Source of the DNA: an uncultured Flavobacteriales bacterium
GTDB taxonomy: Bacteria > Bacteroidota > Bacteroidia > Flavobacteriales_G > Salibacteraceae
Direction: 5' to 3'
Assembly: GCA_913020435.1 (NCBI GenBank)
Contig: CAJVZZ010000022.1
Location: forward strand, 1-42,626
Length of the DNA: 42,626 nucleotides
Below the pieces are notes generated by a model. The model searched no databases. It was not told the origin of the DNA and was given only the letters and a program-made list of their open reading frames with translations. Position numbers and translations under genes: made by a program. Shown in pieces: positions 1 through 42,626 of this stretch (the stretch's first letter is position 1; the number at the start of each line of letters is the position of its first letter).

Positions 1-690
1 ATAATTAATTCTCAAGTCTCTTCCTCTATTGTTTTCTTCCTTTTCGACGTTAAGGTCTCTTCTTAGGTCAAATATTTTTTTAACCTCTTCTGGATTTCCA
101 TTTTTTAATTTGTCTGAGTCATCAACCATGCACACCGTAGCAAGTAAATCAATTTTTGGATAATAGAAAGTGCCATAATTACCTACATGTGGGTACTTCA
201 AAAAGCTATAATTTTTAGCGATTCTGGCAGAAAAAGGAGAACAAAGTGCCCATAGCGACCTCAGGTTTATTTCAGTTAATATAGCAATTGCTGAGCGAAT
301 AAGGTAAACCGCTCCAATTCCCATCCCCGCTACTTCTATTGAGTTCCAAAGCCCACACATTTCACCTGTTCCTGCTGGACTGAAATTTTTAATATGGTCA
401 GCTACAGAAGGATCAAACTCTTTTGTTGCTTCTACCATAGGCAAAACGTACTGATCGTTATATACATGGACTCTTACTCCTCCGTAAACCTTTTCTCCAT
501 CATTAGATTCACAAATAATAACATAAACATTAGGTTCATACTTCCAAGAGTTCGAAGAAGATGAAACCTCCTCAACACCAACAGAAAGAAGGACGCGTTT
601 GTGTCCTTCTATAAACTTATCGCATAAGTCGTGATTCTCTTCTGCCTTGAAAGCTCTAATTGTAAACTGTTTCTGAATTAACTGATCCAT
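1..690 (-). CDS. GNAT-like acyltransferase-type protein, C-terminus cut by window edge
   Basis: The reading frame opens at ATG 690-688 and runs 230 codons without a stop to base 1, so the C-terminus lies outside the window. The N-terminus begins MDQLIQKQFTIRAF. The middle holds a stretch of the form G-E-M-C-G-L-W-N-S followed by V-A-G-M-G-I-G and a hydrophobic helix, which resembles the acyl-CoA-binding core of GNAT or acyl-homoserine-lactone-synthase-like folds. That assignment is an inference from pattern only; no family is firmly recognised. No signal peptide is seen, so it is probably cytoplasmic. It is divergent from the response regulator at 861 with a 170-base gap, which suggests but does not prove a link to signalling. 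Confidence 0.6.
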   Translation of the reverse strand, partial: MDQLIQKQFTIRAFKAEENHDLCDKFIEGHKRVLLSVGVEEVSSSSNSWKYEPNVYVIICESNDGEKVYGGVRVHVYNDQYVLPMVEATKEFDPSVADHIKNFSPAGTGEMCGLWNSIEVAGMGIGAVYLIRSAIAILTEINLRSLWALCSPFSARIAKNYSFLKYPHVGNYGTFYYPKIDLLATVCMVDDSDKLKNGNPEEVKKIFDLRRDLNVEKEENNRGRDLRINY

Positions 691-860
691 ACAATTAAGA
701 ACAGGTCTTTATATGATTATCTAAATGCTTCATTATGATTTATTATTCATAGCTTTACGTTTAGGATAGTTCAAAAGAAAGGTATACTCAAAGATATTTT
801 AATAAGTGCAGGAACTAAATAATAATTTTTATTTTTAATTCCTCAAAAAGAAAATGGTAG

Positions 861-1340
861 ATGAATTCAGAAATCTTATTTAACGAAAAAATAAAACTGT
901 TGTATATAGATGATGAAGAGAATAATCTACATGCATTAAAAGCTACCTTTCGTAGAGAGTTTGATGTAGACATTGCTATAAGCACTGCTGAGGCGAGGCC
1001 TATGATAGAGCAGAACTCTTATGAAGTAATCATTTCTGACCAAAGAATGCCAGACCAAACAGGTGTTGAGTTTTTTCAAGAAATAAAATTCACGTATCCA
1101 GATCCAGTAAGAATTCTACTTACGGGATATGCAGACATCACGGCAGTTGTGGACGCTATTAATATGGGTGAAATCTATCGTTACCTTCAAAAACCATGGA
1201 ATGAACTAGAGCTGTCAGCAAGTATTTCTGCTGCGAGCGAGCTCTTTAGACTGCGCGCATCAAATATTGAACTTACTGAGAAATATAAACGAGTAAATAA
1301 ACAAATGGAATTCTTGGTTCGACAATCAATGATTTCTTAA
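861..1340 (+). CDS. Single-domain response regulator (receiver of the DQRMP type)
   Basis: This 159-residue protein is a CheY-like receiver with no output domain. Visible receiver residues are the acidic pair D17/D18, the phosphoacceptor D60 in ISDQRMPD, T88 in LLTGY and K111 in LQKPW. The DQRMP and LLTGYAD wording is typical of receivers found with HD-GYP proteins or hybrid kinases, but here the chain ends in a roughly 45-residue, probably helical tail. No histidine kinase is in the window, so the partner is unknown. A second ATG at 854 is out of frame and ends quickly, so 861 is the better start. Its stop codon overlaps the stop of the convergent PAP2-like gene by 4 bases. Confidence 0.85.
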   Translation: MNSEILFNEKIKLLYIDDEENNLHALKATFRREFDVDIAISTAEARPMIEQNSYEVIISDQRMPDQTGVEFFQEIKFTYPDPVRILLTGYADITAVVDAINMGEIYRYLQKPWNELELSASISAASELFRLRASNIELTEKYKRVNKQMEFLVRQSMIS

Positions 1341-1954
1341 CCCCATCCAGCATATATAGACACAAAAATGCTTAGAAAACCAAGTACGCTTCCAACAACA
1401 ATTTGTCCGTTAGAATGTGCTTTCAATTTCAACCTAGCAGTACCAATAACACCCCAAACTAACACCAAAAGCACAACCCAAGGAGATAATTGCGCACCGA
1501 AAAGCAGTTGAAAGCCAACGAATGCACCAATCAATCCTCCGATTCCTGTCATGTGGGCGCTAATTTTATACTTCAGGGTAATAAAAAAAACGGCGAAAAC
1601 AGAAAGGGCCAACCCAAAAAACATGCTGGCCAAAACACTGGGAAGTGTTAGTTTCTTGATCAATAAATAGGTGAGCAAATAAAAAAATGAGGCTACTGCC
1701 ATCGGAATTATTCGTTCCTTTCTATCTAGCAGTTGCATAGAGCTAATCGTATTTCGATATCTCATTATGAGTACCATAAGAGCCGGAAAGAGATAAGTAT
1801 TTAGGAAGATAATCAGGTATAGGAAATTCTTAGTGGTTGTTCCAATAGAATATTTCAAATAAGTGTCCCCCTGAAGTAACAAAAACAAACCCAGGGTTGG
1901 CATTATCCCTGGGTGAAAAACGTATGAAAGTACTTGGGCCGTTTGTCTATTCAT
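1337..1954 (-). CDS. PAP2-like integral membrane protein
   Basis: The 205-residue protein is almost entirely hydrophobic, with about six membrane segments. Three spaced motifs look like a diverged PAP2 phosphatase signature: D-R-K-E-R-I-I-P near residue 77 (first motif), K-I-S-A-H-M-T-G near 131 (PSGH-like), and A-R-L-K-L-K-A-H-S-N-G-Q near 175 (SRx5Hx3D-like, with Gln where Asp is usual). PAP2 enzymes remove phosphate from lipid phosphates or undecaprenyl pyrophosphate, but the substitutions leave activity uncertain. It follows rpoN directly: the rpoN TAG at 1957-1955 abuts this ATG at 1954, so the two are very likely cotranscribed. Confidence 0.65.
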   Translation of the reverse strand: MNRQTAQVLSYVFHPGIMPTLGLFLLLQGDTYLKYSIGTTTKNFLYLIIFLNTYLFPALMVLIMRYRNTISSMQLLDRKERIIPMAVASFFYLLTYLLIKKLTLPSVLASMFFGLALSVFAVFFITLKYKISAHMTGIGGLIGAFVGFQLLFGAQLSPWVVLLVLVWGVIGTARLKLKAHSNGQIVVGSVLGFLSIFVSIYAGWG

Positions 1955-3412
1955 CTATATTTCTTTTCGTAACCTAGCAACCGGAATATTAAGTTGTTCT
2001 CGATATTTTGCAACTGTCCTTCTCGCAATATTATAGCCTTTCACTTTTAGTAAATCTGTTAATGCTTGATCCGTCAACGGTCTTTTCTTTTCCTCAACAT
2101 CAATCGCTTCTTGCAAAATCTTTTTTACTTCTCTAGTACTCACCTCTTCACCTTCAGTGTTAGTCAATGATTCACTAAAAAAGGTTTTTAAGAGAAATGT
2201 TCCATAAGGAGTTTGTATATACTTACTATTTGCCACGCGACTTACCGTTGAAATATCCATATCGATAATATCAGCAATATCCTTTAAAATCATTGGCTTC
2301 AACTTAGTTTCATCTCCGCTTAAAAAATACTCTCTTTGAAAATTAAGAATAGTTTCCATAGTATACAGCAAGGTATTCTGACGTTGTTTGATCGCATCAA
2401 TAAACCATTTAGCACCGTCTAGCTTCTGCTTCACAAACATTAGCGCTTCCTTTTTCTTTTTATCTGGTTTGCCTTTAGTGCTCTGATACTCGTCTATCAT
2501 ACTAGCATATTGTCTACTAACTTTAAGATCTGGAGCGTTTCTGCCGTTTAATCGCACATCAAACTCACCGTCTTCAATTTCTAGCATAAAATCTGGCAAA
2601 ACGGCCTGACTTGCTTTTCCATTTGCACTAGAGTTCCCCGGTTTTGGGTTTAGCTTTTTGATTTCAACATCAGCTTCTTTTAAAGCAAGTTCGTTGATTT
2701 CAAGACCTTCTAAAATTTTCTTGTAGTGCTTTTTGGTGTAGGCTTCAAAGTAATCTTTCACAATTGCTTGAGCAGTCAAAGACTCCACCGTTCGTTCCTT
2801 TCTTCTTCTCAATTGCAACAACAAGCATTCTTGCAAAGATCGAGCACCAACTCCTGCTGGTTCAAAAGACTGGATAATAGAAAGTAAGCTTTGTACATCA
2901 GCTACTTCAGTAAAAATATTTTGAGTAAAAGCTAAATCGTCTACAATGGATTCAACTTCTCTTCGTAAATATCCAGATTCGTCTAAAGAGCCAATCAAGT
3001 GATCGGCAATTAAGTATTCGTTTTCATCCAAATCTTGCATGTCCAATTGGTCTTCCAGCAATTCGCTAAAAGTTTTCCCAAAAGAAATAGGCATTGATTT
3101 ATCTTCAACATCGGCTCCATGGTTGCGGGCTGTGTATTTATAAGAAGGTTCATCATCGCTGTAATCCGAAAAATCGAATTCCTTTTCAGATTCAGTTGCT
3201 TCCTTAGACGAATCGTTGTACTCCTCTTGACTTTCTCCAAATTCATCCTCTTCCGCATCACGCCCTTCTTCCAGAGCAGGATTTCTTTCAAGCTCCTCTT
3301 TTATACGCGCTTCGATAGCTACGGTAGGCACTTGTAGTAATTTCATGAGTTGAATCTGTTGAGGACTCAACTTCTGAAGCATTTTCAGATTTAATGTTTG
3401 TCTTAGTGCCAT
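1955..3412 (-). CDS. rpoN: RNA polymerase sigma-54 factor
   Basis: This 485-residue protein has the full sigma-54 layout. Region I is Gln/Leu-rich (residues about 1-50, with LSPQQIQLMKLLQVP). An acidic, low-complexity region II follows (about 50-100), then the core-binding domain, and a C-terminal DNA-binding domain with the RpoN box ARRTVAKYRE near residue 468. It directs transcription from -24/-12 promoters and needs AAA+ activators, none of which are in this window. The length is normal for Bacteroidota. ATG 3412 gives the conserved N-terminus MALRQTLNLKMLQKLSPQQ. A near-consensus -24 element lies upstream at 3457-3463. The downstream PAP2-like gene starts immediately after the stop. Confidence 0.97.
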   Translation of the reverse strand: MALRQTLNLKMLQKLSPQQIQLMKLLQVPTVAIEARIKEELERNPALEEGRDAEEDEFGESQEEYNDSSKEATESEKEFDFSDYSDDEPSYKYTARNHGADVEDKSMPISFGKTFSELLEDQLDMQDLDENEYLIADHLIGSLDESGYLRREVESIVDDLAFTQNIFTEVADVQSLLSIIQSFEPAGVGARSLQECLLLQLRRRKERTVESLTAQAIVKDYFEAYTKKHYKKILEGLEINELALKEADVEIKKLNPKPGNSSANGKASQAVLPDFMLEIEDGEFDVRLNGRNAPDLKVSRQYASMIDEYQSTKGKPDKKKKEALMFVKQKLDGAKWFIDAIKQRQNTLLYTMETILNFQREYFLSGDETKLKPMILKDIADIIDMDISTVSRVANSKYIQTPYGTFLLKTFFSESLTNTEGEEVSTREVKKILQEAIDVEEKKRPLTDQALTDLLKVKGYNIARRTVAKYREQLNIPVARLRKEI

Positions 3413-3447
3413 AGCTTTTCAATATTACAAGATAAAAAAACAGGTAA

Positions 3448-3463
3448 GCCAATTAGCGTGCCA
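3448..3463 (-). promoter_or_regulatory. Possible sigma-54 type -24/-12 promoter upstream of rpoN
   Basis: Read on minus, the site is TGGCACG, four bases, then TTGG. The -24 element matches consensus TGGCACG exactly. The -12 element is TTGG instead of TTGC, and the key C comes one base later. It lies 36-51 bases upstream of the rpoN ATG, which is plausible for a promoter. The -12 mismatch makes function doubtful. Confidence 0.25.
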
Positions 3464-3503
3464 TGGGGTTTTCTTTGCATTTTATTTCATACCAAAAAAT
3501 CTC

Positions 3504-5678
3504 CTATTCAGTGACTTTCTTTTCATCAGAATATAAATCGGTAATGCCCATATTGTAAAACATAAACGCCCACCTATCTGCCTGTTCTTCAATAACTTTA
3601 GCTGTCGGCTTTCCCGCCCCATGACCTGCTTTTTCTTCTATACGAATTACAACTGGATTAGTTCCTTTGTGTTTTGATTGCAACTCAGCAGCAAACTTAA
3701 AACTGTGGGCGGGTACAACTCTATCATCATGATCTGCCGTAAAAACCATTGTAGCAGGATATTCTGTGCCTTCTTTAAGAGTATGCAATGGAGAATATCC
3801 TTTCAAATATTCGAACATTTCTTTGCTGTCTTCACTACTTCCGTATTCTGGAGTCCATCCATAGCCCACTGTGAATTTATGGTAGCGCAGCATGTCCATT
3901 ACGCCAACATGAGGCAATGCTACAGCATATAAATCTGGTCGTTGAGCCATGCAAGCCCCAACCAAAAGACCGCCGTTTGAGCCGCCTTCGAGTGCTAGTT
4001 TTTCTTTAGAGGTATAACCTTCTTTTATCAAAAATTCAGCACCAGCAATAAAATCGTCGAACACATTTTGTTTGTTCATTAGCATTCCTGCTTTGTGCCA
4101 ATCTTCGCCAAACTCTCCTCCACCTCTTAGATTCACCATAGCATAAACGCCCCCATTTTCTAGAAGAATAATGTTTGAAGTGCTAAATGAAGGCGATAGA
4201 CTAATATTAAATCCACCATAGCCATATATCAAGGTTGGATTGGTTCCATCTAATTTCAAACCTTTTTTATGAACTACAAACATTGGAATATCAGTTCCGT
4301 CTTTGCTCTTAAAGAACACTTGTTTTGCTTCGTAGCCTGAAGGATCAAACGCCAATTCTGGTTGGTAGAAAACTTCAGATTTTCCTGTCGCTACATCGTA
4401 TCTGAAAATGGTAGACGGATAGGTAAAAGAAGTGAAAGAATAGAATAACTCCGTTGCATCCTTTTTACCGTAGAATCCACCTGCAGAACCAGGAGCAGGT
4501 AGTTCTATTTCTTTGTTATTGGAACCATCATAGTCCATTTCAAAAATTCGGTTTGTTGCACTCATTAAATAAGTTGCATACATTTTGCCACCGCCAGTGC
4601 TAACGGATTCTAATAAATTATCAGATTCAGCGATAATGTCCATCCAATTTTCCTTTGCCACCTTACCTGGGTCAATCGCTACCAATCTATAATTAGGTGC
4701 ATCAACATTCGTTCTAACTAAAAATTTGCCGCCAATAAAATCAACAACTCCACTTTTGTTTTCATATCCAGGAATCAAGATTTCAAAATCTGCTTCGCTA
4801 TCTGCTTTCCTATATCTTAATTCGCTGCCTTCGGTCCCGTTTTGTTTGTACAGAATAGTGTACTCATCATCTTCTGTATTTGAGCAATAGTGGTACATTT
4901 TCGGGTTTTCTGGATCAGCATAAATCTGCTTATCCTGATCTTGCGACGCTCCTATAGTATGATAATAAATCTGATGATTTTCATTAGCTGCAGAGTATTT
5001 AGTTGCCTCATCAGAAAGTGGATATCGGCTATAGAAAAAACCGTTTTTATACCAATTTACACCTGAGAATTTTACCCATTGAATTACGTCGGTCATTTCG
5101 GTGTTAGTTGCTACTTCTCTAACATGAATTTCTGACCAATCTGAACCCGCTTCTGAGCGAATGTAAGAAATGTATTTGTCGTCATCTGATGCGCCAGAAA
5201 GTCCAATAGCAATAGTTCCATCTTCACTTAAGGTATTTGGATCAATAAATACTTGAGGTTCGCCATCCGTCCCTTTTTTATAGTAGATAACCGACTGATT
5301 TTGTAGCCCATCATTTTTATAAAAGAAATAATATTCACCCACTTTTCTCGGAGAAGAAAGCTTTGGGTAATTCATTAATTGCTCATAGCGTTTGGCTATT
5401 TTTTCTCGATAAGGAATTTGAGCTAAATAATCATTTGTCACTTTATTCTGAGCAACAACCCAGCTTCCAGTTTCTTCCGAAGTATCGTTCTCCAGCCAAC
5501 GATATGGATCTGCTACTTTGGTTCCAAAATAATCGTCAATAACCGTTGTATCTTTTCTAGTATCAGGATAAGTAAGTCCTTTTTTCATTTCTTTTTTCTC
5601 TGGTGTTTCACAATTAACCAACGCAATAGCACCAAGTGCTATAAGGGAAGCAAGCGAAATATGTGTAAGCTTTTTCAT
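3504..5678 (-). CDS. Prolyl oligopeptidase family serine peptidase (S9A), lipoprotein
   Basis: The 724-residue protein starts with a lipoprotein signal peptide ending ALVNC (Cys about residue 23), so it is probably anchored in the envelope. An N-terminal peptidase_S9 beta-propeller (about residues 35-440) is followed by an alpha/beta-hydrolase domain. The catalytic Ser is in GGSNGG (about 567), the Asp in the ADHDDRVVP motif (about 651), and the His in KAGHGAG (about 686). The family cleaves short peptides after proline. The length matches bacterial prolyl oligopeptidases. It is separated by 91 bases from rpoN and is probably transcribed on its own. A weak -7-like box, TAATTTAG, is seen just upstream. 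Confidence 0.95.
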   Translation of the reverse strand: MKKLTHISLASLIALGAIALVNCETPEKKEMKKGLTYPDTRKDTTVIDDYFGTKVADPYRWLENDTSEETGSWVVAQNKVTNDYLAQIPYREKIAKRYEQLMNYPKLSSPRKVGEYYFFYKNDGLQNQSVIYYKKGTDGEPQVFIDPNTLSEDGTIAIGLSGASDDDKYISYIRSEAGSDWSEIHVREVATNTEMTDVIQWVKFSGVNWYKNGFFYSRYPLSDEATKYSAANENHQIYYHTIGASQDQDKQIYADPENPKMYHYCSNTEDDEYTILYKQNGTEGSELRYRKADSEADFEILIPGYENKSGVVDFIGGKFLVRTNVDAPNYRLVAIDPGKVAKENWMDIIAESDNLLESVSTGGGKMYATYLMSATNRIFEMDYDGSNNKEIELPAPGSAGGFYGKKDATELFYSFTSFTYPSTIFRYDVATGKSEVFYQPELAFDPSGYEAKQVFFKSKDGTDIPMFVVHKKGLKLDGTNPTLIYGYGGFNISLSPSFSTSNIILLENGGVYAMVNLRGGGEFGEDWHKAGMLMNKQNVFDDFIAGAEFLIKEGYTSKEKLALEGGSNGGLLVGACMAQRPDLYAVALPHVGVMDMLRYHKFTVGYGWTPEYGSSEDSKEMFEYLKGYSPLHTLKEGTEYPATMVFTADHDDRVVPAHSFKFAAELQSKHKGTNPVVIRIEEKAGHGAGKPTAKVIEEQADRWAFMFYNMGITDLYSDEKKVTE

Positions 5679-5769
5679 CTCTAAAGTTTAAGACTGCTAA
5701 ATTAGGTTGGATTTTGAAATAAAGTAAAAAAATGAGCTATGGACGATATAAGACTGCGGTTTTTGTTAG

Positions 5770-6656
5770 GAAGCAATAAAAAACGTTGTCCTTATTGTTT
5801 TTTCTCTTTACTTTTTCGGTTGTAATGGGCAAGACTCTAAGCAAAAGTCAATTGCTGAAGTTCAATCAACTACAACTAATGAAACAGATTATTCGCCATT
5901 TAAAATTGATAGCGATGGTAATACTATTGAAACTCGATTTAAGATAAGTAAACAGATTAAAAGGCAAGTAATAGATCAACATTCTGTTCAATTTTACCTA
6001 AAAAACCTAACCTTAAAGCCCATAAAAGCAGAAGTTAAGTTGTACAACGGAACATCTAAATGGAATGATAATGTTTATTGTTCCGTTGTTAATTTGCCGA
6101 TTGGAACAAAAGACTTGCATCAATGTACAGACGCGATTATGCACTTAAAAGCGCGATACCATTATGAAAAAGAGGACTACGATAGTATTGGATTTCATTT
6201 TGTAAATGGATTTTATTGTGATTATAAACATTGGAAAAATGGTTGTAAAACCTCTAGAGACAAAACCACGTGGGAAAAAAGAAGCCTACCAAGCAATTCC
6301 GAAGAAAGCTTTTGGCAATATTTAGAAACTGTTTTTATGTATGCCGGTGCAGCTTCTCTGACAAAGGAGCTTAACCAATAAACTTAAATGAACTCCAAGC
6401 TGGGGATGTCCGCATCCTAGGCGGAAGTCCTGGGCATGCTGTGATTGTTTTGGATCTAGCAATTGACAAAAGAACAAATGAGAAATACTTTATACTAGGC
6501 CAAAGTTATATGCCCGCGCAAGAAATTCAGGTCTTAGAAAATAACAAAGACGAAGAAATCTCACCCTTCATTACCCTGTCATCTGTTGAGCATATCCTCA
6601 GTACTCCTGAGTGGACGTTTTATCCCGAAAACTTAAAACGCTTTACAATAATCTAA
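5770..6656 (+). pseudogene. Broken DUF4846 lipoprotein gene (no start codon, one frameshift)
   Basis: One frame is open from 5770 to 6381. Its first residues, IKNVVLIVFSLYFFGC then NGQ, form a clear lipoprotein signal peptide, but the expected ATG is ATA at 5776-5778. The body carries DUF4846 signatures: VKLYNG near 6034, DLHQCTDAIM near 6112 and FHFVNGF near 6193. The frame stops at TAA 6379-6381. From 6378 the next frame continues the same family: AGDVRILGGSPGHAVIVLD at about 6399-6455, then GQSYMPAQEIQVL and TPEWTFYPENLKRF. The two parts join through one missing base near 6375-6381. The function of DUF4846 is unknown. It could be a sequencing error, but two separate lesions favour real decay. 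The end overlaps the asnS stop by 4 bases. Confidence 0.85.
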
Positions 6657-8086
6657 AATTCTGCGTTCTTCGGAGTCCTTGGAAAAGGAATTACGTCTCT
6701 TACATTGGTCATTCCGGTAATGAATAAAATCAATCGTTCAAAACCTAAACCAAATCCTGCATGTTTGCACGTCCCGAACTTTCGTGTGTCTAAATACCAC
6801 CACATTTCTTCTTCTGGAATATTGAATTCCTTCATTTTATTTTGTAGGTTCTCTAAACGCTCTTCACGTTGAGATCCACCTACTATTTCACCAATTCCTG
6901 GGAAAAGGATATCCATGGCGGCAACAGTCTTTCCATCGTCGTTCATGCGCATGTAAAATGCCTTGATCTGTACTGGGTAATCGTATAAGATTACTGGTTT
7001 TCCAAAATGCTTCTCAACCAAATAGCGCTCGTGCTCACTTTGTAAATCAGCACCCCATTCATCGAGTAAATAATCGAATTTTTTCTTTTTGTTTGGTTTG
7101 CTATTTCTAAGAATATTGAAAGCATCGGTATATGATACACGCTCAAAGTCTTGATCAGCAACCATTTTTAATTTTTCACGCAATGCAAATGGTTGACGCA
7201 AGTCTGCTTTCATGTTTTTCTCCTCATCCAAAATTCTATTCTCTAAGAATTCAAGATCATCACCACAGTTTTTCAACACGTAATGGATTACGTTTTTCAG
7301 AAAATCTTCTGCCAAATCCATGTTATCAAACAGGTCATTGAAAGCAACCTCTGGCTCAATCATCCAAAATTCTGCTAAATGGCGAGAAGTATTAGAATTT
7401 TCAGCTCTAAAAGTCGGACCAAAAGTGTACACCTTTGAAAGTGCCATGGCAGCTAACTCTGCCTCTAACTGACCCGAAACTGTAAGGTTAGTTTCTTTAC
7501 CAAAGAAATCTTCTTTATAGTTTACAGCTCCGTCTTCAGTAAGTGGTGGGTTTTTTGGATCTAAACCTGTTACCCGAAACATTTCTCCGGCTCCTTCCGC
7601 ATCCGAACCCGTAATTATAGGCGAGTGAATATTGAAGAACCCGTTATCGTTAAAATACTGATGAATGGCAAAAGAAACAGCGTGGCGAATTCTAAATACT
7701 GCACTGAAAGTGTTTGTTCTAAATCGTAAGTGAGCGTTTTCTCTCAAGAACTCTAAGCTGTGCTTTTTAGGTTGAATAGGAAATTCGTCTGGATTAGAAT
7801 CCCCCAAAATTTCTAGTTCTGAAACGACCATTTCTACTGACTGACCTCTTCCTTGAGATTCCACGATCTCGCCCGTTAAGCTCAAGCATGCTCCCGTTGA
7901 AATTCGTTTTATTTCTGTTTCTGAATACTTTGCAAAGTCAATTACGCATTGTAAGTTTTTAATGGTTGAACCATCATTCATAGCCACAAAACGGTTACTT
8001 CTAAATGTTCTTACCCAGCCTTTAACTGTGGTTTTGAACCCGACTTTTTCGTCTGCAATTAAGGTGGCAATGGAAGCTTTACTCAT
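6653..8086 (-). CDS. asnS: Asparaginyl-tRNA synthetase
   Basis: This 477-residue class IIb synthetase charges tRNA-Asn with asparagine in the cytoplasm. It has an N-terminal OB-fold anticodon-binding domain (about residues 15-110, with GWVRTFRSN) and a catalytic domain with motif 2 (FRAENSNTSRHLAEFW) and C-terminal motif 3 (GFGLGFERLILFITG). The C-terminus NVRDVIPFPRTPKNAEF is the usual AsnRS ending. Length and start match the family. A consensus -7 box lies at 8118-8125. The gene stands alone, and its stop overlaps the stop of the broken DUF4846 gene on the other strand. Confidence 0.98.
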   Translation of the reverse strand: MSKASIATLIADEKVGFKTTVKGWVRTFRSNRFVAMNDGSTIKNLQCVIDFAKYSETEIKRISTGACLSLTGEIVESQGRGQSVEMVVSELEILGDSNPDEFPIQPKKHSLEFLRENAHLRFRTNTFSAVFRIRHAVSFAIHQYFNDNGFFNIHSPIITGSDAEGAGEMFRVTGLDPKNPPLTEDGAVNYKEDFFGKETNLTVSGQLEAELAAMALSKVYTFGPTFRAENSNTSRHLAEFWMIEPEVAFNDLFDNMDLAEDFLKNVIHYVLKNCGDDLEFLENRILDEEKNMKADLRQPFALREKLKMVADQDFERVSYTDAFNILRNSKPNKKKKFDYLLDEWGADLQSEHERYLVEKHFGKPVILYDYPVQIKAFYMRMNDDGKTVAAMDILFPGIGEIVGGSQREERLENLQNKMKEFNIPEEEMWWYLDTRKFGTCKHAGFGLGFERLILFITGMTNVRDVIPFPRTPKNAEF

Positions 8087-8117
8087 GTTTTTAGTTTTTC
8101 AACAGATTTTAACGTGG

Positions 8118-8125
8118 CAAAAATA
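8118..8125 (-). promoter_or_regulatory. Bacteroidota -7 promoter box for asnS
   Basis: Minus strand TATTTTTG matches TAnnTTTG fully, 31 bases upstream of the asnS ATG. No clear -33 TTG is seen at the usual distance. Confidence 0.5.
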
Positions 8126-8352
8126 ACTGTTTGGAAGGGTTGGGCATTCTGTTCTTGTCTCAATTGAATTGTTTTTGGTTATAATATCCTTCCCAACCGA
8201 GAAGTTCATGAAGCACAAAGCGGAAGGAGATTTAGTACCGGTAATTTTTATTTGGAAAAACCCTTCACTCACCTAACACTAACTTCACCGTATGATAGGA
8301 GCCATGAGACTCCGCCCACGCAAAGACAAGTTTATTACTAAAAACAAAGAAA
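8126..8352. other. Non-coding spacer between asnS and the efflux operon
   Basis: The 336-base gap between asnS and tetR holds the asnS -7 box on the left and the tetR operator/promoter region on the right. The middle has a stopless plus-strand stretch at about 8169-8338 without an ATG and without recognisable protein similarity. No RNA gene or terminator was seen. Confidence 0.4.
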
Positions 8353-8397
8353 CTTTGGAAACGAAAGAAACTATTTAATTCAAAAACGTTTCCAAAG
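8349..8397. promoter_or_regulatory. Candidate operator: spaced inverted repeat upstream of tetR
   Basis: CTTTGGAAACG at 8353-8363 and CGTTTCCAAAG at 8387-8397 are perfect 11-base inverted arms separated by 23 bases. The left arm also belongs to three GAAAC copies at 8349, 8358 and 8367, spaced exactly 9 bases apart. The right arm ends 13 bases before the -7 box at 8411, so protein bound there would cover the upstream promoter region. Autoregulation by the adjacent TetR protein is an inference. Confidence 0.55.
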
Positions 8398-8410
8398 GTT
8401 TTTTTAAAGA

Positions 8411-8418
8411 TACATTTG
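8411..8418 (+). promoter_or_regulatory. -7 promoter box of the tetR-efflux operon
   Basis: TACATTTG is a full match to TAnnTTTG. Only four bases (CACC) separate it from the GTG at 8423. This implies that transcription starts at or next to the start codon and that the mRNA is leaderless. Confidence 0.6.
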
Positions 8419-8422
8419 CACC

Positions 8423-9043
8423 GTGGAAAAAATAGACGACAAGTTTCAACAAATTTTAATTGGTGCACTGAACGTATTTATGAAGTACGGAATACGCAGT
8501 GTTACAATGGATGATCTCGCCCGTCACCTAGGTATTTCTAAAAAAACAATCTACAAATACGTAAGCGATAAAAAAGAATTGGTATTGAAGGGAATGGAAT
8601 ACCATCACCAATTGGAAGTTTGTGCAATTGATGCTTGTGTTCAACAAAAATTAAATGCTATCGACGAGAACTTTGAGATTTCTAAAGTAATTGTTGACCA
8701 GCTGAAAAACGTTCATCCCTCAGTAATGTACGATATTCAAAAATATTATCCAGAGGCCATGGCCAGCTTTCAGGAATACAAAATGACTGTTGTTAAGGAT
8801 TGGGTTTCTTCAAATATGGAACGAGGAATTGATCAAGGTCTATATCGAAACGATTTAAATATTCCAATTTTAACAGGAGTCTACTTAGCAAGAATGGACG
8901 ATTTCTTTAATCGGGATTTATATCCACAAGAAGTCCCCTTTGCTGATATTTATCTAGAAACCTTTAGATACCACATTCGCGGGCTAGCATCAGAAAAAGG
9001 TATTAAATACCTAAAAGAAAAAGTTAAAAAACACTCAAACTAA
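8423..9043 (+). CDS. TetR/AcrR family transcriptional regulator
   Basis: This 206-residue regulator carries an N-terminal TetR helix-turn-helix (about residues 10-56), with IRSVTMDDLARHLGISKKTIYKYVSDKKELV as the recognition segment; the C-terminal ligand domain is variable, as usual. The start is GTG at 8423, which matches the length of the family. It is the first gene of an operon with tolC (8 bases downstream), the membrane fusion protein and the RND pump, so it most likely represses that pump. The inverted repeat at 8353-8397 is the candidate target. The inducing ligand cannot be told from sequence. Confidence 0.93.
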   Translation: MEKIDDKFQQILIGALNVFMKYGIRSVTMDDLARHLGISKKTIYKYVSDKKELVLKGMEYHHQLEVCAIDACVQQKLNAIDENFEISKVIVDQLKNVHPSVMYDIQKYYPEAMASFQEYKMTVVKDWVSSNMERGIDQGLYRNDLNIPILTGVYLARMDDFFNRDLYPQEVPFADIYLETFRYHIRGLASEKGIKYLKEKVKKHSN

Positions 9044-9051
9044 ATAGACAA

Positions 9052-10404
9052 ATGAAAACACCCCTAACTCTATTTATCACTCTTTGTTTAAGCACACTAG
9101 TGTTTGGACAAGCGGAAGATAAAAAGACTTCTTTTAGTCTCAAAGAAGCAAAAGAATACGCCGCAGAAAACTCCTATTTCTCCAGAAGCGCTATGATGGA
9201 CATAAGGAAGGCAGAACAGCGCGTCAAGGAAATTACCGGAATGGGCCTTCCTCAAATCAACGCCAGTGCTGGATACAATTATTTCCTGCAAATTCCGGTG
9301 CAATTAGCGCCTGCAAATTCTTTTAATCCAGCTGCCTCAGCAGACGAATTTTTAGAATTACAATTTGGCGTGAAAAGTAATATGAAGGCCGGGATTTCGA
9401 TAAGCCAATTGATATTTGATGGTTCTTACCTAGTAGGACTTAAAGCTTCTAAGACATACAGAGAATTAGTGAATGCTCAAAAAGCTAAGACTGATGCAGA
9501 GATAGCAAGAGATATAACGAAATCATACGGAATGGTCTTGGCTGCAGACGAAAACTCCATGCTGATTGCAGAAAATGAAAAGCAACTGCAAACAATGGTT
9601 GATGAAGCTGCTGCAATGTTCGATGCTGGATTTATAGAAGAAAAAGATGTTGATCAACTTCGTTTACTTCTTCTCAATACCGAAAACCTAAAGATTCAAA
9701 CTGAAAATCAGAAAAAAACATCCATAGATATGCTCAAGTTTACCATGGGAATGCCCATTAAAACTGAAATCACTTTAACTGAAAAATTGGATGATATCAA
9801 GAACCCTTTTTCTAATAAAGACCAAAACATGAACTCGAAATTAGTGGTAGAAAATCATGTCGATTATCAAGCTGCAACTTTGAGCATGCGCACTCAAGAA
9901 CTTACTCTGAGTAATGAAAAAATGGGAAATTATCCTAAACTTTATGGGAACTTTCTATATGAAGGCAATTCATTCGGAAATGACTTCAATCATTTCTCTA
10001 GCGCTGGAAAATGGTTTCCAACAAGCATTATTGGAGTTCAATTGAATGTGCCAATTTTTGCGGGTGGAATGCGTCACAATAAAATACAACAAGCTAAAGT
10101 GGGGGTCGAACAAGCCAACTTAAGACTTGAGCAAACTGAACAAGGATTGTTTTTGGATATGGCAACCAAAAAGAACGCTTATGAAACTGCGATCTACAAA
10201 ATGGACAACTCTTCTCAAAATTTAGAGCTAGCTGGAAAAATTAAAAAACAAACTCAGATAAAGTACTCTGAAGGAATGACTAGCAGTGTTGAAGTTACCC
10301 AAACAGAAAATCAATATCTCCAATCTCAAATGACGTATATAATGGCAGTAATTGAATTAATTCAAGCGAAAGCTGATTTAGATTACGCAATTGGAACTAA
10401 ATAA
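9052..10404 (+). CDS. TolC family outer membrane efflux protein
   Basis: The 450-residue protein has a signal peptide (about residues 1-19, cut after LVFGQ) and two OEP repeats rich in long helices and Ala/Gln/Glu, with outer-membrane beta-strand segments near residues 80-115 and 300-340. It forms the outer-membrane channel of a tripartite pump. It lies between tetR and the membrane fusion protein gene with gaps of 8 and 2 bases, so it is cotranscribed with its partners. The length is normal for the family. Confidence 0.93.
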   Translation: MKTPLTLFITLCLSTLVFGQAEDKKTSFSLKEAKEYAAENSYFSRSAMMDIRKAEQRVKEITGMGLPQINASAGYNYFLQIPVQLAPANSFNPAASADEFLELQFGVKSNMKAGISISQLIFDGSYLVGLKASKTYRELVNAQKAKTDAEIARDITKSYGMVLAADENSMLIAENEKQLQTMVDEAAAMFDAGFIEEKDVDQLRLLLLNTENLKIQTENQKKTSIDMLKFTMGMPIKTEITLTEKLDDIKNPFSNKDQNMNSKLVVENHVDYQAATLSMRTQELTLSNEKMGNYPKLYGNFLYEGNSFGNDFNHFSSAGKWFPTSIIGVQLNVPIFAGGMRHNKIQQAKVGVEQANLRLEQTEQGLFLDMATKKNAYETAIYKMDNSSQNLELAGKIKKQTQIKYSEGMTSSVEVTQTENQYLQSQMTYIMAVIELIQAKADLDYAIGTK

Positions 10405-10406
10405 AC

Positions 10407-11573
10407 ATGAAAAATTATTACACTCAAACATCTACTAAAATGAAACAGATAACTGTATTTTTTATAGCGGCCTTGTTCATGGTTTCTTGCGACGAAAAAA
10501 ATGGAACCGATGAACTTTCTATGCTTAAACAAGAGAAAGATTCATTAAAAGAAGTAAAATCGACAATTGGAGATAGACTTGCCGAAATTGAATTACAAAT
10601 CTCTGCATTGGACACTACTAAATCTTTAGCGCTAGTGAGCACTGCTAAACCCACAGTAGGAGCATTTAACCACTACTTTCAAGTTTATGGATCGCTTTCT
10701 TCTGATAAAAACGCACAGTTATATCCAGAAATAGGCGCTACTATTAATTCGATTAAAGTAAAAGAAGGCCAAGCAGTTTCTAAAGGTCAATTATTGGCAA
10801 CATTGGATATTCAATCTATACGTGAGCAAGAAGCTGAGTTGAAAACTAGAATGGAATTGGCTGAGACTACTTTCAAAAAGCAAAAAACCTTGTGGGATCA
10901 AAAAATTGGTTCAGAAATGCAGTTTTTACAGGCAAAAAACAATACAGAAGCGCTCAAAAGCAGCTTAGCTTCTTTGCAAGCAAACATTGCGAAAGGAAAC
11001 ATAACCGCTCCATTTGCAGGTGTAGTTGACGAAATTTTTCCTAAAGTAGGCGAAATGGCAATGCCGGGTATGCCAATTGTTCGACTGCTGAACTTGACAA
11101 ACATGTACGTTGAAGCTGATATCTCTGAAAACTATGTTGGCAAGGTAAAAGCTGGAGACAACGTTGTGATAAGCTTTCCTTCTTTAGGAATGGAAAAGAA
11201 ATCTAAAATTGAGCGAATTGGTCAATTTATTAATCCAAACAACAGAACGTTTAAGGTTAGGGTAAATATTGACAACAGTGAGAATATTCTTAAACCTAAC
11301 ATGGTTGCATTGATCAATGTGAACGACTTCTCTAAAGACACTGCAGTTGTTATTAACTCAGGATTAATCATGGAAGGTGCTTTGGATACTAAATATGTAT
11401 TTGTAGTGACGAAAAAAGCAGGAGTTCCAATAGTTAAAAAACAACTTGTTCAGGTTACTATGAGTTATCAAGGAAAATCAATGATTTCGAAAGGATTGAA
11501 AGGCACTGAAACAATCGTTGACAGAGGTGCTCGCAGTATTCGGTCTGGTGAACCAGTTTCAATTAAAAACTAA
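10407..11573 (+). CDS. RND efflux membrane fusion protein (HlyD/AcrA-like), lipoprotein
   Basis: The 388-residue adaptor has a lipoprotein signal with lipobox LFMVSC, a short coiled coil (about residues 30-65), a biotinyl-lipoyl-like domain (GATINSIKVKEGQAVSKGQ), a helical hairpin (about 145-190), the second lipoyl half (GNITAPFAGVVDEI) and a beta-barrel region. It links the inner-membrane RND pump to TolC in the periplasm. Two starts are possible: ATG 10407, two bases after the tolC stop, or in-frame ATG 10440 (MKQITVFFIAALF), which gives the tidier signal peptide. I keep 10407 because of its spacing but regard 10440 as equally likely. Confidence 0.92.
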   Translation: MKNYYTQTSTKMKQITVFFIAALFMVSCDEKNGTDELSMLKQEKDSLKEVKSTIGDRLAEIELQISALDTTKSLALVSTAKPTVGAFNHYFQVYGSLSSDKNAQLYPEIGATINSIKVKEGQAVSKGQLLATLDIQSIREQEAELKTRMELAETTFKKQKTLWDQKIGSEMQFLQAKNNTEALKSSLASLQANIAKGNITAPFAGVVDEIFPKVGEMAMPGMPIVRLLNLTNMYVEADISENYVGKVKAGDNVVISFPSLGMEKKSKIERIGQFINPNNRTFKVRVNIDNSENILKPNMVALINVNDFSKDTAVVINSGLIMEGALDTKYVFVVTKKAGVPIVKKQLVQVTMSYQGKSMISKGLKGTETIVDRGARSIRSGEPVSIKN

Positions 11574-11599
11574 GACACTCCTTTTTAAAACCCCATATA

Positions 11600-14500
11600 A
11601 TGGAAAATAAAGAAAACAAAGGGTTGCATAAAGAGTTCGCTCTTTCAACTGGCTCATTAAAAAATAAAATGACTGTGTATGTGATTACAGCAATTATCTT
11701 AATTGCTGGTCTATTTACATATAATTCAATGCCACGAGAGGCATTTCCCGAGATTGTAATTCCTCAGATTTATGTAGGAACTCCTTACCCAGGAAACTCT
11801 GCTGCAGATATTGAAAAACTGATTACGCGTCCACTAGAGAAAGAGATAAAATCGATTTCAGGGATTGATAAAATGACCTCTACTTCGGTTCAAGGTTATT
11901 CTACTGTTTTTATTGAATTTGACTTTAGCATTTCGCCAGAAGAGGCACTTAGAAAGGTAAAAGACAAAGTTGATTTAGCAAAAGGAGATCCTGCTTTCCC
12001 TAACGATTTACCTGCTGATCCTAATGTATTTGAAATGAACATGTCGGAAATGATGCCGATCGTAAACATTAACCTTTCGGGTGATTATTCAGTGGATCAA
12101 TTGCGTGAGTATGCCGAATATCTAGAAGATAAAATTGAGGCACTTCCAGAAATTACTGAAGTTGACGTTCGTGGTGTAACAGAAAAAGAAATGAAAATTA
12201 ATGTGGATCTTGCCAAAATGGAAGCCATGGAAATTGGATTTAATGATATTTCTAGCGCTATTCAAAATGAAAACATTACGATATCTGGTGGGGATATTTT
12301 AACAGGTTCTACTAGAAGAACAGTTCGTGTTGTTGGTGACTTTACCAGTGCTGCTGATATTGAAGACATCACTGTAAAACAAGAAAAATTTGACATTGTA
12401 TACCTAAGAGATATTGCTGAAGTAGTTTTCGAAGAAGCTGAAAAAACCAGTTTTGCTCGTGAGTATGAAAAGCCTGTGGTAATGGTTGACGTAAAAAAAC
12501 GTGCAGGTGAAAACTTAATTCAAGCGTCAGAATCCATTAATAAAATTATTGAGGAAGCAAAAGAAAATGTTATTCCTGATGACGTTACAATTACAATGAC
12601 CAACGACCAAAGTGATGATACTCGTAGAATGGTTTCTGAATTAGAAAACAGCATCATTTTTGGGATGCTATTAGTTGTTCTTGTTCTTTTGTTTTTCTTA
12701 GGATTAAGAAATGCACTTTTTGTTGGAATCGCAATTCCATTGAGTATGCTACTTTCTATGTTTATTTTGGGTGCAATTGGAGTAACCTTAAACACAATGG
12801 TTCTGTTTTCACTAATCCTTGCATTGGGCATGCTAGTAGATAATGGAATTGTGGTTGTAGAGAATATTTATCGTCTTATGGACGAAGAAGGCATGTCTGC
12901 TTTTGACGCTGCCAAGTATGGCGTTGGAGAAGTTGCTATGCCCATAATTGCTTCTACTGCAACTACATTAGCAGCATTTCTTCCTTTAGCCGTTTGGCCA
13001 GGTATAATGGGTGAGTTTATGTTCTGGTTGCCAATAACATTAATGACCGTGTTGGGTTCTTCATTGTTTGTTGCATTAGTCATTAATCCAGTGCTGACGG
13101 CCTCTTTAATGAAGGTTGAAGAGAAAAAAACAAACCCTAAAAAACTTACAATTTTTGGAATTTCGATGATCATTATCGGTATTGTCTTTAGAATGATAGA
13201 TAGTGCCGATGGACCTGCTGGCGGCATGAGTACATTTGGGAGTTTATTGATTATTGGTGGTATCCTGAGCTTTCTAAACGCTTATGTGCTTACGCCAAGT
13301 ACCAAGTGGTTTCAGGCAGTATTACTTCCAAATTTAGAAAGCAGATATAGGAATTTTGTGAATTTTGCATTAAGAAGAAAAAACCCGATTTGGTTCTTTA
13401 CCGGAACATTTGGATTGTTGATTTTATCTTTTATAATGATGATCTTTATACCACCTAAAGTGATTTTCTTCCCTATTGGTCAGCCTAAATATGTAAACAT
13501 ATTTATTGAAGCACCAATTGGAACAGACATTATAGAAACCAATGAAATTACAAAGGTCCTTGAAGCAAGGATCTTAGACTACGGAAAACGATATGAAGAT
13601 AGCACCGGTATCGAAGTAAGAGGAAAAGGCAAAAACTTCCTAATCAAATCTGTAATTGCACAAGTAGGTGAAGGCGCATCTGATCCTGCAGCTGGACCTT
13701 CAATGGCCAATACACCTCACAAAGCAAGGATTGCTGTAAGTTTTGTGGAGTTTCAATACCGCAGAGGCATCCAGACTTCTGATGTAATGGAAGACATTCG
13801 AAAAATTGTTCGTGGCGTACCAGGCATTCAAGTAACCGTAGATAAAAATAACGATGGACCTCCTACTGGAAAAGCCATAACGATTGAATTAACAGGTAAC
13901 GATTACAATAATCTTATTACTCAAGCAGAAAATGTGAAAAGCTTCATCAACAGCAGAAATATTTCTGGTATTGAAGAGCTAAAATTAGATGTTGAAATCG
14001 GCAAGCCTGAGTACATTATTCAAGTAGATCGTAAAAAAGCGAGACGTTTTAATGTCTCCACTGCTCAAATTGGGTCTACACTAAGAACTGCATTGTTTGG
14101 TCAAGAAGTTTCGACATTTAAAGATGGCGAAGATGAATACGATATCGTAATTCGATTGAAAGATGAGTATCGATACAATGCTGATAAATTGATGAATCAA
14201 AAAATCACTTTCCGTGATCAGACCAACGGTCAAATTCGTCAAATACCTATTTCTGCAATTGCTTCTGCAAAGAAAACTTCCACCTACAGTTCGGTTAAGC
14301 GTAAAGACATGAATCGTATGATTACGATTGCATCTAACGTGTTAGATGGTTACAATGCCAATGAGGTGGTTGCTGAAATTAAAGAAGCTGTAAAGGATTA
14401 CGATTTACCTGCTGACAACAAAATGGCATTTGCTGGTGAGCAAGAAGATCAAGCCAAAGAATCTGCGTTTTTAATAAGCGCTCTTATGATTGCAATATTC

Positions 14501-15082
14501 CTGATCTTCTTGATCATTGTTTCTCAGTTTAACTCTCTAAGCACTCCTATTATTATAGTTGGATCGGTCGTATTCTCATTGATTGGAGTATTCCTTGGAT
14601 TGATTATTTTTCGAATGGACTTCATTGTTATTATGACAATGATTGGTATTATATCCCTTGCGGGTATTGTGGTGAACAACGCCATTGTACTCATTGATTA
14701 CACCAATTTGGTAATTGCTAGAAGAATGAACGAGCTAGGATTAGACAAAGAAAAAGGCGATAAACTGCCCGTAGCAGAAGTTATTCGTTGTGTTGCCGAA
14801 GGTGGAAAAACACGATTAAGACCGGTATTGCTTACCGCAATTACAACCGTCTTTGGGCTGTTGCCATTGGCAACTGGAATGAATATCGATTTCTTTAAAT
14901 TCTTGAGAGAATGGAATCCAGATATTTATTTTGGTGGAGAGAACGTTATGTTTTGGGGCCCTATGAGTTGGACAGTAATTTTCGGACTTACGTTCGCTAC
15001 TTTCTTAACCTTAGTTATCGTGCCAGTAATGTACTACTTGCTTATTCGTTTTAAGTATCTGTTGGCTGGATTTAAAGGCTAG
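11600..15082 (+). CDS. RND family efflux permease
   Basis: This 1160-residue inner-membrane pump has the RND plan: one N-terminal membrane helix (about residues 25-45), a large periplasmic domain, a block of helices in the middle, a second periplasmic domain and a C-terminal helix block. The TM4 proton-relay region reads LGMLVDNGIVVVENI with D414 followed by N415, where many pumps have Asp-Asp; this occurs in some HAE-type subfamilies. An extra hydrophobic insert lies at about residues 512-560, making it longer than the usual 1030-1050 residues. Substrates are unknown. It closes the tetR-tolC-MFP operon and is followed by an intrinsic terminator. Confidence 0.96.
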   Translation: MENKENKGLHKEFALSTGSLKNKMTVYVITAIILIAGLFTYNSMPREAFPEIVIPQIYVGTPYPGNSAADIEKLITRPLEKEIKSISGIDKMTSTSVQGYSTVFIEFDFSISPEEALRKVKDKVDLAKGDPAFPNDLPADPNVFEMNMSEMMPIVNINLSGDYSVDQLREYAEYLEDKIEALPEITEVDVRGVTEKEMKINVDLAKMEAMEIGFNDISSAIQNENITISGGDILTGSTRRTVRVVGDFTSAADIEDITVKQEKFDIVYLRDIAEVVFEEAEKTSFAREYEKPVVMVDVKKRAGENLIQASESINKIIEEAKENVIPDDVTITMTNDQSDDTRRMVSELENSIIFGMLLVVLVLLFFLGLRNALFVGIAIPLSMLLSMFILGAIGVTLNTMVLFSLILALGMLVDNGIVVVENIYRLMDEEGMSAFDAAKYGVGEVAMPIIASTATTLAAFLPLAVWPGIMGEFMFWLPITLMTVLGSSLFVALVINPVLTASLMKVEEKKTNPKKLTIFGISMIIIGIVFRMIDSADGPAGGMSTFGSLLIIGGILSFLNAYVLTPSTKWFQAVLLPNLESRYRNFVNFALRRKNPIWFFTGTFGLLILSFIMMIFIPPKVIFFPIGQPKYVNIFIEAPIGTDIIETNEITKVLEARILDYGKRYEDSTGIEVRGKGKNFLIKSVIAQVGEGASDPAAGPSMANTPHKARIAVSFVEFQYRRGIQTSDVMEDIRKIVRGVPGIQVTVDKNNDGPPTGKAITIELTGNDYNNLITQAENVKSFINSRNISGIEELKLDVEIGKPEYIIQVDRKKARRFNVSTAQIGSTLRTALFGQEVSTFKDGEDEYDIVIRLKDEYRYNADKLMNQKITFRDQTNGQIRQIPISAIASAKKTSTYSSVKRKDMNRMITIASNVLDGYNANEVVAEIKEAVKDYDLPADNKMAFAGEQEDQAKESAFLISALMIAIFLIFLIIVSQFNSLSTPIIIVGSVVFSLIGVFLGLIIFRMDFIVIMTMIGIISLAGIVVNNAIVLIDYTNLVIARRMNELGLDKEKGDKLPVAEVIRCVAEGGKTRLRPVLLTAITTVFGLLPLATGMNIDFFKFLREWNPDIYFGGENVMFWGPMSWTVIFGLTFATFLTLVIVPVMYYLLIRFKYLLAGFKG

Positions 15083-15109
15083 GTTATTTAGTAAAACGTA
15101 ATATTTGAA

Positions 15110-15145
15110 AGTTCGAATTGCGAAAGTGATTCGGGCTTTTTTTTT
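15110..15145 (+). terminator. Intrinsic terminator of the efflux operon
   Basis: A 9-base-pair stem (15110-15118 with 15129-15137, including two G-U pairs) and a 10-base loop are followed by a run of T to 15145. It begins 28 bases after the RND stop codon. Confidence 0.75.
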
Positions 15146-15486
15146 GTGCAAAATGTGCTGTTCCAGCTTCTTCAACAATCAACTGGGCTTAAGGAAACCG
15201 CTCACCCCCTTTTCAAAGAGTAAAAAGCAACAAAAAACTATATTAACCGGCAGTTATCGCTGCTCTGTATGATAAGTATCTGGATACTGGATTAATAATT
15301 TTGTAAGTGAATATTGGTTTCTCTTCACTTTGACTATGGCTGTTAATCTAATTCTGTCCAACTTTACGAAATGATGTCTAATGGAAAAACATTAAAAATA
15401 TTAAGGGTAAAAGGATGAGCCCTATTTGACTCGTTAAAAGGCGGTTAATTGTTAGCTTGAGTAGGCTATAAATCCTTTTTAAACTA
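15146..15486. other. Non-coding spacer with a long-range inverted repeat
   Basis: Between the RND terminator and the EamA stop no gene or RNA is recognised. AAAAGGAT plus AGCC (15409-15421) can pair with GGCT plus ATCCTTTT (15464-15479) across about 42 bases, just after the EamA stop on minus; this may protect or end that transcript. A small palindrome, AGTATC-TG-GATACT, lies near 15277-15290. Confidence 0.35.
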
Positions 15487-16314
15487 TTAATCTCTCTTCA
15501 GGACATTGAGCAGAACACCGCTCAATACCAATGCTATTCCTACAAACATTCCCCATTGGTATTCTACTCCAAAAATGAAGAAGTCAAAAGCCAAGGCGTA
15601 GATGATTCCTGTGTATTTCATGCTGGTAATAATCGTAGCCTTATCCGCATGCAACGCCTTGGTCATATAAACTTGACCTAATTGAGTAAATATACCCATG
15701 AGTACAATCGTTAGCCAGTCAAACCCCTGCGGCCAAACCCAACCGTTAATAGATAATAGTAACATAATGGGTATTGCAACCAAAGGGAAGTAAAACACAA
15801 TAACCACCGGTCGATCGGTATTTCTTAAAATGCGGATGCAGTTGTAAGCAAGCCCAGCAAAAATGGCTGACCCTATTCCCGCAACTAAATATTTTGTCTC
15901 AAGGTCAGGGTTAAAGCCCTTTACAACCACGATACCAATTATTGACAAACCAAAATATAGCCACCGCCTTTTTGGCATAGGCTCATTGAGCATTTTAATA
16001 GCAAAAATTGACGTGAAAATGGGCGATAAATACTGAAGCACTGCTGCAGTCGAAATGGGTAAGTTCTGAATCGTAAAAAAGTACAGCGTAAGTGCTATAG
16101 TTCCAAATAAGCCCCTAAGAATTAAAAACTTTTTGTTTACCCCAAAAGGAGAAATACCTGCTTGAAGAATTACGACCAAACTCAATGCTAGCGAAACTAT
16201 CGATCTAAATAAGACGATTTCGGTAGTTGGTAAATGCACTAAATACTTAACGCACAACTGCATAAGCGCAAACCCAAGCACGGAAATCAACATGTATTTT
16301 ATGCCTTTTGACAA
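15487..16314 (-). CDS. EamA/DMT superfamily transporter
   Basis: The 275-residue protein has ten predicted membrane helices in two EamA repeats (about residues 1-135 and 145-272). Recognisable pieces are LRGLFGTIALTLYFFTIQNLPISTA and LQYLSPIFTSIFAI in repeat one and GQVYMTKALHAD in repeat two. The family exports small metabolites; the substrate here is unknown. It is last in a minus-strand operon after the oxidoreductase and nucleoid-associated genes, with a 33-base gap to the preceding stop. Confidence 0.92.
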   Translation of the reverse strand: MSKGIKYMLISVLGFALMQLCVKYLVHLPTTEIVLFRSIVSLALSLVVILQAGISPFGVNKKFLILRGLFGTIALTLYFFTIQNLPISTAAVLQYLSPIFTSIFAIKMLNEPMPKRRWLYFGLSIIGIVVVKGFNPDLETKYLVAGIGSAIFAGLAYNCIRILRNTDRPVVIVFYFPLVAIPIMLLLSINGWVWPQGFDWLTIVLMGIFTQLGQVYMTKALHADKATIITSMKYTGIIYALAFDFFIFGVEYQWGMFVGIALVLSGVLLNVLKRD

Positions 16315-16347
16315 GGTCGCAAAGGTGGGTTGGTTTCTTTAAATGTC

Positions 16348-17403
16348 CTAACGCTTCTCTCTATTAAAATAAACCTTGTAGAAGTACATGTCCTTTTCAG
16401 CATCATAACCTCTTTCTAAGAACTTCTCTCCTGAATTGGCGTCGGTAAAATTCATTTTTATTTGGATATTGGTATCCAATTCAATCACATTTTTGATTTT
16501 GCGCTTTTCCTTTTTTAAGGTGTCTTCCGCAACTTCAAACCCGTCAATTGAATCAATTTGCCTTGCTTCTTTATATACCTGCTGATAGTCCTCAAAACGG
16601 TCTTTCATTTCCACGGGAGCATCGCGAAACAATTCCTCTTTGAAATCATCCATCGAAAACTGCTCTTGTTGCGAAATAGCATCAACCGATTTAGCCATAA
16701 ACATGGCTTGATCTTTTGGGTTTCCTTCCGCTCGAACAACTTCTTTCGAAAAATCCTTGCACAAATTAATTACGTTTTTGGTCAAGAAAACATCGTTTTT
16801 ATCTTCTTCCAAGCCCAGAAAATCGTCTTTCCAGTATTGAGTATCGTAATTGTTTTGATCCACGGTCATGACGCGGTAACCTGACTCTTGTTCAGTATTG
16901 AAAATTAAACATCCTTTGTCCAGTTTCTTTATATCAATGCCTTTTTCAAGGTCTAACATTACAAAGTTTCCTTTATCACGTGCCTTAATAAAGGTGTCTT
17001 TGTTTTCCGATTTAAAGACTCCGATCGCCTCAACCAATTCTCCTTCTAAAACAATATCACTGAATTTCGCAATGTATACCTCCCCCGATTTAATATGTGG
17101 ATGCTCTGATTGATTGTAAAGGTGCTTGAGCATATTTACAGAGTATAAGTGAAATTTATCCGGTTCTTCAAAAATCGTTTTTGCATAGCTGAACACTTCA
17201 TTCATGTTCAAATCAACTTCATGTTTGAACTTGAATAAATCTTCCGATTTAAAAGGCTTTAAAAAGTAACGAAACAAGACCTCTTCTAATTCGTCGTCCA
17301 AATCATAAACCCCCATTGATGGAGTACAACCTTCTTCTTTCGACTTGTTCCCAACTGCATGCACAGAAAGCATTTCCAACTTTGCTTCAGATATTTCAAT
17401 CAT
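16348..17403 (-). CDS. Nucleoid-associated protein (NA37/NdpA family)
   Basis: This 351-residue soluble protein matches the NA37 (YejK/NdpA) family: an N-terminal segment ISEAKLEMLSVHAVGNKSK, a central VDL-rich domain, an EVYIAKFSDIVLEGELVEAIGVFKS stretch, and a C-terminal ISQQEQFSMDDFKEELF region. The length fits the family. The E. coli member binds nucleoid DNA; the molecular role is otherwise poorly known. Its ATG lies 6 bases after the oxidoreductase stop, so the two are cotranscribed. Confidence 0.88.
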   Translation of the reverse strand: MIEISEAKLEMLSVHAVGNKSKEEGCTPSMGVYDLDDELEEVLFRYFLKPFKSEDLFKFKHEVDLNMNEVFSYAKTIFEEPDKFHLYSVNMLKHLYNQSEHPHIKSGEVYIAKFSDIVLEGELVEAIGVFKSENKDTFIKARDKGNFVMLDLEKGIDIKKLDKGCLIFNTEQESGYRVMTVDQNNYDTQYWKDDFLGLEEDKNDVFLTKNVINLCKDFSKEVVRAEGNPKDQAMFMAKSVDAISQQEQFSMDDFKEELFRDAPVEMKDRFEDYQQVYKEARQIDSIDGFEVAEDTLKKEKRKIKNVIELDTNIQIKMNFTDANSGEKFLERGYDAEKDMYFYKVYFNREKR

Positions 17404-17409
17404 TCTCTC

Positions 17410-18969
17410 TTAATTTAAATTTTTCGCAATGGCCTCGGCCACTTTTTCGCCATCAATCGCTGCAGAAACTATACCTCCTGCATAACCTCCACCTTCACCA
17501 CTTGGATACAATCCTTCACACTGCGGATGTTGCAAGGTAGCGGCATCTCTAGGAATTTTTATAGGAGAAGAAGTTCTAGATTCTACCCCTACAATTTGGG
17601 CTTCATTGGTGTAATAGCCTTTCATTTTTTGATCAAAAGCCTTGAATACTTTTCGTAATCGTTTACCAATATGCTTTGGTAACCACTCATGCATAGGTGA
17701 CGATTCTATACCTGGGATGTACGAGCAATCGTTCAGTTCACTAGATATTTTTCCTTCGGTAAAATCAACTATTCTTTGTGCAGGAGCTGTTTGCGTTCTT
17801 CCCCCAGCATTCCAAGCAGCTTTTTCCAAGTACTTCTGGTATTCTAATCCAGCAAACACTCCGTGTTTTTCATAGGCTTTCAAATCTTCCAATTCAATTT
17901 CCACCACAACTCCAGAATTTGCATATCGAGAATCTCGAGTAGAAGTACTCATTCCGTTAATAACCAATTCTTCTTGAGCTGTCGCAGCGGGAACTATAAA
18001 TCCTCCGGGGCACATGCAAAAAGAATATACTCCTCGACCATTTATCTGCTCCACAGCAGAATAAGGTGCCGATGGTAAATTCTTGTCTCTTGGTCCTTCG
18101 CAATGATATTGAAGTTTATCGATAATTGGCTGTGGATGCTCTACTCGCACACCCATTGCAAAAGCTTTAGCTTCTAATTCGAGCCCTTTTGCATGCAACA
18201 GATAAAATATGTCTCGCGCTGAATGTCCTGTTGCCAAAACAATAGAAACAGCCTCAATAGCATTCCCGTTTTGATCAACTACACCAACTGCTTTTCCTGA
18301 CTTAATTAATATATCCTCTACTCTGGTATCAAACAATACTTCTCCACCAGATTCCAAAATAGTCTTGCGCATATTGGCAATAATTTTTGGAAGCTTGTTT
18401 GTTCCTATATGTGGATGAGCATCAACTCTAATATCATTTTGAGCTCCATGCTCGATTAAAATATCGAGTACTCGATTCAGGTCTCCTCTTTTTTTGCTTC
18501 TCGTATAGAGTTTTCCATCGGAATAGGTTCCCGCTCCACCTTCTCCAAAGCAATAGTTCGAATCAGGATTTACAATATGTTCTCTGTGCAATAATCCTAA
18601 ATCTTTTCTACGATTAGACACATCTTTTCCACGTTCAATGACTATTGGTTTATAACCCAATTCTATCAAACGTAAAGCCGCAAATAATCCTGCCGGGCCA
18701 CTACCAACAATGGCAACTCGGGGCTTATCACTTACGTTTTGATACGCCCTCTTTTCTACCGACTCAACAGCAGGTTCTTCGTTGATATAAACATTACATT
18801 TTAAACGATACTTAACTTGCTTCGATCGAGCGTCAATAGACCTCCTAAGGATCTTGACATCGCTCACTTCTTCGGTGGGTATTCCCAAATCTAGAGCACA
18901 TTCATCAATTAACAAATCCTTGTGATTGGCAACTTGTGGCGTTACCGCTATTTCAATTTCTTTCTGCAC
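17410..18969 (-). CDS. NAD(P)/FAD-dependent oxidoreductase (COG2509-like)
   Basis: The flavoprotein has a Rossmann FAD-binding motif (AIVGSGPAGLFAALRLIELG) preceded by a roughly 100-residue N-terminal domain. Other family features are FGEGGAGTYSDGKLYTR, the second GxG-like LATGHSARDI, and a C-terminal YPSGEGGGYAGGIVSAAIDG. The substrate is unknown; the family is sometimes annotated as a dehydrogenase. The frame can be extended to ATG 19041 (543 residues), but the extra 24 residues are not family-like. GTG at 18969 gives QKEIEIAVTPQ at the N-terminus, as expected, and a weak -7-like box (19002-19009, one mismatch) lies between the two starts. I therefore prefer GTG (519 residues). First gene of a three-gene operon. 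Confidence 0.88.
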   Translation of the reverse strand: MQKEIEIAVTPQVANHKDLLIDECALDLGIPTEEVSDVKILRRSIDARSKQVKYRLKCNVYINEEPAVESVEKRAYQNVSDKPRVAIVGSGPAGLFAALRLIELGYKPIVIERGKDVSNRRKDLGLLHREHIVNPDSNYCFGEGGAGTYSDGKLYTRSKKRGDLNRVLDILIEHGAQNDIRVDAHPHIGTNKLPKIIANMRKTILESGGEVLFDTRVEDILIKSGKAVGVVDQNGNAIEAVSIVLATGHSARDIFYLLHAKGLELEAKAFAMGVRVEHPQPIIDKLQYHCEGPRDKNLPSAPYSAVEQINGRGVYSFCMCPGGFIVPAATAQEELVINGMSTSTRDSRYANSGVVVEIELEDLKAYEKHGVFAGLEYQKYLEKAAWNAGGRTQTAPAQRIVDFTEGKISSELNDCSYIPGIESSPMHEWLPKHIGKRLRKVFKAFDQKMKGYYTNEAQIVGVESRTSSPIKIPRDAATLQHPQCEGLYPSGEGGGYAGGIVSAAIDGEKVAEAIAKNLN

Positions 18970-19154
18970 TATAGTAGCTTTTAGCCAAAAAATAAGGCTC
19001 TCGAAAATACATCTTTCAGCCATCAATTTGATTAAACACAATGCTGTTTACAAGTCTTATTGTGAAAATAGCCTTTTAGTAAAAAGTGCGTTTAATTTCG
19101 TCAATCTAGGTTGAGAATAGTATTGTAAACAAAAGCTCAATCAAACTGAAAATT

Positions 19155-19427
19155 ATGAATGAAAATAAGAACAGCACCTCAGGCGTGAAGCTTTGGATTA
19201 TTTTCGGACTGTTTATCGGTTTAATTGTTGGCTTAATTGTCTACGAAGTTCGCCTTTACATGATTGCAATAGAACAGAGAGAAAATTATGAGTCCGTTCG
19301 GAAAAAACAATCTGAAGACTTGAAAAAAGTGTTTAAAGAGACAATAGAGCTTGAAAGTACGATAGAGCTTGATAACGCTCAAAAGGAGTCGAACCAGAGT
19401 GAAATAACTCTGAGTGACTCTTTATAA
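19155..19427 (+). CDS. Small single-pass membrane protein, unknown function
   Basis: This 90-residue protein has a short polar N-terminus, one membrane helix (about residues 12-31, WIIFGLFIGLIVGLIVYEV) and a charged, probably coiled-coil tail that is rich in Glu/Lys and ends in Ser/Asp. No family is recognised. It is convergent with the CDF gene, with only 3 bases between the stops, and divergent from the oxidoreductase operon. Codon use resembles its neighbours, so it is probably a real gene. Confidence 0.6.
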   Translation: MNENKNSTSGVKLWIIFGLFIGLIVGLIVYEVRLYMIAIEQRENYESVRKKQSEDLKKVFKETIELESTIELDNAQKESNQSEITLSDSL

Positions 19428-19430
19428 ACT

Positions 19431-20384
19431 TTAATGAAAAGAACTATTCAATGCTCCTTGTCCGTTTCCCGGAGCCTCCAACTCAATTGTTACGTGTTCA
19501 ATTCCTTTTTCAGCAAATAGTTTTCGTATTTCACATTTTAACCATTCGCTCTTTCCTAAATCAAACTCAGCGACATAAAACACGTGCAGACTAGCTATAT
19601 TAAACTCACCATCCAATGACCAAACATGTAAATCATTTACTTCTCTAACACCTTCAATTTTAAGAGCCAAATTTTGAATCTCGTGAACATTGACATCGTT
19701 TGGAATCGCTTGCAAAAAAATATGCATAATAGATTTTAAATTCTTAAGCGCATTAAACAAAATGTAACCAGCAATCAGCATTGAAAGAATAGGGTCAAGA
19801 ATGTACCAATTGGTAAAATAAATAATGATCGAAGCAACTAAAACCGCACCCCATCCCAGCACATCCTCAAGCAAATGAAGCATTACAGTCCGTTGATTCA
19901 ATGATTTTGAATTACTGCGTAAACGCAAAACAGCTATTCCATTCATAATCACACCCAATATAGCAAAGCCAATCATTCCTAAACCATTTACCTCTTCCGG
20001 CGCCAAAAGCCTGGGAATAGTTTGGGTAATTATCACTACAGACCCGGTAGTTAAAATAACCACATTTAGCAATGCCGCTAGTGTCGATAATCTGCGATAT
20101 CCATAACTGAATTGATTATCGCGTTTTTTATCCGAAAGTTTTTCAAAATAATATGCTGCACCAATAGCTAAGGTATCTCCAAGGTCATGGATTGCATCGG
20201 ATAGAATTGCGATTGAATTGGTCATTAACCCCCCAATAATTTCAATGATCGTAAAACTAAGGTTAAGAAAAAAGGCGACTTTAAGGTTTTTGGTGATCGG
20301 GTGGACATGCACTCCTGATTGATGATGACCGTGATCATTGTCGTGCGAACAGCCTTCTTTATGCTTATGGGGGTGATCTGCCAT
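19431..20384 (-). CDS. Cation diffusion facilitator (CzcD/ZitB-like metal exporter)
   Basis: The 317-residue exporter has a His-rich N-terminus (residues 4-30, with HKHKEGCSHD and GHHQSGVHVH) for metal binding, six membrane helices, and a C-terminal cytoplasmic domain (about residues 225-310). The transport site is present: D-A-I-H-D-L-G-D in TM2 and H-L-L-E-D in TM5, as in Zn/Co/Cd exporters. It probably exports Zn2+ or related ions from the cytoplasm in exchange for protons; the exact metal is inferred. A -7 box at 20392-20399 sits 7 bases before the ATG. It stands alone and faces away from the decayed sigma gene. Confidence 0.94.
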   Translation of the reverse strand: MADHPHKHKEGCSHDNDHGHHQSGVHVHPITKNLKVAFFLNLSFTIIEIIGGLMTNSIAILSDAIHDLGDTLAIGAAYYFEKLSDKKRDNQFSYGYRRLSTLAALLNVVILTTGSVVIITQTIPRLLAPEEVNGLGMIGFAILGVIMNGIAVLRLRSNSKSLNQRTVMLHLLEDVLGWGAVLVASIIIYFTNWYILDPILSMLIAGYILFNALKNLKSIMHIFLQAIPNDVNVHEIQNLALKIEGVREVNDLHVWSLDGEFNIASLHVFYVAEFDLGKSEWLKCEIRKLFAEKGIEHVTIELEAPGNGQGALNSSFH

Positions 20385-20391
20385 TGAGTGG

Positions 20392-20399
20392 CAAAGGTA
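20392..20399 (-). promoter_or_regulatory. -7 promoter box of the CDF exporter gene
   Basis: Minus strand TACCTTTG matches TAnnTTTG exactly and lies 7 bases upstream of the ATG, so the leader would be very short or absent. Confidence 0.5.
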
Positions 20400-20527
20400 A
20401 TGTGATTAATGAAATTGAATTAATAGTATTTGCACTGCTTTAACCCCAGTTAACATATCAAATGAAATGCAAAATGAGCTTTTAAAGTTGACTGTTGTAT
20501 AGGATTAGGATTACGATAAAAAATACA

Positions 20528-21111
20528 TTGGAAATATCAAATTACAACGAGGAGCAAATTATGGTTTCCATTGCAAATGGAGACAAAAAGGCATTCGATC
20601 TATTGTATGCTCGCTAGGAAAAAAAATGTTTTATTTCTTTTTTCGTAAGCTGAATAATAATCAGGAAAAGTCGGAAGATTTTTTACACGATTTATTCATT
20701 AAAATTATCGAAAAGCCAGAAACATTTGACACTTCAAAATCTTTTTCGCCCTGGTTTTATAGCGTGGCTCATAACATGGTGAAAAACGAATACAAGAAAA
20801 TAGAAGTCCGAAAGGTTATGGATACCGAATCGGATACGACCCAGATCGTAAATAGGGAACTTGATGCAATGTACAGAAGAGCAGTTATTTAAACAGCATT
20901 TGTTTATAGAACTGAGTCATTTGAATCAGGACTCTAGTGCAGCGTTTATCATGAAAGTTATAGCATTGAGGAAATTGTCAAAGCATTGAATATTAAAGAA
21001 GGAACCGTCAAGTCAAAGTTATTTTACGCTAAGCAGGTTCTTTCTGAAAAACTAGAAATATTTCATCCAAAAAATAGATTTATAGAAAAGAATTTGGATC
21101 GATATTTTTAG
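20528..21111 (+). pseudogene. Decayed ECF sigma factor gene (three frameshifts)
   Basis: Three frames together give a complete ECF sigma-70 factor. From TTG 20528, frame 2 reads EISNYNEEQIMVSIANGDKK and AFDLLYAR to TAG 20615. Frame 1 continues with MFYFFFRKLNNNQEKSEDFL and region 2 wording SFSPWFYSVAHNMVKNEYKK. A second shift near 20875 returns to frame 2 (EEQLFKQHLFIELSHLNQD). A third near 20945 returns to frame 1 with region 4 (ESYSIEEIVKALNIKEGTVK, then SKLFYAKQVL), ending at TAG 21109. One missing base after TA at 20616 would cure both the stop and the first shift, and one extra A near 20875 explains the second. Intact, it would be about 190 residues. The small membrane-protein gene downstream was probably its partner. 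Confidence 0.85.
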
Positions 21112-21186
21112 TTAGAAAGAAAAGTTCTAACCGATACAATTGGAAATATTGAAATAGAAGAATGGAAGACTTTAAACCTAGGAATT

Positions 21187-21534
21187 ATGAATGAAAATAA
21201 AATTGAAAATACACTACGTAATGGTGAAATAAATTCGACCCGATTGCACGTAAAAGTTAAACTAGATGCTGCGTTTGAAAAGAAATTTGGAAGCGATAAT
21301 CAATTCATTAATATTCAACAAAATAACGTAATTCCTTTTCCTAATAAGGTCCGACAACTTTGGGCTCCTCCTGTCAATTGGGCGGCCCTAGCATCAATTG
21401 CAGCTGTGTTTATTGTGTTGTTTATGCTTCGTACTGTCCTTAACTTTCAAGAAAACTCAGTCTTTCTTGCTGATTCTTCTCTGCAATATGGAGCCGACAA
21501 TACTAGCCTTATTGCTGATTCACTACTATATTAA
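21187..21534 (+). CDS. Small membrane protein, probable partner of the ECF sigma factor
   Basis: This 115-residue protein has a soluble N-terminal half, a K/F-rich segment (VKVKLDAAFEKKFGS), one membrane helix (about residues 68-87, WAALASIAAVFIVLFMLRTV) and a short Asp/Ser-rich tail. In Bacteroidota, such small single-pass proteins often follow ECF sigma genes and may act as anti-sigma or accessory factors; this is an inference from position and topology, since no anti-sigma zinc motif is seen. Its frame is intact although the sigma gene 75 bases upstream is broken. A terminator follows at 21556-21586. Confidence 0.55.
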   Translation: MNENKIENTLRNGEINSTRLHVKVKLDAAFEKKFGSDNQFINIQQNNVIPFPNKVRQLWAPPVNWAALASIAAVFIVLFMLRTVLNFQENSVFLADSSLQYGADNTSLIADSLLY

Positions 21535-21555
21535 ATGCCCTGAATCAAAACAAAT

Positions 21556-21586
21556 AAAAAAGGCTTCGAAATTCGAAGCCTTTTTT
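21556..21586. terminator. Bidirectional intrinsic terminator
   Basis: GGCTTCGAA and TTCGAAGCC form a perfect stem, flanked by six A on the left and six T on the right. It lies between convergent genes ending at 21534 (plus) and 21603 (minus) and can serve both strands. Confidence 0.9.
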
Positions 21587-21602
21587 ATTATCTATTAAAA
21601 TT

Positions 21603-22016
21603 CTAGCAATACTCGTTAAACGCTGCAGTTAAATTCTCAGCAATCATTTCAGCTGGTCTGCCTTCAATATGATGTCTTTCAATAAAGTGAACAAGCTTAC
21701 CATCTTTGAACAAACCCATACTTGGCGAACTTGCAGGATATGGAAGCATGTATTTTCTTGCTTGATTAGTTGCATCAGCATCAACACCAGCAAATACTGT
21801 TGTTAATTTTCCTGGCTTCTTATCATTTAAAACAGCCATTTTCACCGCTGGACGAGCATTCGCTGCCGCACAACCGCAAACTGAATTCACCACAACTAAA
21901 ACGGTTCCTTCGTTATTATTTAAAACAGAATCAACATCGCTTGGAGCGGTTAACTGCTCAAACCCAACATTTGTTAGGTCTTCTTTCATTGGTGCCACTA
22001 ATTCTGGAGGATACAT
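21603..22016 (-). CDS. BrxA/BrxB family bacilliredoxin
   Basis: This 137-residue thioredoxin-fold protein contains VNSVCGCAAANARP near residues 44-57, the CGC active site of the BrxA/BrxB (YphP/YqiW) family. The PYPASSPSMGLFKDG and HHIEGR segments are also family-like. In Bacillus these proteins remove bacillithiol from mixed disulfides; whether this organism makes bacillithiol is not shown here. A consensus -7 box lies 21 bases upstream at 22038-22045. It is separated by 67 bases from the pyk stop upstream. Confidence 0.9.
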   Translation of the reverse strand: MYPPELVAPMKEDLTNVGFEQLTAPSDVDSVLNNNEGTVLVVVNSVCGCAAANARPAVKMAVLNDKKPGKLTTVFAGVDADATNQARKYMLPYPASSPSMGLFKDGKLVHFIERHHIEGRPAEMIAENLTAAFNEYC

Positions 22017-22037
22017 AATTTTCGTTTTTAATTTTTA

Positions 22038-22045
22038 CAAAACTA
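22038..22045 (-). promoter_or_regulatory. -7 promoter box of the bacilliredoxin gene
   Basis: Minus strand TAGTTTTG fits TAnnTTTG fully, 21 bases before the ATG at 22016. It lies in the short gap after pyk. Confidence 0.45.
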
Positions 22046-22083
22046 GTCCTTAAAGGTAACGTGAAATCGTTAAAGTTTCTTGT

Positions 22084-23505
22084 CTATTTAATATGAGAAA
22101 TACGCAACATATTTGACATTCCTTTTCTAGCAATTGGCATGCTCGCAATATGAATTACATAATCACCTACTTCAGCGTATTTATATTCTTTCAAAAATAA
22201 TTTGATTTCGTCAATTGTGTGATCTGTACTCACAAACTCATTATAATAGAACGACTTAACCCCCCAAACCAAACTTAACATATCTAATATTTTACGATTC
22301 GCTGTAAATACGAATATGAATCCATTAGGACGGTAGCTCGCGGTTTTGAAAGCAGTATAACCCGAAAAAGTCATGGTTACTATGCCCTTTGCATGAGCCG
22401 TTTTTGCAAGTTGAGCTGCGCTATCACAAATACTATCAGTAATAAAACGCGCTGGTACATCTTCAGGGAAAATTTCAGTGTTGTATATCTGATCGGATTG
22501 TTCGATTCGCATTACAATTTTCATCATAGTGCTCACAACTTCAACAGGATACTTACCTACAGAGGTTTCACCACTCAGCATTACTGCATCTGCGCCATCT
22601 AAAACAGCATTAGCAACATCGTTTACTTCTGCTCTACTTGGCGCAAAACTATCAATCATAGACTCCATCATTTGAGTTGCTATAATTACTGGTTTTGCTT
22701 TATTCCGACATTGTTTTACAATGCTTTTTTGAATCAAAGGCACCTCTTGCAGCGGAATCTCCACTCCTAAATCTCCACGAGCAACCATAAGTGCATCAGC
22801 TTCGTCAATAATTGCATCCAAGTTTTGTACTGCTTCTGGCTTTTCAATTTTCGCAACTACTAAGCTTGTCTTATCAGCTTTTGCTATTCTAGATTTTAAT
22901 TCCAATACATCGTCTGCACTTCGTACGAACGAAAGGCCTATCCAAGGGATATCGTACTTTAAAACGAATTCTAGATCAATTAAATCCTTTTCAGTCAGAC
23001 AGGGCATTGAAATTTTTGTATCTGGCAAGTTTACACCTTTTCTTGACTTCAAAATACCACCAAAAATTACTTTGACTTCGACGTTCTCTTTTCTATCAGT
23101 AGAAACAATTTCGAACTTGAGTTTTCCATCATCCAATAAAATATTTTCCCCTTGTTGAACATCCCGAGGAAAATCTTTATAGTTAATCCAGATTGCATCT
23201 AGGTTATCTTTATTTGTGGTAATCTGAAGAAGGTCTCCCGCGATAACCTCTCTTCCTTCACCCATATCACCAATTCGGATTTTCGGTCCCTGTAAATCAG
23301 CTAAAATTCCTGTGTGAATCTCTAATTCTTTGTCAATACTGCGAATCCGCTCTAAAACTTCCTGGTGATCCGCGTGAGTTCCGTGCGAAAAGTTTAGGCG
23401 ACACACATTAACCCCAGTCTCAATAATCTTTTTAAGCATCTCACGGGAACTCGTTGCCGGACCAATAGTCGCTATTATCTTTGTTTTATTATCTAAATAT
23501 TTCAT
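22084..23505 (-). CDS. pyk: Pyruvate kinase
   Basis: The 473-residue enzyme converts phosphoenolpyruvate and ADP to pyruvate and ATP in glycolysis. It has the N-terminal TKIIATIGPATSSREML and CRLNFSHG segments, the B domain (about residues 70-170), the catalytic signature VVAKIEKPEAVQNLD with MVARGDLGVEIP, the ATQMMESMI and EVNDVANAVLDGADAVMLSGE stretches (in the A domain), and a C-terminal regulatory domain. The length is normal. Its ATG overlaps the stop of the IPExxxVDY gene by one base (TAATG), so translation is probably coupled. It ends the acpP-fabF-rnc series. Confidence 0.98.
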   Translation of the reverse strand: MKYLDNKTKIIATIGPATSSREMLKKIIETGVNVCRLNFSHGTHADHQEVLERIRSIDKELEIHTGILADLQGPKIRIGDMGEGREVIAGDLLQITTNKDNLDAIWINYKDFPRDVQQGENILLDDGKLKFEIVSTDRKENVEVKVIFGGILKSRKGVNLPDTKISMPCLTEKDLIDLEFVLKYDIPWIGLSFVRSADDVLELKSRIAKADKTSLVVAKIEKPEAVQNLDAIIDEADALMVARGDLGVEIPLQEVPLIQKSIVKQCRNKAKPVIIATQMMESMIDSFAPSRAEVNDVANAVLDGADAVMLSGETSVGKYPVEVVSTMMKIVMRIEQSDQIYNTEIFPEDVPARFITDSICDSAAQLAKTAHAKGIVTMTFSGYTAFKTASYRPNGFIFVFTANRKILDMLSLVWGVKSFYYNEFVSTDHTIDEIKLFLKEYKYAEVGDYVIHIASMPIARKGMSNMLRISHIK

Positions 23506-23915
23506 TATTCCATTAATAAATTTTGTTTGGAGCGCAACCCTTTTGGGTTAACCTCAACTGCAGATAGCACCTCATTTAAAGCACTTAACTGTGAAATGAA
23601 TTCCTTCTTTTTCGATCGTTCATATATACCATCAATAATTATGAAATAATCGATATCCTTTCGTTCGGGAATTAATAACCCGTGTTCACTTCTGTTCGCG
23701 AGCAAGTAATAATACAGTTCTTGGTGTTCGATCAAAAACGTATAACAAGAAAACTCTTGCGTATCTTCCTTATTTTTAATACTATAAGGGTCTTGCTTTA
23801 CAAAATCAAACTCGAACATTTTATTCAATGCCCACGCTAATCTATAATCTTTAAAATGGCAGTACAACCCTATAAGCTGAAAATCGTAATCGTATTCAAA
23901 ACTGAGAGTTGCCAT
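23505..23915 (-). CDS. IPExxxVDY family protein
   Basis: This 136-residue protein carries the family motif as LIPERKDIDYFI near residues 80-91, with Ile in place of the Val. The family is confined to Bacteroidota and has no known biochemical function; it is typically encoded next to pyk and rnc, as here. The N-terminus (ATLSFEYDYDFQLIGLYCHF) and the aromatic-rich middle are typical. It lies 67 bases after rnc and overlaps pyk by one base. A role in tuning pyruvate kinase is only suggested by position. Confidence 0.85.
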   Translation of the reverse strand: MATLSFEYDYDFQLIGLYCHFKDYRLAWALNKMFEFDFVKQDPYSIKNKEDTQEFSCYTFLIEHQELYYYLLANRSEHGLLIPERKDIDYFIIIDGIYERSKKKEFISQLSALNEVLSAVEVNPKGLRSKQNLLME

Positions 23916-23982
23916 ACTGCAATATTATAGTATTTGTAATTTCAAATAGCAAAGTAAAACTCACTCTAGAAACTATTGTAGT

Positions 23983-24699
23983 TTATCCAATGTTCAATAA
24001 CTCAGTTGCCAGTTTACTAGCCCTTTGGCTTGCATCCTTTTTGTTTTTTCCACTAGCCTTTGAAACACTCTTTCCGTCAACAACAACTTCCGCTTGGAAT
24101 AATTTTTTTTCTTCCTCAAATATTTCAGAGATAACAAACTCAATTTGATTTTTTTCTTGTTGTGACCACTCTAACAAGGTACTCTTAAAATTCGTCGTGT
24201 TTGCGATTAAATCTTCTGATTTCAAATGCGCTATAATTACGTTCTGAATTACTTTCGATGCTGTTGCTAAATTAAAATCCCAATATACGGCACCAATTAT
24301 TGCTTCCAGACAGTTTCCTGGTATAGACGTGTTTTTAAGAATAATCTTTCCATCGGTTAGAATATGCTTGTCTAGGCCCATTTTAAAGGCACAGTGATTC
24401 AGGTTTTTACGATTTACAATCTTCGCTCTTAACTGTGTCAAAACACCTTCTTGTTCAGTTTTAAACTCCTCCATCAACCATTGAGCAACAACTACATCAA
24501 TTACACTATCACCGAGGAATTCAAGTCTTTCATTATTGCTTTGGACATTTTTATTTCGTGTAACAGAACTGTGTACTAGCGCATCTTGATAGATAGATTC
24601 ATCGTTAGGATAAAATCCTAATAATTGAAATATTGAAGTTGAAAATGAAGAATATTGTTTAGGCTTTTCCTTTTTAAAAAAGAACCCGAAAAGTCCCAC
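23983..24699 (-). CDS. rnc: Ribonuclease III
   Basis: The 238-residue double-stranded RNA endonuclease has the RNase III signature NNERLEFLGDSVIDVVVA (about residues 55-72) with catalytic acidic residues there and in the NCLEAIIGAVYWD segment (about 128-140). A C-terminal dsRNA-binding domain follows (about 167-236, with KSVSKASGKNKKDASQRAS). The start is GTG at 24699, directly after the fabF TAA, so the two are translationally coupled. It functions in rRNA processing and mRNA turnover. Order and spacing match the conserved acpP-fabF-rnc cluster. Confidence 0.97.
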   Translation of the reverse strand: MGLFGFFFKKEKPKQYSSFSTSIFQLLGFYPNDESIYQDALVHSSVTRNKNVQSNNERLEFLGDSVIDVVVAQWLMEEFKTEQEGVLTQLRAKIVNRKNLNHCAFKMGLDKHILTDGKIILKNTSIPGNCLEAIIGAVYWDFNLATASKVIQNVIIAHLKSEDLIANTTNFKSTLLEWSQQEKNQIEFVISEIFEEEKKLFQAEVVVDGKSVSKASGKNKKDASQRASKLATELLNIG

Positions 24700-25953
24700 T
24701 TAGTCTTTAAACTTTTTCACCAATACTGAAGCATTGTGACCTCCAAACCCGAAAGTATTACTCAATGCTGTATTCACCACCCGCTCTTGAGCCTCATTGA
24801 ATGTGAAATTCAATTTTGAATCTAGTTCAGGATCATCTGTAAAGTGATTAATCGTAGGAGGAACGATATTGTGATAAACCGCAAATATTGAAGCAATAGT
24901 TTCAATTGCACCTGCAGCTCCCAATAAATGTCCTGTCATTGATTTGGTTGATGAAATATTTAGTTTGTAAGCATGGTCTTTAAACACCCCTTGAATCGCC
25001 TTGGTTTCAGCAATATCTCCTAGTGGAGTTGATGTTCCGTGCACATTAATGTAGTCTACATCCTCCGGATTCATATAAGCATCAGCTAACGTGCTTCTCA
25101 TTACGTTAAGTGCACCTAGACCTTCTGGATGTGGAGCTGTGATATGATGAGCGTCAGCGGACATGCCTCCACCTATTACCTCGGCGTATATTTTTGCTCC
25201 TCTAGCTTTAGCGTGTTCTAATTCTTCTAGAATCAGACCACCCGCACCTTCACCTAAAACAAAACCCTCTCTATCCCTATCAAATGGGCGAGAAGCTGTT
25301 TCTGGAGAATCATTACGAGTTGATAGCGCTTTCAGAGCATTGAAACCCCCGATTCCTGCTTCAATAACTGCAGCTTCAGAACCACCAGTAACAAAAGCAT
25401 CTGCTTTTCCTAGTCGAATGTAATTGTAAGCATCAATTATTGAATTTGTAGAAGAAGCACAAGCCGAAACTGTCGAATAATTAGGACCCCTAAACCCATG
25501 TTTCATCGAAATTTGACCACTAGCAATATCAGCAATCATTTTTGGAATAAAAAACGGATTGAAACGTGGAGTTCCATCACCCTCAACAAAACCTTGAACT
25601 TCGTTTTGAAAGGTTTGAATCCCTCCAATTCCAGAAGCCCAAATGACCCCGATACGATCGGGGTCTTGAGTTTCTATACTAATACCTGCATCTTTTATAG
25701 CCTCATCAGCTGCTACCATAGCATACTGAGTAAATGGATCCATCTTTCTTTGAGACTTTCGATCAATAAAATCACTGACATCAAAGTTTTTCAATTCACA
25801 AGCAAATTGTGTTTTGAATTGAGATGCATCAAATCGCGTAATAGGTGCGGCGCCACTTACGCCGTTAACTAAACCATTCCAATACTCATCAGCATTGTTT
25901 CCAATAGCTGTTAGAGCACCTATACCTGTTACTACTACACGTTTTAATTCCAT
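24700..25953 (-). CDS. fabF: 3-oxoacyl-ACP synthase II (beta-ketoacyl-ACP synthase II)
   Basis: This 417-residue condensing enzyme elongates acyl-ACP with malonyl-ACP in fatty-acid synthesis. The Cys-His-His triad is complete: C165 in VSACASSTN, H305 in NVHGTSTPLGD and H342 in TGHLLGAAG. The length fits FabF (about 412). It sits between acpP (45 bases upstream) and rnc (no gap), the usual Bacteroidota arrangement. Confidence 0.98.
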   Translation of the reverse strand: MELKRVVVTGIGALTAIGNNADEYWNGLVNGVSGAAPITRFDASQFKTQFACELKNFDVSDFIDRKSQRKMDPFTQYAMVAADEAIKDAGISIETQDPDRIGVIWASGIGGIQTFQNEVQGFVEGDGTPRFNPFFIPKMIADIASGQISMKHGFRGPNYSTVSACASSTNSIIDAYNYIRLGKADAFVTGGSEAAVIEAGIGGFNALKALSTRNDSPETASRPFDRDREGFVLGEGAGGLILEELEHAKARGAKIYAEVIGGGMSADAHHITAPHPEGLGALNVMRSTLADAYMNPEDVDYINVHGTSTPLGDIAETKAIQGVFKDHAYKLNISSTKSMTGHLLGAAGAIETIASIFAVYHNIVPPTINHFTDDPELDSKLNFTFNEAQERVVNTALSNTFGFGGHNASVLVKKFKD

Positions 25954-25998
25954 ACGCTGATAAACGATAAAGTTATAAATTCAATAAAAAAGAGACGA

Positions 25999-26235
25999 TT
26001 ACTTTACGTTTTCGCTTATGTACTTCACAGCATCACCTACGGTACCGATATTCTCGGCATGATCGTCCGGAATAGCAATGTTAAATTCTTTTTCGAACTC
26101 CATTATGAGTTCTACAGTATCAAGAGAATCAGCTCCTAAATCATTTGTAAAGCTCGCTTCTTGCGTTACTTCTGATTCTTCAACTCCTAATTTATCTACA
26201 ATTATTGCGATCACTTTGTTTGAAACGTCTGACAT
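25999..26235 (-). CDS. acpP: Acyl carrier protein
   Basis: This 78-residue acidic protein carries the growing acyl chain on 4'-phosphopantetheine attached to S37 in the motif [15 protein letters not shown]. Length and sequence match primary type II fatty-acid synthase ACP. It is first in the acpP-fabF-rnc-IPExxxVDY-pyk series and has its own promoter-like sequence at 26269-26299. Confidence 0.98.
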
Positions 26236-26268
26236 TTTAATCCAATTTTAAATTTTAAAAATTATATG

Positions 26269-26299
26269 CAAAGAAAAATATTTATTTAAGTATAGTCAA
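26269..26299 (-). promoter_or_regulatory. Likely promoter of the acpP cluster
   Basis: On minus, TTG at 26299-26297 is followed after 20 bases by TTTCTTTG (26276-26269), one mismatch from TAnnTTTG. Spacing agrees with the Bacteroidota -33/-7 promoter type. It leaves a 33-base leader before the acpP ATG. Confidence 0.5.
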
Positions 26300-26335
26300 T
26301 GTTTTTTTTGTTGCCTGATAACCAGATTTTTAAGG

Positions 26336-27367
26336 CTAAAAAGCGCTTTTAAATTGCCTTAAAAAACGAATATCATTTTCAAAAAACATACGAATATCGT
26401 CTATTCCGTATCGATTCATGGCAATTCTTTCAATTCCCATCCCGAAGGCATACCCCGAATATTCATTTGGGTCTATTCCACAATTTATAAGAACATTTGG
26501 GTCAACCATTCCGCAACCCATTATCTCCAACCAACCAGTACCTTTTGTTATTCTGTAATCTGATTCGTTTTCTAATCCCCACCAAACGTCCACTTCTGCA
26601 CTTGGCTCTGTAAAGGGGAAGTAAGAGGGCCGCATTCTAATTTTAGCTTTTGGCCCAAACAATTCACTCGCAAAATACTGTAAAGTCTGCATTAAATCTG
26701 CAAAACTTACTCCTTTGTCGATATAAAGTCCTTCGACTTGATGAAAAATACAGTGAGAACGCGCTGATATAGCTTCATTTCGAAATACTTTACCAGGTGA
26801 AATTGTTCGAATTGGAGGGTTTCCTGCTTCCATTATCCTAACCTGAACTGAACTGGTATGGGTTCGCAAAACCAAATCCTCTTCACCATTCTTGTTTTCA
26901 ACAAAAAAAGTGTCCTGCATATCTCTTGCTGGATGTTCTTCTGGAAAATTAAGGGCCGTAAAGTTGTGCCAATCATCTTCCACCTCTGGACCTTCAGAAA
27001 TTGAAAATCCAATTCCCGCAAAAATATCAATGATCTCTTGGCGAACTAACGAAATTGGGTGACGCGCACCCAACTCTTTATAATTGCCAGGAAGTGTAAG
27101 GTCATTTATAGACCCATCCTCTTCCTCTTGATCTGAAACAGCAGATTTAAGATCCGAAATTTTTTCTTGTGCAAGGTTTTTGAGTTCGTTCAATTGCCTC
27201 CCAAACTCTTTTTTTTGCTCATTTGGAACAGACTTAAAGGCACCAAAAAGATCTTTTAATATACCTTTTTGACCTAGAAACTTGATGCGTAACTGTTCTA
27301 CTTCTTCAGCAGACATTACAGCAACCTTCTCTAGTTCCTCTTTATATTTTTGTAGTTGTTCAATCAT
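26336..27367 (-). CDS. pheS: Phenylalanyl-tRNA synthetase alpha subunit
   Basis: The 343-residue subunit has an N-terminal helical coiled-coil arm (about residues 1-90), motif 2 (FRNEAISARSHCIFHQVEGLYID) and motif 3 (GYAFGMGIERIAMNRYGI). It forms the (alpha-beta)2 enzyme with PheT, which is not in this window. The HPISLVRQEIIDIF and GPEVEDDWHNFTALNFP segments are typical. The length is normal. The promoter -7 box is at 27381-27388. Confidence 0.98.
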   Translation of the reverse strand: MIEQLQKYKEELEKVAVMSAEEVEQLRIKFLGQKGILKDLFGAFKSVPNEQKKEFGRQLNELKNLAQEKISDLKSAVSDQEEEDGSINDLTLPGNYKELGARHPISLVRQEIIDIFAGIGFSISEGPEVEDDWHNFTALNFPEEHPARDMQDTFFVENKNGEEDLVLRTHTSSVQVRIMEAGNPPIRTISPGKVFRNEAISARSHCIFHQVEGLYIDKGVSFADLMQTLQYFASELFGPKAKIRMRPSYFPFTEPSAEVDVWWGLENESDYRITKGTGWLEIMGCGMVDPNVLINCGIDPNEYSGYAFGMGIERIAMNRYGIDDIRMFFENDIRFLRQFKSAF

Positions 27368-27380
27368 AACTGAGCGGCGG

Positions 27381-27388
27381 CAAAAATA
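27381..27388 (-). promoter_or_regulatory. -7 promoter box of pheS
   Basis: Minus strand TATTTTTG matches TAnnTTTG, 13 bases before the ATG at 27367. Confidence 0.45.
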
Positions 27389-27416
27389 GCAATTTCATTA
27401 TGCTAGCCTCAGTAGC

Positions 27417-28655
27417 CTATGCAGTTTCTAATGTTATTAAAGTTATCTCCGGCATAATTCCAACTCGACCTGGAAATCCTAAAAACCCAAAGCCTCTATT
27501 TACATACAAGTACTCTTTACCTTCTTGATACAAGCCGGCCCACCTTGGGTATCTATATTTGACTGGACTCCACTTTATTACACCCGGTATCTCAACCCCA
27601 AATTGCATTCCATGCGTGTGACCACTCAACGTTAGATCATAGTTTTTGGCGTTAGGCCGAACCTTTTCATCCCAATGACTAGGGTCGTGAGAAAGCAATA
27701 CTCTAAAAGGTGCATCTACATTTCCGGTAGCCTTTTCTAAGTCTCCAACTTGAGGAAATGGCGGTAAACCCCAATTTTCAACCCCTACTAATTGAATCTC
27801 TTCACTTCCTTTTTTGATGATAGCGTGTTCATTTTTCAATAATTTGAAACCCATTTGGGCATGAACATCATCCATTTGTTGTTGGTCTGCTAAAAAATCA
27901 TCATTACTTGCCCAAGGTCGGTACATTCCGTAATCGTGATTTCCTTTGATTGAGTATACCCCCTCTTTAGCACTCAATTCGGAGAAGATGTCCAAAAAAG
28001 GTAGCACTTCTTTAGTTCTATTATTTACTAGGTCGCCCGTAAATGCAATCAAATCAGCTTTTAGCTCATTCACCATTTTCACCCCACGCTTTACTTCATC
28101 AATGTTATCGAAGCTTCCTGAGTGAATGTCTGATAGCTGCGCAATAGTAAACCCATGAAATGATTTTGGCAGGTTGGAAAATTTTAAAGTTACTCGGCGA
28201 ACTTGATAGGCGTATTTTCCGAATGTAATGCCGTTGATCATTGAAATGAAGGGAATTCCTGCAATTACAAGGCTAGCGTTTTTTACAAACTTTCTGCGGG
28301 TAGGATTATAAGATAAATCCTTTTTTTGAATCGCCCTAACGCCCAAAAATGGTAGCGCTAAAATACTGTCTATAAGCACAACTAATCCAAAAATTAGTTT
28401 TCCCACTAGCATAGAAAACCATGCACCAATAAGCCAATTTTGAACAGCACTTGGAAATTCCAAAGGATTTCGGAATCGATAAAACATAAATGCTATTCCG
28501 GCTATTATGAATAGCTCTGAAAAAAGAACCGTTAAATTGATTTTAGACCAATATTGCTTTTTACTATACCATTGCCTTAGCCTCAAATAGCTAATTACAT
28601 TCAAAAAAATGTAAAACGCTAAAAACACAAAAAAGCCCATTAACCTGCCATTCAT
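27417..28655 (-). CDS. Membrane-anchored metallophosphoesterase (YkuE-like)
   Basis: The protein has four N-terminal membrane helices (within the first 125 residues) followed by a twin-arginine-like patch (RRKFVKNASL) and a calcineurin-like phosphoesterase domain. All metal motifs are visible: AQLSDIHSG, FTGDLVNNR, KGNHDYG, LLSHDPSHW and LSGHTHGMQFG. Substrates of this family include UDP-linked sugars and lipid phosphates; the one here is unknown. The frame could start at 28769, but that would add 38 hydrophilic residues overlapping moaA. ATG 28655 (MNGRLMGFFVFLAFYIF, 412 residues) begins at the first membrane helix and has a one-mismatch -7-like box at 28665-28672. Confidence 0.9.
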   Translation of the reverse strand: MNGRLMGFFVFLAFYIFLNVISYLRLRQWYSKKQYWSKINLTVLFSELFIIAGIAFMFYRFRNPLEFPSAVQNWLIGAWFSMLVGKLIFGLVVLIDSILALPFLGVRAIQKKDLSYNPTRRKFVKNASLVIAGIPFISMINGITFGKYAYQVRRVTLKFSNLPKSFHGFTIAQLSDIHSGSFDNIDEVKRGVKMVNELKADLIAFTGDLVNNRTKEVLPFLDIFSELSAKEGVYSIKGNHDYGMYRPWASNDDFLADQQQMDDVHAQMGFKLLKNEHAIIKKGSEEIQLVGVENWGLPPFPQVGDLEKATGNVDAPFRVLLSHDPSHWDEKVRPNAKNYDLTLSGHTHGMQFGVEIPGVIKWSPVKYRYPRWAGLYQEGKEYLYVNRGFGFLGFPGRVGIMPEITLITLETA

Positions 28656-28751
28656 AATTGGACACAAAAGTGTGTTGAATCTTCTGGTTTTATTGTTAGA
28701 AATACATAAATACCGCTTGTTTTTACTCGTATTATGACCATTTCCAGTACT

Positions 28752-28759
28752 TATATTTG
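28752..28759 (+). promoter_or_regulatory. -7 promoter box of moaA
   Basis: TATATTTG is a full match to TAnnTTTG, separated by only four bases (CAGG) from ATG 28764. It falls inside the first codons of the longer moaA frame starting at 28734, which argues for the 28764 start. Confidence 0.6.
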
Positions 28760-28763
28760 CAGG

Positions 28764-29804
28764 ATGCACAATGAGCTCGAAACATATTCTACTTTAGAGA
28801 ACACTTCAGCGAATAACCTAACTGATTCTTTTAACCGAGAACACACCTATTTGCGCATTTCATTAATTGAAAAATGCAACTTGCGATGCACTTATTGTAT
28901 GCCTGCAGAAGGAGTAGGCTTGTCTCCTCCCGATTCAATAATGAGTGCAAATGAAGTCCTTGAAATTGCCAAAACGTTTGTAAATTCTGGTGTAACTAAA
29001 ATCCGATTAACTGGTGGGGAGCCACTATTAAGAAAAGACTTTGAACTTATATACAAAGGCTTAGCCGAACTTCCCGCTGAAATTGGCATTACTACAAACG
29101 CTGTTCTTTTAGATAAATACCTGTCTCTATTTAAAGAGAAAGGGATGAAGAGCATCAACATAAGTTTGGATACTCTGAACAAAAAAAAGTTTTCTGATGT
29201 TACTCGACGAGATCAATTTGATCGAGTAATGAAAAATATTTACGCTTCATTAAATGCTGGTATTCAGCCAAGAATTAATGTTGTGTTGCTCCGGGATTTT
29301 AATGAAAATGAAATCAACGATTTTATTGAGCTAACAAAAGATTTGCCTTTAGTTGTTCGGTTTATTGAATTCATGCCGTTTGAAGGAAATGAATGGAAGA
29401 CCGAAAAACTGGTTCCTATGGCAAGTATCCTTCAAAACGTTGCTGAACATTTTGAAGGAAATAAAATTGAACGCATTCAAGATAAACCAAACGATACTTC
29501 CAAAAACTACCGAATTAAAGGTTTCATTGGGAGCTTTTCCATTATAAGCACTGTAACAAATCCGTTTTGTGATTCGTGTAATAGAATTCGGTTAACAGCA
29601 AACGGAACCATTAAAAACTGCTTGTTTTCTGAGGATGAAGTAAATATTCTTAAAGTCTTTCGAAAAAATGAGCCAATAATGCCTGTAGTCAAAATGGCGC
29701 TTGGAAAGAAACACCGAATGCGCGGCGGAATGGATACTCTAGAAGAGTTCTCTGATCCAAAAAAGAATCAGGCTAATCGTAGCATGATTTTGATTGGTGG
29801 GTAA
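28764..29804 (+). CDS. moaA: GTP 3',8-cyclase, molybdenum cofactor biosynthesis
   Basis: This radical SAM enzyme carries out the first step of molybdopterin synthesis, from GTP. The N-terminal cluster motif is KCNLRCTYCMPAEG (CxxxCxxC). The TGGEPLLRKDFE segment contacts SAM, and the second Fe-S cluster motif is FCDSCNRIRLTANGTIKNCL in the C-terminal domain. With ATG 28764 it is 346 residues, beginning MHNELETYSTLENTS; a longer start at 28734 adds 10 residues but overlaps the promoter box. It lacks the usual two C-terminal glycines: the end is MILIGG, so Gly-Gly is in fact present. No other molybdenum-cofactor gene is in the window. Confidence 0.96.
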   Translation: MHNELETYSTLENTSANNLTDSFNREHTYLRISLIEKCNLRCTYCMPAEGVGLSPPDSIMSANEVLEIAKTFVNSGVTKIRLTGGEPLLRKDFELIYKGLAELPAEIGITTNAVLLDKYLSLFKEKGMKSINISLDTLNKKKFSDVTRRDQFDRVMKNIYASLNAGIQPRINVVLLRDFNENEINDFIELTKDLPLVVRFIEFMPFEGNEWKTEKLVPMASILQNVAEHFEGNKIERIQDKPNDTSKNYRIKGFIGSFSIISTVTNPFCDSCNRIRLTANGTIKNCLFSEDEVNILKVFRKNEPIMPVVKMALGKKHRMRGGMDTLEEFSDPKKNQANRSMILIGG

Positions 29805-30113
29805 AGATTTTTGTACTTGCATTTAATATAGCTCAGCATCTCTTCAAATACAAAGTAGGCTTGAGATTCTGAATAGTTCTTTCACATCAAAAGCTCTGCT
29901 TTTCAAGTTCAATTACGCTTCCAAAATAACGTTAACCTAACGATTTAATATTTTAAATTCCGCGATTTCTAAGAGCATAAAAAACCATTGCGAAGCTCTG
30001 CGAATTCTTTGCGATACTCAGCGTTATAACTACTCACTGTTTATAAAATCCGAAACTTCTAAAAACTAGCAGTAAGGCTTTAGACATCTTTGTTTTTCTA
30101 CAAACACTTGACT
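29805..30113. other. Intergenic region with a degenerate TTTGCGA-type tandem repeat
   Basis: The 309-base gap between moaA and the OmpA-type gene has no open frame. At 29986-30026 four 10-11-base units share a YTxTGCGAA-like core: CATTGCGAAG, CTCTGCGAATT, CTTTGCGATA and CTCAGCGTTA. A -7-like box CATCTTTG (one mismatch) at 30085-30092 precedes the next gene. Confidence 0.5.
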
Positions 30114-31220
30114 ATGTCTAGATTTATAAAAATTTTTATCGTTGTTGGATTAACTATCGCCTTTTTAGGAAGTTGTGTGCCTCAGAAAAAATATGCGGAA
30201 CTTCAAAAGAACTATGAAAAGAGCGAATCTGAACGCGGATATCTTTCAGGTGCCGTAAAAGACCATGAGACAGAAAGAAATGAACTAAAAGCTCAGGTTG
30301 AAAAATTGACAAAAGACTTCGATAACCTTTCTAGAGAATACGATGACACCAAACAAGATCATGATGTGCTGAAAGGTAGATACCAAAAACTGGAAGTGTT
30401 TAAACAACAATTGCTCGCCAACCAAGAAAAATCAAGCGCAGTTAATCAAAAAGAGAATCAAAAACTCTTGAAAGAAATGATACGCGCTCAAGAAGATCTT
30501 CAGAAAAAGGAAGATGAACTAAATCGTAAAGAAGCGGAATTAAATAAAGTAGCAGCTCAATTGGACGGTTATAAAGCTGACCTTCAAAAACTGGAGAAAG
30601 ACTTAGACTCAAGAAGCAAGCGTATTAATGAGTTAGAGCAAATGATTGCTGATAAGGATGCTGCTGTTAGAGCTTTAAAAGACAAAATAACAAACGCACT
30701 TCTAAACTTTAAAGATAAGGGTCTTACGGTTACTCAGAAAAATGGAAGAATCTACGTTTCAATGGAAGCGAAGTTGCTATTCCCAAGTGGCAGCACCGTC
30801 GTAAATGCAGAAGGGAAAAGTGCTTTGGTTCAATTGTCTAAAGTGTTGGAAAAGCAATCGGATATCACCATCTTAGTAGAAGGTCACACGGATATTGACC
30901 CAATGAGCGGAACGGGTTTAATTAAAGACAACTGGGATTTATCTGTTATGCGATCAACTTCGGTTGTGAGGCTAATGTTGAATAATTCCAAGATTGACGC
31001 TTCCTTATTAACTGCAGCTGGAAGAGGTCAGTTTGTACCTCTTGATCCAGCAAAAACTGCTGCTGCAAAAGCAAAAAACAGAAGGATAGAAATTATTCTT
31101 ACTCCAAATCTAGATCAGCTCTTTAAGATTTTGGACGAAGAGGCTCAGAAACTTGGCTCAACAAAAGACGAAGATCCTGATTTGGAAGAATCAGACGACG
31201 ATGTCAATAAGCCTGAGTAG
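30114..31220 (+). CDS. OmpA-family lipoprotein with coiled coil
   Basis: The 368-residue protein starts with a lipoprotein signal ending IAFLGSC (Cys about 21). A long charged coiled coil follows (about residues 25-200), then an OmpA-like peptidoglycan-binding domain (about 210-335) with TILVEGHTDIDP, NWDLSVMRSTSVVR and RGQFVPLDP, and the final KNRRIEIILTP. An acidic tail ends the chain. It probably ties the outer membrane to peptidoglycan. The frame extends to TTG 30090, but ATG 30114 begins directly at the signal peptide. It is followed after 19 bases by recJ and may be cotranscribed with it. Confidence 0.92.
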   Translation: MSRFIKIFIVVGLTIAFLGSCVPQKKYAELQKNYEKSESERGYLSGAVKDHETERNELKAQVEKLTKDFDNLSREYDDTKQDHDVLKGRYQKLEVFKQQLLANQEKSSAVNQKENQKLLKEMIRAQEDLQKKEDELNRKEAELNKVAAQLDGYKADLQKLEKDLDSRSKRINELEQMIADKDAAVRALKDKITNALLNFKDKGLTVTQKNGRIYVSMEAKLLFPSGSTVVNAEGKSALVQLSKVLEKQSDITILVEGHTDIDPMSGTGLIKDNWDLSVMRSTSVVRLMLNNSKIDASLLTAAGRGQFVPLDPAKTAAAKAKNRRIEIILTPNLDQLFKILDEEAQKLGSTKDEDPDLEESDDDVNKPE

Positions 31221-31239
31221 ATTTCCTTAAATTCGGGCT

Positions 31240-32952
31240 ATGGAATACCGATGGGAACTAGCCCCGAAACCCGACTCAACATCATTAGAAATTCTTCAGA
31301 CTTCTTTAGGAGTTAATGAAACTGTCGCGCGGCTTTTAATTCAACGCGGCATTACTTCATTTGATGAAGCAAAACAATTCTTTAGACCTTCTTTAGATTA
31401 TTTACACGATCCTTTTTTGATGAAGGATATGGACAAAGCCGTCGAGCGCATTCAGACCGCATTAGAAGAGGGGCAGAAAATTCTCATTTACGGAGATTAC
31501 GATGTGGATGGAACAACTTCCGTGGCGTTAATGGTTACCTTTTTGAATCATTTTTATGCGGAAAATATTGACTATTACATTCCCGATCGGTATACGGAAG
31601 GTTATGGCGTGTCCTTTCAAGGAGTGGATTATGCAAAAGAAAATGACTGTTCATTAATCATTGCTCTTGACTGTGGAATTCGGGCACACGAAAAAGTCGA
31701 TTACGCCACAGAAAAAGGCGTTGATTTTATTATTTGCGATCACCATTTACCGCACGGAGATATCCCAAAAGCAGTTGCCATTTTAGACCATAAACGACCG
31801 GACTGTGAATATCCATACAAAGAACTTTCTGGCTGTGGAATCGGATTTAAATTGTGTCAAGCTTTGGCGCAAGTATTAAACCTCGAAGACCATACTTGGC
31901 AAGATTTATTGGATTTAGTTGCTATTTCTAGTGCTTGTGATATTGTTCCGCTAACAGGAGAAAATCGCGTGTTGGTGCATTTGGGAATGGAGCAAATCAA
32001 CTCTAATCCCAGAAGAGGAATAAAGAGCATGATTGAACTTTCGGGCAGAAAAAGCCAGTTTTCAGTTACTGATGTTGTATTCATTATTGGCCCAAGAATA
32101 AATGCCGCGGGACGAATTGATCACGCAAAAAAAGCAGTGGAATTACTGCTTTCAGACACCAACGATATCGCTGAAAAATCCAGTGTTTTATTGGAAAAAA
32201 GAAATGTTGAGCGAAAAGAGCTAGATAAAAGCATAACTCAAGAAGCGCTAGATCAAGTTATCAATAATAAACTGGAAGACAGAATGTCGACGGTACTTTA
32301 TGATAAAAACTGGCATAAAGGTGTTGTTGGAATTGTGGCTTCCCGACTTATTGAAAACTACTACCGCCCGACCATTGTTTTGACTGAATCTAATGGCAAG
32401 GCCGTTGGATCTGCGCGTTCGGTAAAGGGCTATGATATTCACGAAGCTTTGAATCAATGTGCTGATGTCTTGGAACAATTTGGCGGACACCAATTTGCTG
32501 CAGGAATGACCTTAAATATTGAGAACGTTCCAAAGCTTCAAGCAAGGTTTGAAGAGGTTGTTTCTAGGACAATCGACCCAGAATTACTGATTCCCAAAAT
32601 GGATATTGACTTAGAAATCAATCTTTCAGATATCAACGATAAATTCTGGAGATTGGTCAAACAATTTGCCCCCTTTGGACCAGATAATATGAAACCTGTG
32701 TTTGTTACGCGAGGTTGCATTGATGGCGGCTGGAGCAAGGCCGTTGGTGGTGAAAAAACGCACTTGAAATTAGACGTAGTTCAACAAGAAAACCCGGGAG
32801 TTAAGATTAGCGGAATTGCTTTTAATCTTGGCCATTTGGAAAAAGAAATCAAGGCCAAAAAACCTTTTGACTTGGTTTATACCATTGAAGAAAATGAATG
32901 GCAAGGCAATGTTACCCTGCAATTGATGGTAAAAGATTTGAAGTTTTTATAG
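31240..32952 (+). CDS. recJ: Single-stranded-DNA-specific exonuclease RecJ
   Basis: This 570-residue DHH-family nuclease degrades single-stranded DNA 5' to 3' during recombination and repair. It carries motif I (IYGDYDVDGTTSVAL), motif II (ALDCGIR), motif III DHH (ICDHHLPHGD), motif IV (AILDHKRPDC), and the DHHA1 domain with a GGH motif (FGGHQFAAGM) near residue 412, followed by the OB-fold tail. Length and order match RecJ. Its stop is 6 bases from the stop of the convergent aldehyde dehydrogenase. Confidence 0.97.
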   Translation: MEYRWELAPKPDSTSLEILQTSLGVNETVARLLIQRGITSFDEAKQFFRPSLDYLHDPFLMKDMDKAVERIQTALEEGQKILIYGDYDVDGTTSVALMVTFLNHFYAENIDYYIPDRYTEGYGVSFQGVDYAKENDCSLIIALDCGIRAHEKVDYATEKGVDFIICDHHLPHGDIPKAVAILDHKRPDCEYPYKELSGCGIGFKLCQALAQVLNLEDHTWQDLLDLVAISSACDIVPLTGENRVLVHLGMEQINSNPRRGIKSMIELSGRKSQFSVTDVVFIIGPRINAAGRIDHAKKAVELLLSDTNDIAEKSSVLLEKRNVERKELDKSITQEALDQVINNKLEDRMSTVLYDKNWHKGVVGIVASRLIENYYRPTIVLTESNGKAVGSARSVKGYDIHEALNQCADVLEQFGGHQFAAGMTLNIENVPKLQARFEEVVSRTIDPELLIPKMDIDLEINLSDINDKFWRLVKQFAPFGPDNMKPVFVTRGCIDGGWSKAVGGEKTHLKLDVVQQENPGVKISGIAFNLGHLEKEIKAKKPFDLVYTIEENEWQGNVTLQLMVKDLKFL

Positions 32953-32958
32953 GGTAAC

Positions 32959-34404
32959 TTATCCTACAGCAATACAAACATTCTTTGGTTCTGTAAAAAA
33001 CTTTAGAGCCTCGAAGCCACCTTCACGTCCAACACCTGAGTTTTTAGTTCCTCCAAAAGGAGTTCTAAGATCGCGGACTAACCAACAGTTAATCCAAACT
33101 ATTCCTGAATCCAATTCATTGGCAACTCGGTGAGCACGGGTTAAGTTCTCTGTCCAAACAGTAGCCGCTAAGCCATATTCAGTCGAATTTGCCATCATCA
33201 GCACCTCTTCTTCGGTATCGAAAGGCATAATGGTAACAACTGGACCAAAAATCTCTTCTTGATTCGTACGGCAATCAAAACTCAAACCTTCTATAACCGT
33301 AGGTCGAATGTAATACCCATCCGCATATTCGCCTTCTAAATGCACCTGGGTGCCTCCTGTAAGCACAGTTCCTCCCTCTTCTTTTGCGAGTTCGACATAA
33401 GACAGTACTTTTTCCATGTGCGACTTAGAAACTATCGCACCCAGTTGAGCATTAGGATCCAGTGAATAACTCACTCTTCGTTTGCTTACTTTTTCTACAA
33501 ATGCCGTTTTAAACTTATCGTAAATCCCTCTTTGCACAAATATTCGAGATCCACAAAGGCATATCTGACCTTGATTGGCGAATGACGATGCCATAGTTGT
33601 AGCTAGCATCTTATCAAAATCGCAATCGTCAAAAATGATGTTTGGATTTTTACCGCCTAACTCCAGTGAAAGTTTTTTGAATTTTGGAGCCGCAACTCTA
33701 GCAATCTGAGCGCCAGTAGATGTTCCACCCGTAAAGGAAACTGCACAGATAGCATCGTTTTCAGATATTTCTGCACCCACTTTTGGGCCTAAACCGTGCA
33801 CAATATTCAAAACACCAGCGGGCAATCCTGCCTCAATGCATATTTCAGAAAGTAGGTAAGCCGTCATCGGTGTAACTTCTGATGGTTTTGCAACAACACA
33901 ATTTCCTGCAGCAATGGCTGGAGCAATTTTCCAAGTAAATAAATACAAGGGTAAATTCCAAGGTGAAATACATCCTACCACTCCTAATGGATCGCGGCGT
34001 GTGTAATTCACATATTTATCTTCCATCATGTGCGATTCAGAAGCAAAATGAAGAATCGCAGTAGCAAAAAACTCAAAGTTTGAAGCTGCTCGAGCTATGT
34101 CAACTTTTTGAGCTAACCACATTGGCTTTCCGTTATCAATAGCCTCAGCTTCAGCAAGTTTATCGTAGTTTTTGTTGATTAATTCTACAATCTTAAGCAT
34201 TATTGCCGATCGCTTTTCCTTTGGTGTTAATGACCATTTTGGAAAAGCATCTTTAGCTGCTTTAACGGCTGCTTTTACATCACTCGAATCCGAATCTGGA
34301 ATCAAAGAATAGATCTTTCCTGTAGAAGGATTATAGTTATCGATGTAATCGTTGGAATTTGGAGCTACCAATTCTCCATTGATGTAATTCTGAAGTTTGA
34401 ACAT
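32959..34404 (-). CDS. Aldehyde dehydrogenase (ALDH8-like)
   Basis: The 481-residue NAD(P)-dependent dehydrogenase has the Glu motif LELGGKNPN and the catalytic Cys in FANQGQICLCGSRIFVQ (the first Cys of ICLC), plus the CISPWNLPLYLFTWK coenzyme-binding segment. The wording around the active-site Cys resembles 2-aminomuconic or 2-hydroxymuconic semialdehyde dehydrogenases; a role in tryptophan or aromatic degradation is inferred only from that resemblance, and no pathway partner is adjacent. A consensus -7 box lies at 34422-34429. Confidence 0.94.
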   Translation of the reverse strand: MFKLQNYINGELVAPNSNDYIDNYNPSTGKIYSLIPDSDSSDVKAAVKAAKDAFPKWSLTPKEKRSAIMLKIVELINKNYDKLAEAEAIDNGKPMWLAQKVDIARAASNFEFFATAILHFASESHMMEDKYVNYTRRDPLGVVGCISPWNLPLYLFTWKIAPAIAAGNCVVAKPSEVTPMTAYLLSEICIEAGLPAGVLNIVHGLGPKVGAEISENDAICAVSFTGGTSTGAQIARVAAPKFKKLSLELGGKNPNIIFDDCDFDKMLATTMASSFANQGQICLCGSRIFVQRGIYDKFKTAFVEKVSKRRVSYSLDPNAQLGAIVSKSHMEKVLSYVELAKEEGGTVLTGGTQVHLEGEYADGYYIRPTVIEGLSFDCRTNQEEIFGPVVTIMPFDTEEEVLMMANSTEYGLAATVWTENLTRAHRVANELDSGIVWINCWLVRDLRTPFGGTKNSGVGREGGFEALKFFTEPKNVCIAVG

Positions 34405-34421
34405 AGAAATGAATTAGGATA

Positions 34422-34429
34422 CAAAGTTA
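34422..34429 (-). promoter_or_regulatory. -7 promoter box of the aldehyde dehydrogenase gene
   Basis: Minus strand TAACTTTG fits TAnnTTTG exactly, 17 bases before ATG 34404. It separates this gene from the unknown gene upstream. Confidence 0.45.
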
Positions 34430-34456
34430 GAATTTAACTCCGCTTTCATTCAGGTT

Positions 34457-34879
34457 CTAATCCACCCTTGGCGCATACTTAGAAAGGTAATCCAATCGAT
34501 ATTGAATAAGCTTGTCGAAAAAGGTTTTTGCTTTAGCTGAGTGATCAAATTCTATCCAGCTAGAATTACCATATAATTTTACCAATCCACTATTATTGTA
34601 TAGGGTTAATTGATAATATGGAATAGTAAGCGAAAAGGTCTCTAGCAAACTTCTGAAGTAAATGCAAACCCCTTTAGGCCTCAACTCAATGTATGCTTTA
34701 TCTGGGTAATTATCTTTTTCCAGTTCAGTCCTAATGTCAATAGAACAAGATTTAATATTCATTCTTGGAGATCCAATTCCACCCATTTTAAATCGAGTCC
34801 AAAAAGAATAGGAAGATCCTACTGTCTTTTGAATCTCGGCATTAATCCTTTTGTTATTGTAAGAAACGTTACGTAGCAT
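34457..34879 (-). CDS. Hypothetical protein, possibly PH-like fold
   Basis: No family is recognised for this 140-residue protein. It has no signal peptide or membrane helix. The middle (about residues 60-115) alternates polar and aromatic residues in strands, with IELRPKGVCIYFRSLLETF followed by an IPYYQLTLY stretch and GLVKLYGNSSWIEF. That pattern resembles bacterial PH-like domains, but this is only an impression. It lies upstream of the aldehyde dehydrogenase on the same strand, 52 bases apart, and diverges from the SDR gene. Confidence 0.6.
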   Translation of the reverse strand: MLRNVSYNNKRINAEIQKTVGSSYSFWTRFKMGGIGSPRMNIKSCSIDIRTELEKDNYPDKAYIELRPKGVCIYFRSLLETFSLTIPYYQLTLYNNSGLVKLYGNSSWIEFDHSAKAKTFFDKLIQYRLDYLSKYAPRVD

Positions 34880-34963
34880 ATTAAATAAGACAAATTATAT
34901 AATTAAATGTTATTTATAGTCCACCTTTTTTTTACTGGATTGTTTTACTAGAAACGAAAGGAC

Positions 34964-35644
34964 ATGGGCGCTTTATTAATTATTGGAGGAAGTAAAGGAA
35001 TTGGAAATGCTTTATTAAAATTAGAAGTTGAAAACCGAAAAGTGGTTAACATTAGCCGCACAGCTCCTGAATTTGAGCACCCCAATCTCACTCATTATGG
35101 ATTGGATGTTTTAATTGACGATTTACCCAATATTGAAGAAATCGACGGAATCGTTTATTGTCCAGGTAGTATTAATTTAAAACCACTCGGATCATTGAAG
35201 TTAGAAGATTTCAAAACTGATTTTGAAGTAAATGTGCTTGGTGCCGTTCGAGTAATTCAAAACTATTTTAGGAAATTAAAAAAAGGTCATAATCCAAGTA
35301 TTGTACTATTCAGCACTGTGGCCGTTTCTCGCGGAATGGCATTTCATGCATCAGTTGCTGCTGCGAAAGCTGGTGTTGAGGGTTTAGTAAAGTCTCTAGC
35401 GGCAGAATTTGCTCCGGCAATTCGTGTAAACTGTATTGCTCCGAGTATTACGGACACGCCATTAGCGGCAAATCTGCTCAAAAATGAAGAACGTAAAGAA
35501 GCGTTAGGAAATAACCACCCACTAAAGCGAATAGGTTCAGCAGAAGAGGTGGCTCAATTAGCCAGCTTTTTACTTTCTGATAACGCCTCAAATATTACGG
35601 GTCAAATATGGGGAATTGACGGCGGAATGGGTAATATAAAATGA
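34964..35644 (+). CDS. SDR family protein lacking the catalytic tyrosine
   Basis: The 226-residue Rossmann protein has an NAD(P)-binding GGSKGIG (residues 8-14), the NVxG-type Asn (N90 in FEVNVLGAV), a Ser at S117 (VLFSTVAV) and the Lys K135. The YxxxK tyrosine should be residue 131 but is Val in the segment HASVAAAKAGVEG. The C-terminal APSITDTPLA and GQIWGIDGGM are typical of SDRs. The MxFHAS-A-AK wording is found in a recognisable SDR subgroup, so the loss is probably old rather than a mutation here. The substrate is unknown and reductase activity uncertain. It is followed by the CLC gene after 70 bases. Confidence 0.88.
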   Translation: MGALLIIGGSKGIGNALLKLEVENRKVVNISRTAPEFEHPNLTHYGLDVLIDDLPNIEEIDGIVYCPGSINLKPLGSLKLEDFKTDFEVNVLGAVRVIQNYFRKLKKGHNPSIVLFSTVAVSRGMAFHASVAAAKAGVEGLVKSLAAEFAPAIRVNCIAPSITDTPLAANLLKNEERKEALGNNHPLKRIGSAEEVAQLASFLLSDNASNITGQIWGIDGGMGNIK

Positions 35645-35674
35645 TTTTAAAAGCAAATATTTGAACTAAAAGAA

Positions 35675-35707
35675 TTGCTACTTATTTAAGCAAAAAACCA
35701 ACCTTTG
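35675..35707 (+). promoter_or_regulatory. Possible promoter of the CLC gene
   Basis: TTG at 35675-35677 and AACCTTTG at 35700-35707 (one mismatch from TAnnTTTG) are 22 bases apart. The box lies 7 bases before the ATG at 35715. Confidence 0.35.
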
Positions 35708-35714
35708 CGGCTCA

Positions 35715-37511
35715 ATGTTGCACTACCTAAAAAATTGGAATAAATACCTGAAAGCGTTCTTGTTGTGGAGAAGCCATAACATTAAGAATAAACCTTTTGT
35801 GCTTATTTTGAGTGTCTTAATGGGGTTTTTAAGTGCTGTTGGAGCCTATTGCTTAAAACAAAGTGTCCACTTCGTAGAATCCTTCTTTGTAGATAATGTT
35901 ATCAAGCAAAGCGGATATGCCCTATATTTTTTGCTGCCTATTGTAGGAATCGCAATTGCCCGTCTTCTTATCAAGTACGTTATCAAAGAAGAGGTTGGGC
36001 ACGGTATTCCAAATACCCTTTATGCTTTAAGTAAAGGTAACGGAATGATTTCCAAAAAGAAAACCTACTCCTCAGTACTTACGGCCGCTTTTACGGTTGG
36101 GTTTGGTGGTTCATGTGGACTAGAGGGTCCTGCAGTTGGCACTACCTCTGCTATTGGTTCTAATTTGAGTAAAGCATTAAGACTTAACCAAAAAACACGA
36201 AAACTATTAATCGGTTGTGGCGCAGCAGCAGCACTTTCAGCAATTTTTAAAGCACCCGTTGCAGCCATTGTATTTGCAATGGAAGTAATTCTCCTAGACA
36301 TTACCACTTTCAGTTTAATCCCTTTATTACTTGCCAGTGTCACTGCAGCAATGTTTTCTAGGCTTTTCTTTGGAAATGACCTTCTTTTTCAGTTTCAAAT
36401 ACAAGAAAGCATACAGTTTATAGATATGCCTTTTTACATTCTTCTTGGTTTGCTAGGCGGGTTTGTAGGTGTCTATTTTACCAAAGTGAACTTCTTAGTC
36501 TCAAGGATTTTTGGTAAAATGAAAAAGCAACCCATAAAACTGCTGATCGGTGGGTTAATGCTTGGATTACTCATTTTCCTTTTCCCTCCGTTGTACGGTG
36601 AAGGTTATACTACCGTTTATCATTTAATAAGTGGAAACACCTCAATGGTTCTTGAGAATAGTCAACTAGAGGGTCTTACAGACAATATTTGGGTGATTCT
36701 TGGATTCCTTAGCTTGGTAATATTTTTCAAAGCTTTTGCCACTTCAATAACATTTAGCGCTGGGGGTGTGGGTGGGATTTTTGCGCCTACATTATTCATG
36801 GGAAGTATTATGGGTTTTGTTTTTTCAAAATTTATTAACCTAATAGGTTTAAGTAAACTTTCAGAGGCTAATTTTTCATTGGTCGGAATGGCAGCACTTA
36901 TGGCTGGAATTCTTCAAGCTCCGCTTACAGCCATTTTCTTAATTGCGGAAATTACTGGTGGCTATGAGTTATTCATTCCCCTTATGCTAGCCACATCAAT
37001 TAGCTATTTGACCGTCAAATATTTTACCGAGCACTCAATATATACTGCTCAACTAGCCAAACGCGGTGATCTCATTACCCACGATAAAGATCAGGCAGTG
37101 CTTACTTTAATGGATTTGAAAGAGGAAATTGAGCGCAATTTCAGAAAGGTTAAACCCTACGATACACTAGGGAACTTGGTTAAGGAAGTAACTAAGAGTA
37201 AAAGAAACCTCTTTCCTGTAGTCGATAAGGATGGTCTGTTTTTAGGAGTTGTTACATTAGACGAAATTCGAGAAATCATGTTTGATAGAGCTAAATACGA
37301 AACCACCCTAGTGCACGAACTCATGCAGATGGCTCCTGAGCACATCGAAACCACCGATGGCATGCGTAAAGTAATGGAAAAGTTTGAGTCAAGCGGTGCA
37401 TGGAATTTACCTGTGGTACAGCAAGGAAAGTATATCGGTTTTGTTTCTAAATCTAGGTTGTATTCTGAATATAGAAAACGATTAAAAGACTTCTACCAAG
37501 GAGTAGATTAG
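35715..37511 (+). CDS. CLC-type chloride channel/antiporter with C-terminal CBS domains
   Basis: The 598-residue protein has the CLC membrane core (about residues 25-440) and a pair of CBS domains (about 470-590). Selectivity-filter segments are GHGIP at 95-99 (His where E. coli ClC has Ser107), GSCGLEGPAVG with the gating glutamate at E137, and GGVGGIFAPTLFMGS. The inner proton glutamate (E203 of E. coli ClC-ec1) aligns with V191 in FAMEVILLD, so it may be channel-like or uncoupled rather than a standard Cl-/H+ exchanger. The CBS pair probably senses nucleotides. Its stop overlaps the dnaG stop by 4 bases. Confidence 0.94.
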   Translation: MLHYLKNWNKYLKAFLLWRSHNIKNKPFVLILSVLMGFLSAVGAYCLKQSVHFVESFFVDNVIKQSGYALYFLLPIVGIAIARLLIKYVIKEEVGHGIPNTLYALSKGNGMISKKKTYSSVLTAAFTVGFGGSCGLEGPAVGTTSAIGSNLSKALRLNQKTRKLLIGCGAAAALSAIFKAPVAAIVFAMEVILLDITTFSLIPLLLASVTAAMFSRLFFGNDLLFQFQIQESIQFIDMPFYILLGLLGGFVGVYFTKVNFLVSRIFGKMKKQPIKLLIGGLMLGLLIFLFPPLYGEGYTTVYHLISGNTSMVLENSQLEGLTDNIWVILGFLSLVIFFKAFATSITFSAGGVGGIFAPTLFMGSIMGFVFSKFINLIGLSKLSEANFSLVGMAALMAGILQAPLTAIFLIAEITGGYELFIPLMLATSISYLTVKYFTEHSIYTAQLAKRGDLITHDKDQAVLTLMDLKEEIERNFRKVKPYDTLGNLVKEVTKSKRNLFPVVDKDGLFLGVVTLDEIREIMFDRAKYETTLVHELMQMAPEHIETTDGMRKVMEKFESSGAWNLPVVQQGKYIGFVSKSRLYSEYRKRLKDFYQGVD

Positions 37512-39472
37512 TTAATTATAATTCGACCCGATGGCTTTGAAAGTGAACTAACAATCTGATTGAGTGTTATTTGTTCTTTTTGTAATAGCATAGCCTTATC
37601 GATATCTCCAGACTCTTGAGCCGTTTTCATTTCCTTTTGGTTATCGAAAATCATTTTCGCTACGTTTTTAAGCTTAAAGGCATATATCGAACCTTCAACT
37701 GCTCTTTTTAATTTATCCTCTTCCGAAGGAACAATAATCTGGTGCTTGTCCCAGGCGTGCAATTCATATCGAGAAGCCAGTAATTCTGCCGTGATTCCGC
37801 TTACGTTAACATCTGAATGGTTAATGATATCGGAAATGTTCCAATTATCATCTCCTAACATAGCTTCAATCTTTTCTAGAAGAATAGCAAACTCAGGTTT
37901 TGAAAACTCCATTTCATCGCGTTGAATTTCATGCACAATAAACTGGGCAACATTTACCTCTACTTCCTCCTTCGCTTCGTTCAAAAATGTGATATTCTTA
38001 TCTCCATAATTGAGTAAAATTCGAAGTAGATCCTTTTCTTGATCGTCAATATTATCGCCAAGTCCAACCTTTTTGTCTTGTTGGTCTCCTTCGAAGTCAT
38101 AGCCAGCTTCTTCAGGTGGCATTTCCGAAGGAGCACCATAGCCTTTATTCTTATCCGCATGGTTCTTCCTCCGAATTTTATTCAATTCATTGATCAGAAC
38201 CTTTTCTGGCACATCAAGAAGAGTAGAACACTCTTTAATATACACTGAGCGAGATATCTCTTCTGGAATCAGGGCAATGGTAGATACAATGTCTTTTATT
38301 AGCCCAGCGCGCTTTATAGGGTCGTTTCCGGTGTCAGAAAGTAATAGGCTCGTTTTAGTAACAATAAAATCCTTGGCATTATCATTTAAATACGATTGAA
38401 TGTCTTCAATATCATTTGCTTTGGCAAATGAATCTGGATCTTCTCCTTCTGGAAAGGTCACCATTTTCACATTCATCCCTTCTTCAAGAATCATATCAAT
38501 TCCTCGAAAAGAAGCGCGAATACCCGCAGCATCACCATCATATAACAACGTAATACTATTTGTATATCGCTTTATAAGCTTTATCTGATCTTGAGTCAAT
38601 GCAGTTCCAGAAGAAGAAACCACATTCTTAATTCCGGATTGATACAGTTGAATAACGTCAGTATAACCCTCAACTAAATAACAATTGTCCTCTTTTATTA
38701 TTTCTCCCTTGGCGAAATAAATTCCATAGAGCACGGCGCTCTTATTGTAGATAAGAGACTCAGGACTATTTAGATATTTCGGAACTTTTTTATCCGTAAG
38801 TAATGTCCTAGCACCAAAACCAAGAGGCCTTCCTGATAGATTATGAATCGGAAATATTACTCTGCCTTTGAATCCATCATAGTACTTATGATCTCCCTTA
38901 GGAGATTTTTTTATAAGGCCACTTGACTCCAGGAATTGCTCCTGATATCCATTATCTATTGCTGTTTTATAAAAATACTCCCAATCATTCTTAGCATAAC
39001 CCAGCTTAAATTTATCTATTGTCTCTTCAGTAAAGCCTCGCTCCTTAAAGTACCCAAGCCCAATTGACTTTCCTTCGTCAGAATCGTGCAAATTTTCTTG
39101 AAAATGCTTTTGACCGTATTCAGTAACTATGTAAAGACTCTCGCGCTCGCTTTCGGCTTGTTTTTGCTCGTCGGATTGCTCCTCCTCTTCCAGTTCAATG
39201 TTGTAGCGTTTGGCTAAAAAACGAAGCGCTTCAGGGAAGGTGAAGTGTTCGTGTTCCATTAGAAAGGTAGCTACGTTACCTCCTTTACCCGAACTAAAAT
39301 CTTTAAAGATTTGTTTTTCGGGGACAACATAAAACGAAGGTGTCTTTTCATTAGCAAAAGGACTCAAACCTTTATACTGCCTTCCTGATTTTTTGATATT
39401 TACAAAGTCAGCAATGACATCCTCAATTTGAGCAGTCATTAATATTTCATCAACTTTGTGTTTTGGAATCAT
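37508..39472 (-). CDS. dnaG: DNA primase without zinc ligands
   Basis: The 654-residue primase makes RNA primers at the replication fork. The order is an N-terminal CHC2-like domain (about residues 1-100), the TOPRIM catalytic core (about 255-345, with LVEGYTDVIQLYQ and LLYDGDAAGIRA), and a C-terminal DnaB-binding region (about 440-654). All four zinc ligands of the CHC2 finger are replaced while the spacing is kept: S37, A40, D58 and S61 in KGLSPFANEK and KDFSSGKGG. I recall the same change in other flavobacterial DnaG sequences, so it is likely a lineage trait. A -7 box lies 6 bases before the ATG. Confidence 0.97.
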   Translation of the reverse strand: MIPKHKVDEILMTAQIEDVIADFVNIKKSGRQYKGLSPFANEKTPSFYVVPEKQIFKDFSSGKGGNVATFLMEHEHFTFPEALRFLAKRYNIELEEEEQSDEQKQAESERESLYIVTEYGQKHFQENLHDSDEGKSIGLGYFKERGFTEETIDKFKLGYAKNDWEYFYKTAIDNGYQEQFLESSGLIKKSPKGDHKYYDGFKGRVIFPIHNLSGRPLGFGARTLLTDKKVPKYLNSPESLIYNKSAVLYGIYFAKGEIIKEDNCYLVEGYTDVIQLYQSGIKNVVSSSGTALTQDQIKLIKRYTNSITLLYDGDAAGIRASFRGIDMILEEGMNVKMVTFPEGEDPDSFAKANDIEDIQSYLNDNAKDFIVTKTSLLLSDTGNDPIKRAGLIKDIVSTIALIPEEISRSVYIKECSTLLDVPEKVLINELNKIRRKNHADKNKGYGAPSEMPPEEAGYDFEGDQQDKKVGLGDNIDDQEKDLLRILLNYGDKNITFLNEAKEEVEVNVAQFIVHEIQRDEMEFSKPEFAILLEKIEAMLGDDNWNISDIINHSDVNVSGITAELLASRYELHAWDKHQIIVPSEEDKLKRAVEGSIYAFKLKNVAKMIFDNQKEMKTAQESGDIDKAMLLQKEQITLNQIVSSLSKPSGRIIIN

Positions 39473-39478
39473 TTGCTA

Positions 39479-39486
39479 CAAAGCTA
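39479..39486 (-). promoter_or_regulatory. -7 promoter box of dnaG
   Basis: Minus strand TAGCTTTG is a full TAnnTTTG match, only 6 bases before the ATG at 39472. A leaderless or nearly leaderless mRNA is implied. Confidence 0.5.
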
Positions 39487-39546
39487 CTATTTGACGCAAA
39501 AAAAACACTAAAAGCAGTTTTCTTAATTCATTGAATACGAAATTTT

Positions 39547-39809
39547 TATTTAAAAATCAATCGCTCCGTTTCAAGTTTCTCTCCATTGGTCGCGTTTAGG
39601 AAGTCCGCGCCTTTTTGTAAATCTCCAAAATCCAATTGAAACTCTAAGGTTATTAGCACTCGAACGGGGCTCTAAACATTATAATTAATGATTTATTCCA
39701 GTTAGTTTATTAATGAACCTTTACTGAAATTATCCGATAAAGCAATGAAGGATATATACACAATGCCCAGCGTTGGATTAGGATAACTGTTAATTTTACT
39801 CAGTTCATT
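39547..39809 (-). pseudogene. Decayed T9SS C-terminal sorting domain
   Basis: Read on minus, the stretch aligns along its length with the end of the intact neighbour (40040-40771). Matching pieces are NELSKINSYPNPTLGIVYIS (neighbour NEF...SIYPNPTEGVINIS), LEFQLDFGDLQKGADF (neighbour TQLDFRDFQKGTYF) and NATNGEKLETERLIFK followed by TAA (neighbour LSDGEEVKTERLTIN). In-frame stops lie in the middle (near 39700, 39691 and 39670), and one base is missing near 39600. It is therefore the remains of a paralogous secreted-protein gene of which only the sorting domain is recognisable. No further similarity was seen upstream to 39990. Confidence 0.75.
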
Positions 39810-39990
39810 TTTCTGTTTTCTGAAATATCTAGCAGTTGACCTAAAACAAATGTGGACGTTCTTCTTTGCAGGATTCGTTGTAATTTATCGAAAATAATCT
39901 TTAAAATTCAAGGTATACCATAATCAGTATCTCCCTAAAATTGTACAATCAATGAAGTTTTGAGGGGATTTTACACTTACAGTTTAAAGC

Positions 39991-40018
39991 AAAAAAAAAC
40001 CGCTTACAGCGGTTTTTT
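39991..40018 (-). terminator. Intrinsic terminator of the small T9SS cargo gene
   Basis: CCGCT and AGCGG pair around the three-base loop TAC, extended by A-T pairs on both sides. Read on minus, the U-run follows the stem. It starts 22 bases after the stop at 40040. Confidence 0.8.
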
Positions 40019-40039
40019 AAAATCTATAGTTGTAATTTT

Positions 40040-40771
40040 CTAATTAATGGTCAATCGTTCTGTTTTAACTTCTTCTCCATCAGATAGGGTTAAAAAATAA
40101 GTTCCTTTTTGAAAGTCTCTAAAATCTAATTGAGTTTCAACATTATTATTTGCTGAATTTGATTCTAAAACATTAGAATACACCAACTCTCCTAAAACAT
40201 TCATTACTGACAATGTATAATGATCTTTTGATATAGCTTTAAATGAAATATTTATAACTCCCTCTGTAGGGTTTGGATAAATACTTACCGAAGTTTCTTC
40301 CACCTGAAATTCATTTACCGAAACTTCTGGAGCATCTGGCGCCTTTCGAGTTATGTATGTAAATGTATCTACGTTTGTACTATCAGTTTTACTCGTCACT
40401 TTATAAGTTACGTATGTCTCTGTATATTCTTTAACATCGGCAGGCAGTGTAACGTAATATTTGAAGGAAAAAGATTCACTAGGCTGTATTGTACAATCAC
40501 CGCTTTGAATTAATCCTATTAAACACTCAAAACAATCACAAAATTCAATATCCCATGAAGTAAGTTGAGTAACGTTTTCTGAAACCAATTCATACTTATA
40601 ATTTATCGAATCACTGCTGGAATTCGCGATATAAGCACTGAATTCATTTCTTTCATTTGGATATAAATCACAGATCACCGTGTCCTTAACTGTACTTAAC
40701 TGAGCAACTGCTGGTAAGAAATAAATACTCAATAAAAAAGGTAAGAAAACCTTGTTTAAATTCATGTTCAT
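40040..40771 (-). CDS. Secreted protein with T9SS type A sorting domain, unknown function
   Basis: The protein has a signal peptide (MNMNLNKVFLPFLLSIYF, cut after AVAQ), a middle domain with a Cys-rich patch (CDCFECLIGLIQSGDC), and a C-terminal T9SS sorting domain (about the last 75 residues) with SIYPNPTEGVINIS and a KTERLTIN end. It is probably exported across the outer membrane. No enzymatic domain is recognised. The frame extends to 40801, but those extra ten residues (MCWCFFYLTN) are encoded by the terminator of the previous gene, so ATG 40771 or 40765 is the true start. Confidence 0.82.
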   Translation of the reverse strand: MNMNLNKVFLPFLLSIYFLPAVAQLSTVKDTVICDLYPNERNEFSAYIANSSSDSINYKYELVSENVTQLTSWDIEFCDCFECLIGLIQSGDCTIQPSESFSFKYYVTLPADVKEYTETYVTYKVTSKTDSTNVDTFTYITRKAPDAPEVSVNEFQVEETSVSIYPNPTEGVINISFKAISKDHYTLSVMNVLGELVYSNVLESNSANNNVETQLDFRDFQKGTYFLTLSDGEEVKTERLTIN

Positions 40772-40782
40772 ATTGGTTAAAT

Positions 40783-40830
40783 AAAAAAAGCACCAACACA
40801 CTTAACCATATAGTCAAGTGTGTTGGTGCT
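40783..40830 (-). terminator. Strong intrinsic terminator after the Omp28-like gene
   Basis: AGCACCAACACACTT (40789-40803) and AAGTGTGTTGGTGCT (40816-40830) form a perfect 15-base-pair stem with a 12-base loop. On minus it is followed by seven T. It lies 10 bases after the stop at 40841 and just before the next gene. Confidence 0.92.
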
Positions 40831-40840
40831 TTTAATTAAA

Positions 40841-41980
40841 TTATTTTTTAACTATTGATTGTCTTACAACAATACCAACTTGGCTAGAAACCTCTACGAA
40901 ATACATTCCCTCTTCAAGAGAATTCATATCGATAGCGATTTCATTACTTCCAGCTGCAACGCTAGCTGAAGAATTAGAAACAACTGCTCCAGTTACAGAA
41001 ACAACTTTAATAGTAGCTTCGAATGAATTATCGCTGTTTACTCTTAAAGTAGTATTACCTGTTGTAGGATTTGGATAAATGTTTACTGCAGAAACTGAAC
41101 TATTTAAATCCAAAACAGAGCTTACATCTACAATACTTGGATCAGTTCCTTCAACAACTGCAATGGAATTACCTGAAAGAATCGTTTGCTGATCTTTAGC
41201 TACAAATGCATAAACAACAAGATCTGCAGGAACAACAGGAATATCATTTAATTTTTCTGGTACGTCGTATGTGTACATTTTTGTAAATAATGAACCCTTA
41301 GTTGTTTCGCTAATAGATTCTCCCCACTGACCAGTTAAAACTGCTCTTAACATGTGATCGTGACGATATTCACCAGCAGCGTTAATTTTTTCTGGATAAA
41401 AACTAGAAGCCCCACTTTGAGGACCATAAACGCCATTTTGAGTAATTCCAACATTTATCATGTTAGTAGGGTTTAACTCATCAGCAGTGTAATAGGCTTC
41501 AACAAGCACATACAATTTAAATTTTGCTGGATCATAAACACCCTTAATTCCAACATTAACAGGTGAATCTTCAGTCAAAACATCGGCTCCAAATCCAGCC
41601 CATTGACCTCTATTAGCAGCTGTTCCTGAGTTTGTACCAAATTTAGTTCTGTTTACAGTTCCAGAAGGAAAACCTGTCAACTTTACATCCGGGTGCTTAT
41701 AAACTACGTCACCATAATTTACAGCTCCAAGCATTGTGTTATAATTAGGAATTCCTCTCGCGTAACCTCCACAATGGATATTAATCAAAACAACATCACC
41801 AGGTTTATCAGCTGAAAACTCATCTGCGTTCTTGTGTCCATCTGGACAATAACCACATGTTTTACCTGTGAATTCCTCTAATACGACATTTTTCTTTTCT
41901 GAAGTTCTACTTGCTAAGTCTTGAGCGGAAAGCCCTGAAGAGAAGATAGCACCAATCGCAATAAATAAAAGTTTTTTCAT
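40841..41980 (-). CDS. Omp28-related outer membrane protein with T9SS sorting domain
   Basis: The 379-residue protein has a signal peptide (about 1-19, cut after GLSAQ), an Omp28-like thioredoxin-fold domain with EEFTGKTCGYCPDGHKN (C42-x-x-C45) and INIHCGGYARG, and a C-terminal T9SS sorting domain (about 300-379) with VNIYPNPTTGNTTLRV and a SLEEGMYFVEV ending. It is likely secreted and attached to the cell surface. The CxxC pair could be redox-active, but no activity is established for the family. A strong terminator follows. Confidence 0.92.
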   Translation of the reverse strand: MKKLLFIAIGAIFSSGLSAQDLASRTSEKKNVVLEEFTGKTCGYCPDGHKNADEFSADKPGDVVLINIHCGGYARGIPNYNTMLGAVNYGDVVYKHPDVKLTGFPSGTVNRTKFGTNSGTAANRGQWAGFGADVLTEDSPVNVGIKGVYDPAKFKLYVLVEAYYTADELNPTNMINVGITQNGVYGPQSGASSFYPEKINAAGEYRHDHMLRAVLTGQWGESISETTKGSLFTKMYTYDVPEKLNDIPVVPADLVVYAFVAKDQQTILSGNSIAVVEGTDPSIVDVSSVLDLNSSVSAVNIYPNPTTGNTTLRVNSDNSFEATIKVVSVTGAVVSNSSASVAAGSNEIAIDMNSLEEGMYFVEVSSQVGIVVRQSIVKK

Positions 41981-42091
41981 TTCTAACAGTATTTTAAAAT
42001 TTGATTCACAATGTTACGCAATATATCATTATTTCCGACATCATTTAATATAAAAAATTGATAACCAGAACTATTGGAGGATCAACGGAAC

Positions 42092-42130
42092 AAAAAAAAT
42101 CCCCGCAAACAAACTGTTTACGAGGATTTT
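42092..42130 (-). terminator. Intrinsic terminator of the edge T9SS gene
   Basis: The arms 42096-42110 and 42116-42130 pair over 15 positions on minus, with two G-U pairs and a 5-base loop, followed by a run of T. It begins 20 bases after the stop at 42150. Confidence 0.85.
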
Positions 42131-42149
42131 AGCTTTTATGTTAAAAATT

Positions 42150-42626
42150 TTATTTAACAAATGTCGTAGAATATCCTTCAATATTTACTACATACATTCC
42201 ACTTGGAGAAGACGATAAATCGATAATCTCAACACTATTTTCTTGAAGATCTCTTACTTCTTGAAAAATAATTTGGCCTGTAATGTTTACAATTTGTATC
42301 ATTTTAAGTCCTGTTTGATTAGCAACAACATTTAAACTGTTGTTCGCATAATAAACCTTTCCGAATGCATTGTTGATTTCATAGATTCCTACACCTGGCT
42401 CAGTTGCATCACATCCATCATAAACAAATGCAGTTGCTGATTCGCCTTTTTTTACTGTTCCACCAACTGTAACCTCAACAGAGATAAGTCCGTTTGCAGT
42501 TTCAGGAACCTCCACTGTAAGTGTTGTAGCTGTAGCAGTTAAAACTGTAGCAGCAACACCTCTAAACTTTACAATATTGTTAGCAGGAGTTGGATCAAAA
42601 TTGGTTCCGCTAACGGTAACCGTTTC
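42150..42626 (-). CDS. Secreted protein with IPT/TIG domain and T9SS sorting domain, N-terminus outside window
   Basis: The frame is open to the window end, so the gene starts beyond 42626. The first visible residues (ETVTVSGTNFDPTPANNIVK then FRGVAATV...) are an IPT/TIG immunoglobulin-like domain, as in many surface proteins. It is followed by an acidic linker (YDGCDATEPGVGIYEI) and a T9SS C-terminal sorting domain of about 75 residues ending GMYVVNIEGYSTTFVK. GTG at 42515 lies inside the IPT/TIG domain and is not the true start. Probably a cell-surface or secreted adhesion or enzyme protein; the main domains are outside the window. Confidence 0.85.
   Translation of the reverse strand, partial: ETVTVSGTNFDPTPANNIVKFRGVAATVLTATATTLTVEVPETANGLISVEVTVGGTVKKGESATAFVYDGCDATEPGVGIYEINNAFGKVYYANNSLNVVANQTGLKMIQIVNITGQIIFQEVRDLQENSVEIIDLSSSPSGMYVVNIEGYSTTFVK

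Follow-up and report, generated by a model that had tools for sequence, protein, structure and literature searches.

A probable class of leaderless mRNAs marked by promoter boxes adjoining the start codon in an uncultured Flavobacteriales bacterium

Two genes of an uncultured Flavobacteriales bacterium, a tetR-family regulator gene and moaA, are separated by only four bases from a promoter box of the Bacteroidota type. It is highly likely, judging from the sequence and from published promoter spacings, that the mRNAs of both genes start on the start codon itself and that these genes are members of a discrete leaderless class, kept among relatives, that also includes dnaG and a cation diffusion facilitator (CDF) gene. 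Bacteroidota ribosomes hardly rely on Shine-Dalgarno pairing. The observations behind this reading are the position of the boxes, the excess of such positions over chance, the promoter-like composition of the boxes, their conservation and a bias in the start codons that follow them.

Boxes and gaps in the window

Within the window (i.e., the whole 42,626-nucleotide stretch of DNA analysed here), the tetR-family regulator gene (8423-9043, plus strand) is preceded by an exact Bacteroidota -7 promoter box, TACATTTG, at 8411-8418. The four bases between this box and the GTG start codon (8423-8425), namely CACC (8419-8422), are predicted to be untranscribed, based on the 4-5 base spacing between box and start site in available data for F. 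johnsoniae (PMC6847099), so that the GTG would form the 5' end of the mRNA. The moaA box, TATATTTG (28752-28759, plus strand), is likewise followed by four bases, CAGG, and then by the ATG (28764) with which moaA (28764-29804, plus strand; TIGR02666, 323 bits against a cut-off of 284) is predicted to begin without a leader. An earlier note on this DNA had claimed the same four-base gap for these two genes, which is exact, as well as gaps of 6 and 7 bases for dnaG and the CDF gene, respectively, which the coordinates bear out: the dnaG box, TAGCTTTG, occupies 39486-39479 (minus strand) before the ATG at 39472 of a gene spanning 37508-39472 (TIGR01391, 422 bits against a cut-off of 284), and the CDF-gene box, TACCTTTG, occupies 20399-20392 (minus strand) before the ATG at 20384 of a gene spanning 19431-20384 (PF01545, 145 bits). 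The tetR, moaA and CDF boxes fit the form TAHHTTTG, with few G at the H positions; the dnaG box has a G within the corresponding NN, which promoter boxes usually avoid.

A fifth gene, of the CLC type, had been put forward by the same note as a weaker case. (Its name was assigned by eye, as were those of asnS, pheS and an aldehyde dehydrogenase.) Its gap is indeed 7 bases, but the pseudo-box, AACCTTTG (35700-35707, plus strand), departs from the consensus in being without the first T and the gene caller put the start elsewhere, at 35820; the case is unsupported and was excluded. Conversely, the note's list did not contain those window genes whose box lies at leader distance and which serve here for comparison. 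Their boxes, all on the minus strand, lie at 27381-27388 (gap 13, gene start 27367; the gap is 13 in the related genomes G033, G032 and G034 as well, and 17 in G008), at 34422-34429 (gap 17, gene start 34404), at 22038-22045 (gap 21, gene start 22016) and at 8118-8125 (gap 31, gene start 8086, divergent from tetR). A short gap is thus found in four of the eight called window genes that have an exact box at most 60 bases from the start.

For moaA, automatic annotation may pick the wrong start: the mechanically defined open reading frame reaches an ATG at 28734, 30 bases upstream, and the added stretch (28734-28763) spans the promoter box. The corresponding sequences of G034 and G009 are divergent, with identities of 0.32 and 0.38, respectively, over 60 bases.

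The tetR locus

The product of the tetR-family gene contains a TetR_N domain (PF00440, 41.6 bits against a cut-off of 24, residues 11-55), and the gene leads a run of TolC-like, membrane-fusion and RND-permease-like genes, of which the membrane-fusion match scores above its NCBIfam curated cut-off and the TolC and RND matches below theirs. Just upstream of the box lies an inverted repeat with 18-nt arms that are 89% complementary (8346-8363 and 8387-8404, plus strand) and with a GGAAAC/GTTTCC core that, by eye, recurs in many tetR loci of the family. The repeat as a whole (8346-8404) is likely to be a TetR operator sitting beside the promoter, and from this arrangement self-repression of a tetR-headed efflux operon is plausible.

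Distribution of gaps across the genome

The genome (2.95 Mb in 50 contigs) was sampled by combining the window with 40 stretches of 20 kb each, or 842,626 bases in total. Genes were called using a simple procedure that is based on codon usage and that is blind to upstream signals; of the 674 genes called, 646 were used, the others being dropped either because their starts were cut by the end of a stretch or because too little upstream sequence was available. Distances between TAnnTTTG and the start codon are two-peaked, with a sharp peak at exactly 4 bases and a broad, leadered peak from about 14 to 30 bases: there are 17 genes at a gap of 4, 6 at 5, 1 at 6, 6 at 7, 4 at 8, 2 at 9, 4 at 10, 1, 1 and 2 at 11, 12 and 13, respectively, and 31 at 14-19.

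Gaps of 4-7 bases occur in 30 of the 646 genes (window included), as compared with a mean of 1.17 and a maximum of 3 for 29 letter-permuted patterns. The earlier note had proposed such a count, and the peak at 4-7 bases, sharpest at 4, is found in both of two separate batches. In the first (window included) 13 of 342 genes have a gap of 4-7 and 6 of 342 a gap of 4; in the second (without the window) 16 of 303 genes have a gap of 4-7, against a permuted mean of 0.38 and maximum of 1, and 11 of 303 have a gap of 4. When only the 319 genes with unambiguous starts are counted, 12 have a gap of 4 and 16 a gap of 4-7, versus 0.52 expected for the latter. This geometry is well above chance and real. 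Once the permuted mean is subtracted, 28.8 of the 127.2 boxes lying at most 60 bases from a start (22.7%) have gaps of 4-7, which is a share of recognisable boxes and not of all genes (the gene share being 30/646). An A at position -3 is present in 47% of gap-4 genes versus 52% of leadered genes, a difference that is weak and, with 17 genes, unclear.

A raw count over the whole genome was rejected as evidence: TAnnTTTG-N4-ATG occurs 72 times, versus 61 times for the reversed pattern. Most of these unrestricted matches, we take it, sit inside genes; the gap-4 signal emerges only with called gene starts.

Promoter character of the boxes

In F. johnsoniae, the available promoter data show that G is avoided at both N positions of the box (PMC6847099). 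Within the sets pooled here, a G is found in the NN of 4 of 48 gap-4 boxes, 12 of 102 boxes at gaps of 4-8 and 38 of 416 leadered boxes, whereas boxes inside genes have one in 427 of 1047 cases. Short-gap boxes resemble promoters in this respect, not chance matches.

RNA-seq-predicted start sites of F. johnsoniae, as far as reported, lie mostly 4-5 bases past the G of the box, which thus occupies -12 to -5 (PMC6847099), as does the sigma-A box described for F. psychrophilum (PMC9723704). Because of this spacing in F. johnsoniae (PMC6847099), a gap of 4 would make the first base of the start codon the +1 position. The -33 TTTG element of sigma-ABfr promoters was not found by eye near 8390 for tetR; since this element is reported to be much less evident in F. 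johnsoniae (PMC6847099), it was not treated as required.

Start codons

Start codons were pooled from the genome itself, four other genomes of the family, G240 and the named loci described below, with G099 left out. At a gap of 4 there are 37 ATG, 11 GTG and 0 TTG starts (n = 48) and at gaps of 5-8 there are 52, 2 and 0, respectively; at gaps of 14-60 the corresponding numbers are 474, 19 and 29 (n = 522), and for genes lacking a box they are 1830, 100 and 175. In other words, TTG is used by none of the 102 genes at gaps of 4-8, as against 29 of the 522 genes at gaps of 14-60, and GTG is in excess at a gap of 4 relative to gaps of 14-60 (Fisher p = 8e-6, or 4e-4 when homologous families are weighted as one). 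Three of the 11 gap-4 GTG genes are rlmN homologs from loci with Flavobacteriaceae titles. Within the genome itself, GTG starts 4 of 17 genes at a gap of 4 versus 5 of 108 leadered genes (p = 0.02). In mycobacteria, according to the published account, an ATG or GTG at +1 is both necessary and sufficient for leaderless translation, and TTG and CTG are poor (PMC4633059). The matching start-codon signature in the present data points to a +1 located on the start codon and to acceptance of GUG in that place.

Conservation in relatives

A scripted search for TAnnTTTG or TAnnTTCG was applied to 30 tetR loci, from 30 of the 34 family genomes with a match. In 24 of the 30 it detects the box 4-11 bases ahead of an in-frame start (ATG or GTG); the gap is exactly 4 in eight loci, including all four genus members, and 4-7 in twelve. 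Three other loci have gaps of 16, 23 and 41 bases, and in three the script found no box. The no-box homologs include those of G011 and G012 (L068 and L069), which by eye have a longer leader with AAAGGAG--a Shine-Dalgarno-like sequence, of a kind little used in this phylum.

For 12 of the genome's own genes at gaps of 4-8, syntenic blocks could be compared with G032, a member of the same genus, in which the gap is the same (within one base) for ten and not for two; in G032 the tetR box has TTCG. The moaA box lies at a gap of 4 in G033, G032 and G009 and of 5 in G034; the dnaG box at a gap of 6 in G033 and G032 and of 5 in G027, being absent in G034; and the CDF box at a gap of 6 in G032 and G034. 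The gap is 4 for a DUF3109 gene in each of the five genomes compared and for uvrC, which starts with GTG, in each of the four.

A stricter comparison considers only pairs of homologs whose upstream regions have diverged (identity of at most 0.70). Among 19 such pairs representing 11 short-gap genes (i.e., own gaps of 4-8), the relative has a box at 4-9 bases in 13, whereas among 26 pairs for leadered genes none has a short box (Fisher p = 4e-7, with the qualification that the pairs are not independent), though 23 have some box and 14 have it at the same gap within one base. By gene, 8 of the 11 short-gap genes keep a short box in at least one relative and 3 keep none in any pair. For pairs with upstream identity above 0.70, a short box is kept in 12 of 14 short-gap pairs and is present in 0 of 2 leadered pairs. 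Own genes with gaps of 9-13 were left out of this comparison, an exact box was needed in the own genes and TAnnTTYG was allowed in relatives. Pairs were dropped if they were more than 95% or less than 45% identical, if the alignment began after residue 3, if coverage was low, if the relative lacked a start codon at that position or if upstream regions were duplicates. The relatives' stretches were picked around tetR, moaA and two of the genome's own stretches, L039 and L048 (both rich in short gaps), and search loci for tetR, moaA and other genes were included, a choice that enriches the pairs for short-gap genes. The pairs are homologs and not checked orthologs (the L020 pair, for example, is only 46% identical).

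From these comparisons, the leaderless or leadered state of a gene tends to be inherited. Not every short-gap case fits this pattern: the gene at L039 11706, with a gap of 4, is not conserved in three relatives within the genus and its box looks like a chance match, and, more generally, some of the short-gap cases without a kept box are either chance matches or lineage-specific. By the permuted patterns, about 1 in 25 members of the short-gap class (1.17 of 30) is expected to be there by chance.

Other Bacteroidota

In four other genomes of the family, 17 of 606 genes have gaps of 4-7, and in 11 of these the gap is exactly 4; permuted patterns average 1.38 at gaps of 4-7, with a maximum of 5. 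Named dnaG loci extend the survey: 47 with Flavobacteriaceae titles have gaps of 4-7 in 19 of 886 genes (net 10.0% of boxes within 60 bases) and 33 others in 20 of 443 genes (net 19.3%), with a permuted maximum of 5 in each case. The Flavobacteriaceae grouping was taken from record titles, some of them titles of MAGs, and the named loci all surround dnaG, so that they share neighbouring genes and are not independent. Three of 172 genes have gaps of 4-7 in G240 and none of 159 in G099 (another Bacteroidota family, L219-L228), where the exact box itself is undetectable above background near starts and promoters may have more degenerate boxes or sit farther from the gene. As a share of boxes within 60 bases, gaps of 4-7 account for 30 of 152 in the genome itself versus 19 of 215 in the Flavobacteriaceae-titled loci (Fisher p = 0.003). 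The rest of the family, at 17 of 125, does not differ from it (p = 0.20) and, for this reason, no short-gap share special to this genome is claimed.

Individual genes differ. The nearest box to dnaG lies at 4-8 bases in 6 of 80 named Bacteroidota loci and 54 of the 80 have no box; the short gap of dnaG is not general across the phylum. (Among the matches listed, which may omit records of this genome or of very near ones, the best-ranked named DnaG records are from Bacteroidetes and Flavobacteriales MAGs, at 49-52% identity.) Of 30 Bacteroidota homologs of rlmN (TIGR00048), on the other hand, 17 have their nearest box (TTYG allowed) at 4-8 bases, and three of those 17 start with GTG at a gap of 4; rlmN would make a good model for leaderless translation. 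The rlmN loci with short gaps include L151, L185, L132, L148, L158, L172 and L122. A polyprenyl-synthase-like gene, named by eye (L133, L161, L122, L167, L181 and others), has its nearest box at 3-8 bases in 15 of 37 homologs.

Proposed mechanism and alternative explanations

The start of transcription and the mode of translation are inferred from the position of the box combined with the published spacing of 4-5 bases. On this basis, tetR and moaA would be transcribed from a -7 box of the housekeeping sigma-ABfr type whose last G is at -5, so that the polymerase would begin with the G of GTG or the A of ATG, leaving no 5' untranslated region; and the ribosome would start on the 5'-terminal GUG or AUG without an upstream A-rich or Shine-Dalgarno signal. 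The dnaG and CDF mRNAs would carry only 2-3 leader bases. Such genes would constitute a class separate from that of leadered genes, whose box mostly lies at least 14 bases upstream. The earlier note had likewise placed the 5' end of these mRNAs at or beside the start codon. The gap peak, the spacing in F. johnsoniae, the retention of the box in 13 of 19 diverged homolog pairs and the lack of a nearby alternative start for tetR all support this placement of what are predicted 5' ends; the note was right regarding the geometry and, by the same sequence evidence, very probably regarding the mechanism.

The best surviving alternative, which we regard as improbable, is that the main transcript is leadered, arising from a second promoter further upstream, and that the adjacent box is minor or unused. 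Five boxes with one mismatch do occur, besides the exact one, in the 336 bases upstream of tetR. Against this, the only exact plus-strand TAnnTTTG box within 8087-8422 is that adjoining the tetR start, the adjacent box is kept while its flanks diverge and the boxes of the class have the NN composition of promoters. Less probable still is that the true start codon lies downstream, giving the mRNA an ordinary leader. A second ATG does occur in some tetR relatives, 9-15 bases inside the gene; however, in the gene considered here the fourth codon is ATA, no start codon other than the GTG occurs between the upstream in-frame stop and +57, and the next one, 57 bases downstream, lies within the TetR_N match; moreover, the gap-4 spike survives restriction to unambiguous starts.

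It is very unlikely that the adjacent box owes its retention to a regulatory role (such as being part of a repressor site) rather than to promoter function: the inverted repeat with its recurring core adjoins the tetR box and a weaker, overlapping 16-nt palindrome (81%) runs across it, but the arms of the strongest repeat stop at 8404, before the box, and the same geometry is found in the unrelated genes uvrC, rpe, DUF3109 and moaA. Just as unlikely is that AT-rich intergenic DNA yields these boxes by chance, as the near-equal unrestricted genome counts and the unconserved box at L039 might suggest, given the observed excess at gaps of 4-7, the conservation and the NN composition.

Leaderless initiation on the start codon thus being the preferred reading for tetR and moaA, a broader one may be entertained tentatively, though it is rather doubtful: that Bacteroidota possess a separate leaderless route obeying an AUG/GUG rule like that of mycobacteria, which here would serve about one fifth of box-bearing promoters, and that the state is inherited gene by gene, with genes seldom switching between states because leaders of about 5-9 nt are under-used. 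In the pooled sets, 23 genes have gaps of 9-13 versus 102 with gaps of 4-8.

Comparison with known systems

Published fractions of leaderless mRNAs within the phylum are low, as far as the available accounts go: 3.7% of 5' untranslated regions are shorter than 10 nt in B. thetaiotaomicron (PMC7366714), 5.5% of F. psychrophilum mRNAs are leaderless (PMC9723704) and 87% of predicted leaders in F. johnsoniae are longer than 10 nt (PMC6847099). These low fractions count against the explanation preferred here. The share found in the present genome is not, however, comparable with them, being a share of recognisable boxes here and of mapped transcripts there. A 2011 study, which predicted leaderless genes from Pribnow-like boxes, reported them for 1 of 37 Bacteroidetes/Chlorobi genomes; its authors pointed out that other promoter types would escape the method but did not expect large numbers (PMC3160421). 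A composition study from 2017 reported possible leaderless signals in the phylum, described there as not simply attributable to it (PMC5397173). In the open-licence literature searched, no description of the gap-4 spike, of the GTG excess or of gene-by-gene conservation was found for Bacteroidota, which does not prove that none exists. Against this published background, the predicted leaderless set adds a well-supported example to a known category and shows more order than the studies of the phylum cited here would lead one to expect.

How start codons are found in Bacteroidota without Shine-Dalgarno pairing is unsettled, and the accounts cited here treat leaderless mRNAs as too few to matter much. 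With its GTG excess, a conserved and sharply delimited set such as this one provides a concrete list of genes (tetR, moaA, uvrC, rpe, rlmN and others) for tests of leaderless initiation, and start-codon prediction in the phylum would gain from it.

The tetR gene of Tn1721 is a classical case of a leaderless repressor mRNA and is tetR-family like the gene described here, but has a different type of promoter and a different host. The Bacteroidota reports cited above (PMC7366714, PMC9723704, PMC6847099) concern the same box and the same phylum and establish that leaderless mRNAs or very short leaders exist; in them these form a small minority of mapped or predicted leaders, whereas here gaps of 4-7 bases make up about one fifth of recognisable boxes within 60 bases of starts. 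The leaderless RTG mRNAs of mycobacteria, as described, likewise have the start codon at +1 (predicted here) and use ATG and GTG but not TTG (PMC4633059); they differ in their sigma box, which here is TAnnTTTG, and in that leaderless translation is here a prediction, made for a phylum that hardly uses Shine-Dalgarno pairing. In Deinococcus-Thermus, a -10 region adjoining the open reading frame likewise gives rise to leaderless mRNA (PMC12340547), as is predicted here; both the phylum and the box are different, and there the arrangement is reported to be common and has been tested with reporters (PMC12340547).
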